Source of the DNA: Acidilutibacter cellobiosedens
Lineage (GTDB): Bacteria; Bacillota; Clostridia; Tissierellales; Acidilutibacteraceae
Direction of reading: 5' to 3'
NCBI RefSeq assembly: GCF_004103715.1
Contig: NZ_CP035282.1
Span: 496,001 to 560,000 of the forward strand
DNA length: 64,000 nucleotides
Below the pieces are notes generated by a model. That model searched no databases. It was given only the letters and a program-made list of their open reading frames with translations, and was not told where the DNA came from. The position numbers were made by a program, and so were the translations under genes. Below, piece after piece: positions 1-64,000 of the stretch; the stretch's first letter is position 1, and every line of letters begins with the position of its first letter.

Positions 1-570
1 GAGTTTGCTACCGGAAGCAACGGAAATCCTGAAAGGGGCATAACCCAATTGGGAATTAAAGCACTTCATAAGATGGAGGAACTGGGAATGATAATTGATG
101 TATCCCATGGAAATGAGAAAACTTTTTGGGATATATGTAATCATACACGAAAACCTTTTATCGCTTCTCATTCTAATGTTTATAATTTATGCCAATCCAA
201 AAGAAACTTAAAAGATGACCAGATAAAAGCTATTGCGGAACGTAATGGAGTTATAGGAATGAATTCATGGCCGGACTTTATAGATAAAAAAAATCCGACG
301 GTAGAAAGATTGGCAGATCATATAGATTATATAGTAAATTTGGTAGGAATAGATTATGTCGGATTCGGATTTGATTTTTGTGACTTCTTATCTGGAGATA
401 CCACCAATAGTTTTCAAGAAAGTGAAACTACAATGGCAAAGGGAATCGAAGATGCATCAAAGATACCCCAACTGATTAAGATATTATCAGATAGGGGATA
501 TGGTCAAGAACAGATAGAGAAGATTACCCATAAAAATTTTGAAAGAGTAATAAAGGAAATACTGAAATAA
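1..570 (+). CDS. Membrane dipeptidase (peptidase M19), 5'-truncated
   Basis: The reading frame is open from base 1, so the N-terminus and the first zinc ligands (HxD) lie outside the window; 189 residues remain. The visible part matches the renal-dipeptidase family: NPERGITQLG, then the GMIIDVSH segment, then FIASHSN and HIDYIV, which sit where the family places its two later zinc-binding histidines, followed by VGFGFDF. Members hydrolyse dipeptides, often with some tolerance for D-residues, using a dinuclear zinc site. An internal TTG at 49 is not the true start because the homology continues upstream of it. Left-hand neighbours are unknown. The family call is firm; the substrate is inferred only. 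Confidence 0.85.
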   Translation, partial: EFATGSNGNPERGITQLGIKALHKMEELGMIIDVSHGNEKTFWDICNHTRKPFIASHSNVYNLCQSKRNLKDDQIKAIAERNGVIGMNSWPDFIDKKNPTVERLADHIDYIVNLVGIDYVGFGFDFCDFLSGDTTNSFQESETTMAKGIEDASKIPQLIKILSDRGYGQEQIEKITHKNFERVIKEILK

Positions 571-696
571 ACTATTTATAGTAGTTAAATATTATAGTGT
601 AAATTTTAAAAGTATATCTTCTTTTCAGAAAGGATAGAATTCCGATAGTTTAAATGAAATATTTTGTGCTATAATATATATAAATTATGAATAATT

Positions 697-733
697 TTTT
701 TAGTAATATTTTTTAGAAAAATATTACTAAAAA
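697..733. promoter_or_regulatory. Perfect 17-bp inverted repeat in front of a toxin-antitoxin operon
   Basis: Arms 697-713 and 717-733 are perfectly complementary with a 3-base loop. They lie between a TATAAT -10 candidate (670-675) and the GGGAGGG ribosome site of the antitoxin gene. The position suits an operator for operon autoregulation by the antitoxin complex. In RNA the hairpin would also end right at the ribosome site. The repeat is seen directly; the function is inferred. Confidence 0.5.
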
Positions 734-748
734 GGGAGGGAAAAAGGC

Positions 749-1003
749 ATGACCCTTGAAAAAAAAATTGAACAAATATTAAAAGACGAATTGAGGCCGG
801 AGAATATTAAAACCATTATTGACATGGCTGAATTTCTAAAATTTAAAGAGACTCAGGATAAATGGAATGAAATAAACGAACAGGAGCATGAATATATAAC
901 TGAAGAAGAACGTCTTCAGTTAGAGAAGATTAAATTAAAAGGTGAATTTATCGATCAAGATGACATTTTAAAAGAATTAAAGGTTAATAAAAATGAGATA
1001 TAA
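749..1003 (+). CDS. Probable antitoxin of a RelE/ParE-type pair
   Basis: An 84-residue, charged, mostly helical protein with no cysteines or membrane segments. It starts at ATG 749 after a strong GGGAGGG site. Its last 11 bases overlap the start of a RelE-like toxin gene, the usual antitoxin-first order with translational coupling. I do not recognise a named antitoxin fold (no clear RHH, Phd or Xre motif), so the role rests on size, order and overlap. It presumably binds and neutralises the downstream toxin and, with it, represses the operon through the inverted repeat at 697-733. Confidence 0.65.
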   Translation: MTLEKKIEQILKDELRPENIKTIIDMAEFLKFKETQDKWNEINEQEHEYITEEERLQLEKIKLKGEFIDQDDILKELKVNKNEI

Positions 1004-1244
1004 TATTAAATATGAGAAAAATTGTCTCAAGTATCTAAAAAAATTAGATAAAAATACACAGTTAAGGATAATTAAATCTATAAATCAGCTTCCATTTGGA
1101 GATGTTAAAAAATTGCATGGGAATATGGAAGATTACAGATTGAGAGTTGGTAAATATAGAATTATATTTAGCAAAGATGAAAAAAATTTAATCATAAATA
1201 TTATTCAAATTGCATCTCGAGGAGAAGTTTACAGTAAATTATAA
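993..1244 (+). CDS. RelE/ParE-family toxin
   Basis: An 83-residue basic protein beginning MRYNIKYEKNCLKYLKKL, with the typical RelE/ParE sequence flow: a helix rich in K and L, then LHGNMEDYRLRVGKYRIIFS and a final strand INIIQIASRGEVY. The LxGnxxxYRlRvGkYRIif core is characteristic of the superfamily, whose RelE branch cleaves mRNA on the ribosome and whose ParE branch poisons gyrase. The sequence does not decide between these. ATG 993 lies inside the antitoxin gene, with no separate ribosome site of its own. Length is normal and the gene looks intact. Confidence 0.85.
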   Translation: MRYNIKYEKNCLKYLKKLDKNTQLRIIKSINQLPFGDVKKLHGNMEDYRLRVGKYRIIFSKDEKNLIINIIQIASRGEVYSKL

Positions 1245-1279
1245 ATTAATTTTCTGTTTCTTAATAATATTGCAATAAG

Positions 1280-1320
1280 AGCAGTAGGTTTTATGTGGAA
1301 AAGCTTACTGCTTTAATTTT
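1280..1320 (+). terminator. Probable terminator of the toxin-antitoxin operon
   Basis: AGCAGTA (about 1280) pairs with TACTGCT (about 1306-1312), and TTTAATTTTT follows. The stem is short, with a sizeable loop. Confidence 0.5.
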
Positions 1321-1404
1321 TATATTATTTATTGAAGAATGTTGTTAGGTATGACATACTATAGTTAAAATGAATTTGAATAAAATTAAAGGGGAGGGTT
1401 AAAA

Positions 1405-1974
1405 ATGATTCGTGATTTGATATTAAAAAATCGTTCTTATAGGAGATTTTATCAGGATGAAAAAATTGAAAGAAAAACTATTGAAGAACTAATCGATTTG
1501 GCCAGATTATCATCTTCAGGAGGAAACCTCCAGTCTTTAAAGTATATTATTTCCTGTGACGATGATAAGAATAAAATCGTATTTTCCCATTTAAAATGGG
1601 CGGCATATTTTAAAGATTGGGAAGGGCCGGAAGAAGGGGAAAGACCTTCGGCATATATTATAATGCTGAGGGATAATAAAATCAGTAATAATCAACTTTG
1701 GGATCATGGAATTGCTTGTCAGAGCATACTTTTGGGAGCAGCTGAAAGAGGGCTTGGAGGCTGTATGTTTGGTTCGGCAGATAAACAAGGATTGAGAAAA
1801 GATCTCCGTATACCTGAGGAATATGAAGTATTGCTTGTGATTGCTTTAGGAAAGCCGAAGGAAAAGGTTGTTCTCGAGGAGCTGAGGGAGCCTAATGATG
1901 TTAAATATTGGAGGGACGAAAATCAAGTTCACCATGTTCCAAAAAGAAAATTGAAGGATATAATATTGGATTAA
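1405..1974 (+). CDS. Nitroreductase-family protein
   Basis: A 189-residue FMN-dependent nitroreductase-like protein. The N-terminal NRSYRRF with LIDLARLSSSGGNLQSLKY is the family's FMN phosphate and ring-contacting region, and the C-terminal half holds GAAERGLGGCMFGS and EVLLVIALGKPKE. Members reduce nitro groups, quinones or related acceptors with NAD(P)H. The C-terminal tail (YWRDENQVHHVPKR) is a common ending in clostridial members. ATG 1405 follows a GGGGAGGG site. The gene is flanked by terminators (1280-1320 and 2010-2048), so it is probably transcribed alone. The physiological substrate cannot be told. Confidence 0.88.
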   Translation: MIRDLILKNRSYRRFYQDEKIERKTIEELIDLARLSSSGGNLQSLKYIISCDDDKNKIVFSHLKWAAYFKDWEGPEEGERPSAYIIMLRDNKISNNQLWDHGIACQSILLGAAERGLGGCMFGSADKQGLRKDLRIPEEYEVLLVIALGKPKEKVVLEELREPNDVKYWRDENQVHHVPKRKLKDIILD

Positions 1975-1975
1975 C

Positions 1976-1999
1976 ACAAGGGGACGGTTCTTTTGTGCT
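1976..1999. repeat. Fragment of a REP-like palindrome (GGGGACGGTTC type)
   Basis: The string CACAAGGGGACGGTTC followed by TTTTGTG starts right after the nitroreductase stop. Its ends, CACAA and TTGTG, are complementary. From memory, very similar GGGGACGGTT palindromes are scattered in many Firmicutes genomes. Only one copy is seen here and no transposase is nearby. Confidence 0.4.
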
Positions 2000-2009
2000 G
2001 TTCTTATTT

Positions 2010-2048
2010 AGGAAAAGAGGTCATCCACGGAACTCTTTTCCTATTTTT
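2010..2048 (+). terminator. Intrinsic terminator after the nitroreductase gene
   Basis: Stem AGGAAAAGAG (2010-2019) pairs with CTCTTTTCCT (2033-2042) and is followed by ATTTTTTT. Confidence 0.8.
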
Positions 2049-2052
2049 TTCT

Positions 2053-2081
2053 TTGACATTATAGAAATTAAATAATATTAT
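2053..2081 (+). promoter_or_regulatory. Sigma-A promoter of the short-chain reductase gene
   Basis: TTGACA (2053-2058), a 17-base spacer and TATTAT (2076-2081), 39 bases before the ATG. Confidence 0.7.
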
Positions 2082-2119
2082 GTATTTGAACATTTTCTAT
2101 TACAGAAAGGGGAATAATT

Positions 2120-2854
2120 GTGAATAAAACAGCAATTATAACAGGAGCATCTAAAGGAATCGGAAAACAGATGGCGAAAACTTTTGCTGAAAACGGATAT
2201 AACTTATTAATAAATTACAATAATTCTAAAAAAGAAGCGGAAGAACTGTGCCAGCAATTGAATTCAAAAGGAATAATAGCTTATGCTTACAGAGCCGATG
2301 TTTCAGATAGAAAACAGGTGGATTCCATGGTTGAATTTTGTATAAAAAGATTCAGAAACATAGATTTACTCATTAATAATGCAGGTGTTGCTCAATCTAT
2401 ACTTTTTACAGATATTACTCAGGATGATTGGAAGAGGATGATTGATATCAATTTAACCGGAGTTTTTAATTGTACTCAAAGTGTGGCTAAATATATGATA
2501 TCCGAGAAAAAAGGAAAGATCATTAATATTTCTTCCATATGGGGAATGGTAGGAGGATCATGTGAGGTTCACTATTCCACAGTAAAGGCAGGAATTATAG
2601 GATTTACAAAAGCATTAGCTAAAGAACTCGGCCCTTCTAATATTCAGGTTAATTCCATAGCTCCGGGAGTAATACAGACCGATATGTTAAAAGGGCTAAA
2701 TGATAAGGATTTGGAAGAATTAAAATATGATACGCCCCTTATGAGACTGGGAACGGCTGATGATATTGCAGAATGTGCTTTGTTTTTGGCATCCGATAAA
2801 GCGGATTTTATAACAGGCCAGGTAATAAGCCCTAACGGAGGATTTGTAATATAA
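2120..2854 (+). CDS. SDR-family oxidoreductase, FabG-like
   Basis: A 244-residue classical short-chain dehydrogenase/reductase. It has the TGASKGIGKQ dinucleotide loop near residue 8, NNAG near residue 88, the catalytic Ser in NISSIWG, and the YSTVK Tyr/Lys pair, followed by SIAPGVIQTDM and the C-terminal FITGQVISPNGGF. This resembles 3-oxoacyl-ACP reductase, but the many fabG paralogues in clostridia include enzymes for other substrates. With no fatty-acid genes adjacent, a specific role is not supported. It starts at GTG 2120 after GAAAGGGG. It has its own promoter and ends just before a degenerate 103-bp repeat unit. Confidence 0.85.
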   Translation: MNKTAIITGASKGIGKQMAKTFAENGYNLLINYNNSKKEAEELCQQLNSKGIIAYAYRADVSDRKQVDSMVEFCIKRFRNIDLLINNAGVAQSILFTDITQDDWKRMIDINLTGVFNCTQSVAKYMISEKKGKIINISSIWGMVGGSCEVHYSTVKAGIIGFTKALAKELGPSNIQVNSIAPGVIQTDMLKGLNDKDLEELKYDTPLMRLGTADDIAECALFLASDKADFITGQVISPNGGFVI

Positions 2855-2857
2855 TAC

Positions 2858-2954
2858 ACCAGCAAATCCTATTTTTTCCTTAATATAATTTCACCATAAG
2901 CGAATTTCCAAAAAGGCCTCCTTATTATTAATTTTTAATAGAAGTTTTTTTTAT
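2858..2954. repeat. Degenerate unit of the 103-bp repeat family (unit A)
   Basis: Starting four bases after the SDR stop codon, the order of blocks matches the units at 16412-17021: CCTTAATATA, a partial GGGTTTC-like block, AAAAAGGCCTCCTT and AATAGAAGTTTTTTTTAT. Both stems carry mismatches, so this is the oldest-looking copy. Its T-run may still end transcription. Confidence 0.6.
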
Positions 2955-2973
2955 AAAAATATAAATATTTTTG

Positions 2974-3007
2974 TTTACAAATATAAATATTGTGATATAA
3001 TTAACAA
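2974..3007 (+). promoter_or_regulatory. adhE promoter with an overlapping Rex-like operator
   Basis: TTTACA (2974-2979), a 16-base spacer and TATAAT (2996-3001) form a promoter. An 18-base imperfect palindrome, TTGTGATATAATTAACAA (2990-3007), covers the -10 box. It differs at two positions from the clostridial Rex consensus TTGTTAANNNNTTAACAA. Rex represses fermentation genes when NADH/NAD+ is low, and adhE is a classic target. The match is seen; Rex control is inferred. Confidence 0.6.
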
Positions 3008-3264
3008 TAAGAAATAGTTTATTATTTATCAAAGTATTATGGTTAAGAAGGATTATGTTTATTATTTTTTTAGAAAGCAACCTTAAGTATTAGAAGGTAT
3101 TTTGAAAAAAACTTATTCTTTAATATCAGGTATTCAGATGTAGTCTGGAAAGATTATCTTATAGCATATGGGACTTATTCGGTCCATATATGGATATATT
3201 TTTTCCGATTTATAGTTTGTTATTTAACAATCTAATACTAAAATTTATTGTTGAGGTGAATGAG
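3008..3264 (+). other. Long 5' leader of adhE
   Basis: About 255 bases separate the predicted start site from the adhE ATG. A possible stem (AUAU, bulged G, GGAC / GUCC AUAU, about 3166-3188) is followed by the palindrome TCCATATATGGA and a T6 run near 3200-3206, which looks like a weak attenuator. No known riboswitch motif is recognised. Confidence 0.3.
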
Positions 3265-5844
3265 ATGGAAGTTAAAAATAAGGAAGAATTATTACAAAAA
3301 TTAAAAGAAGTGAAAAAAGCTCAAAAACAATTTTCGCGTTTTACTCAGGAACAGGTGGATGAAATATTTTTTAAAGCTTCCATAGCTGCCAATAATAAAA
3401 GAATTGAATTGGCAAAGATGGCTGTAGAAGAAACAGGAATGGGGGTAGTTGAAGATAAGGTTATTAAAAACCACTATGCTTCGGAATATATTTATAATAC
3501 TTACAAAAACGAAAAAACCTGTGGGATAATAGAGGAAGATAAATTTTTCGGTACTGCAAAAATAGCAGAACCTCTTGGGGTCATTGCAGCTATAATACCT
3601 ACAACTAATCCTACTTCAACAACGATATTTAAAGCATTGATTGCCCTAAAAACTCGAAACGGAATAATTTTTTCTCCCCATCCGAGAGCTAAAAAATCTA
3701 CTATAGCCGCGGCTAAGTTAGTTCTTGATGCAGCAGTTAAGGCAGGAGCGCCTGAAGGAATTATAGGCTGGATAGATGAACCTTCCATTGAACTTTCCCA
3801 GTTATTAATGAAGGAAGCTGATTTTGTTCTTGCAACGGGAGGACCTGCAATGGTTAAAGCTGCTTATTCATCAGGAAAACCTGCAATTGGAGTAGGACCT
3901 GGGAACGCTCCTGCGGTTATTGACGAAACTGCTGACATTAAAATGGCCGTGAGCTCAATTCTTATGTCAAAAACTTTTGATAACGGCGTTGTATGCGCAT
4001 CGGAACAATCTGTAATAGTAGTCGGTAAAATATATGATGAGGTTAAAGAAGAATTTAAAAGAAGAGGAGCTTATATATTAAATAAGGAAGAAATTGACAA
4101 GGCAAGAAATATAATCTTAAAAAACGGACAGGTAAATGCAGATATAGTTGGGCAGTCGGCATATAAGATTGCCAATATGGCAGGGATAACAGTACCAGAA
4201 GAATCCAAAGTACTTATAGGAGAAGTAGAATCTGTAGGAATAGAAGAACCATTTGCCCATGAGAAACTTTCCCCTGTATTGGCAATGTATAGGGCTGAAG
4301 ATTTTGAAGATGCTGTATCAAAGGCTGAAATACTGGTGGAACACGGAGGATTCGGACATACTTCTTCATTATATACAGATCCCATAAAGTCCAAGGATAG
4401 GATAGAAAAATTCGGGCTGCTGATGAAAACGGGGAGAGTCATAGTTAATATGCCTTCTGCCCTCGGAGCCATAGGAGATATATATAATTTCAAACTTACC
4501 CCTTCATTGACCTTAGGATGTGGATCTTGGGGAGGAAATTCCGTATCTGAAAATGTTGGTGTAAAACACCTGCTTAATATTAAGACTGTTGCAGAAAGGA
4601 GAGAGAATATGCTTTGGTTCAAAGTTCCGGAAAAAATTTATTTTAAATATGGCTGCCTTCCCGTAGCATTAAAAGAATTAAAGGACATGAATAAAAAAAG
4701 AGCATTTATTGTTACTGATAAAGTTATTTATAACCTTGGATATACCTCTGAGATTACAAAAACTTTGGAGGAATGCGGAATCAGTTATGACATATTTTAT
4801 GATGTTAACCCTGATCCTACATTGGAAACAGCAAAAAAAGGTGCTGAAAGAATGAAAGATTTTAAACCGGATGTGATAATAGCATTGGGAGGGGGTTCTC
4901 CCATGGATGCGGCAAAGATTATGTGGGTTCTGTATGAGCATCCGGAAGCAGAATTTGAAGATCTGGCCATGAGATTTATGGATATAAGGAAGAGAGTATA
5001 TAAGTTTCCCCACATGGGAGAAAAGGCAACTATGGTGGCAATACCCACATCTTCCGGAACAGGATCGGAAGTAACTCCTTTTGCTGTAATAACTGATGAA
5101 GAAACAGACATAAAATATCCTCTTGCAGACTATGAATTGACTCCGGACATGGCAGTAATAGATACAAAACTCATGATGAATATGCCGAGAGGTTTGACGG
5201 CGGCTTCGGGAATAGATGCATTAACTCATGCTATTGAAGCCTATGTTTCTGTTTTATCTACGGAATATACCGATGGATTATGTTTGCAGGCTATTGATTT
5301 GATATTTAAGTATCTTCCCATTGCTTATAATGAAGGGCCTTCTAATGTGGAAGCGAGGGAAAAAATGGCTCATGCATCAACTATTGCAGGAATGGCCTTT
5401 GCCAATGCTTTCTTAGGTGTATGTCATTCTATGGCTCACAAGTTAGGTTCAATGCATCATGTGCCTCACGGTATTGCCAATGCACTGCTGATAAATGAGA
5501 CAATAAAATTTAATAGTTCAGATGCTCCAAGAAAACAGGCATCATTTCCTCAGTATAAATATCCACATGCTAAGTCTAAGTATGCTCAGATATCGGATTA
5601 TTTAAAATTGGGAGGAAATACTGAAGAAGAAAAAGTAGAACTTTTAATTAAAGCAATAGACGAATTAAAGAAAAAAATAGGGATTCCTAAATTTATCTGT
5701 GAATTTGGGATATCCAAAGAGAATTTTTACAGTACTTTGGATGAAATGTCGGAAAGAGCTTTCGATGACCAATGTACGGGCTCCAATCCGAGATATCCTC
5801 TAATAAGTGAAATAAAACAAATGTATATAAATGCTTTTGAATAA
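3265..5844 (+). CDS. adhE: Bifunctional acetaldehyde-CoA/alcohol dehydrogenase AdhE
   Basis: An 859-residue two-domain enzyme that reduces acetyl-CoA to acetaldehyde and then ethanol with NADH. The N-terminal half is an aldehyde dehydrogenase (PTTNPTSTTIFKAL, GIGVGP-like loop, catalytic Cys in NGVVCASEQS). The C-terminal half is an iron-type alcohol dehydrogenase (GGGSPMDAAK; PTSSGTGSEVTPFAVI; metal-binding histidines in DALTHAIEAY and in CHSMAHKLGSMHH). The chosen start is ATG 3265 because GAGGTGA lies 5 bases before it and the protein then begins like other AdhEs (MEVKNKEELLQKL). An in-frame ATG at 3190 would add 25 hydrophobic residues without a good ribosome site. It is monocistronic, ending at the 5865-5910 terminator. 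Confidence 0.96.
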   Translation: MEVKNKEELLQKLKEVKKAQKQFSRFTQEQVDEIFFKASIAANNKRIELAKMAVEETGMGVVEDKVIKNHYASEYIYNTYKNEKTCGIIEEDKFFGTAKIAEPLGVIAAIIPTTNPTSTTIFKALIALKTRNGIIFSPHPRAKKSTIAAAKLVLDAAVKAGAPEGIIGWIDEPSIELSQLLMKEADFVLATGGPAMVKAAYSSGKPAIGVGPGNAPAVIDETADIKMAVSSILMSKTFDNGVVCASEQSVIVVGKIYDEVKEEFKRRGAYILNKEEIDKARNIILKNGQVNADIVGQSAYKIANMAGITVPEESKVLIGEVESVGIEEPFAHEKLSPVLAMYRAEDFEDAVSKAEILVEHGGFGHTSSLYTDPIKSKDRIEKFGLLMKTGRVIVNMPSALGAIGDIYNFKLTPSLTLGCGSWGGNSVSENVGVKHLLNIKTVAERRENMLWFKVPEKIYFKYGCLPVALKELKDMNKKRAFIVTDKVIYNLGYTSEITKTLEECGISYDIFYDVNPDPTLETAKKGAERMKDFKPDVIIALGGGSPMDAAKIMWVLYEHPEAEFEDLAMRFMDIRKRVYKFPHMGEKATMVAIPTSSGTGSEVTPFAVITDEETDIKYPLADYELTPDMAVIDTKLMMNMPRGLTAASGIDALTHAIEAYVSVLSTEYTDGLCLQAIDLIFKYLPIAYNEGPSNVEAREKMAHASTIAGMAFANAFLGVCHSMAHKLGSMHHVPHGIANALLINETIKFNSSDAPRKQASFPQYKYPHAKSKYAQISDYLKLGGNTEEEKVELLIKAIDELKKKIGIPKFICEFGISKENFYSTLDEMSERAFDDQCTGSNPRYPLISEIKQMYINAFE

Positions 5845-5864
5845 GGGCTAGCATATGCTTACAG

Positions 5865-5910
5865 CTCAAAAAAATAAAGGCAGAATTTAATCTGCCTTTA
5901 TTTTTTTGAG
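5865..5910. terminator. Bidirectional terminator between adhE and htrA
   Basis: A perfect 20-bp stem (5865-5884 with 5891-5910, loop ATTTAA) has an A-run on one side and a T-run on the other, so it can stop both convergent transcripts. Confidence 0.9.
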
Positions 5911-5915
5911 ATATT

Positions 5916-7088
5916 CTATTTTAAAACGGTGAAAACTATATCTACATTCATACTTTTCCCATTTCTTATAATATTTAAACTTGCCTTGTCGCCTTTATTG
6001 TATTTATAAAGTATTTTTTTCAGCTGACTCATATTTTCTACTTCCTGATTGTCGATTTTTGTTAACACGTCTCCGTTTTCAAGCCCTGCTTTTTTTGCAG
6101 GAGAACTGGGATCTATTTCTAAAATTATTACACCCTTGTCTACATTTAAATTTACTCCTAACTGAGCTTCATATTTTTCTACTTCCACTCCGGTTATTCC
6201 CATGTAGACAATTTTATAGGATCCATCTTTTATTACTTGTTCGATTATAGGTTTTGCCACATTAATTGGTATGGAAAATCCCAATCCCTCTGCTGTTTGA
6301 ATCTTTGCAGTATTTATACCTATTACCTGCCCTTTTTCATTTAACAGAGGACCTCCGCTGTTTCCAGAGTTAATCGCCGCATCTGTCTGTATCAGATCTT
6401 CAATTACGTTATATTCATCTACCTGAATTGTTCTATGAAGACCGCTGATTATACCTGACGTAACGCTTCTCTGAAAATCCAAACCTAATGGATTTCCTAT
6501 TGCAACAGCTAATTGTCCTATTTCAAGGTTGTTGGAATCTCCAAGCTCTGCGGCATTTAATCCTGTGGCATCTACTTTAACTATTGCTAAGTCCAAAGCA
6601 GTATCGTACCATAATACCTTGCCCGATTTTTTGGTGCCGTCTTCAAACAAAACGGTTATTTTTTTAGCATTTCCGTCTCCGATTACATGAGAATTGGTAA
6701 GAATATAACCGTTGCTGTCTACTATGATTCCTGAACCGACACCTTCCACTTCTCTCTGCCAAAACATATCATTTTGTATTTCTACTGTTGTAATTCCTAC
6801 GACAGAACTTATTGTTTTTTCTGCGACGGCCGTTACGCTGCTGACATTACTATTTGGAGTTATATTTATTTTTTGTGCTGTATTTGTTCCGTTTTTTCCC
6901 TGCGTATAAATGGCAGGTACGGGAAGTATTTTTCCATATAAATAATTTGGGGCTATATATGATGTTACGATTCCTCCAATAATAGCTGCAACTATAGCTA
7001 CAATAAAGTAGGAAAGAAAATTTTTCTTTTTTGGTTTTTTACTATTATCCTGAGAATAATAGATGATATCCGGTTTGTTCTCATCCAT
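5916..7088 (-). CDS. htrA: HtrA-like membrane-anchored serine protease with PDZ domain
   Basis: A 390-residue protein with a short cytoplasmic tail and one membrane anchor (about residues 24-45). A trypsin-like domain follows with the catalytic triad visible: His134 in TNSHVIG, Asp166 in DTALDLAIV, and Ser244 in NSGNSGGPLLN. The C-terminal PDZ domain (about 295-385) contains VIILEIDPSSPAKKAGLENGD. HtrA-type proteases degrade or refold misfolded secreted proteins at the outer face of the membrane. The gene is divergent from a secreted repeat protein and a CssRS-like two-component pair; in Bacillus, CssRS switches on htrA-type genes during secretion stress. The start at 7088 has GGAGGT upstream on the minus strand. 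Confidence 0.93.
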   Translation of the reverse strand: MDENKPDIIYYSQDNSKKPKKKNFLSYFIVAIVAAIIGGIVTSYIAPNYLYGKILPVPAIYTQGKNGTNTAQKINITPNSNVSSVTAVAEKTISSVVGITTVEIQNDMFWQREVEGVGSGIIVDSNGYILTNSHVIGDGNAKKITVLFEDGTKKSGKVLWYDTALDLAIVKVDATGLNAAELGDSNNLEIGQLAVAIGNPLGLDFQRSVTSGIISGLHRTIQVDEYNVIEDLIQTDAAINSGNSGGPLLNEKGQVIGINTAKIQTAEGLGFSIPINVAKPIIEQVIKDGSYKIVYMGITGVEVEKYEAQLGVNLNVDKGVIILEIDPSSPAKKAGLENGDVLTKIDNQEVENMSQLKKILYKYNKGDKASLNIIRNGKSMNVDIVFTVLK

Positions 7089-7191
7089 TTAAATTACCTC
7101 CTTATTCATTTTTCGTATTCTATACATATATAGTAAAAAACAAATATCGAAGAAATATGGTAAAAGTGAATTTTTTTATAAAAAAATTTTT

Positions 7192-7215
7192 TCAAGATTT
7201 CCCACAAAGTCTTGA
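7192..7215. promoter_or_regulatory. Inverted repeat in the htrA / repeat-protein divergent region
   Basis: TCAAGATTT (7192-7200) and AAGTCTTGA (7207-7215) form a near-perfect inverted repeat lying about 25-48 bases upstream of a TACTATAAA -10 candidate (7240-7248) of the rightward gene. It is a candidate binding site for the adjacent CssR-like regulator; nothing in the sequence proves this. Confidence 0.35.
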
Positions 7216-7265
7216 TAATAATTACATATTTTTTTCAGATACTATAAACAAGGAGGTATTCAAAA

Positions 7266-7295
7266 ATGTATAAAGAAAGGAGTGTTCTTAATTAA
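7266..7295 (+). CDS. Short leader reading frame before the secreted repeat protein
   Basis: ATG 7266 follows the best ribosome site in the region (AAGGAGG at 7251-7257) and opens only nine codons (MYKERSVLN) before TAA 7293-7295. The ribosome site of the next gene (AAAGGAG, 7276-7282) lies inside this mini-frame, and its stop sits at the next gene's start. This suggests translational coupling. Whether a peptide is made is unknown. Confidence 0.4.
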   Translation: MYKERSVLN

Positions 7296-7296
7296 A

Positions 7297-7851
7297 TTGT
7301 TGAAAAAAATTTCGATTATTACTGTTGCATTGGTTCTTTCTATGTCTACATTAGTATTCGCAGATACGGAAGAATATTCTAACACCAAGATTGAACAAAA
7401 TACACAAGAAGAAGATTCTAAGAAGATAAGATCAGATATTAAAGAAGACTTGCCGGCAGAAACGAAGGCACAAATTAAAGAATTACGAGAAAAATTAAAG
7501 AGTGGCGAGATAACAGAAGAAGAATTTAAAGAAAAATTGAAAGAAATATTGCCGGAAGGATTTGAATTCAAAGAGAGAAAAGAATTACCGGAAGAAGTAA
7601 AGACCCAAGTTAAAGAATTACGGGAAAAGTTAAAAAAAGGTGAGATAACAGAAGAAGAATTTGAAAAACAAATGGAAAAGATAATGCCGGAAGGCTTCAA
7701 ATTCAAAATGAGAATTAAAAATGGGAAAGAATTACCAGAAGAAGTAAAAACCGAGATTAAAGAATTACGAGAAAAGCTAAAAAATGGAAAAATAACCAAG
7801 GAAGAATTTAAAGAACAAATGGAAAAGATCATTCCGTCGGATTCAAAATAG
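7297..7851 (+). CDS. Secreted protein with three SHOCT-like helical repeats
   Basis: The product has a signal peptide (basic LLKK start, hydrophobic SIITVALVLSMSTLVF, cleavage near VFA-DTE) and a short acidic linker. Three tandem repeats of about 39-49 residues follow, each built as LPEEVKTxIKELREKLKxG, then an ITEEEFKEQMEKIxPEG-type segment. Each repeat resembles the short SHOCT helix-turn-helix (KLREKLxxGxITEEEF). No membrane anchor or enzyme motif is seen. The start is uncertain: TTG 7297 or 7300 is possible, while ATT 7291 has the best spacing to AAAGGAG. The gene lies between htrA and cssR-cssS, so an envelope-stress role is an inference. The terminator at 7915-7945 closes it. Confidence 0.75.
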   Translation: MLKKISIITVALVLSMSTLVFADTEEYSNTKIEQNTQEEDSKKIRSDIKEDLPAETKAQIKELREKLKSGEITEEEFKEKLKEILPEGFEFKERKELPEEVKTQVKELREKLKKGEITEEEFEKQMEKIMPEGFKFKMRIKNGKELPEEVKTEIKELREKLKNGKITKEEFKEQMEKIIPSDSK

Positions 7852-7914
7852 AAAATATACAAATTAAATAGAATACCTCCTTTCCCCCTCTGATATTATT
7901 TTAGTTAAACCCCA

Positions 7915-7945
7915 AAAAAGGTATGGTGAAATTCCATACCTTTTT
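7915..7945 (+). terminator. Terminator after the repeat protein
   Basis: AAAAAGGTATGG (7915-7926) and CCATACCTTTTT (7934-7945) form a perfect 12-bp stem with a 7-base loop. A TATAAT box at 7948-7953, just after it, probably belongs to the promoter of the next gene. Confidence 0.88.
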
Positions 7946-7997
7946 GCTATAATATATTTAATATTATATAATTTTGAACATAGGGAGATTGATTTAT

Positions 7998-8660
7998 ATG
8001 TCTTTTAAAATATATTTAGTAGAAGATGACAGCAATTTAAATTTGGTCTTAACTACTTATTTAAAAAAAGAAGGATGGGAAGTAAGTCCTTTCTTAACTG
8101 GTAAAGACGCTCAAAAAGCTATTTCAAATCCGCCGGATTTATGGATATTGGATATCATGCTTCCGGATATAGACGGATATCATCTTCTTCAGGAAATCAG
8201 GGAGGCTTCTTTAAATATTCCTGTTATATTTATATCTGCAAGAGATGCGGATATAGATAGGGTTGTCGGTTTGGAATTGGGAAGTGACGATTATTTGCCT
8301 AAACCTTTTCTCCCCCGGGAATTGGTTATTCGTACCCGGAATCTTCTAGAAAGAGTATATGGAAGCGGCAGCAGAAACTTGAATATTTCTCCTTACAGTA
8401 TAGATGAGTCCAGTAGAACAGTAAAATTAAACGATGAAGTTATTGAATTAACCTCAAAGGAATTTGATCTTTTGGTATTTTTCGCTAAGAATAAAGACAG
8501 AGCCCTTTCAAGAGAACAGGTACTCAATTATGTTTGGGGAGAAAATTATTTTGGAACGGATAGAGCTGTGGATGATTTAATAAGAAGACTCAGGAAGAAG
8601 CTTCCTCTTTTAAACGTAGAAACTATATACGGATATGGATATAGGGTGATGGACTCATGA
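7998..8660 (+). CDS. cssR: CssR-like OmpR-family response regulator
   Basis: A 220-residue two-domain regulator. The receiver domain (1-115) carries the acidic pair in VEDD, the phospho-acceptor Asp52 in LWILDIMLPDIDGY, and the Lys of DYLPKPF. A winged-helix DNA-binding domain fills the C-terminus (LTSKEFDLLVFFAKN, AVDDLIRRLRKKL, ETIYGYGYRV). ATG 7998 is chosen because AGGGAG lies 8-15 bases upstream; a TTG at 7974 would add eight residues before the conserved start. It overlaps the kinase gene by 4 bases (ATGA). The CssR name rests on the clear CssS similarity of its partner and on the nearby htrA. Confidence 0.88.
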   Translation: MSFKIYLVEDDSNLNLVLTTYLKKEGWEVSPFLTGKDAQKAISNPPDLWILDIMLPDIDGYHLLQEIREASLNIPVIFISARDADIDRVVGLELGSDDYLPKPFLPRELVIRTRNLLERVYGSGSRNLNISPYSIDESSRTVKLNDEVIELTSKEFDLLVFFAKNKDRALSREQVLNYVWGENYFGTDRAVDDLIRRLRKKLPLLNVETIYGYGYRVMDS

Positions 8661-10036
8661 AAAATTATCCTTTATCAATACAGATTTGGATGGTATTTGC
8701 TTTGATTACATTATGTATATCAATACTATTGGTCTTTGTTTTACCGTTGACTTTAAGAGATTTTTTTACTAAAGAAATTTATGAAACTATAGAAAGTGCT
8801 CAGGATTTATTAATTAATAGAATTGACAGAGATTATTCCGAAGATGATTTTAGTTCCGACAGTTTCTCTGAAAAGAAACAAATAGCAAATATTCGAACAG
8901 TAAATCATTTTATGATATATGGCAATAATACTATATTTATTACTTCCCCCACAATTTCTATAGACTTTCTAAGTGAAGTAAGAGAAAAGATAGAAACGCA
9001 AAACGCCAGCAGCCAAAGATACAGCGGACAAATCAACAACAGAAAAATGTTTTATGTAATCTCAAGGGGCAAGATATGGGACCATGATGTGTACCTTGTA
9101 TCTTATATGTGGGACTCCTATAGAGATGATTTAGTTCATACCTTATTCAGAAGATTAGTTGTAGTTATGACTTTTATTCTTCTTTTAAGTTGGATCCCAG
9201 CTATTTTTCTGTCAAGATATTTGTCCAAACCCTTAGTGGCATTGGAAAGAAGAGTCAAAAAATTGGCAAATCATGAGTGGGATGAGTCATTTCAGCTTGA
9301 CCGAAAGGATGAGATAGGGGAACTGGGAGACTCCATAGAACAGTTAAGAAATCAGCTTCTTAAGCAGGACGAATCCCAGCAGTCATTTTTACAACATGTA
9401 TCTCACGAGTTAAAGACTCCTGTCATGGTTATCAGAAGCTATTCCCAAGCCATAAGAGACGGCATATATCCAAAAGGAAATTTGGATTGTACTCTTCAGG
9501 TTATTGATAACGAATCGGAACGATTGGAAAAGAGAATAGGAAATCTCCTTTATTTGACTAAATTGGATTATCTGTCTTTGCACAATACTTCTAAAGAGAT
9601 ATTTTCATTAGACGAATTGATAAAAGAAGTTGTAGAAAGGCTCAGGTGGCGTAGAAATGAATTGGATTGGTTTGTAAAATTGGAACCTATAAAAATAAAG
9701 GGTGATATAGAACAGTGGATTGTGGTGTTAGAAAATTTGTTGGATAATCAAATCAGATATTCTGATACAAAGATATCTGTTTTCTTGACTAAATCGATAG
9801 AAGATGATAAGGAGAAAGCATTGCTGAAAATGTGGAACGACGGAGATCCCATTGAAGATAAGATCATGGAAAGACTCTTTGATAAATTCAACAAGGGATA
9901 CAAAGGGCAATTCGGATTGGGGCTTGCAATTGTTTACCGTATAGTGACTCTTCATGATTCCAAAATCTGGGCGGAAAACGAAGAAGATGGGGTTTCTTTT
10001 TATGTAGAAATTCCATTAAGTGAAAATAAAGATTAA
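8657..10036 (+). CDS. cssS: CssS-like sensor histidine kinase
   Basis: A 459-residue kinase. Membrane helices lie near residues 10-31 and 165-187, enclosing an extracytoplasmic sensor of about 130 residues. Then come a HAMP linker (SRYLSKPLVALERRVKKL), the His-box HVSHELKTPVMVIRSYSQAI, an N-box region (VVLENLLDNQIRY) and the G-box FGLGLAIVYRIV. Several stretches, including SIQIWMV near the start, LRDFF, DSYRDDL and LLSWIPAIFLSRYLSKPL, closely recall Bacillus CssS, the secretion-stress sensor. It probably detects misfolded exported proteins and phosphorylates the CssR-like partner. htrA and the secreted repeat protein next door are likely targets. Confidence 0.88.
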   Translation: MKNYPLSIQIWMVFALITLCISILLVFVLPLTLRDFFTKEIYETIESAQDLLINRIDRDYSEDDFSSDSFSEKKQIANIRTVNHFMIYGNNTIFITSPTISIDFLSEVREKIETQNASSQRYSGQINNRKMFYVISRGKIWDHDVYLVSYMWDSYRDDLVHTLFRRLVVVMTFILLLSWIPAIFLSRYLSKPLVALERRVKKLANHEWDESFQLDRKDEIGELGDSIEQLRNQLLKQDESQQSFLQHVSHELKTPVMVIRSYSQAIRDGIYPKGNLDCTLQVIDNESERLEKRIGNLLYLTKLDYLSLHNTSKEIFSLDELIKEVVERLRWRRNELDWFVKLEPIKIKGDIEQWIVVLENLLDNQIRYSDTKISVFLTKSIEDDKEKALLKMWNDGDPIEDKIMERLFDKFNKGYKGQFGLGLAIVYRIVTLHDSKIWAENEEDGVSFYVEIPLSENKD

Positions 10037-10053
10037 AATTCTTAAAAAATTAG

Positions 10054-10082
10054 TTGAAATATTTTTGAGTAGGTGCTAATAT
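10054..10082 (+). promoter_or_regulatory. Promoter of the glycine cleavage operon
   Basis: TTGAAA (10054-10059), a 17-base spacer and TAATAT (10077-10082) with an extended TGC just before the -10. It lies about 25 bases upstream of the glycine riboswitch. Confidence 0.6.
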
Positions 10083-10104
10083 GGGTTTGGATAATTAAAT
10101 ATGT

Positions 10105-10282
10105 TCAGATGAGGATAATGAGAGATATTCATTTGGAATGGCCGAAGAAGAAATATAGTGATTTTGTCGAATGACTATAGAAGCTTTCAGGCAAAGGGAT
10201 TGTTATCCGATGGATCTCTGGAAAGATGGAAATCACCGTAGGAGCAAGTGCATCATTTACGATGCTGCAACTCTCAGGTAAA
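10105..10282 (+). ncRNA. Tandem glycine riboswitch (gcvT element)
   Basis: Two aptamers lie in series. The first (about 10108-10197) has GAGAGA, GGCCGAAGAAG and the closing GCTTTCAGGCAAAG. The second (about 10205-10282) has GATCTCTGGAAAG, ATCACCGTAGGAGCAAG and CTCTCAGGTAAAA. These are the conserved GxCGAAGGxGCAA and CTCTCAGGxAAA blocks of the family. It precedes gcvT, and a strong terminator overlaps its end, so glycine binding is expected to allow read-through (ON switch), as known for gcvT leaders. Confidence 0.92.
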
Positions 10283-10340
10283 AATACAGAGATATAATGA
10301 CACCTATATTGTAGTGTCATTATATCTCTGTATTTTTTTG
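10280..10340 (+). terminator. Riboswitch expression-platform terminator
   Basis: A perfect 24-bp stem (10280-10303 with 10314-10337) ends in a T-run. Its 5' arm begins in the AAAA that closes the second aptamer, so aptamer folding and terminator formation can compete. Confidence 0.88.
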
Positions 10341-10373
10341 TTTTTTATTATTAAAATTTGGAGGTGAATGTAT

Positions 10374-11483
10374 TTGGAAAATTTAAAGAAGACCCCATTA
10401 TATGAATGCCATCTGAACCTTAATGGAGAAATGGTTGATTTTGCGGGATGGAATCTTCCTTTGCAATATAAAGGAATAATCCAGGAACATGAAAAAGTAA
10501 GAAATGATGCAGGAATTTTTGATGTTTCTCATATGGGGGAAATTACTGTAAAGGGGCAAGATGCCTTTAATTATTTGCAGTACATTGTTACAAATGATAT
10601 TTCCAAGCTTCAGAATAATGATGTCATATATACCTTTATGTGCAATCCTCATGGCGGAGTGGTTGATGACCTTCTTGTATATAAGTTTGAGGAAGATTAT
10701 TTCATGCTTGTCGTAAATGCGGGAAATATTGACAAGGATTTTCAATGGCTGGTCAGCAATAAGGAACATTTTTATGTTAATATTTGCAATGTTTCGGCTG
10801 GGATAGCTCAAGTTGCTGTTCAGGGGCCTAAAGCCCAAGACGTGCTTCAGAAAATTGCCGGCTTTGATCTTAATGAACTCAAATTTTTCAAATTCAAAAG
10901 GGATGCATATATAGGCGGTAATAAGTGTATGATTTCAAGAACCGGCTATACAGGTGAAGACGGATTCGAAATATATTCCGGCAATGAAAGTATAATTTCT
11001 ATTTGGAAAAGTACAATTGAGGCGGGAAAAGAATATGGTATTCTTCCGGCAGGTCTCGGTGCGAGAGATACTTTGAGATTTGAAGCAAACCTTCCTCTTT
11101 ACGGCAATGAACTTTCCGAAGATATAAGCCCTATTGAGGCAGGGTACGGCTTTTTTGTAAAAACTAATAAAGAAGATTTTGTAGGAAAAGATGCCCTGCT
11201 AAGGCAGAAAAAAGATGGAATTAAAAGAAAAATAGTGGGATTTAAAATGACAGGAAGAGGAATACCCAGAAAGGGATATGAAGTTAAAAAGAACAACAAA
11301 AATATAGGGTTTGTAACGACCGGATATTTTTCTCCTACTTTAAAGAAAAGCATAGGTCTTGCAATGATATATACCGATTATACTGATTTAAATACGGAAA
11401 TAGATGTAATGATAAGAAATAAACCTATAAAAGCAGCAGTAATCAGCAGAAAATTTTATACAAAAAATTATCGGGAGGAATGA
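10374..11483 (+). CDS. gcvT: Aminomethyltransferase, glycine cleavage T-protein
   Basis: A 369-residue T-protein that takes the aminomethyl group from lipoyl-GcvH, releases ammonia and forms methylene-tetrahydrofolate. Visible marks are TPLYECH, MVDFAGWNLPLQY, FDVSHMGEI, the folate-site Asp in GGVVDDLLVYKF, SRTGYTGEDGFEIY, and the C-terminal domain with VGFKMTGRGIPR. TTG 10374 is preferred over ATG 10368: GGAGGTG (10360-10366) ends 7 bases before the TTG but only 1 base before the ATG, and the protein then begins MENLKKTPLYE as in homologues. It is the first gene of the riboswitch-controlled operon, with gcvH starting 3 bases after its stop. Confidence 0.95.
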   Translation: MENLKKTPLYECHLNLNGEMVDFAGWNLPLQYKGIIQEHEKVRNDAGIFDVSHMGEITVKGQDAFNYLQYIVTNDISKLQNNDVIYTFMCNPHGGVVDDLLVYKFEEDYFMLVVNAGNIDKDFQWLVSNKEHFYVNICNVSAGIAQVAVQGPKAQDVLQKIAGFDLNELKFFKFKRDAYIGGNKCMISRTGYTGEDGFEIYSGNESIISIWKSTIEAGKEYGILPAGLGARDTLRFEANLPLYGNELSEDISPIEAGYGFFVKTNKEDFVGKDALLRQKKDGIKRKIVGFKMTGRGIPRKGYEVKKNNKNIGFVTTGYFSPTLKKSIGLAMIYTDYTDLNTEIDVMIRNKPIKAAVISRKFYTKNYREE

Positions 11484-11486
11484 AAA

Positions 11487-11870
11487 ATGAAAGTATTGAA
11501 AGATTTGCTTTATACGAAAGATCATGAATGGGTGAAGGCTCAAGGCAATGAAGCGTACATCGGGATTACAGATTATGCGCAGCATGCCCTTGGAGATATA
11601 GTCTTTGTAGATCTGCCCGAAATAGGTCAGGAATTTGAGGCTGGAGATAATTTCAGCGCAGTGGAGTCGGTAAAGGCAGCTTCCGATATTTATATTCCCA
11701 TAAGTGGGAAAATATTAAATATAAATGAAGCTTTATCCGATGATCCCGCTCTTATAAATCAAGATCCCTATGAAAATTGGCTTGTATTAATTGAAATTAA
11801 AGATGAATCCCAATTGAATGATTTAATGAATTCCGAGGAATATGAAATTCATTGCAAAAAGGAGGATTAA
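11487..11870 (+). CDS. gcvH: Glycine cleavage H-protein
   Basis: A 127-residue lipoyl carrier that shuttles the aminomethyl intermediate between the P, T and L proteins. The lipoylation site is the Lys in AVESVKAASDIY. The flanking YTKDHEWVKAQGNEAYIGITDYAQHALGD, split over two strands, is typical of the family, and the NQDPYENWLVLIEI ending is also standard. It starts at ATG 11487 after GGGAGGAA and ends directly against gcvPA, in line with tight translational coupling. Length is normal. Confidence 0.96.
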   Translation: MKVLKDLLYTKDHEWVKAQGNEAYIGITDYAQHALGDIVFVDLPEIGQEFEAGDNFSAVESVKAASDIYIPISGKILNINEALSDDPALINQDPYENWLVLIEIKDESQLNDLMNSEEYEIHCKKED

Positions 11871-11873
11871 TTG

Positions 11874-13217
11874 ATGTATCCCTATATACCAAATACCCCG
11901 GAAGATGAAAAAATTATGTTAGATTCTATAGGGTTATCCTCTGTCGATGATCTTTTTGACGATATACCGGAAGAAGTGAAATTAAAGAGAAGACTCAACA
12001 TAAATTTTCCCATGTCTGAAATGGAAGTTTTAAATCGTTTAAAAGCTCTTTCCAAAAAAAATATCAGTACCGAAGATATGGTATGTTTTCTTGGAGCGGG
12101 AGCTTATGATCACTATATTCCGTCAGTAGTGAAATATGTAATTTCAAAGCCGGAATTTTATACTGCCTATACGCCTTACCAGGCAGAAATAAGTCAGGGA
12201 ACTCTTCAATCTGTATTTGAATATCAGAGCATGATATGCAGCCTGACCGGAATGGACGCAGCCAATGCTTCAATGTATGATGTAGGTACGGCCGCTCAGG
12301 AAGCTGGATTTATGGCTTGCGAAATTACAAGAAGGAAGTCTGTGGTTGTTTCCAAATCGGTTCATCCCGAAGTACGTAAAGTACTTAAGACTTATATGAA
12401 ATTCAGACAAATTGAAGTTGTGGAAGCGGACCTAAAAGACGGAGTTACGGATATTGAAAAGCTCCAAAAAATTATAAATGAGAATACAGCAGGAATTATA
12501 GTTCAAAATCCTAATTTCTTCGGAATAATAGAAGATTTTTCCGAAATCGAAAATATAATTCATAGAAACAAGGGATTAATGATTATGAGCGTTGATCCCA
12601 TATCTTTGGGAATTCTTAAAACCCCTGGGGAATGGGGAGCGGATATTGCTATAGGGGATGGACAAAGTTTGGGAAACAGTCTGAATTTTGGAGGCCCCTA
12701 TTTGGGATTTATGGCAACAAAATCAAAATTCATGAGGAAACTTCCGGGAAGAATTGTAGGGCAGACGGAAGACAAAGACGGAAAGAGAGCTTTTGTCTTA
12801 ACTCTTCAGGCAAGGGAGCAGCATATAAGAAGAGAAAAGGCAAGTTCAAATATATGCTCCAACGAACAATTAAATGCCTTAGCTGCAACAGTGTATATGA
12901 CTGCAATGGGCAAGGAGGGCTTAAGAGAAGTAGCTCTGCAGTGTATAAGTAAATCTCATTATGCCTTAAAAAAGATAATTGACACGGGAAAATTTCAGTT
13001 GCTGTTCGACAAACCATTTTTCATGGAGTTCTGCCTAAAGAGTAAATATGACGGAACAAAAATAAACGAAGAACTTTTGAAGAAAAATATTATAGGAGGA
13101 TATGAATTGGAAAGGGAATATCCTGAATATAAAAATTCCGTTCTTTTATGTGTAACGGAAAAGAGAACAAAAGATGAAATAGATATTCTTGCTGATGCAT
13201 TGGAGGGAATAAAGTAA
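11874..13217 (+). CDS. gcvPA: Glycine dehydrogenase subunit 1 (P-protein alpha)
   Basis: A 447-residue N-terminal half of the split P-protein used by Firmicutes. With gcvPB it decarboxylates glycine and loads aminomethyl onto GcvH. Recognisable segments include [48 protein letters not shown], and the [18 protein letters not shown] and [10 protein letters not shown] region. This subunit carries the PLP-fold but not the PLP lysine. The in-frame TTG at 11871 is adjacent to ATG 11874; the ATG has the better spacing from AAAGGAGG. gcvPB starts 1 base after its stop. Confidence 0.95.
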
Positions 13218-13218
13218 A

Positions 13219-14667
13219 ATGAAGGAATACAATAAACTTATATTTGAAATTTCAAGGAAAGGCAGAAAAGGGTATTCTCTTCCAGAAAATGATGTTCCCC
13301 ATCTAAAAGCAGATGATATAATTCCGGAGAATTTGTTAAGCAAAAATGAAATTAATCTGCCGGAAGTAAGTGAAGTAGATATAGTCAGACATTATACCCA
13401 ATTAGGAAATAAAAACTATGGAGTGGATACGGGATTTTATCCTCTCGGTTCTTGTACAATGAAATATAATCCTAAGGTAAATGAAGAAGTTGCAGCTCTT
13501 TCGGGATTTACAAATATTCATCCCTATGAAAATGAGGAGAAGGTTCAGGGAGCTTTGGAGCTTATGTATGATTTATCGAAGAAACTTGCCGAAATAGGGG
13601 GAATGGAAGAAGTTACACTTCAGCCTGCTGCCGGCGCTCACGGAGAAGTTACAGGACTCATGATTATAAAATCATACCATGAATATAGGAATGATTACAA
13701 AAGAAGGAATATAATAATCCCCGATTCTGCTCATGGAACTAATCCGGCATCCGCCGCAACCGTAGGATTTAATGTAATACAAGTGGAATCAAATTCCGAA
13801 GGGAGAATAGATATAGCAAAGCTGAAAGAGGTCATTAATGATGAAACGGCAGGACTTATGCTTACTAATCCCAATACCTTAGGCCTATTTGAAGATGATA
13901 TATTAGAAATATCCCGTCTGATTCATGAATCAGGAGGCCTTCTGTATTATGACGGAGCAAATATGAATGCTGTGATGGGTATGGCAAGACCGGGAGATAT
14001 GGGATTTGACGTAGTTCATTTTAATCTTCACAAGACCTTTTCAACCCCTCATGGCGGAGGTGGACCGGGGAGCGGTCCTGTAGGAGTAAAAAAGGATTTG
14101 GTTAAATTTCTTCCTGTGCCGATAATAGAAAAAAAGAATAATAAATATCGTTTGGACTATAACAGACCGGAATCGATAGGAAAAGTAAAGTGCTTCTATG
14201 GCAACTTTGGAGTTATGGTCAGGGCATATGCTTATATTCTTTCAATGGGAGGAGAAGGTCTCAAACAAGCAAGCAAAATGGCTGTATTGAATTCCAATTA
14301 TATAAAATCGAAACTGAAAGGATATTATAATATTCCTTTTGATCATCTATGCAAGCATGAGTTCGTTTTGGGAGGACTTAAAAATGGAAACGGAGTTACT
14401 ACATTAGATGTGGCCAAAAGATTGTTAGACTACGGTTACCATCCTCCAACCATATATTTTCCTCTTATTGTTAAGGAGAGTATAATGATTGAACCGACAG
14501 AGACCGAAAGCAAGGAAACGTTAGATGAATTCATTGATGCCATGATTGAGATTGCCAATGAGGCTGAAAAAGATCCTGAGATCCTGAAAAATGCGCCTTA
14601 CAATACGATAATTAAGAGAGTTGATGAAGTCAAAGCCGCAAGAAGGCCAATTGTTAAAGGGATATAA
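13219..14667 (+). CDS. gcvPB: Glycine dehydrogenase subunit 2 (P-protein beta)
   Basis: A 482-residue PLP-binding subunit. The PLP lysine lies in [18 protein letters not shown], preceded by [24 protein letters not shown] and [11 protein letters not shown] are strong family blocks, and the C-terminus has HPPTIYFPL and [14 protein letters not shown]. It forms the active P-protein with GcvPA. The start is ATG 13219, immediately after the gcvPA stop, where the ribosome site would lie within the end of gcvPA. Confidence 0.96.
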
Positions 14668-14687
14668 ACTGGGAGGTGATGAATATT

Positions 14688-16073
14688 ATGGAAAAAGATG
14701 TTGTGGTAATAGGAGGAGGACCTGCAGGATATGCTGCAGCTATAAGAACAGCTCAAATGGGGGGGACTTCCCTGCTTATAGAAAAGAATAATCTTGGAGG
14801 TACATGCCTTAATGAGGGATGTATTCCCACAAAAGTGTTATACAGAAATGCAGAGATTTTAAAAACCTTAAAGAATATAGAGAATTTTGGGATACATGTG
14901 GACGGATATTCCATAGATATAGAAAAAATTCAGGAAAGAAAAAATAATGTGATAGATAAGCTCAGAAATGGCATTTTACAATTATTGAAGAAAAATAAAG
15001 TTGAAGTACTTTATGGGATAGGGAAAATACAAGATAAAAATACGGTTGAAGTTATATTAAATAATGGGGAAATAAGAAATATTCGGACTAAAAATATAGT
15101 AATAGCAACAGGGTCAACCTCTGCCCGATTACCCATAGAGGGGAGCAATAATCCTCAGATTTTCAACAATAAAACTTTACTGGATTTTAACAAGGTTAGC
15201 AAAAGCTTATTTATAATAGGCGGCGGAGTTATAGGAATGGAATTTGCCAATATATTTAATGAAATGGGTTCGGAAGTAACGGTTGCGGAATTTATGCCTG
15301 CAATATTACAACAAGTAGATGAAGATTTAATTAAGAGATATAAAATACTTGCCAAAAAAAGAGGGATTCACATTCATACGTCGGTTAAAATAAATAAAAT
15401 TGAAAAAGATGAAAAAGAGTTTATAATAACCGGAGAAAATAAAGACGGCGAAGTAATATTTAAATCGGAAGACGTACTTTTGGCAGCAGGGAGGACACCG
15501 AATCTTCGGAGATTAAATATTGAAGAAATGGGAATAAATTTTGATAAAAAAGGGATAAAAGTGGATGAAAGATATATGACCAATATTCCCGGAATATATG
15601 CCGTGGGAGATGTAAACGGCATATCAATGCTTGCTCATTCAGGTTCATATCAGGGTATACAGGTGGCAGAAAGAATAATGGGAAATGAAGACACTTTAAT
15701 TTTGCCTCCTATTCCAAGTTGTATTTTTGTCTTCCCCGAGATTTCTTCTGTGGGCATTACAGAAAAAGAGGCTAAGGACAAAGGGATAAAATACAAAACG
15801 AGTAAATTTATGTTCGGGGGGAACGGCAAAGCTCTCGCTATGGGAGAAGAAGAAGGATTGATAAAGATAATAGCCGATTCGGAAGACGATACAATCCTCG
15901 GAGTTCATATTATGGGAGCCCATGCCTCTGATTTAATTCACGAAGGAATGATCGCGGTATATAAGAAAATGAAATGCAGTGAATTTTCTCATACAATTCA
16001 TGCTCACCCCACTTTGTCGGAAGTACTATCGGAAGCGATAATGACTGTAAATAAAGAGTCAATATATTCGTAG
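14688..16073 (+). CDS. lpdA: Dihydrolipoyl dehydrogenase (glycine cleavage L-protein)
   Basis: A 461-residue FAD/NAD flavoprotein that reoxidises dihydrolipoyl-GcvH. It has VVVIGGGPAGYAAAIRTAQ for FAD binding, the redox-active cysteines in GGTCLNEGCIPTK, the NAD-binding GGGVIGMEFANIF, YAVGDVNG, and the C-terminal catalytic His-Glu in HTIHAHPTLSE. ATG 14688 is preferred because GGGAGG (14671-14676) sits 11 bases upstream; GTG 14676 and ATG 14679 overlap or crowd that site. As the last gene of the gcv operon it probably serves mainly glycine cleavage. Confidence 0.95.
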   Translation: MEKDVVVIGGGPAGYAAAIRTAQMGGTSLLIEKNNLGGTCLNEGCIPTKVLYRNAEILKTLKNIENFGIHVDGYSIDIEKIQERKNNVIDKLRNGILQLLKKNKVEVLYGIGKIQDKNTVEVILNNGEIRNIRTKNIVIATGSTSARLPIEGSNNPQIFNNKTLLDFNKVSKSLFIIGGGVIGMEFANIFNEMGSEVTVAEFMPAILQQVDEDLIKRYKILAKKRGIHIHTSVKINKIEKDEKEFIITGENKDGEVIFKSEDVLLAAGRTPNLRRLNIEEMGINFDKKGIKVDERYMTNIPGIYAVGDVNGISMLAHSGSYQGIQVAERIMGNEDTLILPPIPSCIFVFPEISSVGITEKEAKDKGIKYKTSKFMFGGNGKALAMGEEEGLIKIIADSEDDTILGVHIMGAHASDLIHEGMIAVYKKMKCSEFSHTIHAHPTLSEVLSEAIMTVNKESIYS

Positions 16074-16147
16074 AACAGACCTTTTTATCCATGTATATCC
16101 CCTTGATCTTTTGTTAATAATTACTAATAAAGGAACGGGGGGATATT

Positions 16148-16417
16148 ATGGATTATAAAGAAAGAGGAAAAAGAATAATTAAGTTGGCAAATGTATTATC
16201 TTTTAAACCTATTGAAGAAAAATATACGGCAGAATATGAAAAAAAGGAACTTATTGAAGATTTAAAAGCAGCTCATAGGGAATGGAAAGACAAGGAATCT
16301 CATTTTAATGATGTCACGGACCCGGACTTGATAGATCACGCTATATACGAAATAGAAGCTTCCAAGATAAAATATTTCTATTTTTTAAAAAAGATAAAAG
16401 AAAATCATCCGTTATAG
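16148..16417 (+). CDS. yaaL: YaaL-like protein (DUF2508)
   Basis: An 89-residue protein with the conserved DUF2508 pattern LIEDLKAAHREWKDKESHFNDV, split over the helix, then TDPDLIDHAIYEIEASKIKYFYFLKKIKE. Its function is unknown; in Bacillus, yaaL lies directly before bofA, and the same order is kept here. ATG 16148 follows GAACGGGGGG. The stop codon overlaps the first bases of a 103-bp repeat unit. Confidence 0.85.
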   Translation: MDYKERGKRIIKLANVLSFKPIEEKYTAEYEKKELIEDLKAAHREWKDKESHFNDVTDPDLIDHAIYEIEASKIKYFYFLKKIKENHPL

Positions 16418-16514
16418 CCCATAGGTAAATCATGTTCTTCCTCAATATAAATTTTCCGTAAAGTGGGTTTCAAAAAAAGCTTCCTTAAAATTCTACTTCA
16501 TATAAAAGCCTTTT
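16412..16514. repeat. 103-bp repeat family, unit B
   Basis: It begins TTATAGCCCATAGGTAAAT, overlapping the yaaL stop codon. It has the two-stem layout: a CCCATAGG...GTGGGTTTC stem and an AAAAAAAGCTTCC...AAAGCCTTTTTTAT terminator-like stem. It forms a tandem dimer with unit C at a spacing of exactly 103 bases. Confidence 0.85.
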
Positions 16515-16621
16515 TTATAACCCATAGGGAAATTAAGATTTCCTTAATATAGATTTCCCGTTAAATGGGTTTCAAAAAAGACTTCCTTAATTTCTATTTC
16601 ATATAAAAGTCTTTTTTATTA
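16515..16621. repeat. 103-bp repeat family, unit C
   Basis: The second unit of the tandem pair: TTATAACCCATAGGGAAATT at the left, CCCGTTAAATGGGTTTC in the middle, and AAAAAAGACTTCC...AAAAGTCTTTTTTATT at the right. Stem II differs from unit B at paired positions (GACTT with AAGTC versus AGCTT with AAGCC), so base-pairing is largely kept. With unit B it fills the yaaL-bofA gap. Confidence 0.85.
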
Positions 16622-16658
16622 TATAATAATATTAATATATAGTAGGGAGGATAATATT

Positions 16659-16925
16659 ATGGGAATTGATTTTGGGGTAATACTTGCTTACGGAATTGGG
16701 CTGATTCTTCTTTATCTTATAGGTATGCTTCTTGTAATACCTATAAAAATGATAATCAGACTTGTTATAAATGGAGTACTGGGTGGAATACTTCTTTTGA
16801 TTGTAAACTTAATAGGAGGATTTATAGGGATAAATATAACCATAAATCCTTTGACGGCAATATTGACGGGATTTCTGGGAATTCCGGGAGTTATACTGTT
16901 AATAATCCTTCAATATATTTTATAA
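16659..16925 (+). CDS. bofA: BofA-family pro-sigma-K processing inhibitor
   Basis: An 88-residue membrane protein with two or three hydrophobic segments (about 5-30 and 35-55, plus a hydrophobic C-terminus). The C-terminal GGFIGINITINPLTAILTGFLGIPGV is, over two short blocks, the typical BofA signature. In Bacillus, BofA sits in the mother-cell outer forespore membrane and holds the SpoIVFB protease inactive until engulfment is complete. ATG 16659 follows AGGGAGG. The stop overlaps the start of repeat unit D. Confidence 0.88.
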   Translation: MGIDFGVILAYGIGLILLYLIGMLLVIPIKMIIRLVINGVLGGILLLIVNLIGGFIGINITINPLTAILTGFLGIPGVILLIILQYIL

Positions 16926-17021
16926 TCCATGGAAAATCCCATTTATCTTAATTTATATTTGACCTGAAATGGGTTTCAAAAAAGGCTTCCTTAATTTATA
17001 AGGTCTCAATAGAAGCCTTTT
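16920..17021. repeat. 103-bp repeat family, unit D
   Basis: It starts TTATAATCCATGGAAAATCCC over the bofA stop codon, with GAAATGGGTTTC in the middle and AAAAAAGGCTTCC...AATAGAAGCCTTTTTTATT at the right. The next partial unit starts 102 bases later. Confidence 0.85.
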
Positions 17022-17045
17022 TTATTACTCATGGGGAAGTCATAT
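17022..17045. repeat. Remnant left end of a 103-bp repeat unit
   Basis: TTATTACTCATGGGGAAGTCAT matches the left end of the family (TTATAACCCATAGGGAAAT...) and then stops. It shows that an array here once held, or began to gain, a second unit. Confidence 0.55.
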
Positions 17046-17125
17046 TTTATTATTTGCATTTACATGATTTTTTTGATATAACATTATTAGTAAATAAAAA
17101 ACCAAGGATAGGAGGAACTATATAT

Positions 17126-17755
17126 ATGGTAACCGAAAAATTGAAAGTCGAAACCAGAGAAGAAATAGGAAAAAATAAAGTCAATAAAATTAGAAAAGCT
17201 GAATATATTCCAGGAGTTATATATGGAAAAGACCAGAATACTTACCATGTGAAAATAAAAGAAAATGAGTTTTATAAAACTTTAAGAAAATTTGGGCGTT
17301 CTTCTATGCTCAACTTAGACCTTGACGGCGAAACAGTTCCGGTTATAATTAAGGAAATTCAAAGTGATGTTATAAATAATAAAGTTGTTCATGTGGATTT
17401 TCAGAAATTAGTTATGACAGAGAAGATCAAGATGAACATACCTATAAATTTAATTGGGAAAGATAATATAAAAATTCAACCTTCTATGGTAGTTCAACAA
17501 TTGGATGAAATAGAAATTGAATGTCTTCCTGGAGATATTCCTGAAGTAATAGAAGGAGACGTATCGAATATTGATTTCAAAACTCCTCTTTTAGTTAAGA
17601 ATTTAAATATTTTTGGAAACGAGAAGATTACAATACTTAAAAATGAAAATGATGCAGTAGCCATTTTGGTAGAACCTTCAAGATATACTGAAGAAGAACC
17701 TGCAGAAACTACTGAAGAAACTCCGGAAGAAACAGCGGAGGACGAAAAAGAATAA
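17126..17755 (+). CDS. rplY: 50S ribosomal protein bL25 (CTC form)
   Basis: A 209-residue long-form bL25. The N-terminal 5S rRNA-binding domain (about 1-95: KIRKAEYIPGVIYGKD, NKVVHVDFQKL) is followed by the beta-rich CTC domain (about 100-185: IPINLIGKDNIK, LPGDIPEVIEGDVS) and an acidic Glu/Thr tail. ATG 17126 is chosen because AGGAGGA lies at 17110-17116; an upstream TTG at 17054 would add 24 unrelated residues. It stands alone between bofA and a small membrane gene. Confidence 0.93.
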   Translation: MVTEKLKVETREEIGKNKVNKIRKAEYIPGVIYGKDQNTYHVKIKENEFYKTLRKFGRSSMLNLDLDGETVPVIIKEIQSDVINNKVVHVDFQKLVMTEKIKMNIPINLIGKDNIKIQPSMVVQQLDEIEIECLPGDIPEVIEGDVSNIDFKTPLLVKNLNIFGNEKITILKNENDAVAILVEPSRYTEEEPAETTEETPEETAEDEKE

Positions 17756-17851
17756 AAAAATATGTAGAAAAAGGTGTTAATTCTTGGTATAATGTTGTAT
17801 AATTTAATAAAATGTTGGATATCAAAATACCTGTGGTGGGAGTTGGTATTG

Positions 17852-18022
17852 ATGACTAAGATTATACTTCTTATACTAGTGATAATACCTGTATTTATTT
17901 TTGAATTCTATATTCTTACAGATTTAATAAAGGACTATTATTCTCAAAGAGATAAGAAAAAAACCAATATTAAAAAATTTCATGGGTTGCAGAGAAACGA
18001 CTTATATATGAAAATGAAATAA
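17852..18022 (+). CDS. Small membrane protein, unrecognised
   Basis: 56 residues: one long hydrophobic segment (IILLILVIIPVFIFEFYILTD, over two blocks) and then a basic tail (QRDKKKTNIKKFHGLQRND). ATG 17852 follows GGGAG by 9 bases; longer TTG-initiated versions would cover a promoter-like region with two TATAAT boxes (17788-17793 and 17798-17803). I do not recognise the family. It has its own promoter and terminator, so it is probably a real single-gene unit. Confidence 0.6.
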   Translation: MTKIILLILVIIPVFIFEFYILTDLIKDYYSQRDKKKTNIKKFHGLQRNDLYMKMK

Positions 18023-18048
18023 GTACCTTTTTAGGTGCTTATTTTTTT
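18021..18048 (+). terminator. Terminator after the small membrane protein
   Basis: AAGTACC (18021-18027) pairs with GGTGCTT (18034-18040, one G-U), followed by ATTTTTTT. The stem starts inside the stop codon. Confidence 0.8.
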
Positions 18049-18078
18049 AAAAAAGAAATTTAAAAGGGAGTGGACAAA

Positions 18079-19488
18079 ATGGGTAGAATATTAGGATTTT
18101 ATTTGTTTCCTCATCCTCCCGTTGTTATTGAAGAAATAGGAGGAGAGGAGAGACTTAAAGCTCAACAAACCATAACGGGGGTCGAGAAGCTGTCGGAGGA
18201 TATTGAAAAGAAAAAACCTCAGACTATTATTATAATAACACCTCACGGTCCCATGTTTTCTAACGCAGTTTCTATTTCAACAGAAAAGAACCTTAAAGGG
18301 GATCTGAAAAAATTCGGAAATAATAATCTGGAATTTAACTTTGAAAATAATCTGGATTTAGTTGACAAAATAGTGGGAAAAGCTCAAAAGGAAGGAATAC
18401 CCACGGCTAAAATAGATGAAAGGTTTGGATCCCTTTATAACGTAGATCCAAATATTGACCATGGTACATTAATCCCGTTATACTTTGTTAATAAAAAATA
18501 TTCGGACTATAAGCTGGTCCATATAACATATGGGCTTATTTCTCCTTTAAAATTATATAAATTCGGAATTCTTATTAAAGAAGCAGTATTGGAATCCAAT
18601 GAAGATATAGTGTTTATAGCAAGTGGGGATCTATCTCACAGGCTTTCCGACGAAGGACCATATAACTATGCCCCTGAAGGGAAGATATTTGACAGAGAAA
18701 TAGTTGAATTTTTGAAAGAAGGTAATTTTGAAGATATTGCTTCCTATGATTTAAATTTCGGAGAAAAAGCGGGAGAATGTGCATTAAGAAGTTTAATTGT
18801 TCTGTCAGGATTTTTGGACGGTTTAAAATTAAAGACAGAAGTTGTATCCTATGAAGGGCCTTTCGGAGTGGGATACTGTACTATGAAAGGGTCCGTGGAA
18901 GGGGAGAAAGGCGAAGGCTCCACATATGAAAAGATATTGAAAAAACAACAGGATAGAATTGAAGATATAAGAGCAAAGGAAGACTCTTATGTAAAACTTG
19001 CAAGGCAGAGTTTGGAATATTACGTATCAACGGGAGAGACCATGAAAATTCCGAAGGATCTTTCAAAAGAATTATTGAATGAAAGAGCAGGAGTATTTGT
19101 AACGATTAAAAAGGATAATCTTCTCAGAGGATGCATAGGGACCATAGATCCGGAAGAAAGTTCAATAGCGGGAGAAATAATAAGGAATGCTGTAAGTGCG
19201 GGAACAAAAGATCCCAGATTTAATCCTGTTCGTAAAGATGAATTAAAGGATATTGTATATTCGGTAGATGTTCTCGGGAAAGCAGAGATTATAAAATCGA
19301 TTGATGAACTGGATATAAAAGAATACGGAGTAATAGTATCCAAAGGGTTTAAAATGGGATTGCTGCTGCCCGATATTGAAGGAGTGGATACTCCGGAAGA
19401 TCAAGTTAATATTGCTATGCAAAAAGCCGGCATAAAAGATATCAAAGGCTGTACTCTTGAGAGATTCCAAGTAGTAAGGCATTTTTAG
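18079..19488 (+). CDS. AmmeMemoRadiSam system protein: MEMO-AMMECR1 fusion
   Basis: 469 residues in two parts. The N-terminal part (about 1-265) is a MEMO/extradiol-dioxygenase-like domain (YLFPHPPVVIEEIG, IIITPHGPMFSNA, ASGDLSHRLSDEGPY) with several potential metal-binding His. The C-terminal part (about 300-465) is an AMMECR1 domain: GVFVTIKKDNLLRGCIGTI, DPRFNPVRKDEL and VDTPEDQVNIAMQKAG. The system's function is unknown; it is defined by the co-occurrence of these domains with the radical SAM enzyme encoded next. ATG 18079 has AAGGGAG 8 bases upstream; GTG 18070 overlaps that site. Confidence 0.9.
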   Translation: MGRILGFYLFPHPPVVIEEIGGEERLKAQQTITGVEKLSEDIEKKKPQTIIIITPHGPMFSNAVSISTEKNLKGDLKKFGNNNLEFNFENNLDLVDKIVGKAQKEGIPTAKIDERFGSLYNVDPNIDHGTLIPLYFVNKKYSDYKLVHITYGLISPLKLYKFGILIKEAVLESNEDIVFIASGDLSHRLSDEGPYNYAPEGKIFDREIVEFLKEGNFEDIASYDLNFGEKAGECALRSLIVLSGFLDGLKLKTEVVSYEGPFGVGYCTMKGSVEGEKGEGSTYEKILKKQQDRIEDIRAKEDSYVKLARQSLEYYVSTGETMKIPKDLSKELLNERAGVFVTIKKDNLLRGCIGTIDPEESSIAGEIIRNAVSAGTKDPRFNPVRKDELKDIVYSVDVLGKAEIIKSIDELDIKEYGVIVSKGFKMGLLLPDIEGVDTPEDQVNIAMQKAGIKDIKGCTLERFQVVRHF

Positions 19489-19547
19489 GGGATGAAAAAT
19501 TAAGATTGTTAGAGGTAGAAAGAAGTTTGTTGTGGGAGATGAAATAT

Positions 19548-20399
19548 ATGCGTGATTTTAAGGAAGCCATGTATTATGAAAAAATGAATAACGGCAGAGT
19601 TAAATGTTTTTTGTGCCCTCACCGATGTACAATAAAAGACGGATATTCGGGGATATGCGGAGTCAGGAAAAATAAAAACGGGATTTTAAATACAATAAAT
19701 TATGGGAAAATATCGTCCTATGCCTATGATCCTATTGAAAAGAAACCATTACGCAATTTTTATCCCAATACAAGGATATTTTCCATAGGAAGCTTCGGAT
19801 GCAATTTAAAATGTCGATTTTGTCAGAACTGGCAGATTTCTCAACAGCTTCCCCCTACGATAGAAATTCCGGATAAGGATATTTTGGCTCTTGCAGGAGA
19901 AAATTCCATAGGAATTGCCTATACTTATAATGAGCCTACAATATGGTACGAATATGTTTTCCATATAGCAAAGAAGATAAGGGAAATAGGGTTAAAGAAC
20001 GTATTGGTAACTAACGGGTATATTGAGCAAGAACCCTTGAAAGAACTTCTTCCGTTTATAGATGCATTAAATATAGACCTGAAATCCTACGATGACGAAT
20101 ACTATAGAGAACTATGCGGAGGGAATATAGGACCGATACTTGAAACAATTAAAATGTCCGCAGAAAAGTCTCATGTGGAAATAACTACTCTTATTGTTGA
20201 AGGAGAAAATGATTCTCCTGAAAAAATTGGGAGTATGGCTTATTGGATTTCTCAGATTGATAAGAATATTCCTCTTCATATTACAAGGTATTTCCCCGCA
20301 TATAAGATGAACAATCCCCCTACATCTTTGGATATATTGACGGAGCTGAAAGAACAAGCAGATAAGTACCTAAAATATGTTTATTTAGGTAATGTATAA
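19548..20399 (+). CDS. AmmeMemoRadiSam system radical SAM enzyme
   Basis: A 283-residue radical SAM protein. The N-terminal cysteine cluster VKCFLCPHRCTIKDGYSGIC is followed by KPLRNFYPNTRIFSIGSFGC and the cluster-binding CNLKCRFCQNW (CxxxCxxC). The barrel carries GIAYTYNEPTIW and NVLVTNGYI. It belongs to the pyruvate-formate-lyase-activating-enzyme-like group of the AmmeMemoRadiSam system, whose substrate is not known. ATG 19548 is preferred (GGGAG 9 bases upstream); ATG 19539 and TTG 19506 are in frame. It starts 59 bases after the MEMO-AMMECR1 gene and is likely co-transcribed with it. Confidence 0.9.
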   Translation: MRDFKEAMYYEKMNNGRVKCFLCPHRCTIKDGYSGICGVRKNKNGILNTINYGKISSYAYDPIEKKPLRNFYPNTRIFSIGSFGCNLKCRFCQNWQISQQLPPTIEIPDKDILALAGENSIGIAYTYNEPTIWYEYVFHIAKKIREIGLKNVLVTNGYIEQEPLKELLPFIDALNIDLKSYDDEYYRELCGGNIGPILETIKMSAEKSHVEITTLIVEGENDSPEKIGSMAYWISQIDKNIPLHITRYFPAYKMNNPPTSLDILTELKEQADKYLKYVYLGNV

Positions 20400-20414
20400 A
20401 GAAGGAGATGTCTT

Positions 20415-21821
20415 ATGAATACTCCCATATTTAATGCACTGACAGAATATATGGATAAAAAAGGAGTATCTTTTCATATGCCCGGACATAAAGGGAAAAA
20501 TACTCTCATAGATTGGGGAAAATATATTCCATATATAGATGTAACCGAAATTGAAGGAATGGATAACCTGCATAATCCTACCGGTATAATAGAGGAAAGT
20601 CAGAGACTATCGGCAAAAGCATTCCATTCTAAAGAAACTTTCTTTTCCGTGAACGGAACTACGGGAGGAATATATATAGCATTAGCAGCAGCGACCGATC
20701 CTGGGGATAAGATTTTGATTCAAAGGAACTGCCATAAATCCGTATATAATGGAATAATACTTAACAGACTTATTCCCGAATATATTTATCCTCATTATAA
20801 TAAAAAATATAACTTAATAACAGGAATAAATCCGGAAGATATAGAATTAATATTAAGTAAGGATTCCGATATAAAGGCAGTAGTTGTCACATACCCTACT
20901 TATTATGGGATATGTTCAAACGTTGAAGAGATTTCAAGAATAGTCCATAAATATAACAAGATCTTGATAGTGGATGAAGCCCATGGAAGTCATTTCGTTT
21001 TTTCTCCCCATCTTCCCATATCATCTTTGGAGGCGGGAGCGGATATTGTAGTTCAAAGTACTCATAAGACTCTTCCAAGTTTTACTCAAACTTCCATGAT
21101 TCATGTAGGAACAGACAGGGTAAATATAGATAAATTAAAAACCATGTCCTCCTTGTATCAAACCACAAGTCCTTCTTATATATTTATGGCTTCTTTGGAT
21201 ATAGCAAGAGAATATATGGAGACAAAGGGAGAGGAAAAACTGAACTCTCTTTTTGAAAATATTGACTATACTTTAAATAGGATACGACATATGAATAATG
21301 TATTTGTTTTCGAAGGGGATGCTGAAGATGATACGATATGGGATTTTGATAAGACAAAGATTATTTTAAGAATTAACGGAATGAAGGGAACGGAGCTCCA
21401 AAGAGTACTGAACAAAAAATATAATATACAATTGGAAATGGCTGATTATTATTATGGACTGATTTTAACTACGTTAATGAATGATAGGGAGGATTTTGAA
21501 AAATTAATATCTGCATTGACAAATATAAAAAAAATTGACAAGAATATTCCGACCTTATCTGTAGATTTCCCACCTGTTAATCAAATTCTTAGTCCCTGGG
21601 AAGCCTTTTATGGGAATAAAGAGGAATGTAAATTAAAAGATGCAGTGGGAAAAATTTCAGGAGAATTTGTAGTACCGTATCCCCCGGGTGTCCCCTTGAT
21701 ATGTCCTGGGGAAGAGATAACACCGGAAATCTACGAAAAAATTAGATTTTTAAAAGAAAATTCAGTGGAAATAATCGGGTTATTAGATTATAATATAGAA
21801 AAGATACGAACAATTAAATAG
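20415..21821 (+). CDS. Orn/Lys/Arg decarboxylase-family PLP enzyme (YaaO-like)
   Basis: A 468-residue fold-type I PLP enzyme. It has GVSFHMPGHKGK at the N-terminus, FFSVNGTTGGIY for phosphate binding, VDEAHGSHF for the PLP ring and the PLP lysine in VQSTHKTLPS. The C-terminal domain includes YPPGVPLICPGE. This is the short amino-acid decarboxylase group found before tmk in many Firmicutes, as here. Arginine, lysine or ornithine are the family's substrates; which one applies cannot be read from sequence. GAAGGAG precedes ATG 20415. tmk starts 15 bases after the stop. Confidence 0.9.
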   Translation: MNTPIFNALTEYMDKKGVSFHMPGHKGKNTLIDWGKYIPYIDVTEIEGMDNLHNPTGIIEESQRLSAKAFHSKETFFSVNGTTGGIYIALAAATDPGDKILIQRNCHKSVYNGIILNRLIPEYIYPHYNKKYNLITGINPEDIELILSKDSDIKAVVVTYPTYYGICSNVEEISRIVHKYNKILIVDEAHGSHFVFSPHLPISSLEAGADIVVQSTHKTLPSFTQTSMIHVGTDRVNIDKLKTMSSLYQTTSPSYIFMASLDIAREYMETKGEEKLNSLFENIDYTLNRIRHMNNVFVFEGDAEDDTIWDFDKTKIILRINGMKGTELQRVLNKKYNIQLEMADYYYGLILTTLMNDREDFEKLISALTNIKKIDKNIPTLSVDFPPVNQILSPWEAFYGNKEECKLKDAVGKISGEFVVPYPPGVPLICPGEEITPEIYEKIRFLKENSVEIIGLLDYNIEKIRTIK

Positions 21822-21836
21822 AAAGGAAGACTTAAT

Positions 21837-22475
21837 ATGAGGGGATTATTCATAACTTTGGAAGGACCTGATGGTTCGGGTAAGAGTACGGTTATCAAAC
21901 TATTGTCAACATGGCTTAAAGAAAAAAATGTAGAATTTATAACAACCAGAGAACCAGGAGGAACCAATATAGGAGAAGATATAAGAAAAATTATATTGGA
22001 TAAAAAAAACAACTCAATGTCTCCTCAAACAGAAGCTCTTCTTTATGCGGCAGCCAGAAGTCAGCATGTTTCGGAGAAGATACTTCCAGCATTAAAGGAA
22101 GGAAAGGTAGTTATTTGTGAAAGGTTTGTTTTATCCAGTCTTGCATATCAGGGAATTGGAAGAGATTTAGGAATAGATGAAGTGAAAAAGATAAATGATT
22201 TTGCAACAATGGGAATAGAGCCGGATTTAATTTTATTTTTCAATGTAAATCCCAGGTATTCTCTTAAAAGAAAAACCATAAGACATGGAGGGGATAGGCT
22301 GGAAAAAGAAGGAGAAAACTTTCACCAAAAGGTTTATGAAGGGTATCTGAAACTTTTAAAGATATACCCTAAAAATGTTAAAGTGATAGATGCTACAAGT
22401 ACATTGGAGGAAGTTTTTTATGAAGTCAAGGAGAGCATGAAAAATATTCTTAAAGGAGGGGGAATTACAAAGTGA
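21837..22475 (+). CDS. tmk: Thymidylate kinase
   Basis: A 212-residue kinase that phosphorylates dTMP to dTDP. It has the P-loop GPDGSGKST, the DR-like TTREPGGTNIGE motif, and YAAARSQHV followed by CERFVLSSLAYQG. The LID segment with RHGGDRLE and the C-terminus are normal. ATG 21837 follows GAAAGGAAG. Its TGA overlaps the GTG start of the next gene, so the DNA-metabolism genes tmk, darA and holB look translationally coupled, as in Bacillus. Confidence 0.96.
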   Translation: MRGLFITLEGPDGSGKSTVIKLLSTWLKEKNVEFITTREPGGTNIGEDIRKIILDKKNNSMSPQTEALLYAAARSQHVSEKILPALKEGKVVICERFVLSSLAYQGIGRDLGIDEVKKINDFATMGIEPDLILFFNVNPRYSLKRKTIRHGGDRLEKEGENFHQKVYEGYLKLLKIYPKNVKVIDATSTLEEVFYEVKESMKNILKGGGITK

Positions 22476-22798
22476 AGTTAATAATTGCCATAGTTCAGGA
22501 TCAGGATGTTGTTACTCTTATAGATGAATTAACTGAAAAAAATTTTAGGGTTACAAAGTTGTCTTCAACGGGAGGATTTTTAAAATCGGGAAATACCACG
22601 CTTCTGATTGGAGTAGAAAACGAGAAGACACAAGAAGTATTGAAAGTTATCGAATACAGTTGTAAGACCAGAGAAATTACCACTTCTTTATTGACGATGT
22701 CTATGCCGGGAGAAAGCTATATTCCATATCCTATGCAGGTAAAAATAGGAGGAGCTACGGTATTTGTTGTAGATGTAGAACAGTATATAAGAGTGTAA
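22472..22798 (+). CDS. darA: Cyclic-di-AMP receptor DarA (YaaQ)
   Basis: A 108-residue PII-like trimer-forming protein that binds c-di-AMP. The signature KLSSTGGFLKSGNTTLLIG is intact, after VVTLIDELTEKNFRVT, and the C-terminal VKIGGATVFVVDVEQYIRV is complete. Effector partners are not established. It starts with GTG 22472 overlapping the tmk stop by 4 bases, with GGAGGGGG upstream. A shorter paralogue follows directly. Confidence 0.93.
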   Translation: MKLIIAIVQDQDVVTLIDELTEKNFRVTKLSSTGGFLKSGNTTLLIGVENEKTQEVLKVIEYSCKTREITTSLLTMSMPGESYIPYPMQVKIGGATVFVVDVEQYIRV

Positions 22799-22815
22799 AT
22801 AAAGGGGGAGATAAT

Positions 22816-23100
22816 ATGAAGCTGATAATAGTCATTATTCATAATGAAGATGAAAATAGACTGATAAAAGAGTTAATCAAAAATAGATATCAAGCTACAA
22901 AGTTATCTTCAACAGGGGGATTTTTAAAGTCAGGAAATACTACTCTTCTTGTAGGGGCGGAAGATGAAAAGGTAGAAGAAATAGTGGATATAATTAAATC
23001 TGTATGCAGAAAAGAAACTAAAAACAAAGAAAACAGGAAAGACGAACAAGGAGGAACAAATATATTTATAATGAATGTTGATAAATTTAGGAAGATGTAG
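22816..23100 (+). CDS. Second DarA/YaaQ-family paralogue
   Basis: 94 residues, closely related to the gene just upstream: LIKELIKNRYQATKLSSTGG, then FLKSGNTTLLVGAEDEK. The central loop (Met-Pro-Gly-rich in the first copy) is replaced by a shorter basic stretch (CRKETKNKENRKDEQGG), so the signalling loop differs while the c-di-AMP-contacting block is kept. ATG 22816 follows AAAGGGGGAG. This looks like a local duplication that has diverged; it could sense the same ligand but contact other partners. Confidence 0.85.
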   Translation: MKLIIVIIHNEDENRLIKELIKNRYQATKLSSTGGFLKSGNTTLLVGAEDEKVEEIVDIIKSVCRKETKNKENRKDEQGGTNIFIMNVDKFRKM

Positions 23101-23113
23101 TTGGGGGAATTAT

Positions 23114-24091
23114 ATGAATTTTCAGGATATAATAGGTCAGGAAAGAATAATTGAAAATCTTAAAAGAGCTTTTAAAAATAATAAACTCAGCCACAGTTAT
23201 CTTTTTCAGGGAGCCGACGGAATAGGGAAAAAGATGACTGCCTTGGCTTTTTCAAAGGCTCTTTTATGTAAAGAAAAGGGAGAAGAGCCATGCAATCGAT
23301 GCAGTTCATGCGTTAAATTTGAAACAGGAAATCATCCGGATTTTTTTTTAATTCAGCCGGATAGAGATATAATAAGGAAAGAACAGATTGAAGATGTTAT
23401 AAGTGATATAAATTTTAAACCCTTTGAGAGCAGCAGAAAAATTTATGTAATAGATGACAGCCAGAAGATGACCAGAGAAGCTCAAAACTGCTTTTTAAAA
23501 ACCTTGGAGGAACCTCCTGACTATGCTATATTTTTTCTCATTATCGGACAGAACATGGGACTTCTTCCTACAATATTGTCAAGATGTGAGATAATTAAAT
23601 TTTTCCCTGTGAGAAAAGACGAATTGGAAAAATTTTTAATAAGTAAGTATAAAAAGAGCAAGGAAGAAGCGGAATTTATATCTTCATATTCCAAAGGCAG
23701 TGTGGAAAAAGCGATAAGCATTGCTTCATCTGATGAATTCGTTGAATTGAGAGAAGAAACCATAAAAATTATTACGGATATAGTAGAGGGAAACAGTTTA
23801 AAACCATTTACTTCAATGGAATTTTTTATAAAAAACGAAAAAAAGAAAGAAGAAATATTTAATATAATATTATATTGGTTCCGAGATATATACCTGTATA
23901 AAGAGCTGAAGAAAAAAGACCTGATAATAAATAAAGACAAATTAAAATTGATTTCTGATCAAACTTTTTTAGATATAGATAAAATCAATGATATAATAGA
24001 TAATGTACAATATACAAAAAATAATGTAGATAGAAAAGCTAATTACCAACTTTCGATAGAAACAATGCTCTTAAACATACAGGAGGGATGA
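23114..24091 (+). CDS. holB: DNA polymerase III delta-prime subunit
   Basis: A 325-residue clamp-loader subunit. It has FQDIIGQERIIENLKRAFKN at the start, an altered P-loop GADGIGKK, a zinc module (CKEKGEEPCNRCSSC), and sensor-1 and SRC regions (FLKTLEEPPDYAIFFLI, TILSRCEIIKF). The chosen start is ATG 23114 with TTGGGGGAA just upstream; the frame opens earlier at 23075 inside the preceding gene, which lacks a ribosome site. It ends one base before yaaT. Confidence 0.93.
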   Translation: MNFQDIIGQERIIENLKRAFKNNKLSHSYLFQGADGIGKKMTALAFSKALLCKEKGEEPCNRCSSCVKFETGNHPDFFLIQPDRDIIRKEQIEDVISDINFKPFESSRKIYVIDDSQKMTREAQNCFLKTLEEPPDYAIFFLIIGQNMGLLPTILSRCEIIKFFPVRKDELEKFLISKYKKSKEEAEFISSYSKGSVEKAISIASSDEFVELREETIKIITDIVEGNSLKPFTSMEFFIKNEKKKEEIFNIILYWFRDIYLYKELKKKDLIINKDKLKLISDQTFLDIDKINDIIDNVQYTKNNVDRKANYQLSIETMLLNIQEG

Positions 24092-24092
24092 G

Positions 24093-25067
24093 ATGGTAAC
24101 CGTTGTAGGAATTAGATTTAAAAAAGCAGGAAAGATATATTATTTTGATCCGGACGGATTGAATATAGAAAAAGACGATTGTGTTATAGTTGAAACATCA
24201 AGGGGAATAGAATTTGGATACGTGGTGGTAGGAATGAAACAAGTCACGGAAGATGAGATAGTTCCGCCCCTTAAGAAAGTTTTAAGAATCGCAACGGAGG
24301 AAGATTATGAAACTCATAGGCTGAATAAAGCAAAAGCTAAAGAAGCCTTTGATATATGTTTGAAAAAAATTGCAGAACACAAATTAGATATGAAACTTAT
24401 AGATGTGGAATACACGTTTGATAATAATAAGGTCATATTTTATTTTACCGCAGACGGCAGAATAGATTTCAGAGAACTGGTAAAGGATTTGGCAAGTATA
24501 TTCAGAACGCGTATTGAGTTAAGGCAAATAGGAGTAAGAGATGAAGCAAAGATGATAGGGGGACTTGGTCCCTGCGGGAAGCCTATATGTTGTGCCGCCT
24601 TTTTAGGGGAGTTTGAGCCTGTTTCCATTAAGATGGCAAAAGAACAGAATTTATCCCTTAATCCTTCAAAAATTTCAGGTATCTGCGGAAGACTTATGTG
24701 TTGTTTAAAATATGAATATGAAGTCTATGAAGAGCTCCTCAAAAAAATTCCTTCTGTAGGCACTATAGTTATTACGCCTTTGGGAAGAGGAACAGTAGTA
24801 GACACTTATATCATATTGGAAGCTGTGAAGGTAAAAGTAAAATTAAGCGACGGTACTGAAGGGTTAGTCAATTATAAGGTTTCCGAATTGGAAGTAACGG
24901 AAGAAAGGGATCCGGATTATGTTGTCCCTGTGGAAGAAAATCAGGAATTAGAGAATATAGAAAATTTTTGTAATAATACAGGCTGTGAAAGAAACATAGA
25001 TTGCAAAGGCTGTGAAAGAAATATGAACTGCCCCATGAGAGAAGAAATAGAAAAACGTAAAGAATGA
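24093..25067 (+). CDS. ricT: PSP1-domain protein RicT (YaaT)
   Basis: 324 residues with the PSP1/RicT core: VIVETSRGIEFGYVV, ELRQIGVRDEAKMIGGLGPC and GKPICCAAFLGEF, then KISGICGRLMCCLKYEYEVYE. The cysteines in GPCGKPICC and RLMCCLKYE are those linked with iron-sulfur cluster binding in the Ric complex. In Bacillus this complex (RicA, RicF, RicT) guides RNase Y maturation of mRNAs and affects sporulation. A cysteine-rich tail (CNNTGCERNIDCKGCERNMN) is an extra feature. It starts 1 base after holB. Confidence 0.93.
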   Translation: MVTVVGIRFKKAGKIYYFDPDGLNIEKDDCVIVETSRGIEFGYVVVGMKQVTEDEIVPPLKKVLRIATEEDYETHRLNKAKAKEAFDICLKKIAEHKLDMKLIDVEYTFDNNKVIFYFTADGRIDFRELVKDLASIFRTRIELRQIGVRDEAKMIGGLGPCGKPICCAAFLGEFEPVSIKMAKEQNLSLNPSKISGICGRLMCCLKYEYEVYEELLKKIPSVGTIVITPLGRGTVVDTYIILEAVKVKVKLSDGTEGLVNYKVSELEVTEERDPDYVVPVEENQELENIENFCNNTGCERNIDCKGCERNMNCPMREEIEKRKE

Positions 25068-25158
25068 ATAATAAATAATAATTCCCCTTTAAATCTTTCT
25101 GAATAAATGGTAAAATAACTTTAGTTGTTAAGATAAGTATTTTAGGGGGTGAATGTAA

Positions 25159-25329
25159 ATGGCATATGTAATAGGTGATGCATGTATAGCCTGTGGCAGC
25201 TGCGCAGCTGAATGCCCAGTTGAAGCAATAAGTGCCGGAGATGATAAATACGTTATTGATCCAGATAAATGTATTGAGTGTGGATCTTGTGCAAATGTAT
25301 GTCCGGTAGATGCACCAAAACCAGAATAA
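25159..25329 (+). CDS. 2[4Fe-4S] ferredoxin
   Basis: 56 residues: MAYVIGDACIACGSCAAECP, then VEAISAGDDKYVID, then the second cluster motif CIECGSCANVCPVDAPKPE. Both CxxCxxCxxxCP motifs are complete, so it carries two low-potential 4Fe-4S clusters, as in clostridial ferredoxins. ATG 25159 follows AGGGGGTGAA. It is flanked upstream by a gap of about 90 bases and downstream by a terminator, so it is likely its own transcription unit. Partners such as hydrogenase or pyruvate oxidoreductase are not in the window. Confidence 0.95.
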   Translation: MAYVIGDACIACGSCAAECPVEAISAGDDKYVIDPDKCIECGSCANVCPVDAPKPE

Positions 25330-25337
25330 TGATCTTT

Positions 25338-25364
25338 AAAAGGCCCCCTAATAGGGCCTTTTTT
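25338..25364 (+). terminator. Terminator after the ferredoxin gene
   Basis: AAAAGGCCC (25338-25346) pairs with GGGCCTTTT (25354-25362) plus further T. Confidence 0.88.
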
Positions 25365-25384
25365 GATAATGGGAGAGAAAATCT

Positions 25385-26143
25385 ATGGGCATAACTTTGA
25401 ATTCTGATGAAAGATTGGATACAGTACCGGGAAGTTGTTATAAAATAATACAGAATATAAAAAAATTTTCTTATGGAACAGATGCAGTTCTTCTTGCTAA
25501 TTACTGTAATATAAAAAGAGGTTCAAAAGTTGTGGATCTGGGAACCGGAACGGGAATTATTCCTCTTTTGCTTGTGGGAAGATTTGAAGCGGATAAGATA
25601 TATGGATTGGAGATTCAAAAGGATATGGCAGAAATGGCGGAAAGAAGCATTATATTGAATAAACTACAAGATAAAGTTAAAATAATTAATATGGATTTAA
25701 GGAATGTTTCTGATTTTTTTAAAAAAGAAAGTTTTGATGTAGTAACTTCAAACCCGCCCTATATGGTTAATGGAGGGGGAATTATAAATTCCGACGATAA
25801 TTTCAGTATTTCCCGCCATGAAATATGTGCTACCTTAGAAGACATAGTGAAATCCGCAGAATTCCTTTTAAGGGATAAAGGGGAATTTTACATGATTCAC
25901 AGACCATACAGAATAGCAGATATAATATGGAATCTCAGAAAGTATAAATTAGAACCTAAATCCATATGTTTAGTTTATCCCAAAATTGGGAAAAAACCTA
26001 ATATGGTATTGATAAAAGGCGTGAAAAGAGGAAATCCCGAATTAAGGTTTGACGATCCTATATATGTTTATAACGAAGACGGAAGTTATACTGATGAAAT
26101 ATATAAAATTTATCGTATGAATAAGGAGAAAAATGATGGATAA
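25385..26143 (+). CDS. tRNA1(Val) adenine-N6 methyltransferase family protein (YabB/TrmN6-like)
   Basis: A 252-residue SAM-dependent methyltransferase. VVDLGTGTGIIPLLL is the SAM-binding motif and VVTSNPPYMVNG the NPPY catalytic motif of N6-adenine methylases. SISRHEICATLEDIV and FYMIHRPYRI are typical of the YabB group, which in Bacillus lies between yabA and rsmI, as here. The proposed target, A37 of tRNA-Val, comes from the E. coli homologue and is uncertain in Firmicutes. ATG 25385 follows GGGAGAGAAA. Its end overlaps rsmI by 11 bases. Confidence 0.88.
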   Translation: MGITLNSDERLDTVPGSCYKIIQNIKKFSYGTDAVLLANYCNIKRGSKVVDLGTGTGIIPLLLVGRFEADKIYGLEIQKDMAEMAERSIILNKLQDKVKIINMDLRNVSDFFKKESFDVVTSNPPYMVNGGGIINSDDNFSISRHEICATLEDIVKSAEFLLRDKGEFYMIHRPYRIADIIWNLRKYKLEPKSICLVYPKIGKKPNMVLIKGVKRGNPELRFDDPIYVYNEDGSYTDEIYKIYRMNKEKNDG

Positions 26144-26972
26144 AGGTACTCTGTATATATGTCCTACTCCTATCGGCAACCTGGAAGATATAACTTTAAG
26201 GACATTAAATATTCTTAAAGAGGCAGACCTAATTGCTGCGGAGGATACCAGACATACATTAAAATTACTAAATTACTATAATATAAAGAAACCCCTCATC
26301 AGTTATCACGAGCACAACAAAAGGGAAAGAGGAGAAAAAGTAATTAAAGAGATAATTGAAGGAAAAAGGGTAGCTTTGGTTTCTGATGCGGGAATGCCCT
26401 GTATACAAGACCCGGGAGAAGATCTTATTAAACTTGCAATAGAAAAGGAAATACAAATAGTAGCCCTTCCCGGAGCAAGTGCTTTTATTCTGGCATTGGT
26501 TCTCTCAGGATTTCCTACGGACAAATTTGTATTTGAAGGGTTTCTTTCTTCATCAAAAAAAGACAGAATTAAAGATCTAAACAGGATTAGAGACGAAAAT
26601 AGGACCATAATTCTTTATGAGGCTCCTCATAGATTTTTAGATCTGATGGAGGATATAATTCAGGTACTGGGAGATAGGAAAATATCAGTATCAAGAGAAC
26701 TTACAAAGATTCATGAAGAAACTTTTAGAGGAAAAGTATCGGAAGGAATTAAAAAATTCAAGGAGGAAGGAGTAAAGGGAGAGCTTGTCATAATTCTTGA
26801 AGGGAAAAAAGAAGAGGAAAAAAATTTTGATGATTTACCTGTAAAGGAACATATTAAACAGTACATGAGAGAAGGACTTTCTAAAAAAGAAGCAGTTAAA
26901 AAGGTAGCCAAGGAGAGAAAATTGCCAAGAAACCAAATATATAAAGAAGGAATAAATATAGAGGATAAATAA
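26133..26972 (+). CDS. rsmI: 16S rRNA cytidine-1402 2'-O-methyltransferase
   Basis: A 279-residue tetrapyrrole-methylase-fold enzyme that methylates the ribose of C1402 in the decoding centre. Motifs include LYICPTPIGNLEDITLRTL, AEDTRHTLKLLNYY, ALVSDAGMPCIQDPGE, VALPGASAFILAL, LYEAPHRFLDLMEDI and SRELTKIHEE. The C-terminal SKKEAVKKVAKERKLPRNQI is the usual helical tail. Either ATG 26133 or 26136 can be used after AAGGAG. The gene overlaps the upstream methylase. Confidence 0.95.
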   Translation: MMDKGTLYICPTPIGNLEDITLRTLNILKEADLIAAEDTRHTLKLLNYYNIKKPLISYHEHNKRERGEKVIKEIIEGKRVALVSDAGMPCIQDPGEDLIKLAIEKEIQIVALPGASAFILALVLSGFPTDKFVFEGFLSSSKKDRIKDLNRIRDENRTIILYEAPHRFLDLMEDIIQVLGDRKISVSRELTKIHEETFRGKVSEGIKKFKEEGVKGELVIILEGKKEEEKNFDDLPVKEHIKQYMREGLSKKEAVKKVAKERKLPRNQIYKEGINIEDK

Positions 26973-26991
26973 CCCCTTCTGTAAGAAGGGG
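26973..26991. terminator. Hairpin between rsmI and abrB (convergent)
   Basis: CCCCTTCT and AGAAGGGG form an 8-bp GC-rich stem with a 3-base loop. The T-tracts on both sides are weak, so termination strength is uncertain. Confidence 0.55.
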
Positions 26992-27000
26992 CAAATGGAA

Positions 27001-27243
27001 TTATTTCTTTCTTAATTCTTCCAAGCAAGCAGGGCATATATTTTTACCTTTAAAAACTTGAACATCTTTAGCTTGTCCACAGAAAATACATGCTGGGGCA
27101 TATTTCTTAAGTATAATTTGCTCTCCTTCAACATAAATTTCCAATGCGTCTTTCTCGGCAATATCCAGTGTCCTTCTTAATTCAATAGGTATAACCACTC
27201 TTCCAAGCTCATCCACTTTTCTTACAATTCCAGTTGATTTCAT
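27001..27243 (-). CDS. abrB: AbrB-family transition-state regulator
   Basis: 80 residues. The N-terminal SpoVT/AbrB swapped-hairpin domain (about 1-50: STGIVRKVDELGRVVIPIEL, RRTLDIAEKDALEIYVEG) is followed by a C-terminal CxxC-x17-CxxC module (CIFCGQ and CPAC) that could bind zinc, common in clostridial AbrB versions. Such proteins repress stationary-phase and sporulation genes during growth. The position after rsmI and before metG matches Bacillus, though here it points the other way. A good sigma-A promoter lies upstream at 27296-27324. Confidence 0.92.
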   Translation of the reverse strand: MKSTGIVRKVDELGRVVIPIELRRTLDIAEKDALEIYVEGEQIILKKYAPACIFCGQAKDVQVFKGKNICPACLEELRKK

Positions 27244-27295
27244 ATTTCATTCCTCCCATTTATTTAATTTATATCGACTTTATTCTACAAGTTAA

Positions 27296-27324
27296 ATAGT
27301 ATCATATATGCCAAATTAAGTCAA
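27296..27324 (-). promoter_or_regulatory. abrB promoter
   Basis: On the minus strand: TTGACT (27324-27319), 17 bases, TACTAT (27301-27296). Confidence 0.65.
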
Positions 27325-27401
27325 CATTTTTCTGAGTGAATTATGAAAAAATTTTGAGGATATAAAGTTGTAAAGTTTAAATGGAACGGAAAGGGGAAAA
27401 C

Positions 27402-28403
27402 ATGTATAAAGTTAGTAAGGAACTCAAAGATAGGACAAAAGAACTAAATGAAAAATTAAAAACCAAATACAACAAGGTTTTTCAGATGAGCAAGAATGAA
27501 ATTATTTCATATATTGAAGAAAATATCGGGGAAATAATTAAACTGGAAAGTTTACCTTTGGAGGAACTTAAAAAATATTATGAAAAGGGAGGAATAATAG
27601 GAGTTGATGGCTCAAAAAACAGGATAGGGAGTGCTTCTCCTCATTTTGTGGAATTATATCAGGGCCTTGCTAAATGTACTAAAGGACAAGATTCCTCAGT
27701 ATATAAGGGGGATTTTTATACTCCTTTGTACAATGAGGAAGAGAAAAATATTTTAAATGAAAATGAGGTAAAGACAAATTCGGAAGAAAAAATTCTTAAT
27801 TATAAATTATCGAAAATAGAAGTGGATGCGGCTCTTGAAGGCATTAATAAATTTAATCCTTCCGTTGTGATGATGGATGGTTCCTTGATAAGGTACAATA
27901 TTGAATGTAACAATGAATGGATAAAATTAAAAGATGAATGTGAAAAAAGAAAAATAATACTTATAGGCGTGATAAAAGAAATAGAAACCTCAATTATAGG
28001 AAACTCCATGATTAAAAACAAAATTCTCAAAGATTACGAAATATTTGGAGATAGGGAGATGCTCTACGGACTATTGGAATATAAGGATATGATTTTAATA
28101 GAAACAAATGTAGGAAATAAAAATGAGGCAGGGCTTTCTTCGGCATTCATCAGAAGTTCCTTTTCACCTACGGCTATCGGATTGGATATATTGGAAAGCC
28201 AAAGGGATTGTATAATCGATATGGGGAGGCTTGTTGTTTCACTTACGGCAGAAAACAGCAGGGGTGTTCCCCTGTGGCTTGATATTGTGGATAAAGAAGT
28301 AAAGATTTCAGATAAAATGATGAGAGGAATACTGGAAACCGCTTTGGACAGAGAAATATTGGAGAAACTTTTTATTTCCGAAAGAGATAAAAGATGGTTA
28401 TAG
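27402..28403 (+). CDS. nurA: NurA-domain nuclease
   Basis: A 333-residue protein with an N-terminal helical part and a NurA nuclease core. GGIIGVDGSKNRIG supplies the first catalytic Asp, PSVVMMDGSLIRYN the second acidic block, and the C-terminal SLTAENSRGVPLWLDIV contributes later core strands. NurA is a 5'-3' exonuclease/endonuclease that works with the hexameric HerA motor in DNA-end processing, best known in archaea. The start is ATG 27402 after GAAAGGGG. The HerA-like ATPase gene begins 11 bases after its stop, strongly supporting the pair. Confidence 0.82.
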   Translation: MYKVSKELKDRTKELNEKLKTKYNKVFQMSKNEIISYIEENIGEIIKLESLPLEELKKYYEKGGIIGVDGSKNRIGSASPHFVELYQGLAKCTKGQDSSVYKGDFYTPLYNEEEKNILNENEVKTNSEEKILNYKLSKIEVDAALEGINKFNPSVVMMDGSLIRYNIECNNEWIKLKDECEKRKIILIGVIKEIETSIIGNSMIKNKILKDYEIFGDREMLYGLLEYKDMILIETNVGNKNEAGLSSAFIRSSFSPTAIGLDILESQRDCIIDMGRLVVSLTAENSRGVPLWLDIVDKEVKISDKMMRGILETALDREILEKLFISERDKRWL

Positions 28404-28414
28404 GAGGGAAAGAT

Positions 28415-30250
28415 ATGAAGGTTGTGGGAGTAACTACGTGTCAGGAAATATATATAGGCTCAAGGTCCAGAAATTTCAGAATGAATGAATTTCTAATAAT
28501 ACAGGACTCATATCAGGGAGACCTTTTGGGAGAAGTAGTGGAGGCTCAGACTTATAACCGCTACATTCCTTTAAATATAAACGGAGATTTGGCAGACAAT
28601 CATGTCTTAGAGTCCTTACGAGCAATAGGCTATGATATTGATGAAGATACTATTTACATAGCCAAAATCAGATTGGTAAACGAAGCTTCTTATCCTGTGG
28701 AAACCGGGTCGGATGTACGAATTCCGGAATTTTCCGAAGTAAAGGATTTAATGATTAAATCTTCTCTGGAAGAAGGGCTGATATTGGGAGAAATAAAAAA
28801 TACGGATCAAATGGTAAAAGATATGGATGATGAATTCAAAGATATTCTATATACCTTTGAAAATAATGAACTTAATGAACAGAAAGGCATCCCTTTTATA
28901 TTTAATTTAAGAAGTATGCATCAATATCCTCATATAGGTGTGTTTGGCGGTTCAGGCTCGGGAAAATCATTTGGACTCAGGGTTATTCTTGAAGAACTTA
29001 TGAAATTGAGCATTCCGACCATTGTTTTAGATCCTCATTTCGAGATGGATTTTTCTCAGGAAGGAGAATATATTCCGAAGGATTTAAGAAAGGATTTCTC
29101 GGAGAAATTTAAGTGTTTTCAAGTAGGATATCATATAGGAGTGAAATTTGAAGAGCTTTCCAATCAGGATTTGAAAAATTTGCTGGAATCTTCGGGTAGA
29201 ATGTCTGATTCCATGAATAATGTGGTAGATATCCTATTTAAAACGAGAGACTCCTATTTGAGCTTTCATGAAAGATTGAAAATGCTTATGGATGCTCAGG
29301 AAGAAGGCTCCTTAGATAAAATAATCAACAAAATAAACGCTGCCACTACAGCTCAAGAAAGGAAAGGATGGGAAAGAAGAAAAGAAATATTTTTAAATTA
29401 TGATAAAATATGTCCTTACAGTTCAGTAAAAGGAATAATGTGGAGACTCAATAGGCTCAATAATGAAGGGATATTCAGCAAGGATATAAGAGAGGTGGAA
29501 GAAAACCTTAAAATGGGTAAACTTGTGGTAATTCAGGGAAGTACAAGAATTCTTCAGGTATTTTCTACCTATCTTTTGAACAATCTTTATCATAAGAGAA
29601 GGGAATATAAAGATGCCCAGTATAAAGGAATAGCAGAAGATTATTTTCCGCCTTTTATCATAGTTACGGACGAAGCCCACAATTTTGCCCCGAAGGGATA
29701 TGAAAGCCCTTCTAAGTCCATACTTAGAGAGATATCCCAGGAAGGAAGAAAATACGGAACCTTTTTAATTTTGGCTACCCAGAGGCCTACCCTCCTTGAT
29801 GAAACCATCACTGCTCAATTAAACACTAAATTTATATTCAGAACCGTAAGAGCATCGGATATTCAGACAATAAAAGAAGAAACGGATATCACGGAAGAAG
29901 AATCAAGAAGGCTTCCATATTTAAAATCGGGAGATGTATTTATTTCTTCTGCCGTAATGGGCAGAACGGTATTTGTAAGAGTAAGAGCAGCGGATACTAC
30001 AAGTCCCCATATAGAGAATCCCTTTGATGAACTGGTAAGAAACAAATCAGATGATGAAGAAAAATTTTATGATATTATTAAGAACAGTATTCCCATAAAT
30101 GAGCCTGATATTATATATATAATTCAAGATATAGAAAAAGAAACGGGAATAACATATACGGTGGAAGTTTTTAAGGAAAGGCTGGAAAAATTAGTACAGT
30201 CGGGAAGGTTAAAAAAAGAATCCACTCCGTTTTATGACGTATATAGATAG
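28415..30250 (+). CDS. herA: HerA-like hexameric ATPase
   Basis: 611 residues. A short beta-rich HAS-like N-terminus (GEVVEAQTYNRYIP) precedes a DUF87-type motor domain with Walker A GVFGGSGSGKSFGLR and Walker B with the following Glu in FIIVTDEAHNFAP. Then come the LREISQEGRKYGTFLILATQ sensor block and QRPTLLDETITAQLNTKF. It presumably translocates DNA through a ring while the neighbouring NurA cuts. ATG 28415 has AGGAGGG 6 bases upstream. The gene lies in a housekeeping cluster, not beside restriction or defence genes. Confidence 0.85.
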   Translation: MKVVGVTTCQEIYIGSRSRNFRMNEFLIIQDSYQGDLLGEVVEAQTYNRYIPLNINGDLADNHVLESLRAIGYDIDEDTIYIAKIRLVNEASYPVETGSDVRIPEFSEVKDLMIKSSLEEGLILGEIKNTDQMVKDMDDEFKDILYTFENNELNEQKGIPFIFNLRSMHQYPHIGVFGGSGSGKSFGLRVILEELMKLSIPTIVLDPHFEMDFSQEGEYIPKDLRKDFSEKFKCFQVGYHIGVKFEELSNQDLKNLLESSGRMSDSMNNVVDILFKTRDSYLSFHERLKMLMDAQEEGSLDKIINKINAATTAQERKGWERRKEIFLNYDKICPYSSVKGIMWRLNRLNNEGIFSKDIREVEENLKMGKLVVIQGSTRILQVFSTYLLNNLYHKRREYKDAQYKGIAEDYFPPFIIVTDEAHNFAPKGYESPSKSILREISQEGRKYGTFLILATQRPTLLDETITAQLNTKFIFRTVRASDIQTIKEETDITEEESRRLPYLKSGDVFISSAVMGRTVFVRVRAADTTSPHIENPFDELVRNKSDDEEKFYDIIKNSIPINEPDIIYIIQDIEKETGITYTVEVFKERLEKLVQSGRLKKESTPFYDVYR

Positions 30251-30268
30251 TGATGTTCTATAAAAAAG

Positions 30269-30305
30269 ACTCTCCTCATATATTTAAACAAAAGGAGAGT
30301 TTTTT
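30269..30305 (+). promoter_or_regulatory. Terminator-like hairpin that contains the spmA ribosome site
   Basis: ACTCTCCT (30269-30276) pairs with AGGAGAGT (30293-30300), extended by an A-run/T-run, and T5 follows at 30301-30305. The 3' arm AAGGAGAG is also the Shine-Dalgarno of spmA (ATG 30307). It can therefore end herA transcripts and mask spmA translation in read-through RNA. Confidence 0.7.
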
Positions 30306-30306
30306 A

Positions 30307-30888
30307 ATGATAAATACCATATGGTTTTTGCTTATATTTTTAGGAATAATTTATTCTCTGTTTTCAGGAAATCTTCAGGAAATAAATAATGCAATCTTAA
30401 AAGAAGCCGAGGCAGGAGTACTATTTTCTATAAATCTTATCGGAATTATGTCTTTTTGGCTTGGGGTAATGAACATAGCCGAAAAATCAGGAATATTGAA
30501 AAAGATTTCAAGACTGTTCAAAATACCCATTAAAATGCTTTTCCCCGGAGTTCCCGATAATCATCCTGCTCAAAGATGGATAATAATGAATTTGATTTCC
30601 AATATGTTTGGAATAGGAAACGGAGCAACAGCCTTTGGGCTGAAAGCAATGAAGGAATTGAATAGTCTTAATCAGAATAAAAAAAGAGCTTCTAATGCTA
30701 TGTGTATGTTTCTCGTGATAAACATGTCATCAGTTCAATTAGTTCCGTTGACTGTCATCAAGATGAGAATGGATTTGGGATCTAAAAATCCCATGGAAAT
30801 AATAGCCCCTGCTTTTTTGGCAACATCTGTTTCTTTAATAGTGGGAATAATAACCGTTAAGTTATTGGAGGTAAAATACAGATGTTAA
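30307..30888 (+). CDS. spmA: Spore maturation protein A
   Basis: A 193-residue membrane protein with nucleoside-transporter-like gate features: INTIWFLLIFLGIIYSLFSG at the start, GLMSFWLGV-like IGIMSFWLGVMNIAEKSG, and NLISNMFGIGNGATAFGLKA. With SpmB it is needed for full dehydration of the spore core. ATG 30307 follows the AAGGAGAG site; a longer frame from 30250 would run through the terminator stem. It overlaps spmB by 7 bases. Confidence 0.92.
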   Translation: MINTIWFLLIFLGIIYSLFSGNLQEINNAILKEAEAGVLFSINLIGIMSFWLGVMNIAEKSGILKKISRLFKIPIKMLFPGVPDNHPAQRWIIMNLISNMFGIGNGATAFGLKAMKELNSLNQNKKRASNAMCMFLVINMSSVQLVPLTVIKMRMDLGSKNPMEIIAPAFLATSVSLIVGIITVKLLEVKYRC

Positions 30889-31406
30889 ATGCCATATCCG
30901 TAATCATCATACCGTTTATTGTAGGGACAATATTATTATATGGTTGGCTTAAAGGAGAAGATATATATTCTCTTTTTATAGAAGGAGCAAAAGAAGGACT
31001 AAAGACTTCCATGAAAATCATGCCCTATCTTATAGCGATATTTATAGCGGTAGGGATATTTAGGGCCTCCGGAGCAATGGATATGATGCAAACTTTATTT
31101 GAACCGGTGAATAAGATCTTAAAAATACCCGAAGGAATACTTCCGCTTATAATAATCCGTCCCATATCCGGAAGCGGAGCTTTGGGAGCGGTTAAAGACG
31201 TGTTGGAACACTGGGGGCCCGATTCTTTTCAAGGAAGAGTTGCGTCAATAATGATGGGCTCTACGGAAACTATTTTTTATACCATATCGGTTTATTTTGG
31301 CTCAATAGGAGTAAAAGACTACAGATATACCTTAAAAGCTGCTCTTATTTCTTATGCTGTTTCCATATTCTCATCAATATTGATTGCCGGAATTTTTTTT
31401 AGATAA
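30882..31406 (+). CDS. spmB: Spore maturation protein B
   Basis: 174 residues with several membrane spans. LPLIIIRPISGSGALGAVKD and GRVASIMMGSTETIFYTISV are the characteristic SpmB/gate-domain blocks. It partners with SpmA in spore core dehydration. The start at ATG 30882 lies inside spmA, with GGAGG just upstream. The unit ends at a bidirectional terminator shared with the convergent yabE-like gene. Confidence 0.92.
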   Translation: MLNAISVIIIPFIVGTILLYGWLKGEDIYSLFIEGAKEGLKTSMKIMPYLIAIFIAVGIFRASGAMDMMQTLFEPVNKILKIPEGILPLIIIRPISGSGALGAVKDVLEHWGPDSFQGRVASIMMGSTETIFYTISVYFGSIGVKDYRYTLKAALISYAVSIFSSILIAGIFFR

Positions 31407-31426
31407 TGATAAATTTTAACTAAATT

Positions 31427-31459
31427 AAAAAAATAGGAGCTCTGAGCTCCTATTTTTTT
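31427..31459. terminator. Bidirectional terminator between spmB and the yabE-like gene
   Basis: A 15-bp perfect stem (31427-31441 with 31445-31459) has A-run and T-run flanks. Its right arm covers the stop codon of the minus-strand gene. Confidence 0.9.
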
Positions 31460-32478
31460 AAAACATATACCCTTACCTTCCTTCTGCCAAAATCTTTGCA
31501 ATCATCAGCAGAAGAAAAAAACAGATCTACTCTGCTTCCCTTTATAGCGCTTCCTGTATCTTCAGCTACAGCAAATCCATAATCCTGAGTATGGTCTAAA
31601 CTTTCTATATACAGTTTAGAACCTAAAGGAATAATGCTTGGATCAACGGAAACTACCCCAGGCCGTGCTTTAGTACCCAAGGCGGTTAAGCCGTAACTAT
31701 TGTCCCCGGGATTTTTACCTGTACTTTCATAAGATAAATCATAAGCCGTGGCAACGGCTACAAAAGAATGAGTATACCTTATGGCACCACGGGAAGACAC
31801 AAAGTAATCCTTGGAACCTTTTTCCACAATTCTGGGAATTGGCTGAGAAACAATACTCTCTGATATTGTATCTTGAGAAGATAATTTTCCATCCTTAAAT
31901 GTTGATTTTACAGTTATTTCTTTTAATCCGTTTGTTCCCTCTTGTACTACCTTTGTAGTTCCCTTTTCTAATTTATCCGTATGTTTTATGATACTCTCAA
32001 AGGGTAATTCTTTTTTAACTGTGTTAATCTTTTCTTCTACTCTTACGATTTTAATTTCTTCCATAGGTTCTATTTTTTCTCCTAATGCAGGATATGTGTA
32101 ATCAAGTTCCCCCAATTTATAATTTAAATCTTTAAGTATATCTTCCACTCTATTATTTACAGATTGAACTTCGGCTGTTTTCCCTCCCATATTTATAACA
32201 TAAGTTTTAGGCGTCTTAATGACGATAGTTGTGTCTCTATCAATCTTATAATTAGGTTTTAAATTTATTTTGGAACCTTCGGGAAGAGATATTTTTTCGC
32301 TTTTCAATAATTCTCCCACAGTAGACTGAAACGTATTTACTTTTCTTGTTTTATTGTCTATAGAAATAATAACCTCTTTTTGCTCCGCTTGATAAATCCC
32401 CAGAATTAATACAGCTGCTAATGATAATAAGGTCAAAATTTTTAGGTATTTGTTATTTTTATTCCAAAAAATTTTCAT
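31450..32478 (-). CDS. yabE: YabE-like G5/3D-domain cell-wall protein
   Basis: A 342-residue exported protein. An N-terminal hydrophobic signal/anchor (about 12-28) is followed by two DUF348 repeats (IDNKTRKVNTFQSTVGELLK; MGGKTAEVQSVNNRVEDIL), a G5 domain (about 150-225), and a C-terminal 3D domain with VAVATAYDLS, SVDPSIIPLGSKLYIE, and AEDTGSAIKGSRVDLFF. The 3D domain has the three conserved aspartates of the MltA-like fold, so a peptidoglycan-cleaving role as in resuscitation-promoting-factor-like proteins is likely. The gene order metG-tatD-yabE-rnmV of Bacillus is rearranged here. Its promoter is at 32511-32539. Confidence 0.9.
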   Translation of the reverse strand: MKIFWNKNNKYLKILTLLSLAAVLILGIYQAEQKEVIISIDNKTRKVNTFQSTVGELLKSEKISLPEGSKINLKPNYKIDRDTTIVIKTPKTYVINMGGKTAEVQSVNNRVEDILKDLNYKLGELDYTYPALGEKIEPMEEIKIVRVEEKINTVKKELPFESIIKHTDKLEKGTTKVVQEGTNGLKEITVKSTFKDGKLSSQDTISESIVSQPIPRIVEKGSKDYFVSSRGAIRYTHSFVAVATAYDLSYESTGKNPGDNSYGLTALGTKARPGVVSVDPSIIPLGSKLYIESLDHTQDYGFAVAEDTGSAIKGSRVDLFFSSADDCKDFGRRKVRVYVLKK

Positions 32479-32510
32479 ATTTTTTCCTCCTTCAATTTTG
32501 ACTGTATAGT

Positions 32511-32539
32511 ATTTTATTTCAAAATTATATGTTTGTCAA
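32511..32539 (-). promoter_or_regulatory. Promoter of the yabE-like gene
   Basis: On the minus strand: TTGACA (32539-32534), 17 bases, TAAAAT (32516-32511). Confidence 0.65.
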
Positions 32540-32701
32540 ATTTTATAATAAAAAAGTGTAAACTTATGTAAATACAATAGCTCTATCAATAGGTTAGTAT
32601 TGCCATAATATTTAATATTATTACATTTTGGATTTTAGTGGGTTGGAACAACAAAATAGATTGAATATTCTTGCATTTATAAAGAATTTATAATTCGCCC
32701 C

Positions 32702-32730
32702 TTGACAAAAATAGCTTTTTCCTATATATT
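32702..32730 (+). promoter_or_regulatory. metG promoter
   Basis: TTGACA (32702-32707), 17 bases, TATATT (32725-32730), about 30 bases before the T-box leader. Confidence 0.75.
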
Positions 32731-32759
32731 ATTTAAATAAATCATTATATGTGACAAAT

Positions 32760-33018
32760 AATGAAGGGAAGAGTAAGCTTAAAAGAAAACTTTAGAGAGC
32801 CGGGTTTGGTGAAAACCGGTATTGGAAGTTAAGCTGAATATGGCCCCGGAGTTTTACGGCTAAACATGAAAGTGAAGCCGTAACGGAGTTATGTACGTTA
32901 ACACATAAGGTTATTATTTGTAACTTAATGAGGTTTGAACTGCGAAGTTTAAACAAATTAGAGTGGTAACATGAAAAATAAGTCTTCATCTCTATAACAG
33001 AGGGGAAGACTTTTTTAT
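32760..33018 (+). ncRNA. T-box leader of metG (tRNA-Met sensing)
   Basis: The leader has GAGAGCCGGG for Stem I, a specifier region GAATATGGCCCC with an ATG (Met) triplet, and the T-box block AGAGTGGTAACATG (32960-32973), whose TGGT pairs with the tRNA NCCA end. The terminator follows: AAGTCTTC (32980-32987) with GAAGACTT (33005-33012) and a T-run. Uncharged tRNA-Met should favour read-through into metG. The T-box differs from the common AGGGTGGNACCGCG at several positions. Confidence 0.85.
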
Positions 33019-33046
33019 TTGGAAAATATAATTTGGAGGGATTAAA

Positions 33047-34996
33047 TTGAAGACTTATTATTTAACTACACCTATTTTTTATCCCAGTGACAATCTTCAT
33101 ATAGGGCATGCTTATACTACAGTAGCAGCAGATACATTAAAAAGGTATAAGAAACTTATGGGATATGATGTTTTATTAGTAACGGGAACGGATGAACATG
33201 GACAAAAAATTCAACAAAAAGCATTAGAATCCGGGGAAACTCCCAAGGAATATGTAGACGGAATTGTTGAAGATATAAAGAAACTTTGGAATATGCTGGA
33301 TATTTCCTATGATATATTTATCAGAACTACAGACGAATATCATGAAAAAGCCGTTCAGAAAATATTTCAGAAGCTCTATGAAAAGGGAGATATTTATAAA
33401 TCATATTATGAAGGACTTTATTGTACTCCCTGTGAATCGTTTTGGAGTGAAAGCCAATTAGTTGACGGAAAATGTCCCGATTGTGGCAGAGAAGTCCATT
33501 TTGAGAGAGAAGAGGCATATTTCTTCAGACTATCAAAATATAAGGACAGAATAATAAAATTATTTAATGAAAACCCGAATTTTATACAACCTGATTCCAG
33601 AAGGCATGAAATGATAAACAACTTTTTGAATGAAGGATTAGAGGACCTTTGTGTTTCAAGAACAGCCTTTGATTGGGGGATTAAAGTTCCCTTTGATCCG
33701 AAGCATGTAGTATATGTATGGATAGATGCTCTTTTATGCTATATAACTGCATTAGGATACGGAAGTGAAAATGATGAAAGATTTAAAAAGTATTGGCCTT
33801 GCGATGTCCATTTGATAGGTAAAGAAATAGTCAGATTTCATACTATCATATGGCCTGCCGTATTGATGGCTTTAGATATTGAGATACCTAAAAAGGTATT
33901 TGGCCATGGATGGATACTTCTTGAAAATGATAAGATGTCTAAGTCAAAGGGAAATGTCATATATCCGGAGCCTATGATTAAATTATACGGATTGGATTCC
34001 TTTAAATATTTTCTTTTACGAGAATTCTCATTTGGGCAAGACGGTTCTTTTTCAAGAGAGAAATTTTTGCAAAGGCTTAATTCGGATTTAGCAAATGATT
34101 TAGGAAACCTGGTCAGCAGAACCGTTACAATGATAGAAAAATATAGTGAAGGATTAGTACCTGAACCATCCGAAGAAGGGGAATATGATAAAGATTTAAA
34201 ATCCTTGGCTTTGGAAATTCCAAAACAAGTTGAAAAGTATATGGACGCTTTGAATTTCAGCGATGCATTGGAAGAAATATGGAAACTGATTAGGAGAGCC
34301 AATAAGTATGTAGACGAAACATGTCCTTGGATTTTGGAAAAGGAAGGGAAAAAAGAAAGGCTGGATACGGTTCTTTATAATCTATTGGAGTCTTTAAGAA
34401 TTATTTCTGTGCTAATAAGACCTTTCATGGAAAAAACTTCTGATGAGATATTTTCAAGATTAGGATATGAGACTAAAGACCATTCTTGGGAAGAAAGTAA
34501 AACATGGGGATTAATTCCTTCCGGCCAGAAAGTCCATAGAGGAGATGTATTGTTCCCCAGATTGGATATTGAAAAGGAACTGCTAAGATTAAACAAAGAA
34601 AACGAGAAGCTTATGGAAGAAAGAAGAGAGAAAAGATCTTTAGGAAAAAAACCAAAAGAAAAACTTAAGAAAAGCTATATAGATATTGATGATTTTGATA
34701 AAATAGATTTAAGAATCGGAAAAGTTCTTGAAGTAAAAAAACATCCCAGAGCAGATAAACTTTTAGTATTTAAAATCCAATTAGGAGAAGAAATAAGACA
34801 GATAGTATCGGGAATAGCAAAATATTATTCTCCTGAAGAATTAGTAGGGAAAAATGTAGTTGTAGTCGCTAATCTGAAACCTATAAAGCTAAGAGGGGAA
34901 GAATCTCAGGGAATGATATTGTCTGCTGCAGATGAAAAAAAACTTTCCGTAATTACTACCTTGTCCGGTATTGATTCGGGGGCAAAGGTAGAATAG
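33047..34996 (+). CDS. metG: Methionyl-tRNA synthetase
   Basis: A 649-residue class I synthetase. It has YLTTPIFYPSDNLHIGHAYT with the HIGH motif, the zinc knuckle CTPCESFW followed by CPDC, KMSKSKGNVIYPEP for the KMSKS loop, and a C-terminal OB-fold tRNA-binding domain (about 545-649: IDLRIGKVLEVKKHPRADKL, RQIVSGIA, SQGMILSA). TTG 33047 follows GGAGGG. It heads a likely operon with tatD, rnmV and rsmA, so the T-box may govern all four. Confidence 0.97.
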   Translation: MKTYYLTTPIFYPSDNLHIGHAYTTVAADTLKRYKKLMGYDVLLVTGTDEHGQKIQQKALESGETPKEYVDGIVEDIKKLWNMLDISYDIFIRTTDEYHEKAVQKIFQKLYEKGDIYKSYYEGLYCTPCESFWSESQLVDGKCPDCGREVHFEREEAYFFRLSKYKDRIIKLFNENPNFIQPDSRRHEMINNFLNEGLEDLCVSRTAFDWGIKVPFDPKHVVYVWIDALLCYITALGYGSENDERFKKYWPCDVHLIGKEIVRFHTIIWPAVLMALDIEIPKKVFGHGWILLENDKMSKSKGNVIYPEPMIKLYGLDSFKYFLLREFSFGQDGSFSREKFLQRLNSDLANDLGNLVSRTVTMIEKYSEGLVPEPSEEGEYDKDLKSLALEIPKQVEKYMDALNFSDALEEIWKLIRRANKYVDETCPWILEKEGKKERLDTVLYNLLESLRIISVLIRPFMEKTSDEIFSRLGYETKDHSWEESKTWGLIPSGQKVHRGDVLFPRLDIEKELLRLNKENEKLMEERREKRSLGKKPKEKLKKSYIDIDDFDKIDLRIGKVLEVKKHPRADKLLVFKIQLGEEIRQIVSGIAKYYSPEELVGKNVVVVANLKPIKLRGEESQGMILSAADEKKLSVITTLSGIDSGAKVE

Positions 34997-35006
34997 GAGG
35001 TAGAAA

Positions 35007-35777
35007 ATGTTAATAGACAGTCATGCTCATTTAGACGATGAACGGTTTGATCCCGACCGGGAAAATATTATTAGTTCCTTAAAGGAAAATGGAATATCTT
35101 TAGTTGTAAATCCCGGGTCGGATCTTTCTTCCAGCATTAAAGCAGTAAGGCTATCGGAGGAATATGAAAATATTTATGCCGCTGTGGGGGTACACCCCCA
35201 TGAGGCAAAGGCAATGAGCGAGGAAACAATAGAAGCATTGAGAAGTCTTTCTGCAAGAGAAAAAGTTGTTGCCATAGGAGAAATCGGTCTTGACTATTTT
35301 TATGATAATTCTCCGAGGGACATCCAAAAAAAATGGTTCTTGGAACAGATAAGACTTGCTAAAGAAGCAGACCTTCCTATCATTGTTCATTCAAGAGATG
35401 CTTTTCAGGATACTTTTGATATAATTAATCAGGAAAAGGATAACAGGCTTAGGGGGGTTCTTCATTGTTACTCCGGAAGCGAAGAAATGGCAAGGGAATA
35501 TATAAAATTAGGTTTCTACATTTCCTTTGGGGGACCAGTAACATTCAAGAACTCTAAAGTTTCAAAAAAGGTGGCTCAGGATATTCCTTTAGACAAGATG
35601 CTTATTGAGACCGATTCTCCTTATTTAACTCCCGAACCTAACAGAGGGAAAAGAAATGAACCCTCATATGTAAAATATGTAGCGCGCACTATTGCAGAGA
35701 TAAGGGGAATAAGCTTTGAAGAGTTGGCGGAAAAAACAGCGGAAAACGCGAAAAATCTTTTTAAAATCAAAGAATAG
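35007..35777 (+). CDS. tatD: TatD-family metal-dependent hydrolase (YabD)
   Basis: A 256-residue TIM-barrel deoxyribonuclease. It has the metal-binding DSHAHLDDERF, AVGVHPHEA, VAIGEIGLDYFYD, the metal His in PIIVHSRDA and VLHCYSGS, and the terminal Asp in LIETDSPYLTPEPNRGKRN. Family members are 3'-5' DNases or RNases linked to DNA repair. ATG 35007 follows TAGGAGGT, 10 bases after metG. Confidence 0.94.
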   Translation: MLIDSHAHLDDERFDPDRENIISSLKENGISLVVNPGSDLSSSIKAVRLSEEYENIYAAVGVHPHEAKAMSEETIEALRSLSAREKVVAIGEIGLDYFYDNSPRDIQKKWFLEQIRLAKEADLPIIVHSRDAFQDTFDIINQEKDNRLRGVLHCYSGSEEMAREYIKLGFYISFGGPVTFKNSKVSKKVAQDIPLDKMLIETDSPYLTPEPNRGKRNEPSYVKYVARTIAEIRGISFEELAEKTAENAKNLFKIKE

Positions 35778-35792
35778 ATATGGAGGATATAA

Positions 35793-36341
35793 TTGATTAA
35801 GGAAATAATAGTGGTAGAAGGCAAAGATGATATTCGGGCGGTAAAAAACGCCGTAGATGCGGAAGTCATAGCTACAGGAGGCTATGGATATTCTAAAGAA
35901 CTTATAAACAGATTAAAAAAAATATCGGAGCGAAGAGGTGTGATTATTCTTACGGATCCTGATTTTGAAGGAGAAAGAATACGAAGGAATATCTCAAAGG
36001 ATTTAAAAAATTGCAAGCATGCTTTTCTCCCGAGAAGAAAAGCATTGAAAAAAGGTGATATCGGAGTAGAAAATGCAGGTAAGGAAGATATAATAGAAGC
36101 TTTAAAAAAAGCAAGGCCTGCTTCTGTAAAAAGAATCGAAAAATTTACTCATGATGACATGATAAATTTTGGATTAACAGGCAGCAATAATTCTAAAAGA
36201 AGAAGAGAAATCTTGGGGGAAATCTTGGGTATAGGATACGGAAATTCTAAGCAGTTTTTAAACAGGCTAAATAATTATGGTATATCCAAAGAAGAATTTA
36301 TAGATGGATTAAAGGAAATGGAGAAATGGAATGGAAGATAG
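35793..36341 (+). CDS. rnmV: Ribonuclease M5
   Basis: A 182-residue TOPRIM nuclease that matures 5S rRNA. The N-terminal IIVVEGKDDIRAVKNAVDAE holds the TOPRIM Glu, and IILTDPDFEGERIRR the DxD-type acidic block; VGVEnA-like GVENAGKEDI and the C-terminal domain are present. It starts at TTG 35793 after TGGAGGA. The end overlaps rsmA by 11 bases, the same coupling as in Bacillus. Confidence 0.94.
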   Translation: MIKEIIVVEGKDDIRAVKNAVDAEVIATGGYGYSKELINRLKKISERRGVIILTDPDFEGERIRRNISKDLKNCKHAFLPRRKALKKGDIGVENAGKEDIIEALKKARPASVKRIEKFTHDDMINFGLTGSNNSKRRREILGEILGIGYGNSKQFLNRLNNYGISKEEFIDGLKEMEKWNGR

Positions 36342-37194
36342 AAGACTTTACTCTCCCAAAATGGTGAGAGATATCTTAGAAAAACATAATTTCAAACTAT
36401 CGAAAAGCCTTGGGCAAAATTTTCTGATAGATGGGAATATTGTAAGAAGCATCGTAGAAAAAGGAGGGATAACTGAAAAGGATTTTATTCTTGAAATAGG
36501 GCCGGGAATCGGAACGCTAACGGAAGAACTGAGTATAAAGGCAAAATATGTTGTAGGAATAGAATTAGACGAAGCCCTTCTTCCCATATTAAAAGAAACA
36601 CTCCGAGAGAGAAAGAATGTGGAAATAATTCATGGAGATATATTAAAAATAGATCTTGAAGAGCTTTTTCATAAAGAATTTAAGGGAGAAAGTATAAAAA
36701 TAGTGGCAAATCTTCCCTACTATATAACTACTCCCATTATTGGAAGGTTGCTCGAAGAAGAATTAAACATCCAAGGAATAATAGTAATGATTCAAAAAGA
36801 AGTAGCAAGAAGAATGATTGCTAAAACTAATTCAAAAGATTACAGTGCATTATCCATATTTGTTCAATATTATACCGACCCTGAAATAATTCTTAATGTT
36901 CCCCGCTCCGTATTTCTTCCCAAACCCAAAGTCGATTCTTCCGTTATAAGGTTAAATTTGAAAAACCAAAAAATGAAGGTCGAAAATAAAGAAATATTTT
37001 TCAAAGTAGTACGGTCAGCATTCAATCAAAGGAGAAAAACTATCCAAAATTCTTTATCTTCCAAGGAATTAAATATTTCAAAGGAAAAAATAAAGGAAAT
37101 ACTAACTTTATGCAATATAGATCCCCAAAAAAGAGCGGAAAATTTAACTGCAGAAGATTTTGCAAAGATTAGTTCACTTTTTCCTCCTATTTAA
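36331..37194 (+). CDS. rsmA: 16S rRNA A1518/A1519 dimethyltransferase KsgA
   Basis: A 287-residue enzyme that dimethylates two adjacent adenines in the 3' end of 16S rRNA. It has SLGQNFLIDGNIVRSIVEKG, the SAM motif ILEIGPGIGTLTEEL, HGDILKIDL, the catalytic NLPYYITTPII and FLPKPKVDSSVIRL. The C-terminal domain ends normally. ATG 36331 lies inside rnmV with GGAGAAATGG upstream. It is probably the last gene of the metG unit. Confidence 0.96.
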   Translation: MEDRRLYSPKMVRDILEKHNFKLSKSLGQNFLIDGNIVRSIVEKGGITEKDFILEIGPGIGTLTEELSIKAKYVVGIELDEALLPILKETLRERKNVEIIHGDILKIDLEELFHKEFKGESIKIVANLPYYITTPIIGRLLEEELNIQGIIVMIQKEVARRMIAKTNSKDYSALSIFVQYYTDPEIILNVPRSVFLPKPKVDSSVIRLNLKNQKMKVENKEIFFKVVRSAFNQRRKTIQNSLSSKELNISKEKIKEILTLCNIDPQKRAENLTAEDFAKISSLFPPI

Positions 37195-37232
37195 CATATA
37201 TTAATAATAGTAACAAAAAGGGAGGGAGATAT

Positions 37233-38369
37233 ATGGGGACATCTTATATGAGAAAATTTTTTATACTTAAAGATGATCATTGTATGTTTTTAAATATTAA
37301 GCCTAAAGGTTTTGGCAAAATTATGGTAAAAGGGATAAAGGGAGAATTAGAGCTAAATATTGAAAACTGCGAGACGGAAGAAGATTATAAAATATTTTTA
37401 ATAGGAAGAGGCAATCAGAAAATAGTATCACCCCTATTGGGGAGGATAATGACTGATGAAAGAGGTAAAGGAGCCGCAAAACTTACATTTAACTTGAATA
37501 GTATGGGAGAAGAAAAAATATCAATAGAAAAATATAGCGGAATAATTCTTAAAAGAGGAGAAAATATTTTGCTTACAGGATATATTGTTAAAGATGATGG
37601 TATAATAAATCAATATATAAGAAATTCTTCCCATGAAAAAGCATTTCCTCAGGAGGAAATTGTTAAAGAGCCTATTGAAAAAGAGGATAAAGTACCGGAA
37701 ATATCTCATATACCTGAAAATCAGGAAAATATCTCAGAGCCGGAGCAACCTCTTCAGGGGCTTCACGAGGAACAGGAAATAGTAGAAGAAGAAAAGATAC
37801 AAGATGTAGAAAATATGGTGGCAGATTCGGAAAACCAAGAACCATCTGATGATACTTTTGAAGAACAGGAAATGAAATACAAAGAGAGACAGCAAGATAT
37901 GGAATACATAAAGAGAGTCAATTATAAATCTCAGATGACAAACTATTTATTGAGTATCCTCAGATTTTTTCCTAATATAAAACCATTTAAACTTGATCTT
38001 AAAGGATATGAATGGTGGAGAATAGAAAGTGGAGATCCTGACATGCACAGAGGTTTTCTTCCTTTTTATAATTATATATTTAATATGGGAAATGAATATG
38101 ATTTTATGGGTGATACCCCCAATTGTAAAAGTATGATGAAAAAATACGGACATTATATCTTTGGAATGTATAAAGAAAGTGGAGAAGTTAAATATTATAT
38201 ATATGGGATTCCCGGAGAATTCTCTGCAGAAGAGCATCCATTAAGAGGTGTTACGGGGTTTAACACGTGGTTTGAGGGAGAAAGTGCCATAGGATATTGG
38301 TTAATATATATTGACCCTATGACAGGACATGTAATTCGTCTTCTTAATCCAATGGTTCCTTCTAATTGA
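37233..38369 (+). CDS. Conserved-looking protein of unknown function
   Basis: 378 residues in three parts. The N-terminal part (about 1-125) is beta-rich (IKPKGFGKIMVKGIKGELEL, LKRGENILLTGYIVKD). The middle (about 130-240) is strongly acidic and low-complexity. The C-terminal part (about 245-378) is aromatic-rich: KGYEWWRIESGDPDMHRGFL, YGHYIFGMYKESGEVKYYIY, GFNTWFEGESAIGYWLIYID. The acidic linker suggests two folded ends on a flexible tether. No signal peptide or membrane helix is seen. I do not recognise a family name. ATG 37233 follows AGGGAGGG. Given its place after rsmA, where Bacillus has yabG and spore genes, a spore link is possible but unproven. Confidence 0.7.
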   Translation: MGTSYMRKFFILKDDHCMFLNIKPKGFGKIMVKGIKGELELNIENCETEEDYKIFLIGRGNQKIVSPLLGRIMTDERGKGAAKLTFNLNSMGEEKISIEKYSGIILKRGENILLTGYIVKDDGIINQYIRNSSHEKAFPQEEIVKEPIEKEDKVPEISHIPENQENISEPEQPLQGLHEEQEIVEEEKIQDVENMVADSENQEPSDDTFEEQEMKYKERQQDMEYIKRVNYKSQMTNYLLSILRFFPNIKPFKLDLKGYEWWRIESGDPDMHRGFLPFYNYIFNMGNEYDFMGDTPNCKSMMKKYGHYIFGMYKESGEVKYYIYGIPGEFSAEEHPLRGVTGFNTWFEGESAIGYWLIYIDPMTGHVIRLLNPMVPSN

Positions 38370-38422
38370 ACAGTATATGATATAATTATATTAAGGAATA
38401 GGAAAGGAGGAAATTTATAATC

Positions 38423-38803
38423 TTGCAATATATAAATAAAGGAAAAACTGAAGAAAATGGTTCAAGTTGTGCAGTCTGTTTCGACGAGAGAAATCTTAAA
38501 AAGGTTAAAGAGAATATGATTGAAGAAAAGAAAATAAAACTGCTTTCAGAAACTTTTAAAGCCTTGTCAGATCCGACGAGACTTAATATTATCTACGCTC
38601 TTTCTCAGAGCCCATTATGTGTGTATGATATAGCTCGGGCTTTAGATATGAGTCAGTCGGCAATATCTCATCAATTAAGAATTCTCAGGAATTTAAGATT
38701 GATAAAATATAAAAAGGAAGGGAGAATGATGATTTATTCTTTAGACGATGATCATGTTCTACAGCTTTTTAATCAAGGCTTGGATCATGTTAAGCATCAA
38801 TAA
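38423..38803 (+). CDS. ArsR/SmtB-family regulator with a CzrA-type zinc site
   Basis: 126 residues: a winged helix (ALSDPTRLNIIYALSQSPLC, VYDIARALDMSQSAISHQL, RILRNLRLIKYKKEGRMMIY) and a C-terminal helix DDDHVLQLFNQGLDHVKH. Asp, His, His and His fall at the spacing D-x-H-x10-H-x2-H, the CzrA/SmtB alpha-5 zinc or cobalt site. A short cysteine-bearing tail (SSCAVC) precedes the fold. Such proteins repress metal-efflux genes until metal binds, but no efflux gene is adjacent here. TTG 38423 follows AAAGGAGG at a long spacing; no better start is seen. Confidence 0.85.
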   Translation: MQYINKGKTEENGSSCAVCFDERNLKKVKENMIEEKKIKLLSETFKALSDPTRLNIIYALSQSPLCVYDIARALDMSQSAISHQLRILRNLRLIKYKKEGRMMIYSLDDDHVLQLFNQGLDHVKHQ

Positions 38804-38815
38804 AGAAGAGAAAAA

Positions 38816-39067
38816 CTATAAATTCTTTGTTACTATATTAATGGCACTTATAATTTCGGACAAAACAGCTATTCGTTTTTGCCTATCTAAAATAAAAGCT
38901 TTTTTTTCTCCTTCGCTTATATTTGATAAAAAATACATTGGGGGCAGGTTATTAAGTGCTATGGATTTGACATCATTTGAATAATTAATATTTTTAAGGA
39001 AGGGGTAACCTTCTTTAATTTCATTTAATATTTCACATACCAAAATTTCCATATAATTTTTTACCAT
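38816..39067 (-). CDS. ComFB-family protein
   Basis: 83 residues beginning MVKNYMEILVCEILNEIKEG, with SIALNNLPPMYFLS in the middle; the NYMEILV and ALNNLPPxY blocks are the ComFB signature. Family members occur in late-competence operons and elsewhere, and some bind cyclic dinucleotides; the function here is unknown. The cysteine pair seen in many ComFB proteins is missing between the two blocks. It converges on the ArsR gene with a 12-base gap, and AAGGGA lies upstream of its ATG. Confidence 0.75.
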   Translation of the reverse strand: MVKNYMEILVCEILNEIKEGYPFLKNINYSNDVKSIALNNLPPMYFLSNISEGEKKAFILDRQKRIAVLSEIISAINIVTKNL

Positions 39068-39275
39068 TTAATCCAGCTTCCCTTACATTAGATTTGTAAT
39101 AAATATAATTTAAATTATATCATATAGTCTTTTAGTCATGCAATACTTTAGAGCAGAGGTCCTATAAGTTTTTAAAGAAAAAATTAACGAACCAATAAAA
39201 GGATTAAAAAAACTTGTTATATTTATAATGGAATGAGGTATATATATAATAGGTTTTTAATAAGGAGGAATTTAA

Positions 39276-39521
39276 ATGTCAAATGTTGTAGTATATTCAA
39301 CAAGTACTTGCCCTCATTGTGTAGCTGCAAAAGAATATCTTTCGGATAATGGAATAGAGTATACGGAAAAAAATGTACAAACGGACCCGGCTGCAAGAAA
39401 GGAACTTATGGCAATGGGGCATATGGGAGTTCCAGTTATATTGGTAGATGGAGAAGAAGTAGTCGGATTTGATAAGCAGAGATTAGATGATCTTTTATCA
39501 TTAAACAAACAAAAACAGTAA
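39276..39521 (+). CDS. Glutaredoxin-like protein (NrdH/Grx type)
   Basis: 81 residues with a thioredoxin fold: VVVYSTSTCPHCVAAKEYLS carries the CPHC redox pair, and MGHMGVPVILVDGEEVVGFD has the cis-Pro and the GFD ending of the NrdH/glutaredoxin group. It probably reduces disulfides with electrons from a thioredoxin reductase. ATG 39276 follows AAGGAGG. A TATAAT box (39223-39228) lies about 50 bases upstream. A 103-bp repeat unit begins about 20 bases after the stop. Confidence 0.9.
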   Translation: MSNVVVYSTSTCPHCVAAKEYLSDNGIEYTEKNVQTDPAARKELMAMGHMGVPVILVDGEEVVGFDKQRLDDLLSLNKQKQ

Positions 39522-39543
39522 ATACTGTTATCAATTGAAAAAT

Positions 39544-39647
39544 TTAGTAAAAAAGGCTTCCGTCAAAATAAATTAAGGAAGCCTTTTTTGAAGCCCATTT
39601 GATGGGAAATATAAATTAATGAAAACAGGATTTCCCTATGGGTTATA
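39544..39647. repeat. 103-bp repeat family, unit E (inverted orientation)
   Basis: This is the reverse complement of the layout at 16412-17021: AAAAAAGGCTTCC...GGAAGCCTTTTTTG, then AAGCCCATTTGATGGGAAAT and GATTTCCCTATGGGTTATAA. Stem II is perfect and T-rich on both flanks, so it can terminate the glutaredoxin transcript. Confidence 0.85.
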
Positions 39648-39651
39648 AAAT

Positions 39652-39695
39652 AAAAGGCTTTTTCTTTATATATTATATAAAGAAAGAGCCTTTTA
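39652..39695. terminator. Hairpin terminator before the DUF1858 gene end
   Basis: AAAAGGCTTTTTCTTTATATA and its complement (ending AGAGCCTTTT) form a stem of about 20 bp with one mismatch. It lies just 3' of the minus-strand DUF1858 gene. Confidence 0.7.
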
Positions 39696-39705
39696 AAAGC
39701 TATAT

Positions 39706-39891
39706 TTAATTATTCAAAGCTTCTAATAATTTTTCCAAATCCATTCCATGAACCATTGCGGCTTCTTCTAAAGATTCCATCTGGCTGGCAGGGCATCCAA
39801 TACAACCCATTCCATTTTTTATAAGGATTTCAATAGATTCGGGATACTCTCTGATTATTTCACTAATAAGCATATCCTTTGTTATTGCCAA
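39706..39891 (-). CDS. DUF1858 small redox-disulfide domain protein
   Basis: 61 residues: ITKDMLISEIIREYPESIEI, then LIKNGMGCIGCPASQMESLEE, then AAMVHGMDLEKLLEALN. The GMGCIGCP motif gives the CxxC pair of the DUF1858 'hybrid-cluster-protein-associated redox disulfide' domain. Its role is unknown; a thiol switch or metal site is plausible. GGAGGA lies upstream of the start on the minus strand. It stands alone. Confidence 0.88.
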   Translation of the reverse strand: MAITKDMLISEIIREYPESIEILIKNGMGCIGCPASQMESLEEAAMVHGMDLEKLLEALNN

Positions 39892-40070
39892 TTTATATTT
39901 CCTCCTCTAATTTTTTTAGATAATAATATCATCTTTTATATACCCATTGTACTATATATATATCATTTCATAAACCCTAAAAATTATAAAAAATAATTAA
40001 AATTAAAAAATATTGATCATAAAGAATAAAAAAAATAATAATGGACATTCTTATAACAGGAGGTGAAAAT

Positions 40071-40475
40071 ATGGAAAATAATGATAATAACAGAAACAGG
40101 GAAAATGAAAAAAGCAGGGATAAAAATAATACAGGCGGTAGAACAAGTGTGGGGGAAGTGCTTTTAAGGATACTTGTTACAGCGGTAGTAGTAGCAATAG
40201 CAGCGTTTTTGACTCCCGGATTTACTATAAACGGATTGTGGAGTCTTTTATTGGCAGCAGTTGTAATAGCTCTTCTTGACTGGTTGATACAAAAGGTGGC
40301 TGGAATAGATGCATCACCTTTTGGAAGAGGAATCACAGGGTTTATAGTGGCAGCAATTATTTTATATGCTACAAAATTTATAGTACCCGGATTTAATATA
40401 TCAATATGGGGAGCTATCATAGGAGCCTTAGTTATAGGCATATTAGATGTAATAATCCCAGGAAGAGCAATGTAG
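40071..40475 (+). CDS. YvlD/phage-holin-4-like membrane protein
   Basis: 134 residues: a polar Asn-rich N-terminus (about 1-28) and then four hydrophobic segments (LRILVTAVVVAIAAFLTPGF; LWSLLLAAVVIALLDWLIQK; ITGFIVAAIILYATKFIVPG; SIWGAIIGALVIGILDVIIP). This is the pattern of the four-helix phage_holin_4_2/YvlD family, a group often tied to cell-envelope homeostasis rather than phages. ATG 40071 follows GGAGGTG. An earlier in-frame start at 40041 has no ribosome site. Confidence 0.82.
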   Translation: MENNDNNRNRENEKSRDKNNTGGRTSVGEVLLRILVTAVVVAIAAFLTPGFTINGLWSLLLAAVVIALLDWLIQKVAGIDASPFGRGITGFIVAAIILYATKFIVPGFNISIWGAIIGALVIGILDVIIPGRAM

Positions 40476-40479
40476 ATGA

Positions 40480-40518
40480 AATACAGGAAAGCAGATTATT
40501 TGCTTTCCTGTATTTTAT
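40480..40518 (+). terminator. Terminator after the YvlD-like gene
   Basis: AATACAGGAAAGCA (40480-40493) pairs with TGCTTTCCTGTATT (40501-40514), followed by TTATTG. The 40519-40647 stretch after it is AT-rich and holds nothing I can support. Confidence 0.85.
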
Positions 40519-40647
40519 TGTTTTTGGATATCTCGTTAATTTTTTCATATAGCTTTTTGGTATTCCTATTGCTTATAAAAAATGGGAAATTTTTTATTAT
40601 AATCTTTGATTCTTTGTATAAAAATAAAAAGCATACATAAAATACAT

Positions 40648-40678
40648 AATGTACATTAAATAAAAATTATGATATAAT
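40648..40678 (+). promoter_or_regulatory. Promoter/operator of the HicA-type operon
   Basis: TATAAT (40673-40678) has a weak -35, TGTACA (40650-40655), at 17 bases. The -35 lies inside the palindrome AATGTACATT (40648-40657), a possible autoregulatory site. Confidence 0.5.
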
Positions 40679-40702
40679 GGGGGTGAAAGAGAGGTGTTTT
40701 TA

Positions 40703-41128
40703 ATGTTATCTATAAATGCTACAGATATGAGAAAAAATTTTGGAAAATATATTGATGAAATTGTTAGGACTAAGCCTATATTTGTGAAACGTTCCAGAGA
40801 CTGTTTTATGGGTATCAGTATAGAAATGGCTAAAGAATTGGTTAAAGATGTTACTTTTACCGTGGATAAATATATAGAAAAAGACAATTCTGTTACTTTA
40901 TCACTCAATGGATTTGACTTGGTAGTAAATGAAAAGGATGAGACTACTGCAATAAATTCTTTGATAAAAGATTTTAGAGAATATGCCTTGGAATATTATA
41001 AAGATATAGAGTTTTGGTCAAGTGATATGAATAGAAGAAACCAGATGAAATCTATATTGAAAGTTCTCCTAACCGATAATGACGAAGAGATAAGAGAGAG
41101 TTTTGTATGCCAAGTTGGAAAGAATTAA
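40703..41128 (+). CDS. Probable antitoxin with Phd-like N-terminus
   Basis: 141 residues. The N-terminal 45 (LSINATDMRKNFGKYIDEIV, FVKRSRDCFMGISIEMAKEL) follow the Phd/YefM pattern: short strand, helix for DNA binding, then a strand. The longer C-terminal part (about 45-141) is acidic and helical and has no family I recognise. It probably neutralises the HicA-like toxin encoded next. ATG 40703 follows AGAGAGGTG; GTG 40694 overlaps that site. Its end overlaps the toxin gene by 22 bases. Confidence 0.7.
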   Translation: MLSINATDMRKNFGKYIDEIVRTKPIFVKRSRDCFMGISIEMAKELVKDVTFTVDKYIEKDNSVTLSLNGFDLVVNEKDETTAINSLIKDFREYALEYYKDIEFWSSDMNRRNQMKSILKVLLTDNDEEIRESFVCQVGKN

Positions 41129-41325
41129 AAAGATTTTGCGATAGATATGGATGGGAATTATATAAAAATACTGACCATTACTTCTATCGAAAAGTAGAAA
41201 AGGATGGAACCATCAGAAGGGTAAAGATTTCAAAAGGTTCGGGAGAAATAAAATATCATCTTTGGCGAGAGATACTTAAAAAACAATTAGGAATAACTCA
41301 GGAATATTTTAATAGTAAAATTTAA
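41107..41325 (+). CDS. HicA-like mRNA interferase toxin
   Basis: 72 residues with a compact dsRBD-like plan: WKELKRFCDRYGWELYKNTD, then HYFYRKVEKDGTIRRVKISK and a final helix EILKKQLGITQEYF. The GWxxxKxTDHYFYRK segment matches the HicA core, where the conserved His is catalytic. HicA toxins cleave mRNA. The usual partner is HicB, but here the upstream gene is Phd-like. Intact length. Confidence 0.72.
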   Translation: MPSWKELKRFCDRYGWELYKNTDHYFYRKVEKDGTIRRVKISKGSGEIKYHLWREILKKQLGITQEYFNSKI

Positions 41326-41350
41326 CAACAGAATAAAGGAGGAATTATTG

Positions 41351-42391
41351 TTGGATAAAAATGAAATATACAAAGCGCTGGCAAAAGTCAATGATCCGGA
41401 ACTTAACAGAAATTTAGCGGAATTAAATATGATAAAGGAAGTAACGGAAGAACAAGGAAATATTAATGTGGTACTTTCTCTGACTGTAATGGGATGTCCC
41501 ATGAAAAATAAAATAGAGAACGACGTAGTTGATGAATTGATGAAGTTGGACGGAGCAAAAAATGTGACTGTAAAGTTTGTAGAGATGACCAATGAAGAAA
41601 AGAAAAAATTGTTTTCCGACAATAAAAAAACTATAAATGATTTTAAAAATACTGTTATTCTTGCAATAGGAAGCGGAAAAGGCGGAGTTGGAAAATCTAC
41701 GATTACGGCTAATATTTCTATAGCATTAAGCAGACTTGGATTTAAAGTAGGGGTTCTTGATGCGGATATATTAGGTTATAGTATTCCTCAGATAATGGGT
41801 ATTAAGGATCAAAGACCTAAAGTAATAGGAGAAAATATAATAATTCCGATAGAAAAGTTTGGGATAAAAATAATAAGTATGGGAAATTTGGTAGATGATG
41901 AAAAGCCTCTTATATGGCGAGGACCAATTCTTGCAGGAATATTTACTCAATTTTTAAATGAAGTAAGTTGGGGGAAACTGGATTTTTTGTTATTGGATCT
42001 TCCACCCGGAACGGGAGATATTCCTTTAAGCATTATGCAGCAAGTTAACGATTCAAAATTTATTATAGTTACTACTCCTCAGATTACGGCAAAGGATGTT
42101 GCCAGAAGACTGGGGTATATGGCTCAAAGAACCAATACAAAGATATTGGGAGTAATTGAAAATATGTCTTATTTTGTATGTGATAAATGCGGTGAAAAGC
42201 ATTATATATTCGGTAAAGGAGAAGGGCTGAATTTGAGCAAAGAATTAGGAGTTGATTTGTTGGGAGAAGTTCCTTTGCTTAAAGAGATAAGAGAGGGAAG
42301 CGATAAAGGCAAGCTGCCTATTTTGAAATATAAAGAAGTAGAAAGAATATATATGAATATAGGAGAAAATATAGTTAACCATTTAAAATAA
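41351..42391 (+). CDS. Mrp/NBP35-type iron-sulfur carrier ATPase
   Basis: A 346-residue protein with an N-terminal DUF59/MIP18-like domain (DPELNRNLAELNMIKEV; VMGCPMKNKIE with its conserved Cys) and a deviant Walker A ATPase (AIGSGKGGVGKSTITANISI; LLLDLPPGTGDIPLS; CDKCGEKHYIFGKGEG with a CxxC for a bridging cluster). It probably delivers Fe-S clusters to target enzymes. TTG 41351 is the better of two adjacent TTG codons, 8 bases after AGGAGG. Confidence 0.92.
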   Translation: MDKNEIYKALAKVNDPELNRNLAELNMIKEVTEEQGNINVVLSLTVMGCPMKNKIENDVVDELMKLDGAKNVTVKFVEMTNEEKKKLFSDNKKTINDFKNTVILAIGSGKGGVGKSTITANISIALSRLGFKVGVLDADILGYSIPQIMGIKDQRPKVIGENIIIPIEKFGIKIISMGNLVDDEKPLIWRGPILAGIFTQFLNEVSWGKLDFLLLDLPPGTGDIPLSIMQQVNDSKFIIVTTPQITAKDVARRLGYMAQRTNTKILGVIENMSYFVCDKCGEKHYIFGKGEGLNLSKELGVDLLGEVPLLKEIREGSDKGKLPILKYKEVERIYMNIGENIVNHLK

Positions 42392-42412
42392 ATTTGAAGC
42401 GGAGAGATTATC

Positions 42413-43348
42413 ATGATAAAACCAAAAGCATTGAAAGTTGGAGATACTATAGGGGTTATATCACCTTCCGGACCTACTTCAAGGGAAAATGTTGAAAAAG
42501 CTCATGATGTACTTATGAAAATGGGCTTTAAAGTAAAAATGGGGAAAAGTGTATATGAGCATTATGGCTATTTATCAGGCCGGGATGAAATAAGAGCAGA
42601 AGATATAAATAATATGTTTTCGGATGATGAGATAGATGCAATAATATGCATGAGAGGGGGATATGGGGCTTCAAGGATATTGGATATGATAGAATATGAT
42701 AAAATCAGGAACAATCCTAAGATATTTGTGGGATATAGCGATATCACCGTTCTTCATATAGTATTTAATCAGATATGCGGACTTGTCACCTTTCATGGGC
42801 CTATGGTTTCATCAGATATGATAGAAAATTTCAGCAATTTTTCGAGAAAAAGTCTTTTTAACTTTATATCCGAAAAGAATCCCGAAAAGAAAATCAAAAA
42901 CCCAGGGGATGAAAAGATAGAAACCTTTAGTATGGGTGTATGTGAAGGAGAGATAACAGGAGGTAATTTGTCCCTTATAACGGCAACCTTAGGGACACCT
43001 TATGAAATAAATACAAAGGGAAAGATACTTTTTCTTGAAGACGTAAATGAGGAACCTTATAGTATAGACAAAATGCTTACTCAGTTGAAACTTTCAGGGA
43101 AATTTTCGGATGCCGCAGGGCTTATTCTCGGAGATTGGAATAATTGTACTCCTAAATCCCATGAATATTCAAACAGCCTTACTCTTGAACAAATATTTGA
43201 AGATATCATTAAGCCTTTAAAAAAACCTGTCATAAAAAATTTGAAATCAGGTCACTGCAAACCTAAAATCACAATACCCTTTGGAGTCAAAGCGCGGTTA
43301 GATGCGTCTAAGGGAGAATTATATATATTGGAAAATACAGTAGAATAA
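42413..43348 (+). CDS. LD-carboxypeptidase (peptidase S66)
   Basis: 311 residues. It has the S66 blocks VISPSGPTSRENVEKA, MRGGYGASRILDMI, the nucleophile Ser in FVGYSDITVLH, VTFHGPMVSSD, the Glu in LFLEDVNEEPYSIDKML and the His in LKSGHCKPKITIPFG. Enzymes of this family trim the terminal D-Ala from recycled tetrapeptides, or act on microcin-like substrates. No signal peptide, so it is cytoplasmic. ATG 42413 follows GCGGAGAG. Confidence 0.9.
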   Translation: MIKPKALKVGDTIGVISPSGPTSRENVEKAHDVLMKMGFKVKMGKSVYEHYGYLSGRDEIRAEDINNMFSDDEIDAIICMRGGYGASRILDMIEYDKIRNNPKIFVGYSDITVLHIVFNQICGLVTFHGPMVSSDMIENFSNFSRKSLFNFISEKNPEKKIKNPGDEKIETFSMGVCEGEITGGNLSLITATLGTPYEINTKGKILFLEDVNEEPYSIDKMLTQLKLSGKFSDAAGLILGDWNNCTPKSHEYSNSLTLEQIFEDIIKPLKKPVIKNLKSGHCKPKITIPFGVKARLDASKGELYILENTVE

Positions 43349-43363
43349 AAAATTGGACAAAAT

Positions 43364-43404
43364 AAGCACCTGAGATTTAAGCTAAAAATAAATCTCAGGT
43401 GCTT
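43364..43404 (+). terminator. Terminator after the LD-carboxypeptidase gene
   Basis: AAGCACCTGAGATTTA (43364-43379) pairs with TAAATCTCAGGTGCTT (43389-43404), followed by TTTATTT. Confidence 0.9.
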
Positions 43405-43503
43405 TTTATTTATGGAAAATGACCACTTTCATCTTATTAAATGCTTTTGAAAGATATAACTATATTCTGCTGCTCATTTTTTAACAAATAATTAAAAAAC
43501 GTA

Positions 43504-43531
43504 TTGCATTTTGTTTTATAAGTAGTATAAT
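43504..43531 (+). promoter_or_regulatory. Promoter of the hexitol operon
   Basis: TTGCAT (43504-43509), 16 bases, TATAAT (43526-43531). An operator candidate starts 15 bases further on. Confidence 0.6.
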
Positions 43532-43545
43532 AAGCTTAAGAAATA

Positions 43546-43569
43546 TTTCTTAAGTGAAATTTTGTGCAA
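43546..43569. promoter_or_regulatory. Operator candidate 1 of the SorC-type regulator
   Basis: The 24 bases starting TTTCTTAAGTGAAA and ending TTTTGTGCAA agree at 20 positions with 44682-44705, in front of the regulator gene itself. The left part also sits in the 20-bp palindrome CTTAAGAAATATTTCTTAAG (43535-43554). It lies just after the predicted start site, suiting repression. Confidence 0.55.
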
Positions 43570-43586
43570 GGGAGTTGAGTTAACAA

Positions 43587-44627
43587 ATGAAAGCAGCGGT
43601 TTTTCACGGTATAGAAGATATAAGAATCGAAGAAAGAGAAATTCCTAAAATAGATGATGACGGTATTTTAATAAAAGTCAGCTATTGTGCTATATGTGGA
43701 ACTGATGTAAGAATATATTTTAATGGGCAAGATAATGTAATTCCACCGAGAATAACAGGCCACGAAATTTCTGGAGTAATTGATTCAATAGGAAAAAATG
43801 TGCAAGGATATAAAGTAGGGGACAAGGTTGTAGTAGTTCCTCAAATTGCCTGCGGAAAATGTTTTGAATGTTTAAGAGGAAATAGCAATATGTGCAATTC
43901 AGCAGACGTTATCGGCTACGGGCTTGACGGAGGATTTGCAGAATACATGGCCGTCCCCGGAAAGGCAGTGGAACATGGAAATGTAATAAAGCTTGAGAAA
44001 GATCAGGATTTAAAATTTTCGTGCATAGCAGAACCTCTTTCCTGTGTAATAAACGGGCATAAGAATTTAAATATAAAATTAGGAGATGATGTATTAATCG
44101 TAGGTGCCGGACCTATCGGGACAATGCACGCGCTTCTTTCAAAAGCCCAAGGAGCAACCCGTGTAATATTAGCAGATATCGAGGAGAACAGATTAAATTT
44201 AGCTCATGAATTGGGTACTGATTTTGTAATAGATACCAGCAAAACAGATCTATATGAAGAAGTTAATGAAATAACTAAAGGTCAGGGGGTGGATGTAGGT
44301 ATCGCAGCGTGTTCAGTTCCATCTGTTCAGAGTCAGGTATTGAGTGTTATAAAAAAGGGGGGAAAAGCTCTTTTTTTTGCTGGTCTTCCTAAAGGTAAAT
44401 CTATAAATCCTATAGATACAAATATTATTCATTATAAAGAGATATCATTGTACGGATCCTTTGGTTCAACTATAACTCAGCATATCACAGCACTTAAGTT
44501 GATAAATTCAAAGGTTATAAATGCAGATAGGCTGATAACTACAATACTTCCAATTGATAAACTTGTAGACGGGATTAAAATGGTAAGAAGAGGAGAAGGA
44601 CTTAAAATAGCAATAAAGATGTCATAA
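43587..44627 (+). CDS. Zinc-dependent polyol(-phosphate) dehydrogenase, MDR family
   Basis: A 346-residue medium-chain dehydrogenase. Catalytic zinc ligands are Cys in CAICGTDVR, His-Glu in TGHEISG and Glu in CIAEPLSC. Structural zinc cysteines are in CGKCFECLRGNSNMC, and VLIVGAGPIGTMHALLS is the NAD-binding loop. It resembles sorbitol- and galactitol-1-phosphate dehydrogenases. Lying with PTS sorbitol components, it most likely oxidises the imported hexitol phosphate to a ketose phosphate. ATG 43587 follows AAGGGAGTTGAG. Confidence 0.88.
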   Translation: MKAAVFHGIEDIRIEEREIPKIDDDGILIKVSYCAICGTDVRIYFNGQDNVIPPRITGHEISGVIDSIGKNVQGYKVGDKVVVVPQIACGKCFECLRGNSNMCNSADVIGYGLDGGFAEYMAVPGKAVEHGNVIKLEKDQDLKFSCIAEPLSCVINGHKNLNIKLGDDVLIVGAGPIGTMHALLSKAQGATRVILADIEENRLNLAHELGTDFVIDTSKTDLYEEVNEITKGQGVDVGIAACSVPSVQSQVLSVIKKGGKALFFAGLPKGKSINPIDTNIIHYKEISLYGSFGSTITQHITALKLINSKVINADRLITTILPIDKLVDGIKMVRRGEGLKIAIKMS

Positions 44628-44681
44628 AATATATATTTACAAACCACCTCAGTATATTATACAATTATATTATACGCATAA

Positions 44682-44705
44682 TTTCTTATAAGAAAATTTG
44701 TGCAT
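44682..44705. promoter_or_regulatory. Operator candidate 2, before the SorC-type regulator gene
   Basis: TTTCTTATAAGAAA followed by ATTTGTGCAT is the second copy of the 24-base motif seen at 43546-43569, here with a more perfect TTTCTTATAAGAAA palindrome. Its position 25 bases before the regulator ATG suggests autoregulation. Confidence 0.55.
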
Positions 44706-44729
44706 AAATAATTGTTATGAGGTGATAAA

Positions 44730-45701
44730 GTGATAGATATAAATCAAGAAAGATTGATGCTTAGAGTGCTGGATATGTATTATAATAAGGAACTTTCTCA
44801 GGAAGTTATAGCTAAAAAATTTCATATATCCAGGTCAACCGTATCGAGACTGATTAGTAAAGCTAAAAAACAAGGATATGTAAGCATTCATATTAACTAT
44901 CCGGTGAATAACTGTATTGAATTGGAAGAGAAATTTGAAGGAAAGTTCCACTTAGAAGAAGCTATTATATTGAATGCTACCAGTACGGAATTTTCCGACA
45001 TGGTTGTTCCTCGGGCGGCGGCAGAATATTTACTCAGGATAATTGATGACGATATGTACATATCTATGTCCTGGGGTACAACTCTGAGAAAAACAGTAGA
45101 TAATATTGCTGCTTTAATGCCTGGAGTAAAAAGAATCTTTAAGGGAGTTAAAATTATTCCTCTCTTGGGATCTCCTAAAATGACTTTAAATATTGATGCT
45201 CAGCTTAATTATTCCAATGAGTTGGTTGAAAGGTTGGGGAAAATTTTGAATTCAGCCAGTTATAATTTATCCGCACCGATGATAGTTGAAAATAAGACTG
45301 TCAAAGGGGTATTAGAATCAGAGAAGCAAATAAGTGACATTTTAAATATGGCTAAAAAAGCAGATGTCGCTATTGTAGGAATTGGTTCGGTAGATGAAAA
45401 ATCATCACCATTATTTTCAGGATTGATAACAAAAGAAGAGCAGAAAAAACTTCTTAGTCTGGGGATAGTGGGAGAAATTGCATTTCACTACTATAATGAA
45501 TCGGGAGATATAATATCAACTGAGTTTGATGACAGGTGTATAGGGTTAAAAATAGGTGAAATATTAAATATACCATTGAGAGTAGGAATAGCTTATGGGG
45601 AGAAGAAGATTAAATCAATTCGGGCTGCTCTTAAAGGAAAATTAATAAATGTAATTATAACGGACAGCATTACAGCGGAGAAAATTTTGAAGGAAGGTTA
45701 A
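44730..45701 (+). CDS. SorC-family sugar-binding transcriptional regulator
   Basis: A 323-residue regulator. The N-terminal helix-turn-helix (ELSQEVIAKKFHISRSTVSR, LISKAKKQGYVSI) is followed by a SorC effector domain with ISMSWGTTLRKTVDNI, VKIIPLLGSP, ADVAIVGIGSVDEKSSPLF and RVGIAYGEKKIKSIRAAL. The effector is usually a sugar phosphate, here presumably the hexitol phosphate or its ketose. The gene sits inside the operon it likely controls. Start ATG/GTG choice: GTG 44730 after GAGGTGATAAA. Confidence 0.9.
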   Translation: MIDINQERLMLRVLDMYYNKELSQEVIAKKFHISRSTVSRLISKAKKQGYVSIHINYPVNNCIELEEKFEGKFHLEEAIILNATSTEFSDMVVPRAAAEYLLRIIDDDMYISMSWGTTLRKTVDNIAALMPGVKRIFKGVKIIPLLGSPKMTLNIDAQLNYSNELVERLGKILNSASYNLSAPMIVENKTVKGVLESEKQISDILNMAKKADVAIVGIGSVDEKSSPLFSGLITKEEQKKLLSLGIVGEIAFHYYNESGDIISTEFDDRCIGLKIGEILNIPLRVGIAYGEKKIKSIRAALKGKLINVIITDSITAEKILKEG

Positions 45702-45704
45702 ATT

Positions 45705-46112
45705 ATGAATGATTTTTCTTTCATAGTTTTATTTTCAGCTTTAGGGTTATTCTGGATAATACAAGGAATTTTTACTTATTATCAAATGAAGAATATTAAA
45801 AGGAACTACCAAGATATTTGTAAGAATTATGATAAAGGATATTTTTTCGGAATGGGAAATAAAAAGGGAATACTGTCAAAGGGGTATATAGTATTCCTTG
45901 TGGCTAAAAAAAGCGGAGAAATTGTTCAAGGAAAAATATTAGGCGGAGTGTCGGTTTTCAATAGGTTTAAGAATTATGATGAGATAATTGGTAAGAATAT
46001 CTACAATTATAAGCCGGACAGTACGACTTCAAAATATAAAGCTGTAATTATGGCAATAGAAAATATAAAAAATTATATAGAAGAGAAAAAAATTGAAACT
46101 AAGGAGTGTTAA
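45705..46112 (+). CDS. gutM: GutM-like glucitol operon activator
   Basis: A 135-residue protein with one N-terminal hydrophobic segment (FIVLFSALGLFWIIQGIFTY) and the GutM pattern GYFFGMGNKKGILSKGYIVF, then GEIVQGKILGGVSVFNRFK. In enterobacteria GutM is a positive factor of the glucitol operon; the mechanism is poorly known, and the membrane segment suggests it acts near the PTS permease. It begins 3 bases after the SorC regulator. Confidence 0.85.
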   Translation: MNDFSFIVLFSALGLFWIIQGIFTYYQMKNIKRNYQDICKNYDKGYFFGMGNKKGILSKGYIVFLVAKKSGEIVQGKILGGVSVFNRFKNYDEIIGKNIYNYKPDSTTSKYKAVIMAIENIKNYIEEKKIETKEC

Positions 46113-46113
46113 A

Positions 46114-46974
46114 ATGCTTGTAAATACAAAGGAAATGCTTTTAGATGCAAGAAGGAAAAAATATGGAGTTGTACAAGCCAATGCATGGGATTTAAATAGC
46201 TTGAGAGCTATTTTAAGAGCAAGTGAGGAGAAATCCTCTCCTGTAATAATCGGCCTTGCAGAAGCTCATTTTAAATATATATCTTTAGCTGAAGTTTATA
46301 GTTTAATTAGATACTATGAAAATACGTTTTCTGTTCCGATAGCCCTGCATTTAGATCATGGAAATTCTTATGAAGCAGTGATTGGTGCTATAAGGAATGG
46401 TTTTACTTCTGTAATGATAGATGCATCCGGTGAAAAGTATGAAGAGAATGTAAGAAGGGTTTCCGAAGTGGTAAAGGTTGCTCATGCTTGTGATGTGACT
46501 GTTGAAGCCGAATTAGGACATGTAGGCATGGGAGAGGATTATGAAAAAATAGATGGAGAATTAAAAGATAAGTTTACAAATCCAAAACAGGCCAAAGAAT
46601 TTGTTGAACTAACAGGAGTAGATAGTTTAGCTGTAGCTATTGGAACAGCTCATGGTGAATATAAGGGAAAACCCAAATTGGATTTTGAAAGATTAAAGGA
46701 AATAGCAGATGCAGTAAAAGTCCCATTAGTTCTTCATGGAGGTTCCGGAACGGGAGATGAAGCTCTTAAAAAAACAGTAAAACTGGGGATTTCTAAAATA
46801 AATATTTGTACTGATCTGATGAAAGCGGCAAAGGCTGAGTTTAATTCAGTAATCAATAATAATAATGTAAATTATGCTGATGCGTTACTTGCCGGAGAAG
46901 ATGCAATCAAAAATTGCTTGGAACATTATTTTGACATATTCGAATCATCGAATAAGGTAAATGCCTGCTTGTAA
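46114..46974 (+). CDS. Class II ketose-bisphosphate aldolase (GatY/KbaY/Fba-like)
   Basis: A 286-residue zinc aldolase. It has VVQANAWDLNSLRAIL at the start, the catalytic ALHLDHGNS (Asp and zinc His), VTVEAELGHVG, AVAIGTAHGEYKG, and VLHGGSGTGDEALKKTVKLG, with the last zinc His in LHGGSG. It splits fructose- or tagatose-1,6-bisphosphate. Which of the two is not readable, and no dedicated 6-phosphofructokinase gene is in this operon. ATG 46114 follows AAGGAG; an in-frame ATG at 46093 lies inside gutM. Confidence 0.9.
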   Translation: MLVNTKEMLLDARRKKYGVVQANAWDLNSLRAILRASEEKSSPVIIGLAEAHFKYISLAEVYSLIRYYENTFSVPIALHLDHGNSYEAVIGAIRNGFTSVMIDASGEKYEENVRRVSEVVKVAHACDVTVEAELGHVGMGEDYEKIDGELKDKFTNPKQAKEFVELTGVDSLAVAIGTAHGEYKGKPKLDFERLKEIADAVKVPLVLHGGSGTGDEALKKTVKLGISKINICTDLMKAAKAEFNSVINNNNVNYADALLAGEDAIKNCLEHYFDIFESSNKVNACL

Positions 46975-47098
46975 GCAGGTATTTACCAAAGATAATATTT
47001 AAACCGATAATAGTTATTTATAAAGTATAGTTTTTAAATATAAAGAAATGAAGTGAAATTATTATTTATTAAATATATTAATTCAAGGAGGGAACTAT

Positions 47099-47629
47099 AT
47101 GAATGCGTTATCTAAAGGAGCAGAATATTTTATTTCACTGTTTCAGGCAGGAGGTAAAACTTTAGTAGGACAAATTACCGGTATATTGCCGACCTTGGCA
47201 TGTTTGATGGTAGTTGTAAAAGCAATAATAAAGTTTATCGGTGAAGAAAAGTTGGACAGTTTCGCACAGCACAGTTCGAGTAATACTTTTATGAGACATT
47301 TGATATTACCTGCAATTTCGTGGTTTGTACTTACAAATCCGATGTGTTATTCTATGTCAAAGTTCATGCCGGAAAAATATAAAGCATCCTTTATAGATTC
47401 GACATTTTCATTGGCACATCCTTTTACAGGGTTATTTCCTCATACTGACCCGGGAGAATTATTTATATGGCTGGGAGTAGCTTCGGGGATTCAAAAACTC
47501 GGGCTTCCTATAGGAGGACTTGCAATAAGATATTTGCTGGCAGGATGTGTTTTGGCCTTTATAAGAGGGTCATTAACTGATAAGTTATGGATGTATTTTG
47601 CTAAGAAAAATAATCTTCAAGTTGATTAG
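47099..47629 (+). CDS. srlA: PTS glucitol/sorbitol transporter subunit IIC
   Basis: 176 residues with several membrane segments and the SrlA/GutA blocks EYFISLFQAGGKTLVGQITG, ILPTLACLMVVVKAIIKFIG, RHLILPAISWFVLTNPMC and FTGLFPHTDPGELFIWLGVA. It is the main membrane channel of a sorbitol-type PTS. ATG 47099 follows AAGGAGGGA. A gap of about 120 bases precedes it without a clear promoter, so it is probably part of the same long operon. Confidence 0.93.
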   Translation: MNALSKGAEYFISLFQAGGKTLVGQITGILPTLACLMVVVKAIIKFIGEEKLDSFAQHSSSNTFMRHLILPAISWFVLTNPMCYSMSKFMPEKYKASFIDSTFSLAHPFTGLFPHTDPGELFIWLGVASGIQKLGLPIGGLAIRYLLAGCVLAFIRGSLTDKLWMYFAKKNNLQVD

Positions 47630-47681
47630 TATTTTGATGGAATGAAAACGTTGCTTGTTTTGTTAAAGGAGGAATAATATT

Positions 47682-48074
47682 ATGACTTATAAAACAGTTA
47701 AAGTAGAAAAGGGTAGAGGAGGATGGGGAATTCCTTTACTAATTACGCCTGTACCCGGAAAAGATAAAATATCATCTATAACGGGAGGAGGAATTCATCC
47801 TGTAGCTCAGAAGATTGCCGAACTGTCGGGAGGAACTGCCATTGACGGGTTTAGGCATCCTGTAGCAGATGGTGAAGTAGCCTGTGCTGTTATTGACTGC
47901 GGAGGTACATGTAGATTGGGAATACTTCCGAGTAAAAATATTTTAACGATAAATATTAATGGGGGAGGGCCTTCAGGTCCTTTTGCAAAATTTATAAAGG
48001 AAGGATTATATGTTTCGGGAGTCAGGGTTGAAAATGTGAGTTTAGCGGAAAAACAAACAGGAGGGGAGAAATAA
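47682..48074 (+). CDS. PTS glucitol/sorbitol transporter subunit IIB
   Basis: 130 residues equal to the N-terminal domain of E. coli SrlE: VKVEKGRGGWGIPLLITPVP, AVIDCGGTCRLGILP with the Cys expected to carry the phosphate, and GPSGPFAKFIKEGLYVSGVR. Here it is a free-standing protein that ends where the E. coli fusion linker lies. The next gene begins one base after the stop with its own AGGAGGGG, so the split is genuine and not a frameshift. Confidence 0.92.
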   Translation: MTYKTVKVEKGRGGWGIPLLITPVPGKDKISSITGGGIHPVAQKIAELSGGTAIDGFRHPVADGEVACAVIDCGGTCRLGILPSKNILTININGGGPSGPFAKFIKEGLYVSGVRVENVSLAEKQTGGEK

Positions 48075-48075
48075 A

Positions 48076-48636
48076 ATGGATAATAAAGCTGAAAAAAAAT
48101 CCAATAGCTGGGAAAAAGCGTTAACTTCTTTCGGCAGAGGAGCGGGAGTTTTTACTTCAACATTTTTTCAGGCAGGTAAGGAAACAGTAGAAGTAATTAT
48201 AAAAACAGTTTTGCCTTTTATGTTTTTTGTATCTGCCCTGATAGGGATAATTACAAAGACCGGAATAGGAAATGCTATAGCTAAAGTTTTGAGCCCTCTT
48301 GCATCGACTTTGTGGGGATTAATACTTATATCATTATTCTGTGGCATTCCGGTACTTTCTCCGTTACTGGGACCTGGAGCCGTAATTGCCCAAGTAATAG
48401 GAGTTTTAGTCGGGACAGAAATAGGTCGGGGTAATATTCCCCCACAATACGCGCTTCCTGCACTTTTTGCAATAAATGTTCAAGTTGGATGTGATTTTAT
48501 TCCGGTTGCTATGGGATTAGGAGAAGCTAAACCTGAGACGATAGAATGTGGGGTACCTGCAATTTTAGTTGGAAGATTTTTAACAGGTCCGGTTGCTGTT
48601 TTAATAGGAGTATTATTTAGTATAGGATTATTTTAG
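48076..48636 (+). CDS. PTS glucitol/sorbitol transporter subunit IIC2 (C-terminal SrlE part)
   Basis: A 186-residue membrane protein matching the C-terminal two-thirds of SrlE: TSFGRGAGVFTSTFFQAGKE, VLPFMFFVSALIGIITKTG, PVLSPLLGPGAVIAQVIGVL and IPPQYALPALFAINVQVGCD. With SrlA-like IIC and the separate IIB it builds the permease. The N-terminal KAEKKSNSWEK is linker-like. Confidence 0.92.
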   Translation: MDNKAEKKSNSWEKALTSFGRGAGVFTSTFFQAGKETVEVIIKTVLPFMFFVSALIGIITKTGIGNAIAKVLSPLASTLWGLILISLFCGIPVLSPLLGPGAVIAQVIGVLVGTEIGRGNIPPQYALPALFAINVQVGCDFIPVAMGLGEAKPETIECGVPAILVGRFLTGPVAVLIGVLFSIGLF

Positions 48637-48651
48637 AGGGTATGATATAAA

Positions 48652-49023
48652 TTGAAGAAAATAATATTTGATACTAAAATTGTGGAAATAGGTAAGGATG
48701 CGCAATCAATGCTAAATAATAATCTTCTTATATTGTTTGGAACGGATGCACCTGAAATATTAAGAGATGTATGCTTTATGCATAATAACAAGGATTTAAT
48801 TGGGAAAATCTCAGCCGGAGATGAAGTAGAAATAGACGACCAAATTTATACTGTCGGGTATGTTGGAAATGTTGCCTGTAGTACTTTGAGCACTATTGGG
48901 CATTGTACTTTTGCATTTGGATTAAATAAAAAGCAGTTTCTTCCGGGGACAATATATCTTAATGAAATAGAAATTCCTGAAATTAAACTTGGAACAATAA
49001 TTAAAATAAGTAGTGGTTATTAA
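48652..49023 (+). CDS. srlB: PTS glucitol/sorbitol transporter subunit IIA
   Basis: 123 residues. The phosphorylated His lies in STIGHCTFAFG, after GNVACSTL, matching SrlB. It passes phosphate from HPr to the IIB cysteine. TTG 48652 is the only start giving full length; AGAGGG lies 11 bases upstream. It is the last gene of the operon before a perfect terminator. Confidence 0.92.
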   Translation: MKKIIFDTKIVEIGKDAQSMLNNNLLILFGTDAPEILRDVCFMHNNKDLIGKISAGDEVEIDDQIYTVGYVGNVACSTLSTIGHCTFAFGLNKKQFLPGTIYLNEIEIPEIKLGTIIKISSGY

Positions 49024-49024
49024 T

Positions 49025-49060
49025 AAAAAAACGGAGGTTTTATAAAACCTCCGTTTTTTT
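49025..49060 (+). terminator. Terminator of the hexitol operon
   Basis: A perfect 36-base palindrome (AAAAAAACGGAGGTTTTA and its complement) with T7 at the end. Confidence 0.92.
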
Positions 49061-49126
49061 ATTAAATATGTTCTTTGGTATTTGCTCTAGAATTATCCTT
49101 TCAAAAATCTATTTTAATACATTATT

Positions 49127-49155
49127 CACTAACTAATCTTGCCGTTCATAAGATA
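49127..49155 (+). promoter_or_regulatory. Sigma-K-like promoter of the SpoIID-amidase gene
   Basis: CACT (49127-49130), 16 bases, CATAAGATA (49147-49155). The mother-cell sigma-K consensus is mACm-N16-CATAnnnTA, so only the last -35 base differs. It lies about 33 bases before the ATG, with GGGGGAG in between. No sigma-A promoter is evident. Confidence 0.55.
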
Positions 49156-49187
49156 TATTAATAGTCGTATAAAAGGGGGAGATAATT

Positions 49188-50624
49188 ATGGAGGACTATT
49201 TTTTTGTAAGATATTTTGATGTAGAAAACAATGAAAGAGTGGATAAACCCCTTGAGGAAGTAGTAAAGATATTGTTGCCTTCTCAAATTAATATAGATTT
49301 TCATGTGGAAGCATTAAAAGCTCAGGCTATAATACTTAGGACGAATATAATTCGGAAATCTATTAAACTTGGAGGAAAAGGGTGTGATAAACATGAAGGG
49401 GTTGATTTTTGCAGAAGTAGCCATTGTTATTCCTTCTCTTATTTAGAAGATTACAAAGACCTATGGAAAGATAAGTATGATGAGAATATAAAAAAAATCG
49501 AAACTGCAGTAAAGGAAACAGAAGGGTTGGCATTGACTTTTAATGGGAAACCGATTCTTGCAGAATATCATGAGACTTGCGGAGGCAGTACCCAAAATTC
49601 TGAGAATGTAATAAAATCCAATGTAGTATATCTGAGGAAGGTTTTATGCGAAAATTGCAAGTATTCTGCTAATTGGGAAAGCTATAAGGATTTTAATTTA
49701 GAAGATTTGGAAAAAATTTTTAATACCACTTTCTCAAAAGAAGCTTTATCTGATAAAGGTCAAATAGAAGGATTTTTAGAAGGAATAGAAAGAGATGAAA
49801 ATGGAAGAGTATTGAGTATAGATGTGAATGGAGAAAAATATGAAGGCAATTTTATAGTAGAGAAATTAAAATTGAACTCTAATAAATTTAGTATTCACCC
49901 TTTGACCATAAGGTTTATTACAAGAGGGAAGGGGCATGGGCTTGGTTTTTGTCAGTACGGAGGAAACCAGATGGCAAAAGAAGGCAAGTCGTTTAATGAT
50001 ATATTGGAGTATTATTATACAGGGATAAAAATAGATAAATATCCTCTGCCATGTATAAAATATCCTCTTTATGGAAAAATAATAGTTATAGATCCAGGTC
50101 ATGGAGGGAAAGATTTCGGCCATGTGGGAAACCTGGGATTTAAAGAAAAAGATATAACTTTGAATATTTCAAAAGAAATTAAAGAAGTTCTCGAAAATTA
50201 CGGAGCCAAAGTTTATCTTACGAGAGAAAAAGATGAGGAAGTTCTTCTTATTAAGAGAGCGGAAATAACAAATAATATAAAGCCTGATTTTTTTCTTAGT
50301 TTTCATATGGATTATACTGCAAATTCCGAAGGAAAAGGATGTAAGATATATTATTACAGAAAAGATGAAGAAAGTAAAAAATTGGGCACTATATTTTTAG
50401 ATAATCTTGAAAAAAAATTGTCTGTAGTAAACAAAAATATAAGGGAAGGAAATTTTTATCTTTTGAAATATATTAATGTTAGTTCCTTGATTATAGAAAT
50501 AGGATATTTATCAAATATTGAGGAAGAAAAAAGATATATGGACGAAGAATATATAAAAAAGTTGGCTAATGTAATATGTGAGAGTTTTTTAGAATATTAT
50601 GAATATTATTTTTTATGCTCTTAA
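49188..50624 (+). CDS. SpoIID-like transglycosylase fused to an Amidase_3 domain
   Basis: 478 residues. The SpoIID/LytB part (about 1-285) has EALKAQAIILRTNIIRK with the catalytic Glu, YHETCGGSTQNSEN, and GKGHGLGFCQYGGNQMAKEG. The N-acetylmuramoyl-L-alanine amidase part (about 300-475) has VIDPGHGGKDFGH, a second metal His in FLSFHMDYT and a final Glu in SLIIEIGYLSN. SpoIID cleaves glycan strands stripped of peptides, and amidases strip them, so both steps sit in one chain. There is no signal peptide or membrane helix at the MEDYFFVRYFD start. That and the sigma-K-like promoter recall CwlC-type mother-cell lysis enzymes. Confidence 0.85.
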   Translation: MEDYFFVRYFDVENNERVDKPLEEVVKILLPSQINIDFHVEALKAQAIILRTNIIRKSIKLGGKGCDKHEGVDFCRSSHCYSFSYLEDYKDLWKDKYDENIKKIETAVKETEGLALTFNGKPILAEYHETCGGSTQNSENVIKSNVVYLRKVLCENCKYSANWESYKDFNLEDLEKIFNTTFSKEALSDKGQIEGFLEGIERDENGRVLSIDVNGEKYEGNFIVEKLKLNSNKFSIHPLTIRFITRGKGHGLGFCQYGGNQMAKEGKSFNDILEYYYTGIKIDKYPLPCIKYPLYGKIIVIDPGHGGKDFGHVGNLGFKEKDITLNISKEIKEVLENYGAKVYLTREKDEEVLLIKRAEITNNIKPDFFLSFHMDYTANSEGKGCKIYYYRKDEESKKLGTIFLDNLEKKLSVVNKNIREGNFYLLKYINVSSLIIEIGYLSNIEEEKRYMDEEYIKKLANVICESFLEYYEYYFLCS

Positions 50625-50667
50625 ACATTGACAATAAAACAAAACAATAGTATAATATTTATTTTAT

Positions 50668-50696
50668 TTGACACATTGGACAACTTATGATATAAT
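50668..50696 (+). promoter_or_regulatory. Consensus sigma-A promoter of veg
   Basis: TTGACA (50668-50673), 17 bases, TATAAT (50691-50696), with TG two bases before the -10. This is the strongest promoter in the window, as known for Bacillus veg. The leader contains CTCCTAAATATAGGAG, a small hairpin. Confidence 0.88.
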
Positions 50697-50770
50697 GAAC
50701 TTTGTGGGTGTCCCATTGCACTCCTTCGGCCTCCTAAATATAGGAGAGTATCAAAGGGTAGGTGATTACG

Positions 50771-51040
50771 TTGTTAGAAAAAAACGGATTGTTGAAAATT
50801 CGTAAAGATGTTGAGGATTGTATAGGCAAGAAAGTAATACTCAAAGCAAATAAGGGAAGAAAAAAAACTACTGTGAGAGAAGGAATAATTGAAAGTGCTT
50901 ATCCAAGCATATTTGTCGTAAAAATTTGCAATCAATATGATAATACTCGCAGGGTATCATACACCTATTCAGATATATTAACAGCAACGGTAGAAATAAC
51001 TGTATGTGATGGAGAAGAGAGAAGAATAATGATTAGTTAA
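50771..51040 (+). CDS. veg: Veg protein
   Basis: An 89-residue protein with the Veg pattern IRKDVEDCIGKKVILKANKG, then RKKTTVREGIIESAYPSIFVV and RRVSYTYSDILTATVEITV. In Bacillus, Veg is abundant, influences biofilm formation and lies near ksgA and ispE, as here. TTG 50771 is preferred (AGGTGA 5 bases upstream); GTG 50762 overlaps that site. Repeat units F-H begin 20 bases after the stop. Confidence 0.93.
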   Translation: MLEKNGLLKIRKDVEDCIGKKVILKANKGRKKTTVREGIIESAYPSIFVVKICNQYDNTRRVSYTYSDILTATVEITVCDGEERRIMIS

Positions 51041-51060
51041 ATTAGTTAATTAGCGAGAAT

Positions 51061-51163
51061 TTATAAAAAAGGCTTCCATTAAGATATTAAAAATTAATGA
51101 AGCCTTTTTTGAAACCCACTTAACGGAAAATACACATTAAGGAAATCATAATTTTCCTATGGG
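51061..51163. repeat. 103-bp repeat family, unit F (inverted, tandem 1 of 3)
   Basis: It starts TTATAAAAAAGGCTTCC, with GAAGCCTTTTTTGAAACCC in the middle and TTTTCCTATGGG at the right. Units F and G appear identical across their full length. Confidence 0.92.
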
Positions 51164-51266
51164 TTATAAAAAAGGCTTCCATTAAGATATTAAAAATTAA
51201 TGAAGCCTTTTTTGAAACCCACTTAACGGAAAATACACATTAAGGAAATCATAATTTTCCTATGGG
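51164..51266. repeat. 103-bp repeat family, unit G (inverted, tandem 2 of 3)
   Basis: It has the same sequence as unit F and starts exactly 103 bases later. Confidence 0.92.
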
Positions 51267-51371
51267 TTATAAAAAAGGCTTCCATTAAGATATTAAAAAT
51301 TAATGAAGCCTTTTTTGAAACCCACTTAACGGAAAATACACATTAAGGAAATCATAATTTTCCTATGTGTT
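51267..51371. repeat. 103-bp repeat family, unit H (inverted, tandem 3 of 3)
   Basis: It matches units F and G except CTATGTGTTAT instead of CTATGGGTTAT at the right end. With F and G it fills the veg to L,D-transpeptidase gap and places three terminator-like hairpins in series. Confidence 0.92.
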
Positions 51372-51373
51372 AT

Positions 51374-51407
51374 AAAAATGCTGCCGAAAACTTTCGGCAG
51401 CATTTTT
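51374..51407 (+). terminator. Terminator after the repeat array
   Basis: AAAAATGCTGCCGAAA (51374-51389) pairs with TTTCGGCAGCATTTTT (51392-51407). It is unrelated to the 103-bp units. Confidence 0.88.
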
Positions 51408-51411
51408 TAAA

Positions 51412-51440
51412 TTGTTATGGAATTTTACTTATGGTATAAT
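51412..51440 (+). promoter_or_regulatory. Promoter of the L,D-transpeptidase gene
   Basis: TTGTTA (51412-51417), 17 bases, TATAAT (51435-51440) with an extended TGG before it. Confidence 0.65.
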
Positions 51441-51470
51441 TATTAATATAAAATTTTGTGAGGTGTAGTT

Positions 51471-52316
51471 ATGACGACGAGAGAAAAAATGAGGAGAGAG
51501 AGGCAAAGGAAGAGAAGAATAAGATTTGGGTTTTTTCTTATAGCTCTAACAGCGGTAACTATATTTTTAGGGGTAAAAATCGGAGAATTTATACGAAAGG
51601 CTGATTTCGGTGATAAAAATAGTATAGGGGCTTCCATGGAAGTAAAAGAAGGAGAAGAAGCAGATGACAAAAATGACGATAAAAATGGTGAAGAAGTGTC
51701 TTATGAAGGAGAAGCCTTAAATGTGATAGAAAGAAACGGAATTACCAAAGTCTATAAGGAAAAGGATTTAAGCAGTGAAGTGATATATGAATTAAATGAT
51801 CATGATAAAGTGGAACTATTAGAAACTTTGCCTTTTGGCTGGTTTAAAATAAAACTTCAAAATGGACAAACTGGCTTTGCCGATACCAGATACATACGTT
51901 CCAGAAGTATACCGCCTTTTGAATATGACGAAAATTCTTCAGAATGGGTATTGATGTTTACGGAAGAAGATCAAACTTTAAAGATATATAAAAATGGAAA
52001 AATCGAAAAGACATCCCTTGGTTCCAGCGGAGAATGGGATAATTTCACTCCTAAGGGAGTGTTTCAAATAGAAAAGGACAGGAGAGGAGATTGGGCTTAT
52101 ATTCCAAGGTTTGAACAGGGGATTAAGTATTGGGTAGGATTTAAGGATAGTTATTTATTTCATTCTTTGCCTTTTGATGAAAATAAGAAATTAATTCAGG
52201 AAGAAGCAGAAAAACTTGGAACTCCGGCAAGCCATGGCTGTATAAGACTTCCTGTAGAGATAGCAAAATATATATACGACAATGTGCCTGAAGGTTCAAT
52301 AGTTATTATAAAATAA
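51471..52316 (+). CDS. L,D-transpeptidase (YkuD) with SH3-like domain
   Basis: A 281-residue membrane-anchored enzyme. It has a very basic cytoplasmic N-terminus (REKMRRERQRKRRIRFG), one membrane helix (about 19-40), an acidic linker, and a bacterial SH3-like domain (about 82-142: GITKVYKEKDLSSEVIYEL, GWFKIKLQNGQTGFADTRYI). The C-terminal YkuD domain has the active-site block HSLPFDENK...ASHGCIRLP with the catalytic Cys. It makes 3-3 cross-links in peptidoglycan or attaches proteins. ATG 51471 follows GTGAGGTG. Confidence 0.92.
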   Translation: MTTREKMRRERQRKRRIRFGFFLIALTAVTIFLGVKIGEFIRKADFGDKNSIGASMEVKEGEEADDKNDDKNGEEVSYEGEALNVIERNGITKVYKEKDLSSEVIYELNDHDKVELLETLPFGWFKIKLQNGQTGFADTRYIRSRSIPPFEYDENSSEWVLMFTEEDQTLKIYKNGKIEKTSLGSSGEWDNFTPKGVFQIEKDRRGDWAYIPRFEQGIKYWVGFKDSYLFHSLPFDENKKLIQEEAEKLGTPASHGCIRLPVEIAKYIYDNVPEGSIVIIK

Positions 52317-52321
52317 TAAAA

Positions 52322-52350
52322 AAAATACCGACTGTCAAAGTCGGTATTTT
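52322..52350 (+). terminator. Terminator after the L,D-transpeptidase gene
   Basis: AAAATACCGACT (52322-52333) pairs with AGTCGGTATTTT (52339-52350). From 52351 to 52554 the DNA is AT-rich with two weaker hairpins (AAGCTAAACT near 52361; AAAGAC...GTCTCTTTT near 52398). I recognise no gene or riboswitch there. Confidence 0.88.
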
Positions 52351-52554
52351 AAAAAGGGAAATAAGCTAAACTATTTTAGTTAGCTTTTACGGGGAAGAAA
52401 GACCACTTGGAAGTCTCTTTTCTATTATATATTTTTTTTTGTATATAAGTAAATAGGACTTTAGAGCTATAAATTGACAATTTTATAAAATCTGTGACAA
52501 AAATTTCTCTTTTTTTTTAAATAAATTTTATCTTAATAATTTTGTAATTGACTT

Positions 52555-52601
52555 CATAATATATTTTGACTATAATAAAAAAATTTATTATAGTCAAAAT
52601 A
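52555..52601 (+). promoter_or_regulatory. Sporulation-type -10 box and perfect inverted repeat before the SPOCS-LysM gene
   Basis: CATAATATA (52555-52563) fits the CATAnnnTA -10 of sigma-E/sigma-K promoters, though the -35 (AATA at 52535) is a weak fit. Directly overlapping, 52562-52579 and 52584-52601 form a perfect 18-bp inverted repeat with a 4-base loop and no T-run. It could be an operator or an mRNA 5'-end hairpin. Confidence 0.45.
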
Positions 52602-52679
52602 CAGTACTTTTTTTGGACATTAACTCATATACTTCTCATAGGATATAGATATACAAATGGTATCGATAGGAGGGGTAAT

Positions 52680-54221
52680 ATGGCTGTAGAGCTTGTAAAG
52701 GACATACTTAAAGTAGATGAATTGAAAGGAAAAGACGAGACTCAAACTATGGTTGAAGCGGAAATATATTTGAATCAATCTAAACCGGAAATAGATAAAA
52801 TACTGTGGGTAGATGGGAAAGCTCAAATAACAAATTCAAAGATTGTTCAGGATAAAGTAATTATTAATGGTATTGTTAAATTTAAAGCAGTATATAAGTC
52901 GAAGGAAGAAAATCCAAGGATATTTAAATTAGAAACAGTTCAAGACTTTAGAAATGAAGTAGAGCTTGAGGGAATAAATGAAAATATGACTTCTGATGTA
53001 AAGATAGGGCTGGAATATATAGAATATGAGTTATTAGATGAAAGAAAAGTGGGACTGAAGTCATTGGTAAATATACAAACTAAAGTAGGGCGAACCAACA
53101 CATTGGAAGTTATAAAGGATATAAGAGGAGGAGAAGATACTCAAATACTTAAAGAAAAGATTAAATATAACGATGTAATAGGCATGAAAGAATCTTATAC
53201 GATAGTTAAAGAAGCCTTTGAGATAGAAGAGGGGATGCCACCTATAGATGATATATTGAAGGCCGAATTAAATACATATGAAAAAGAATCTAAAGTGGTG
53301 GACGGAAGAGTTATAATTTCCGGAATATTGGATTGCTTAATTGTTTATAATGGCGGAGGAAATATTAATTCCTTAAAAAAAGAAATATCTTTCAATCATT
53401 TCCTTGAAATAGAAGGAGCGGAGAAGGATTTAAACTGTCAGATTAAAATGGAAGTCGAAAGTGTGGAATATGAAATAAAAGAAGATTCAGAGGGTATTTC
53501 AAGAATACTGGAGCTGGAATCAAAAGTTAAAATATTGGGCAAGGTTTATGACAACAGAGAGAAGGAAATAGTACTTGATATGTACTCTACGGATCAGAAT
53601 ATCAATTTGAAAAAGGAAAAGACTTTGCTGCTGGAGAATGTCAAGAATCTTATATGCAGAGAGACCGTTACAAGAGAAATAGATATGTTGGGGGATATAC
53701 TTACAATCGAAGGCCGTGTTTCAATATTAGACAGTAGATATATAGAGGGAAAGGTAGTAACGGAAGGAACTGTTAATTTAAATATATTGTACGTTGAAGA
53801 GAATACCGGCGAAATAAAAAATAGTCAGGAAGAAATTCCCTTCAAGTTTTATAACGATATAGATGAATTAAAAGGGAATATATCCGTAGAAGTGGAGAGC
53901 ATTTTAGAACAAATATCTTATAAAGTCAACGACGGAGGATTAAATATAGAAGCTGCGGTTAAGAATTCAATCATGTTGAACAGAGAAAAAGAAATAGATA
54001 TAATAGTGGATTTGGAAGAAACGGGAGAAGCTTTAAATAAGAAAAACAGGCCGAGCATTACTGTATATATAGTTCAGAAAGACGATATTTTGTGGGATAT
54101 AGCTAAGCGATACCATACTACGGTGAAAGAAATAATGTCAGCAAATAATATCACATCACCCCAAATTCTTATGCCGGGAGAAAAAATAATAATTGAAAAA
54201 CATGTGGATACGCAATTCTAA
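52680..54221 (+). CDS. SPOCS (DUF3794) and LysM spore-coat protein
   Basis: 513 residues built of repeated SPOCS/DUF3794-type segments (about 1-460): the pattern of an alpha-helix followed by EAEIYLNQSKPEIDKILWVD, VIINGIVKFKAVYKSKE recurs, for example as GILDCLIVYNGG and GTVNLNILYVEE. A C-terminal LysM follows (about 465-510: ITVYIVQKDDILWDIAKRYH, ANNITSPQILMPGEKIII). Such proteins, related to SpoVID/SafA-type coat morphogens, bind forespore-surface peptidoglycan and organise the coat. ATG 52680 follows AGGAGGGG; the frame is open earlier without a ribosome site. Confidence 0.9.
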   Translation: MAVELVKDILKVDELKGKDETQTMVEAEIYLNQSKPEIDKILWVDGKAQITNSKIVQDKVIINGIVKFKAVYKSKEENPRIFKLETVQDFRNEVELEGINENMTSDVKIGLEYIEYELLDERKVGLKSLVNIQTKVGRTNTLEVIKDIRGGEDTQILKEKIKYNDVIGMKESYTIVKEAFEIEEGMPPIDDILKAELNTYEKESKVVDGRVIISGILDCLIVYNGGGNINSLKKEISFNHFLEIEGAEKDLNCQIKMEVESVEYEIKEDSEGISRILELESKVKILGKVYDNREKEIVLDMYSTDQNINLKKEKTLLLENVKNLICRETVTREIDMLGDILTIEGRVSILDSRYIEGKVVTEGTVNLNILYVEENTGEIKNSQEEIPFKFYNDIDELKGNISVEVESILEQISYKVNDGGLNIEAAVKNSIMLNREKEIDIIVDLEETGEALNKKNRPSITVYIVQKDDILWDIAKRYHTTVKEIMSANNITSPQILMPGEKIIIEKHVDTQF

Positions 54222-54232
54222 GAAATTTATCT

Positions 54233-54266
54233 AAGCCTCGGGGAAAATCATGCCCGGGCTTATTTA
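54233..54266 (+). terminator. Terminator after the SPOCS-LysM gene
   Basis: AAGCC-T-CGGG pairs with CCCGGGCTT (one bulged T), followed by ATTTATTTT. Confidence 0.75.
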
Positions 54267-54345
54267 TTTTACTAAATTTTCACCGGAGTAAAAATATATG
54301 TGATATAATTTTATCTGAAAAATCTTATAACAAAGGAGACGAATT

Positions 54346-55197
54346 ATGGATGAAGTAGTATTGGAAGCTTTCGGGAAAATAAATTTATACTTGGATGTTC
54401 TTTGGAAGCGAGAAGATGGTTATCATGAAATACGGAGTATTATGCAGAGTATAGATCTTAAAGATACTATTAAAATCAGAGAAACAAATTCGGGCATGAA
54501 AATAGATTGCGCTCATCCTCAAGTTCCTCTGGATTCTTCAAATTTAGTATACAAAGCTTGGGAGAAAATGAAGGAAATAAGTGGGATAGATAAAGAAGTA
54601 AATATTACCATACATAAAAGAATACCTGTAGCGGCGGGACTGGCAGGAGGAAGCGCAGATGCCGCGGCGGTTATTAAAGGATTAAATATATTGTGGGATT
54701 TAAATCTTAAGGAAGAAGATCTTATGAAAATAGGAATAAAAATAGGGGCAGATGTTCCTTTTTGTATCAAAGGCGGTACATGCTTGGCCGAAGGAATAGG
54801 AGAAAAACTTACATCCATTGAACCATTTAAAAGAAAGCTCCTTCTCATAGCTACTCCCAATATTCCTATTTCAACGGAAAAGGCATATAAAAATCTTCCC
54901 TTGGATAAGATCCACGCTCATCCGGATATAGACAGGTTTATTAAGGGAATAAAAGATAAGGATTTTAAATTTGTTGCCAAAAATATGATAAATGTTATGG
55001 AATACTCGGAATTGGATGAGCTTAAAATAATTCCTTCAATAAAAGAAGAAATGATTAGGTTTGGAGCTCTCGGAAGTATAATGAGCGGAAGTGGGCCAAC
55101 GGTGTTTGGGCTGTTTGAAGATGAAAAACTAATGATGAAATGTAAAAAAAGTTTGGAAAGAAAAATAGAAAACGTGTTTTTTTCAAGAACAATTTGA
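54346..55197 (+). CDS. ispE: 4-diphosphocytidyl-2-C-methyl-D-erythritol kinase
   Basis: A 283-residue GHMP kinase of the MEP isoprenoid pathway. It has EAFGKINLYLDVLWKREDGYHEI, the ATP-binding PVAAGLAGGSADAAAVI, GADVPFCIKGGTCLAEGIGE and SIMSGSGPTVFGLF. ATG 54346 follows AAGGAGACG. An extended -10 (TGATATAAT, 54301-54309) lies upstream without a good -35. The veg-ispE neighbourhood matches Bacillus. Confidence 0.96.
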   Translation: MDEVVLEAFGKINLYLDVLWKREDGYHEIRSIMQSIDLKDTIKIRETNSGMKIDCAHPQVPLDSSNLVYKAWEKMKEISGIDKEVNITIHKRIPVAAGLAGGSADAAAVIKGLNILWDLNLKEEDLMKIGIKIGADVPFCIKGGTCLAEGIGEKLTSIEPFKRKLLLIATPNIPISTEKAYKNLPLDKIHAHPDIDRFIKGIKDKDFKFVAKNMINVMEYSELDELKIIPSIKEEMIRFGALGSIMSGSGPTVFGLFEDEKLMMKCKKSLERKIENVFFSRTI

Positions 55198-55225
55198 ATA
55201 ATATTCCCATTCTTTGCAAATTATA
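55196..55225 (+). promoter_or_regulatory. Sigma-G-like promoter of the germinant-receptor operon
   Basis: GAATA (55196-55200), 18 bases, AATTATA (55219-55225). The forespore sigma-G pattern is gHATR-N18-CATnnTA, so only the first -10 base differs. It lies about 27 bases before the first gene of the ger unit. Confidence 0.45.
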
Positions 55226-55252
55226 TAATTATAATGGCGAAGGGTGGGAATT

Positions 55253-55459
55253 TTGTTTGTGTACAGAATAATCAGAAACGCATATAATATTTATATTTTA
55301 TTTACTATTTTTGGGATATCTTTATTTATTCTTTTTAAGGATATCCCAAAATATAAGGCTGATAAATCCATGAAAGAAGCAAAAATTTTAAAGATTATAG
55401 GACTTATATACCTTATTGCTAATCCAATAATATATATAATACTGCATATAGGAGGATAA
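55253..55459 (+). CDS. Small two-helix membrane protein at the head of the ger operon
   Basis: 68 residues with two hydrophobic segments (IYILFTIFGISLFILF; ILKIIGLIYLIANPIIYIIL) joined by a basic loop. Starts are TTG 55253 or GTG 55259, after AAGGGTGGGA; GTG 55244 overlaps that site. I recall similar small clostridial proteins (CLC_0170-like) next to germination genes but cannot confirm the family. It ends 2 bases before gerAA, so co-expression in the forespore is likely. Confidence 0.65.
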   Translation: MFVYRIIRNAYNIYILFTIFGISLFILFKDIPKYKADKSMKEAKILKIIGLIYLIANPIIYIILHIGG

Positions 55460-55461
55460 GC

Positions 55462-56958
55462 ATGGAATATAACATACCTTTGAAAAAAACATTAAAAGAG
55501 AATTCAGATGAATTAAAGAAAATATTAAATGAGTGCGATGATATAATTTTTAGAGAATTAAAGGTAGGAAGTAATAAACCTGTTTCTATGGAACTGATAT
55601 TTGTAGATGGAATGATAGATAGGGATGATTTAAGTTCTTTTGTACTCAGGCCTCTTCTTCGTATTTCAGATGATATTCTGTCAAATGGGAATAAATCAAT
55701 AGATTCGTTGATAGATATGCTTTCAAAAGAAAATATTCAAATTTCAGACATGAAAGTTATTCAAAATATGGAAGAAGTCATAAAAGCTGTTTTATCAGGC
55801 GAAACGGTACTTCTAATAGACGGTTCGGAAAAAGCTATAGATCTTTCCACAAGGGGCTGGCCTTCAAGAAGTATAGGAGAACCCGTTTCGGAAGAAACAG
55901 TCAGAGGACCGAGAGACGGCATGACGGAAACCCTAAAAACAAATATTGCCCTTATAAGAAGAAGAATTAGAGATACAAATCTTAAAGTAAAAATGATGCA
56001 GATAGGAAAAAGATCAAAGACCGATATGGCAGTCATGTATATGGAAGATATTGTAGAACCTAGGTTATTGAATGAAACATACAAAAGGCTTAACAATTTA
56101 AAGGTAGATGAAATAATAGACAGTTCCATGCTGGAAAGTCTTATTGAGGATCACTGCTATTCTCCATTCCCCCAAATAGAAAACACGGAAAGGCCGGATG
56201 CTGTTGCGGCATCTCTTTATGAAGGCAGAGTTGCCATAATAGTTGATAACTCTCCCTTCGCCTTATTGGTACCGGCTACCGTAGGAACTCTCATGCAGTC
56301 GACGGAAGATTATTATACGAGATGGAGTGTTGCCAGCATAGTTAGAATAATAAGGTATTTTGCGGCATTTCTTGCGGTTTTGGCTCCTTCTCTGTATATT
56401 GCGGTAACTTCCTATCATCCCGGACTCCTTCCTACCCGCCTTGCTTATTATGTGGCGGCATCCCGGGTGAATGTTCCTTTTCCTTCGGTGATAGAGGCAT
56501 TTCTAATGGAAATCACATTAGAACTTTTAAGAGAAGCCGGAACAAGAATTTCAGGGCCTATAGGAACTACAATAGGAGTAGTGGGAGGGCTTATAATAGG
56601 TCAGGCAGCGGTAGATGCCGGAATAGTCAGTCCACTGATGATTATAATAGTATCCGTGACTACCATATCTTCTTTTGCAATTCCCAGTTACGAATTGGCG
56701 ACAGCCCTGAGGTTCTTCAGATTTTTGTTCATGATATATGCGGCAGTACTTGGGCTTTACGGAGTGATGCTCGGGATAATAGTTATGATTACTCATATGG
56801 CAAAATTGGATAGCTTCGGAATCCCATTTACGTCTCCTTATTCGGGGTTAGGGAGAGAGAAAGGAGATTTGCGTGATACTATCATCAGAGTGCCATTTCA
56901 AAATATGAAAAAAAGACCCAGATTTACTTTTCCGAAAAACAGAACAAGATTAAAATAG
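55462..56958 (+). CDS. gerAA: Spore germination receptor subunit A (GerA family)
   Basis: A 498-residue protein. The cytoplasmic N-terminal domain (about 1-270: GETVLLIDGSEKAIDLSTRG; SIGEPVSEETVRGPRDGMTE; TLKTNIALIRRRIRD) is followed by a membrane domain with several helices (FAAFLAVLAPSLYIAVTSYH; PFPSVIEAFLMEITLELLRE; GPIGTTIGVVGGLIIGQAAV). It forms the channel part of a nutrient receptor in the spore inner membrane. ATG 55462 has ATAGGAGGATAAGC upstream. Confidence 0.95.
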   Translation: MEYNIPLKKTLKENSDELKKILNECDDIIFRELKVGSNKPVSMELIFVDGMIDRDDLSSFVLRPLLRISDDILSNGNKSIDSLIDMLSKENIQISDMKVIQNMEEVIKAVLSGETVLLIDGSEKAIDLSTRGWPSRSIGEPVSEETVRGPRDGMTETLKTNIALIRRRIRDTNLKVKMMQIGKRSKTDMAVMYMEDIVEPRLLNETYKRLNNLKVDEIIDSSMLESLIEDHCYSPFPQIENTERPDAVAASLYEGRVAIIVDNSPFALLVPATVGTLMQSTEDYYTRWSVASIVRIIRYFAAFLAVLAPSLYIAVTSYHPGLLPTRLAYYVAASRVNVPFPSVIEAFLMEITLELLREAGTRISGPIGTTIGVVGGLIIGQAAVDAGIVSPLMIIIVSVTTISSFAIPSYELATALRFFRFLFMIYAAVLGLYGVMLGIIVMITHMAKLDSFGIPFTSPYSGLGREKGDLRDTIIRVPFQNMKKRPRFTFPKNRTRLK

Positions 56959-56966
56959 GTGAAAAT

Positions 56967-58049
56967 ATGGAAAAACGAGTATCAAATACACAATTTAAAG
57001 CATTGATAATAACGGGAGTAGTCGGAGTGGGAGTCCTTTCCCTACCGAGTTCTATAGCCCGTATTGCAAATAATGACGGTTGGATTTCAATTGTTATGGG
57101 AGGAGCGATATCTGCCCTATTGATGTATCTAATGGTATCTCTTGCTCAAATGCATCCCGGGAAGGTCGTATTTGAATATGCCAGAGAACTCTTGGGTAAT
57201 TTTGGATTTTATATATTTGCCGTAATATACATTATATATTTTATGATGGTGCTTGCCGTTGAAGTGAGGGTATTTGCCGAAGTCATAAAAGTATTTTTAC
57301 TTGAAAACACTCCCATAGAAGTAATAATTATTTCTATGCTTGTTACTTCTATGTGGATAGGAAGATATAAGATTGAAGTTGTTGCAAGAATTGCTCTTCT
57401 TATGTATACGGTTTTATTTATAATCATTATATTTGGAGTCATAGCGGTATTTCCTCAATTGGATTTTACCAACATTTTTCCCCTTTTTCAAACAAATTTG
57501 AAGACGATTATTGGAGGCGTAAGAGAAACTTTTTTCAGTTACCTTGGAATTGATTTTGTTCTTGTATCTTTGGCGTATCTGGAAGAACCTAAAGAAGCGA
57601 TGCACTACAGCATGAGGGCTATACTCTCCGTGACAATTTTATATGTTTTTGCTTTTGTTCTTACTATTTCAACATTCGGAGTCAGTGAGCTTAAACGTCA
57701 AGTATGGCCTACCATTGCCTTGGTCAGAGAAGTAGACTTTCCCGGGTTTTTTTTGGAAAATATTGATGGAATTATAATGGCGGCGTGGGTATTGATAATA
57801 TACGGGAATATAGGACCTACAGCCTATAATTCAACACTTGTTCTTTCAAATATATTTAAAACCAAGGAGCACGGTTTATATGTTTTACCTCTTGTCCCCA
57901 TTGTGTATTTCATAAGCCTGTTTCCTCAAAATCCTTATGAAGTCTATAAAAACATGTTAATACCAAATATCCTCGGATTTATTATAACGATAATATTTCC
58001 TATTTTGCTTTTTATATTATCAAAAATTAAAGGCAGGAGAACAAAATGA
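56967..58049 (+). CDS. gerAB: Spore germination receptor subunit B (GerAB)
   Basis: A 360-residue amino-acid-transporter-like protein with about ten membrane helices (VSNTQFKALIITGVVGVGVL; LPSSIARIANNDGWISIVMG; HPGKVVFEYARELLGN). In GerA receptors this subunit binds the germinant. Nothing in the sequence identifies the ligand. ATG 56967 is 8 bases after gerAA, and its last 4 bases overlap gerAC. Confidence 0.94.
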   Translation: MEKRVSNTQFKALIITGVVGVGVLSLPSSIARIANNDGWISIVMGGAISALLMYLMVSLAQMHPGKVVFEYARELLGNFGFYIFAVIYIIYFMMVLAVEVRVFAEVIKVFLLENTPIEVIIISMLVTSMWIGRYKIEVVARIALLMYTVLFIIIIFGVIAVFPQLDFTNIFPLFQTNLKTIIGGVRETFFSYLGIDFVLVSLAYLEEPKEAMHYSMRAILSVTILYVFAFVLTISTFGVSELKRQVWPTIALVREVDFPGFFLENIDGIIMAAWVLIIYGNIGPTAYNSTLVLSNIFKTKEHGLYVLPLVPIVYFISLFPQNPYEVYKNMLIPNILGFIITIIFPILLFILSKIKGRRTK

Positions 58050-59176
58050 AAAGAATAATTATTTTATTTTTAATAATATCCATTGCCCTTCTTTCAGGTT
58101 GTTGGGATATGGAAGAAATAAACAACAGATCTTATGTATCCGTTATAGGGATGGACTTAAATAATAAAGGAGATAATGGTGAAAAATTTAAAGTTACTTA
58201 TTCATATCCGAATATAAATGCTCTTGGGAAGAATCCGTCATCCGAACAAAACAGATTTATTGAGACTACGTCGGCAAGTACGGCCTATGAGGCTACAAGA
58301 AAATTGTCAACATCAACGGATAAGCCCTTATTCTTTAAAAATTTAAAAACCCTCGTTATAGGAGAAGAACTCTTTAAGGAAAAAGAACTGGTAAAAGAAA
58401 TATTAGATGGTTTAGGAAGAGAACAAAGAATAAACAGAAAAATAAATATCCTCCTTGCTGAAGGGAAAGCAGAAGATATTCTGAAAATAACTCCGGAAAA
58501 GGAGACTGCATCAGCCGTTGGAACGTATTTAAGCGATATCCTCAGAAATGATAAGATTACAGGAAGATTTACCGCTCGAACACTTTCTCAAGTATTGGCA
58601 GATACGGATATATCCGATGCCGCTCTTGTTCCTAAGATAAAAATAGAAAAAAAGGATTTAGAAATTTCGGGAGGCGGAATTATTAAGGATTATAAATTGA
58701 TAGGAAAAATCGGTGAAATGGAAAATATATGTATAGCAATGATGAATGGGGATTTTAACTCAGATGTTATAGAAGCTACGTACAATGACACTCACATATC
58801 TTATGCGGTAACGATATTTTCTTCTTCCAAAAGAGTATATGTAGAAGGAGGAAAGATAATTGCAGATATAGATCTTAATATTGAGGGTTATCTGCAGCAG
58901 TACAAATTAGATAAAGAATTGCAGGCCTTTGACGAAAAATTTTTACAGGGAGCTGAAAAATCCCTTGAAGACAGAATAAAACGAGAAACATTAAATACTA
59001 TAGAGCTTCTTCAAAAAAAATATAACGCAGATGTAATAGGAATAGGAGAATGGATAAGTAAATTCAAACCAAGCCTTTGGAAAGAAATAAAGGATAATTA
59101 TGATGAAGTATTTCCCAATATAGAAATAAGAGTTAATCCGACAGTTGAAATACGAAGAACCGGATTAAGCAGATAA
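58046..59176 (+). CDS. gerAC: Spore germination receptor subunit C (GerAC lipoprotein)
   Basis: A 376-residue lipoprotein: the lipobox is IALLSGC, followed by WDMEEINNRSYVSVIGMDL, the standard GerAC start. Three beta-helical domains end in the conserved ETLNTIELLQKKYNADVIGI region and WKEIKDNYDEVFPNIEIRV. It sits on the outer face of the inner spore membrane. The gene overlaps gerAB. Confidence 0.95.
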   Translation: MKRIIILFLIISIALLSGCWDMEEINNRSYVSVIGMDLNNKGDNGEKFKVTYSYPNINALGKNPSSEQNRFIETTSASTAYEATRKLSTSTDKPLFFKNLKTLVIGEELFKEKELVKEILDGLGREQRINRKINILLAEGKAEDILKITPEKETASAVGTYLSDILRNDKITGRFTARTLSQVLADTDISDAALVPKIKIEKKDLEISGGGIIKDYKLIGKIGEMENICIAMMNGDFNSDVIEATYNDTHISYAVTIFSSSKRVYVEGGKIIADIDLNIEGYLQQYKLDKELQAFDEKFLQGAEKSLEDRIKRETLNTIELLQKKYNADVIGIGEWISKFKPSLWKEIKDNYDEVFPNIEIRVNPTVEIRRTGLSR

Positions 59177-59247
59177 AAACAGAGGGAAGGAATAAAACCA
59201 AAAAAATGGTCAATAATAATATTAATAGAATACAAGGAGGAAATAGT

Positions 59248-59892
59248 ATGAAATACAAAAAATTAATACTCATACTTACTTCATTTATACTTATGACCGT
59301 TTATATATTTTATCCTTATGTGAAAGAAACGAATAAGCTGAAAGAAGGATTCAAAGAAAAAATAATAAGATTTCATGTAATAGCCAACAGCGATTACAAA
59401 GAAGATCAGGAAATGAAATTAAAGATAAGGGATAAAATACTAAGCAGCATGGGAGAGAAATTCGGAAGTTCCCATTCAAAGAAAGAAACGAGAGAAATAA
59501 TATATAATAATTTAGAAAATATTAAATCGATAGCAGAAGAAGAAATTAAAAAAGAGGGAAAGGATTATACTGTAGATGTATCTTTAGGGCAGGATACATT
59601 TCCTACTAAAACCTATGGAGATGTTACATTTCCTCAAGGGGAATATGAAGCTTTAAAGGTAGTAATAGGAGAAGGGAAAGGAAAGAATTGGTGGTGTGTT
59701 ATGTTTCCGCCATTATGTTTCATTGATATGACCCATGGGGTTACTAAAGATACGGAAAAGGAACTAAAAGGGGTACTTACGGAAGAAGAATATGCCCTTC
59801 TTTTATCCGAAAAGGAAGAGCCGGTGGTTTTAAAATCAAAAATTGCCGAAATATTCGAAAAAACAAAAGATTATCTGGCTAATATAAAATAG
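59248..59892 (+). CDS. spoIIR: Stage II sporulation protein R
   Basis: A 214-residue secreted signal. An N-terminal hydrophobic segment (about 6-22) is followed by IIRFHVIANSDYKEDQEMKL, KIRDKILSSM, DVSLGQDTFPTKTYGDVTFP, GEYEALKVVIGEGKGKNWWC and VMFPPLCFIDMTHG. Made in the forespore, it activates SpoIIGA to process pro-sigma-E in the mother cell. ATG 59248 follows AAGGAGG; a longer frame from 59206 has no ribosome site. Confidence 0.95.
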   Translation: MKYKKLILILTSFILMTVYIFYPYVKETNKLKEGFKEKIIRFHVIANSDYKEDQEMKLKIRDKILSSMGEKFGSSHSKKETREIIYNNLENIKSIAEEEIKKEGKDYTVDVSLGQDTFPTKTYGDVTFPQGEYEALKVVIGEGKGKNWWCVMFPPLCFIDMTHGVTKDTEKELKGVLTEEEYALLLSEKEEPVVLKSKIAEIFEKTKDYLANIK

Positions 59893-59893
59893 C

Positions 59894-59959
59894 AATATCC
59901 TCCTCATGAATAAAATATTTTCTTTTACAGAAAATATTATCAGAGAGGAGGATATTTTT
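59894..59959 (+). promoter_or_regulatory. Terminator-like hairpin that contains the sleB ribosome site
   Basis: Outer stem AATATCCTCCTC (59894-59905) pairs perfectly with GAGGAGGATATT (59945-59956). An inner stem (AATATTTTC/GAAAATATT) extends it, and a T-run (59955-59959) ends just before ATG 59960. The 3' arm GAGGAGG is the sleB Shine-Dalgarno. Confidence 0.75.
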
Positions 59960-60679
59960 ATGAGAAAAAAAATTTTGATAATTGGTACATTCTTGTTAAT
60001 ATTTTTGACAATATTCACATTTATAGAGCCCGGTCTAAAAGATGCGTCTAAATATGATTATTATCAAGGAATAAGAATTCTCTATTGGGGGACTACGGGG
60101 GAAGATGTAAAAAGCGTTCAATGGCGACTTCTGCAGTGGAAATATTACAACGGAAAAGTCGATGGGATATATGGAACAGGGACCTATAGAGCAGTTCGTA
60201 AATTTCAACGTAAAAACGGGCTTAAGGAAGATGGAGTGGTAGGGCCTCAAACGGCGACCGCCATAGGAATATCCTTAGGGACAACTACAAATACGGCTTA
60301 TGCCACATCTACGGCAGGAGTAAGCAGATCAGGAGATGAATACCTTCTTGCCAGAGTAATTCATGGAGAAGCGCGGGGAGAACCTTATTTAGGAAAAGTA
60401 GCGGTAGGGGCAGTAATACTCAATAGGGTTAAAAGCCCTTCATTTCCAAATACCATAGCCGGAGTAATATATCAACCGCTGGCATTTACGGCAGTAGCCG
60501 ACGGACAAATAAATCTTACTCCCAACAATGATTCCATAAAAGCGGCGAGGGACGCTTTAAACGGATGGGATCCTACTTATGGATGTTTGTATTATTGGAA
60601 TCCTGCTACGGCAACAAGCAAATGGATATGGTCAAGGAAGGTAATGCTAAAAATCGGAAAACATTGGTTTGGACTATAG
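59960..60679 (+). CDS. sleB: Spore cortex-lytic enzyme SleB
   Basis: A 239-residue lytic transglycosylase. A signal segment (about 4-21), a peptidoglycan-binding repeat (about 44-105: GTTGEDVKSVQWRLLQWKYY, DGIYGTGTYRAVRKFQRKNG), and a C-terminal hydrolase_2 domain (DEYLLARVIHGEARGEPYLG with the catalytic Glu; VAVGAVILNRVKSPSFPNTI; YYWNPATATSKWIWSR). It degrades the cortex during germination. ypeB follows 13 bases later, the usual pair. Confidence 0.95.
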   Translation: MRKKILIIGTFLLIFLTIFTFIEPGLKDASKYDYYQGIRILYWGTTGEDVKSVQWRLLQWKYYNGKVDGIYGTGTYRAVRKFQRKNGLKEDGVVGPQTATAIGISLGTTTNTAYATSTAGVSRSGDEYLLARVIHGEARGEPYLGKVAVGAVILNRVKSPSFPNTIAGVIYQPLAFTAVADGQINLTPNNDSIKAARDALNGWDPTYGCLYYWNPATATSKWIWSRKVMLKIGKHWFGL

Positions 60680-60692
60680 GAGGTGAAAAAAT

Positions 60693-62054
60693 ATGAAGAT
60701 AAGAGGAAAAGCATGGATACCTACCGTAATACTCTCCATAGCATTGATAGTATCTCTGATATGGGGATATAATCAATATAAGTTAAAAAATAAATATGAG
60801 ATATCTTTATCAAATCAATATCAAAGGTTATTTTACGATGTGAAAAAGCATGTGGAAAACGTTCAGATAGATCTTTCAAAAGCTTTATTGTCGAACTCCA
60901 GAAATCAAAATGTTCTTATGCTTTCGCAGATAATGAGTGAATCCAATTCTGCACAAGATAAGTTATCTCAAATGCCCATAAATCATTCAGATGTGGGCAA
61001 GACTGAAAAATTTTTAAGCCAAGTTGCAGACTATAGTTATTATTTGATTCAGACTCATTTAAAGGGAGAGGAACTGACAAGCAAACAAAGAGAAACATTG
61101 TTTAACCTTCAGGGAAGTTCCTCAAATTTTAACAAAGAATTATCGGAAGCCCAGAATAAAATTGCCCAATCAATGGAAAATACAACCACGGCGCAGCTTA
61201 GTAAAGTTGAAGAAGCCAATCAAAGTGTATTGAATACACAGCTTTTAAACTTGGAAAAGGAAATGGGCAAATCTCCCGAACTCATATATGACGGACCTTT
61301 TTCGGAGCAAAATCTTGGGAAAAAGCCTGTAGGGCTTGGGACTAAGAAAGTTACATTAAAAGAAGCCCAGAAAATAGCAACAGATTTTATAGGAGTAAAA
61401 AAGGTGGAGGAAATAAGTACCTATGAGAACGGAAAGGATATATCCTTAGTTAAAATTCCGTCATATACCTTTAATATCGTTCCCGAAAATACATCGAAAG
61501 ATAGGGCAATATATATGGGAGTATCTCAAAAGGGAGGAAACGTAGTGTGGATGTCGAATCCGAGGGCCGTTTCAAAAGTTAATATATCCATGAAACAGGC
61601 GGAACAAAAAGCGGCGGCTTTCTTAAAAGAAAAAGGCATGGAAAATATGGAACCTAATTATTCCTTAAAATATGACGGAGTGGGAATATTTAACTTTGCA
61701 TATAAGAATGATGACGTAACTATATATTCGGATTTGATAAAAGTGAATGTAGCCTTGGATAATGGGGAAATAGTGGGATATGATGCAAATACCTATTTAA
61801 TGAATCATCAGGAAAGGGATATTCCGGAACCTAAGCTGACTCAAGCAGAAGCCAGGGAAAAGGTCAAAGTCGATTATGATATAGATTCCGTCAGATTGGC
61901 AATAATACCAAAAGGGAGCAGGGAACCTTTATGCTATGAGTTTAAAGGAAAATATAGAGGCTCGGATTTCATCATTTATATAAATGCAGTAACAGGAGAT
62001 GAAGAAGAAATACTCCAGATAATTAAAAATGAAAACGGAACTCTTACATTTTAA
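60693..62054 (+). CDS. ypeB: Germination protein YpeB
   Basis: 453 residues: an N-terminal membrane anchor (about 9-25), a helical domain (about 30-190) and tandem PepSY-like domains (about 220-450: KVTLKEAQKIATDFIGVKKV; NVVWMSNPRAVSKVNISMKQ; DGEIVGYDANTYLMNHQERD-like NGEIVGYDANTYLMNH). YpeB is required for SleB localisation and stability in the spore and holds it inactive. ATG 60693 follows TAGGAGGTG. Confidence 0.95.
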   Translation: MKIRGKAWIPTVILSIALIVSLIWGYNQYKLKNKYEISLSNQYQRLFYDVKKHVENVQIDLSKALLSNSRNQNVLMLSQIMSESNSAQDKLSQMPINHSDVGKTEKFLSQVADYSYYLIQTHLKGEELTSKQRETLFNLQGSSSNFNKELSEAQNKIAQSMENTTTAQLSKVEEANQSVLNTQLLNLEKEMGKSPELIYDGPFSEQNLGKKPVGLGTKKVTLKEAQKIATDFIGVKKVEEISTYENGKDISLVKIPSYTFNIVPENTSKDRAIYMGVSQKGGNVVWMSNPRAVSKVNISMKQAEQKAAAFLKEKGMENMEPNYSLKYDGVGIFNFAYKNDDVTIYSDLIKVNVALDNGEIVGYDANTYLMNHQERDIPEPKLTQAEAREKVKVDYDIDSVRLAIIPKGSREPLCYEFKGKYRGSDFIIYINAVTGDEEEILQIIKNENGTLTF

Positions 62055-62068
62055 AATATAACAGTTGT

Positions 62069-62113
62069 AAATTTCCCCTTTTATTTATAAAATAGTATAG
62101 AAGGGGGAATTTT
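62069..62113 (+). promoter_or_regulatory. Terminator-like hairpin that contains the murI ribosome site
   Basis: AAATTTCCCCTT (62069-62080) pairs with AAGGGGGAATTT (62101-62112) with one G-U, followed by TATTT. The 3' arm AAGGGGG is also the ribosome site for ATG 62118. Confidence 0.65.
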
Positions 62114-62117
62114 ATTT

Positions 62118-62924
62118 ATGGACTCAAGACCTATTGGAGTATTTGATTCAGGAATAGGAGGCCTGACAGTATTACAAGAGATAATAGAAAAACTTCCGGG
62201 AGAAGATATAATATATTTTGGGGATACGGCCAGAATTCCCTATGGATCAAGATCTAAAGAAACAGTTATAAAATATACTTTTCAATGTATTAGATTTCTT
62301 TTAAGCAAAAATATCAAAGCTATAGTTATAGCCTGTAATACGGCAAGTGCATTAGCTTTGGAAGAAGCCAAAAAGGTATTTGAAATACCTATGATGGGAG
62401 TAATAGAACCGGGCGCCAAAGCAGCAGCAGCTAAAACGAAAAACGGAAGAATAGGAGTTATAGGTACGATAGGAACTATAAACAGCGAATCCTATCAAAA
62501 AAAGATTAGAAGGATTCAGCCTTCCGCAGATGTTATAGGGATACCTTGCCCCCTTTTTGTTCCACTGGTAGAAGAAGGATGGGAGGATACGGATGTAGCG
62601 CTTATGACAGCAAGAAAATACCTTCTGGAATTGAAAGAACATCATATAGATACTTTAGTAATGGGATGTACCCATTATCCTATATTGAGATATACGATAA
62701 ATAAGGTGATGGGAGAGGAAGTAACCCTTGTAAATCCTGCTTATGAAACGGCGAAAGTCGTTAAGGACATGTTGAAAGAAATGAATTTTCTTTCGGACAA
62801 ATATGAAAATGGGAAATATCAGTTCTACGTAAGTGACGATCCCGAGAAATTCATAAGAATAGGAGGTAGTTTCTTAAAAAAGGAAATTTCTTCAGTTCGA
62901 AAAATCAATATTGAAATGTTATAG
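62118..62924 (+). CDS. murI: Glutamate racemase
   Basis: A 268-residue enzyme that makes D-glutamate for peptidoglycan. It has PIGVFDSGIGGLTVLQEI, YFGDTARIPYGSRS, the first catalytic Cys in VIACNTASALAL and the second in LVMGCTHYPILR. Length is normal. ATG 62118 is 10 bases after AAGGGGG. Confidence 0.96.
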   Translation: MDSRPIGVFDSGIGGLTVLQEIIEKLPGEDIIYFGDTARIPYGSRSKETVIKYTFQCIRFLLSKNIKAIVIACNTASALALEEAKKVFEIPMMGVIEPGAKAAAAKTKNGRIGVIGTIGTINSESYQKKIRRIQPSADVIGIPCPLFVPLVEEGWEDTDVALMTARKYLLELKEHHIDTLVMGCTHYPILRYTINKVMGEEVTLVNPAYETAKVVKDMLKEMNFLSDKYENGKYQFYVSDDPEKFIRIGGSFLKKEISSVRKINIEML

Positions 62925-62948
62925 GCACTGAAACAGTGCCTGATTTTT
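62924..62948 (+). terminator. Terminator after murI
   Basis: GGCACTG (62924-62930) pairs with CAGTGCC (62934-62940), followed by TGATTTTT. A second small stem (TGCCTA/TAGGCA, about 62957-62973) follows. Confidence 0.75.
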
Positions 62949-63007
62949 AGCAACAGATGCCTAATTTTAGGCACTAATTAGAAAAATATTTATATAGGAG
63001 GGATAGA

Positions 63008-64000
63008 ATGGAAGACTTATTTCTCAAAGAGAATATTTTTAAGATACTTGACTACCTTGAAGAAGGAATTCACATCATAGATAAAAGCGGAAAAATAATA
63101 TATTATAATAAATTTGCCCAAAAGATAGATGGAATTGATAAAAGCAGTTCTATCGGAAAGCACCTTTTGGAAATATATCCCTCATTAACTCATGACAGCA
63201 GTACTCTCCTGAGAGTTATGGAAACAGGGAAACCCATATTTAATGTAGAACAGACATTTTTAAATTATAAGGGTAAAAATATTACCACAATTAATTCCTC
63301 CATTCCAATTAAATCAAAAAATAAAATATTGGGGGCATTAGAGATATCCAAGGATATTACTCATGTAAGAAAAATGTCTGAAAAAATTGTAGATTTGGAA
63401 AATGAATTATATAATAACGGCAAGGAGAATAAAAGCGCGGCAAAGGGAGGGGCGAAGTATACATTTTCAGATATAATAGGAGAAAGCAAAGAAATGTCGA
63501 AACTGAAATCCTATGCTTCAAAGGCGGCTGCAACAGATTCTCCCGTACTCATATACGGAGATACGGGGACGGGAAAGGAGTTGTTTGTTCAAGCTATTCA
63601 TAACAGTAGCTTGAGAAGATACAAACCCTTTATTGCCCAAAACTGTGCCGCTATTCCCGCAAATTTACTCGAAGGAATATTATTCGGAACTTTAAAGGGA
63701 GGATTTACGGGAGCTGAAAACAGACCCGGGTTATTTGAACTTGCTGAAGGAGGAACATTATTTTTGGATGAAATAAACTCTATGCCTCTGGAACTTCAAT
63801 CAAAGCTTTTAAGAGTATTACAGGATTGGACTATAAGGAGAGTGGGAGGAACTAAAGTTATAGATATCAACGTAAGGATAATATCGGCAACTAATGTTCC
63901 CCCGGAAGAAGCAGTTAATAATAAGCAGCTGAGGAGAGATTTATATTATAGGCTGAATGTAATAAACTTCGGGATTCCTCCTTTAAGGGATAGAAAAGAG
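63008..64000 (+). CDS. Sigma-54-dependent activator with PAS domain, 3'-truncated
   Basis: The frame is open from ATG 63008 (after TAGGAGGGA) to the window end, 331 codons. An N-terminal PAS domain (about 8-115: LEEGIHIIDKSGKIIYYNKF) is followed by an AAA+ domain with Walker A IYGDTGTGKELFVQAIH, the sigma-54 contact loop as KGGFTGAENRPGLFE, Walker B GGTLFLDEINSM, and the RRDLYYRLNVI sensor region. This resembles RocR-type regulators of amino-acid or organic-acid catabolism. The target genes and the DNA-binding domain lie to the right of the window. The loop reads GGFTGA instead of the usual GAFTGA. Confidence 0.92.
   Translation, partial: MEDLFLKENIFKILDYLEEGIHIIDKSGKIIYYNKFAQKIDGIDKSSSIGKHLLEIYPSLTHDSSTLLRVMETGKPIFNVEQTFLNYKGKNITTINSSIPIKSKNKILGALEISKDITHVRKMSEKIVDLENELYNNGKENKSAAKGGAKYTFSDIIGESKEMSKLKSYASKAAATDSPVLIYGDTGTGKELFVQAIHNSSLRRYKPFIAQNCAAIPANLLEGILFGTLKGGFTGAENRPGLFELAEGGTLFLDEINSMPLELQSKLLRVLQDWTIRRVGGTKVIDINVRIISATNVPPEEAVNNKQLRRDLYYRLNVINFGIPPLRDRKE

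Follow-up and report, generated by a model that had tools for sequence, protein, structure and literature searches.

What role could a protein play in sporulation when it combines SpoIID and Amidase_3 domains in a single chain and carries no export signal? This question was raised by one gene in a 64,000-nt stretch of the Acidilutibacter cellobiosedens genome (NZ_CP035282.1, positions 496,001 to 560,000), here called the window. All coordinates below are window positions unless a contig is named. The original prediction read the gene as coding for a late mother-cell lysis enzyme with two fused activities, rather than an engulfment enzyme.

Architecture and distribution of the fusion

49188..50624, + strand: SpoIID-Amidase_3 fusion gene, 478 aa, no signal peptide (open reading frame and profile matches)
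49224..50039, + strand: SpoIID-like domain, residues 13-284 (TIGR02870), with Gln33 and Cys 131, 154, 157 and 255
50082..50585, + strand: Amidase_3 domain (Pfam), residues 299-466, with H305, E320, H373 and E437

The gene starts with an ATG preceded by a strong ribosome-binding site, AGGGGGAG. An in-frame stop about five codons upstream closes the frame, which leaves no room for an earlier start that would add a signal peptide. Pfam placed SpoIID at residues 21-118 with 52.8 bits (family cut-off 23), and Amidase_3 at residues 299-466 with 164.7 bits (cut-off 27). The TIGR02870 model (spore_II_D) scored 226.5 over residues 13-284, slightly below its cut-off of 234.75. Pfam gave no match to a SPOR domain in the fusion. 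The single-sequence AlphaFold model had a pLDDT of 32 and was set aside.

Within the order (60 genomes, the organism's own and 59 relatives), full-length or nearly full-length fusions of 40-58% identity were found in 29 of the 59 relatives. A separate SpoIID, 29-35% identical to the query, was listed in 28 of these 29, with none listed for G024. The search of the class covered 291 genomes, own included, and found fusions in at least 18 of the other 290, none of the 18 within the window's order; this is a lower bound because the search used an E threshold of 1e-60 and considered no more than five candidates in each genome. Residue counts cover 47 of the 48 fusions, leaving out L079, which lies at a contig start and whose frame was not recovered. 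They were compared with 42 stand-alone SpoIID/LytB proteins, the loci of the best-scoring matches and not all of them, a sample biased toward typical members. In a quick tree search of these 47 and 42 domains, from which the residues of interest were omitted, the fusions formed one clade on a branch with an SH-aLRT of 100. The two halves of the fusions were about equally conserved, with mean pairwise identities of 45.7% and 44.2%. Since the relatives are not independent of one another, genus-level counts are also given.

SpoIVA was present in all 29 fusion-bearing relatives of the order, and the fusion occurred in none of the 20 relatives lacking SpoIVA (Fisher p 1.4e-8 over the 59 relatives, relatedness ignored). 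It was also absent from 10 of the 39 SpoIVA-bearing relatives, and is therefore not a core part of sporulation. Hidden or decayed copies in these ten genomes were considered and rejected, as tblastn with the fusions as queries was negative for 1.5 kb on either side of veg, which was located in nine of them and not in G044. Of the 18 class genomes with the fusion, 17 had SpoIVA; the exception, G138, gave no SpoIVA match. A search of viral contigs returned no relative of the fusion, and a search of genome contigs returned one locus, in Priestia taiwanensis, with a SpoIID match (residues 21-282) and no amidase half. SpoIID relatives are stated in general terms to differ in domain architecture (PMC6934232), and we found no description of a SpoIID-Amidase_3 fusion in the open-licence PMC literature.

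The missing export signal proved to be a property of the clade. In the first 60 residues of the window protein, the best 17-residue Kyte-Doolittle mean was 0.99, which gives no signal-like segment. The same measure stayed at or below 1.6 in 46 of the 47 fusions and exceeded 1.6 in 35 of the 42 stand-alone proteins. The one exception, L033 (1.73), had its segment starting at residue 22, within the SpoIID domain. For L081 and L084, the assigned start codon possibly lies too far upstream. The fusion thus has neither the membrane anchor nor the export signal typical of a SpoIID transglycosylase, unlike the genome's separate SpoIID, whose N-terminus is hydrophobic. The closed frame, the low hydrophobicity and the comparison across the clade uphold the claim that the protein lacks an export signal, and the profile matches uphold the claim of a single chain with SpoIID at the N-terminus and the amidase at the C-terminus.

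The SpoIID half has lost its catalytic Glu and gained four cysteines

49284..49286, + strand: codon for Gln33, the counterpart of catalytic E101 in C. difficile SpoIID (phmmer alignment)

The window protein has Gln33 where a SpoIID transglycosylase has its catalytic Glu. In C. difficile SpoIID, the E101A mutation is reported to abolish activity in vitro and to fail to complement sporulation (PMC6221140). Across the 47 fusions, this position was occupied by Q in 24, N in 10, E in 6, S in 4, and Y, D and R in one each. Glu was therefore missing in 41 of 47 fusions; it was present in all 42 stand-alone proteins. The six fusions that keep it comprise four members of one subclade, L021 and L087. 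These replacements make it unlikely that two activities were fused, as had been proposed. The SpoIID of the chlamydial Waddlia reportedly depends on an Asp (PMC6635528), and the absent Glu therefore makes glycan cleavage less likely without excluding it. On these residues, the SpoIID domain of the fusion probably has a function other than glycan cleavage.

Four cysteines showed the opposite pattern. All 47 fusions had C131, C154, C157 and C255, and none of the 42 stand-alone proteins had Cys at these positions, where they carried S (one N), S or D, E or S, and S, respectively. D203 was likewise specific to the fusions. The residues that make up the zinc site in C. difficile SpoIID were kept in part, with C75 retained in 40 of 47. 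The cysteine set is conserved better than either catalytic centre, since Glu remains in 6 of 47 fusions and the amidase quartet described below is complete in 31 of 47. Their invariance and the CxxC spacing suggest that the four cysteines possibly form a shared metal site in the SpoIID domain, metal binding being a guess.

A further group of SpoIID proteins was seen in four f19 genomes of the order that have no fusion (L174 to L177). Within the stretches examined, each has one or two frames of 467-485 aa with a shortened SpoIID domain. These proteins keep the Glu in the matching motif, as read by eye, and the one that was scanned had peptidoglycan-binding repeats and no Amidase_3 match. They are perhaps SleC-like.

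The amidase centre is intact here and lost in two lineages

H305, E320, H373 and E437, which we take to be the three zinc ligands (H, E, H) and the catalytic Glu of Amidase_3, are all present in the window protein. The quartet was complete in 31 of the 47 fusions. In four others, only E437 was changed (to Asp), and twelve had lost more. All three f11 fusions (L020, L021 and L031) had Ser in place of H373 and Phe in place of E437, and one also had Gln in place of H305. In f39, nine proteins without the amidase centre were counted (L077, L078 and L080-L086). From the sequences, the losses in f11 and f39 were apparently independent, and full-length proteins were kept in both. Pfam still detected Amidase_3 in the two residue-losing copies that were scanned, L020 and L082.

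The genome also encodes a 251-aa protein of the CwlC type, with Amidase_3 and SPOR domains and no signal peptide (L037; C1:2404120-2404623, minus strand). From its architecture, it is a candidate for mother-cell lysis. No sigma-K-type motif with an AC -35 element was seen upstream of it, which counts against a role as a sigma-K lysis enzyme.

A conserved sigma-K-type promoter

49127..49130, + strand: -35 element CACT, sigma-K type
49147..49155, + strand: -10 element CATAAGATA, sigma-K type
about 49021..49065, + strand: terminator hairpin ending the upstream sorbitol PTS operon and insulating the fusion gene
50628..50696, + strand: two sigma-A-type promoters upstream of veg, each matching the consensus at 12 of 12 positions, 40 nt apart

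With a terminator upstream and the sigma-A promoters of veg downstream, the fusion gene looks like its own transcription unit. Its promoter reads CACT, N16, CATAAGATA, with the -10 element 32 nt upstream of the ATG. For comparison among relatives we used AC and CATANNNTA, which we take to be the sigma-K consensus letters, together with a sigma-E pattern that is likewise our assumption, and counted matches against first-order Markov resamples (200 each). The -10 pattern CATANNNTA occurred in 25 of 30 upstream regions of the order, own included (shuffle mean 7.1; reverse strand 2 of 30). Adding the -35 element left AC-N16..19-CATANNNTA in the same number of regions, 25 of 30, absent from five (shuffle mean 1.2; reverse strand 0 of 30). 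The form CAC-N15..18-CATANNNTA was found in 23 of 30 (shuffle mean 0.20, maximum 2; reverse strand 0 of 30), and its recurrence upstream of the fusions exceeds chance. By genus, at least one member carried the CAC form in 16 of 21 genera of the order and the AC form in 18 of 21. The sigma-E-type pattern was seen in none of the 30 regions (shuffle mean 0.9). In C. difficile, sigma-E and sigma-K promoters are reported to have similar -10 sequences and distinct -35 sequences (PMC3789822).

The genome encodes sigma-K itself, with a score of 359.7 bits against a cut-off of 298.65, which none of 14 control genomes exceeded. A scan of the whole genome with the strict pattern gave 13 matches, and 3 for the reversed control. 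Apart from the match at the fusion, ten lay opposite a long open frame, one lay inside a same-strand frame, and one preceded L110. The L110 site, the sole other candidate, has only a doubtful 90-aa frame downstream. The scan says nothing in favour of a wider regulon.

The locus and its neighbours in the class

50762..51040, + strand: veg (PF06257), the syntenic neighbour
51471-52316: L,D-transpeptidase (YkuD) carrying an SH3 domain, encoded between veg and sipL
52566..54221, + strand: SipL (SPOCS and LysM domains), a spore coat morphogenesis gene

Of 40 neighbourhoods (29 from the order and 11 from the class), 38 had veg downstream of the fusion in the same orientation, within 250 nt in 34 of those as measured from alignment ends. 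The gene was not found beside L148 and L150. A match to the L,D-transpeptidase followed veg in about half of the neighbourhoods of the order. In the window, sipL is followed by a gene that we take to be ispE, from its kinase domains, and by a gerA-type gene.

In the class, the motif was present in only 2 of 18 regions directly upstream of the fusion, probably because yabG occupies that place. Of the 18 class fusion genomes, 15 had yabG directly upstream in the same orientation, with tblastn gaps of 4-121 nt. In G231 it was on another contig, and G262 and G195 gave no match. Of nine yabG-fusion loci tested, six had the form AC-N16..19-CATANNNTA upstream of yabG and three lacked it (shuffle mean 0.33, maximum 4); among 11 genomes with yabG only, five had it and six lacked it (shuffle mean 0.20, maximum 2). 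C. difficile yabG is reported to be under sigma-K control (PMC3789822), and YabG is elsewhere described as SigK-regulated (PMC10747680). The place of yabG directly upstream in 15 class genomes lends independent support to late mother-cell expression. Together with the near-consensus promoter at the right distance, which held up on inspection and is conserved in 23 of 30 regions, it supports the sigma-K control first proposed, as far as promoter pattern and gene order can.

YabG had no match in the 60 genomes of the order, own included. We considered YabG as a mutually exclusive replacement for the fusion and rejected this, as the two adjoin each other in class genomes. The simplest reading is an ancestral order yabG-fusion-veg, from which the window's order would have lost yabG while the fusion retained a promoter of the same type.

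Two other parts of the window were recorded. The sorbitol (glucitol) PTS operon at 44730-49023 lies directly upstream, ends at the terminator and showed no sign of a link to the fusion. Tandem glycine riboswitch aptamers and a T-box leader were found at 10109-10293 and 32752-32996.

Proposed function and alternative explanations

We tentatively favour, at slightly under even confidence, a spore-envelope protein that is made late and whose SpoIID module is non-catalytic. A late mother-cell promoter and a missing signal imply that it is made in the cytosol of the mother cell, apart from peptidoglycan, and the coat-gene setting, with yabG in relatives and sipL here, points to spore-envelope assembly. 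The fusion would be produced beside YabG, or without it in this organism, and, judging from its neighbours, would probably be deposited with the coat on the forespore surface. Its SpoIID domain would no longer cut glycan. Rebuilt around a four-cysteine site (zinc or iron-sulphur), it might serve the amidase domain next to it in binding or regulation. Contact with peptidoglycan, either the cortex or the old mother-cell wall, would come only after the intervening membranes had failed. A bolder proposal, which we regard as doubtful though worth stating, has the old transglycosylase active site converted into a four-cysteine metal centre (zinc or iron-sulphur) and takes that centre itself as the conserved function, in place of glycan or amide cleavage. 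The protein, encoded in the yabG locus and resident in the mother-cell cytosol, would then be a late-sporulation sensor, regulator or new spore-envelope enzyme made from two peptidoglycan-hydrolase folds. If these ideas are right, at least half of a protein that would be annotated as a peptidoglycan hydrolase of sporulation is a pseudoenzyme, and the conserved cysteine site points to a late stage of sporulation, so far unstudied, that is shared by many genera, 21 in the order alone. The arrangement yabG-fusion-veg would also serve as a marker of a sigma-K locus in which none of the 60 genomes of the window's order gave a match to YabG itself.

In an amended form, the original prediction of a mother-cell lysis enzyme has the protein as an amidase that, like CwlC, is sigma-K-dependent and signal-less and would digest the wall from within as the mother cell collapses, with the altered SpoIID domain targeting or enhancing the amidase. 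The sigma-K-type promoter, the missing export signal and the intact H305, E320, H373 and E437 agree with it, so the late and signal-less parts of the claim stand. The lysis part is weakened and now seems rather unlikely, because the protein persists in f11 (3 of 3) and in nine f39 proteins after the amidase centre is lost, and because a second signal-less protein, the Amidase_3-SPOR protein L037, is encoded in the genome. The neighbouring coat genes and the lost glycan-cutting residue also speak against it. Patchy loss of catalytic residues in a protein with no secretion signal is what has been reported for mycobacterial CwlM (PMC4946905), and the fusion could by analogy be a cytosolic regulator that senses or controls the supply of wall precursors, here for cortex synthesis in the mother cell. 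This is quite improbable given that the amidase quartet remains complete in 31 of 47 fusions.

A germination enzyme would fit the coat-gene neighbourhood, and C. difficile YabG reportedly processes Pre-pro-SleC (PMC10747680), SleC being described as having dual activity (PMC3533761). We see only a slim chance for it, as Glu is lost in 41 of 47 fusions and the amidase centre in two lineages, and it is the f19 proteins, with SpoIID and peptidoglycan-binding repeats and, in the one scanned, no Amidase_3, that keep the Glu. Homology to SpoIID is what speaks for a second engulfment enzyme of the SpoIID/SpoIIP kind, to which we give almost no credence. The genome has a separate SpoIID with a hydrophobic N-terminus, the fusion has neither signal nor anchor, the sigma-E-type pattern is found in 0 of 30 upstream regions, and the catalytic Glu is gone. 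On this point the original prediction, which had set engulfment aside, is supported.

Comparison with known systems

SpoIID structures were described by Nocadello in 2016, according to PMC6221140. The SpoIID/LytB family (PDB 5txu, 5i1t and 4rwr) shares the same domain over fusion residues 16-283, with E values down to 1.4e-36. The fusion differs from it in the replaced Glu, four additional invariant cysteines, the attached amidase, the lack of an export signal or anchor, and the late promoter.

CwlC combines Amidase_3 with SPOR and has no signal. The fusion resembles it in having a signal-less Amidase_3 domain and, from the promoter pattern and its conservation, probable sigma-K control, but has an N-terminal SpoIID domain, no SPOR domain, and a catalytic centre that is not kept across the clade. 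The CwlD model (TIGR02883) was the top-scoring NCBIfam amidase model for the fusion; the 147 bits fell below its cut-off of 221.55, and the model contains no SpoIID domain. CwlM belongs to Mycobacterium, a different phylum from the host of the fusion, and to our knowledge has no SpoIID domain. It is reported to be a cytoplasmic homologue of peptidoglycan amidases, with no signal and patchy zinc residues, that acts as a regulator (PMC4946905). SleC, the clostridial cortex-lytic enzyme, is reportedly both a lytic transglycosylase and an amidase (PMC3533761), and is likened to the fusion by this description. YabG is a protease unrelated to the fusion, but shares its locus beside veg, its promoter type and its programme.
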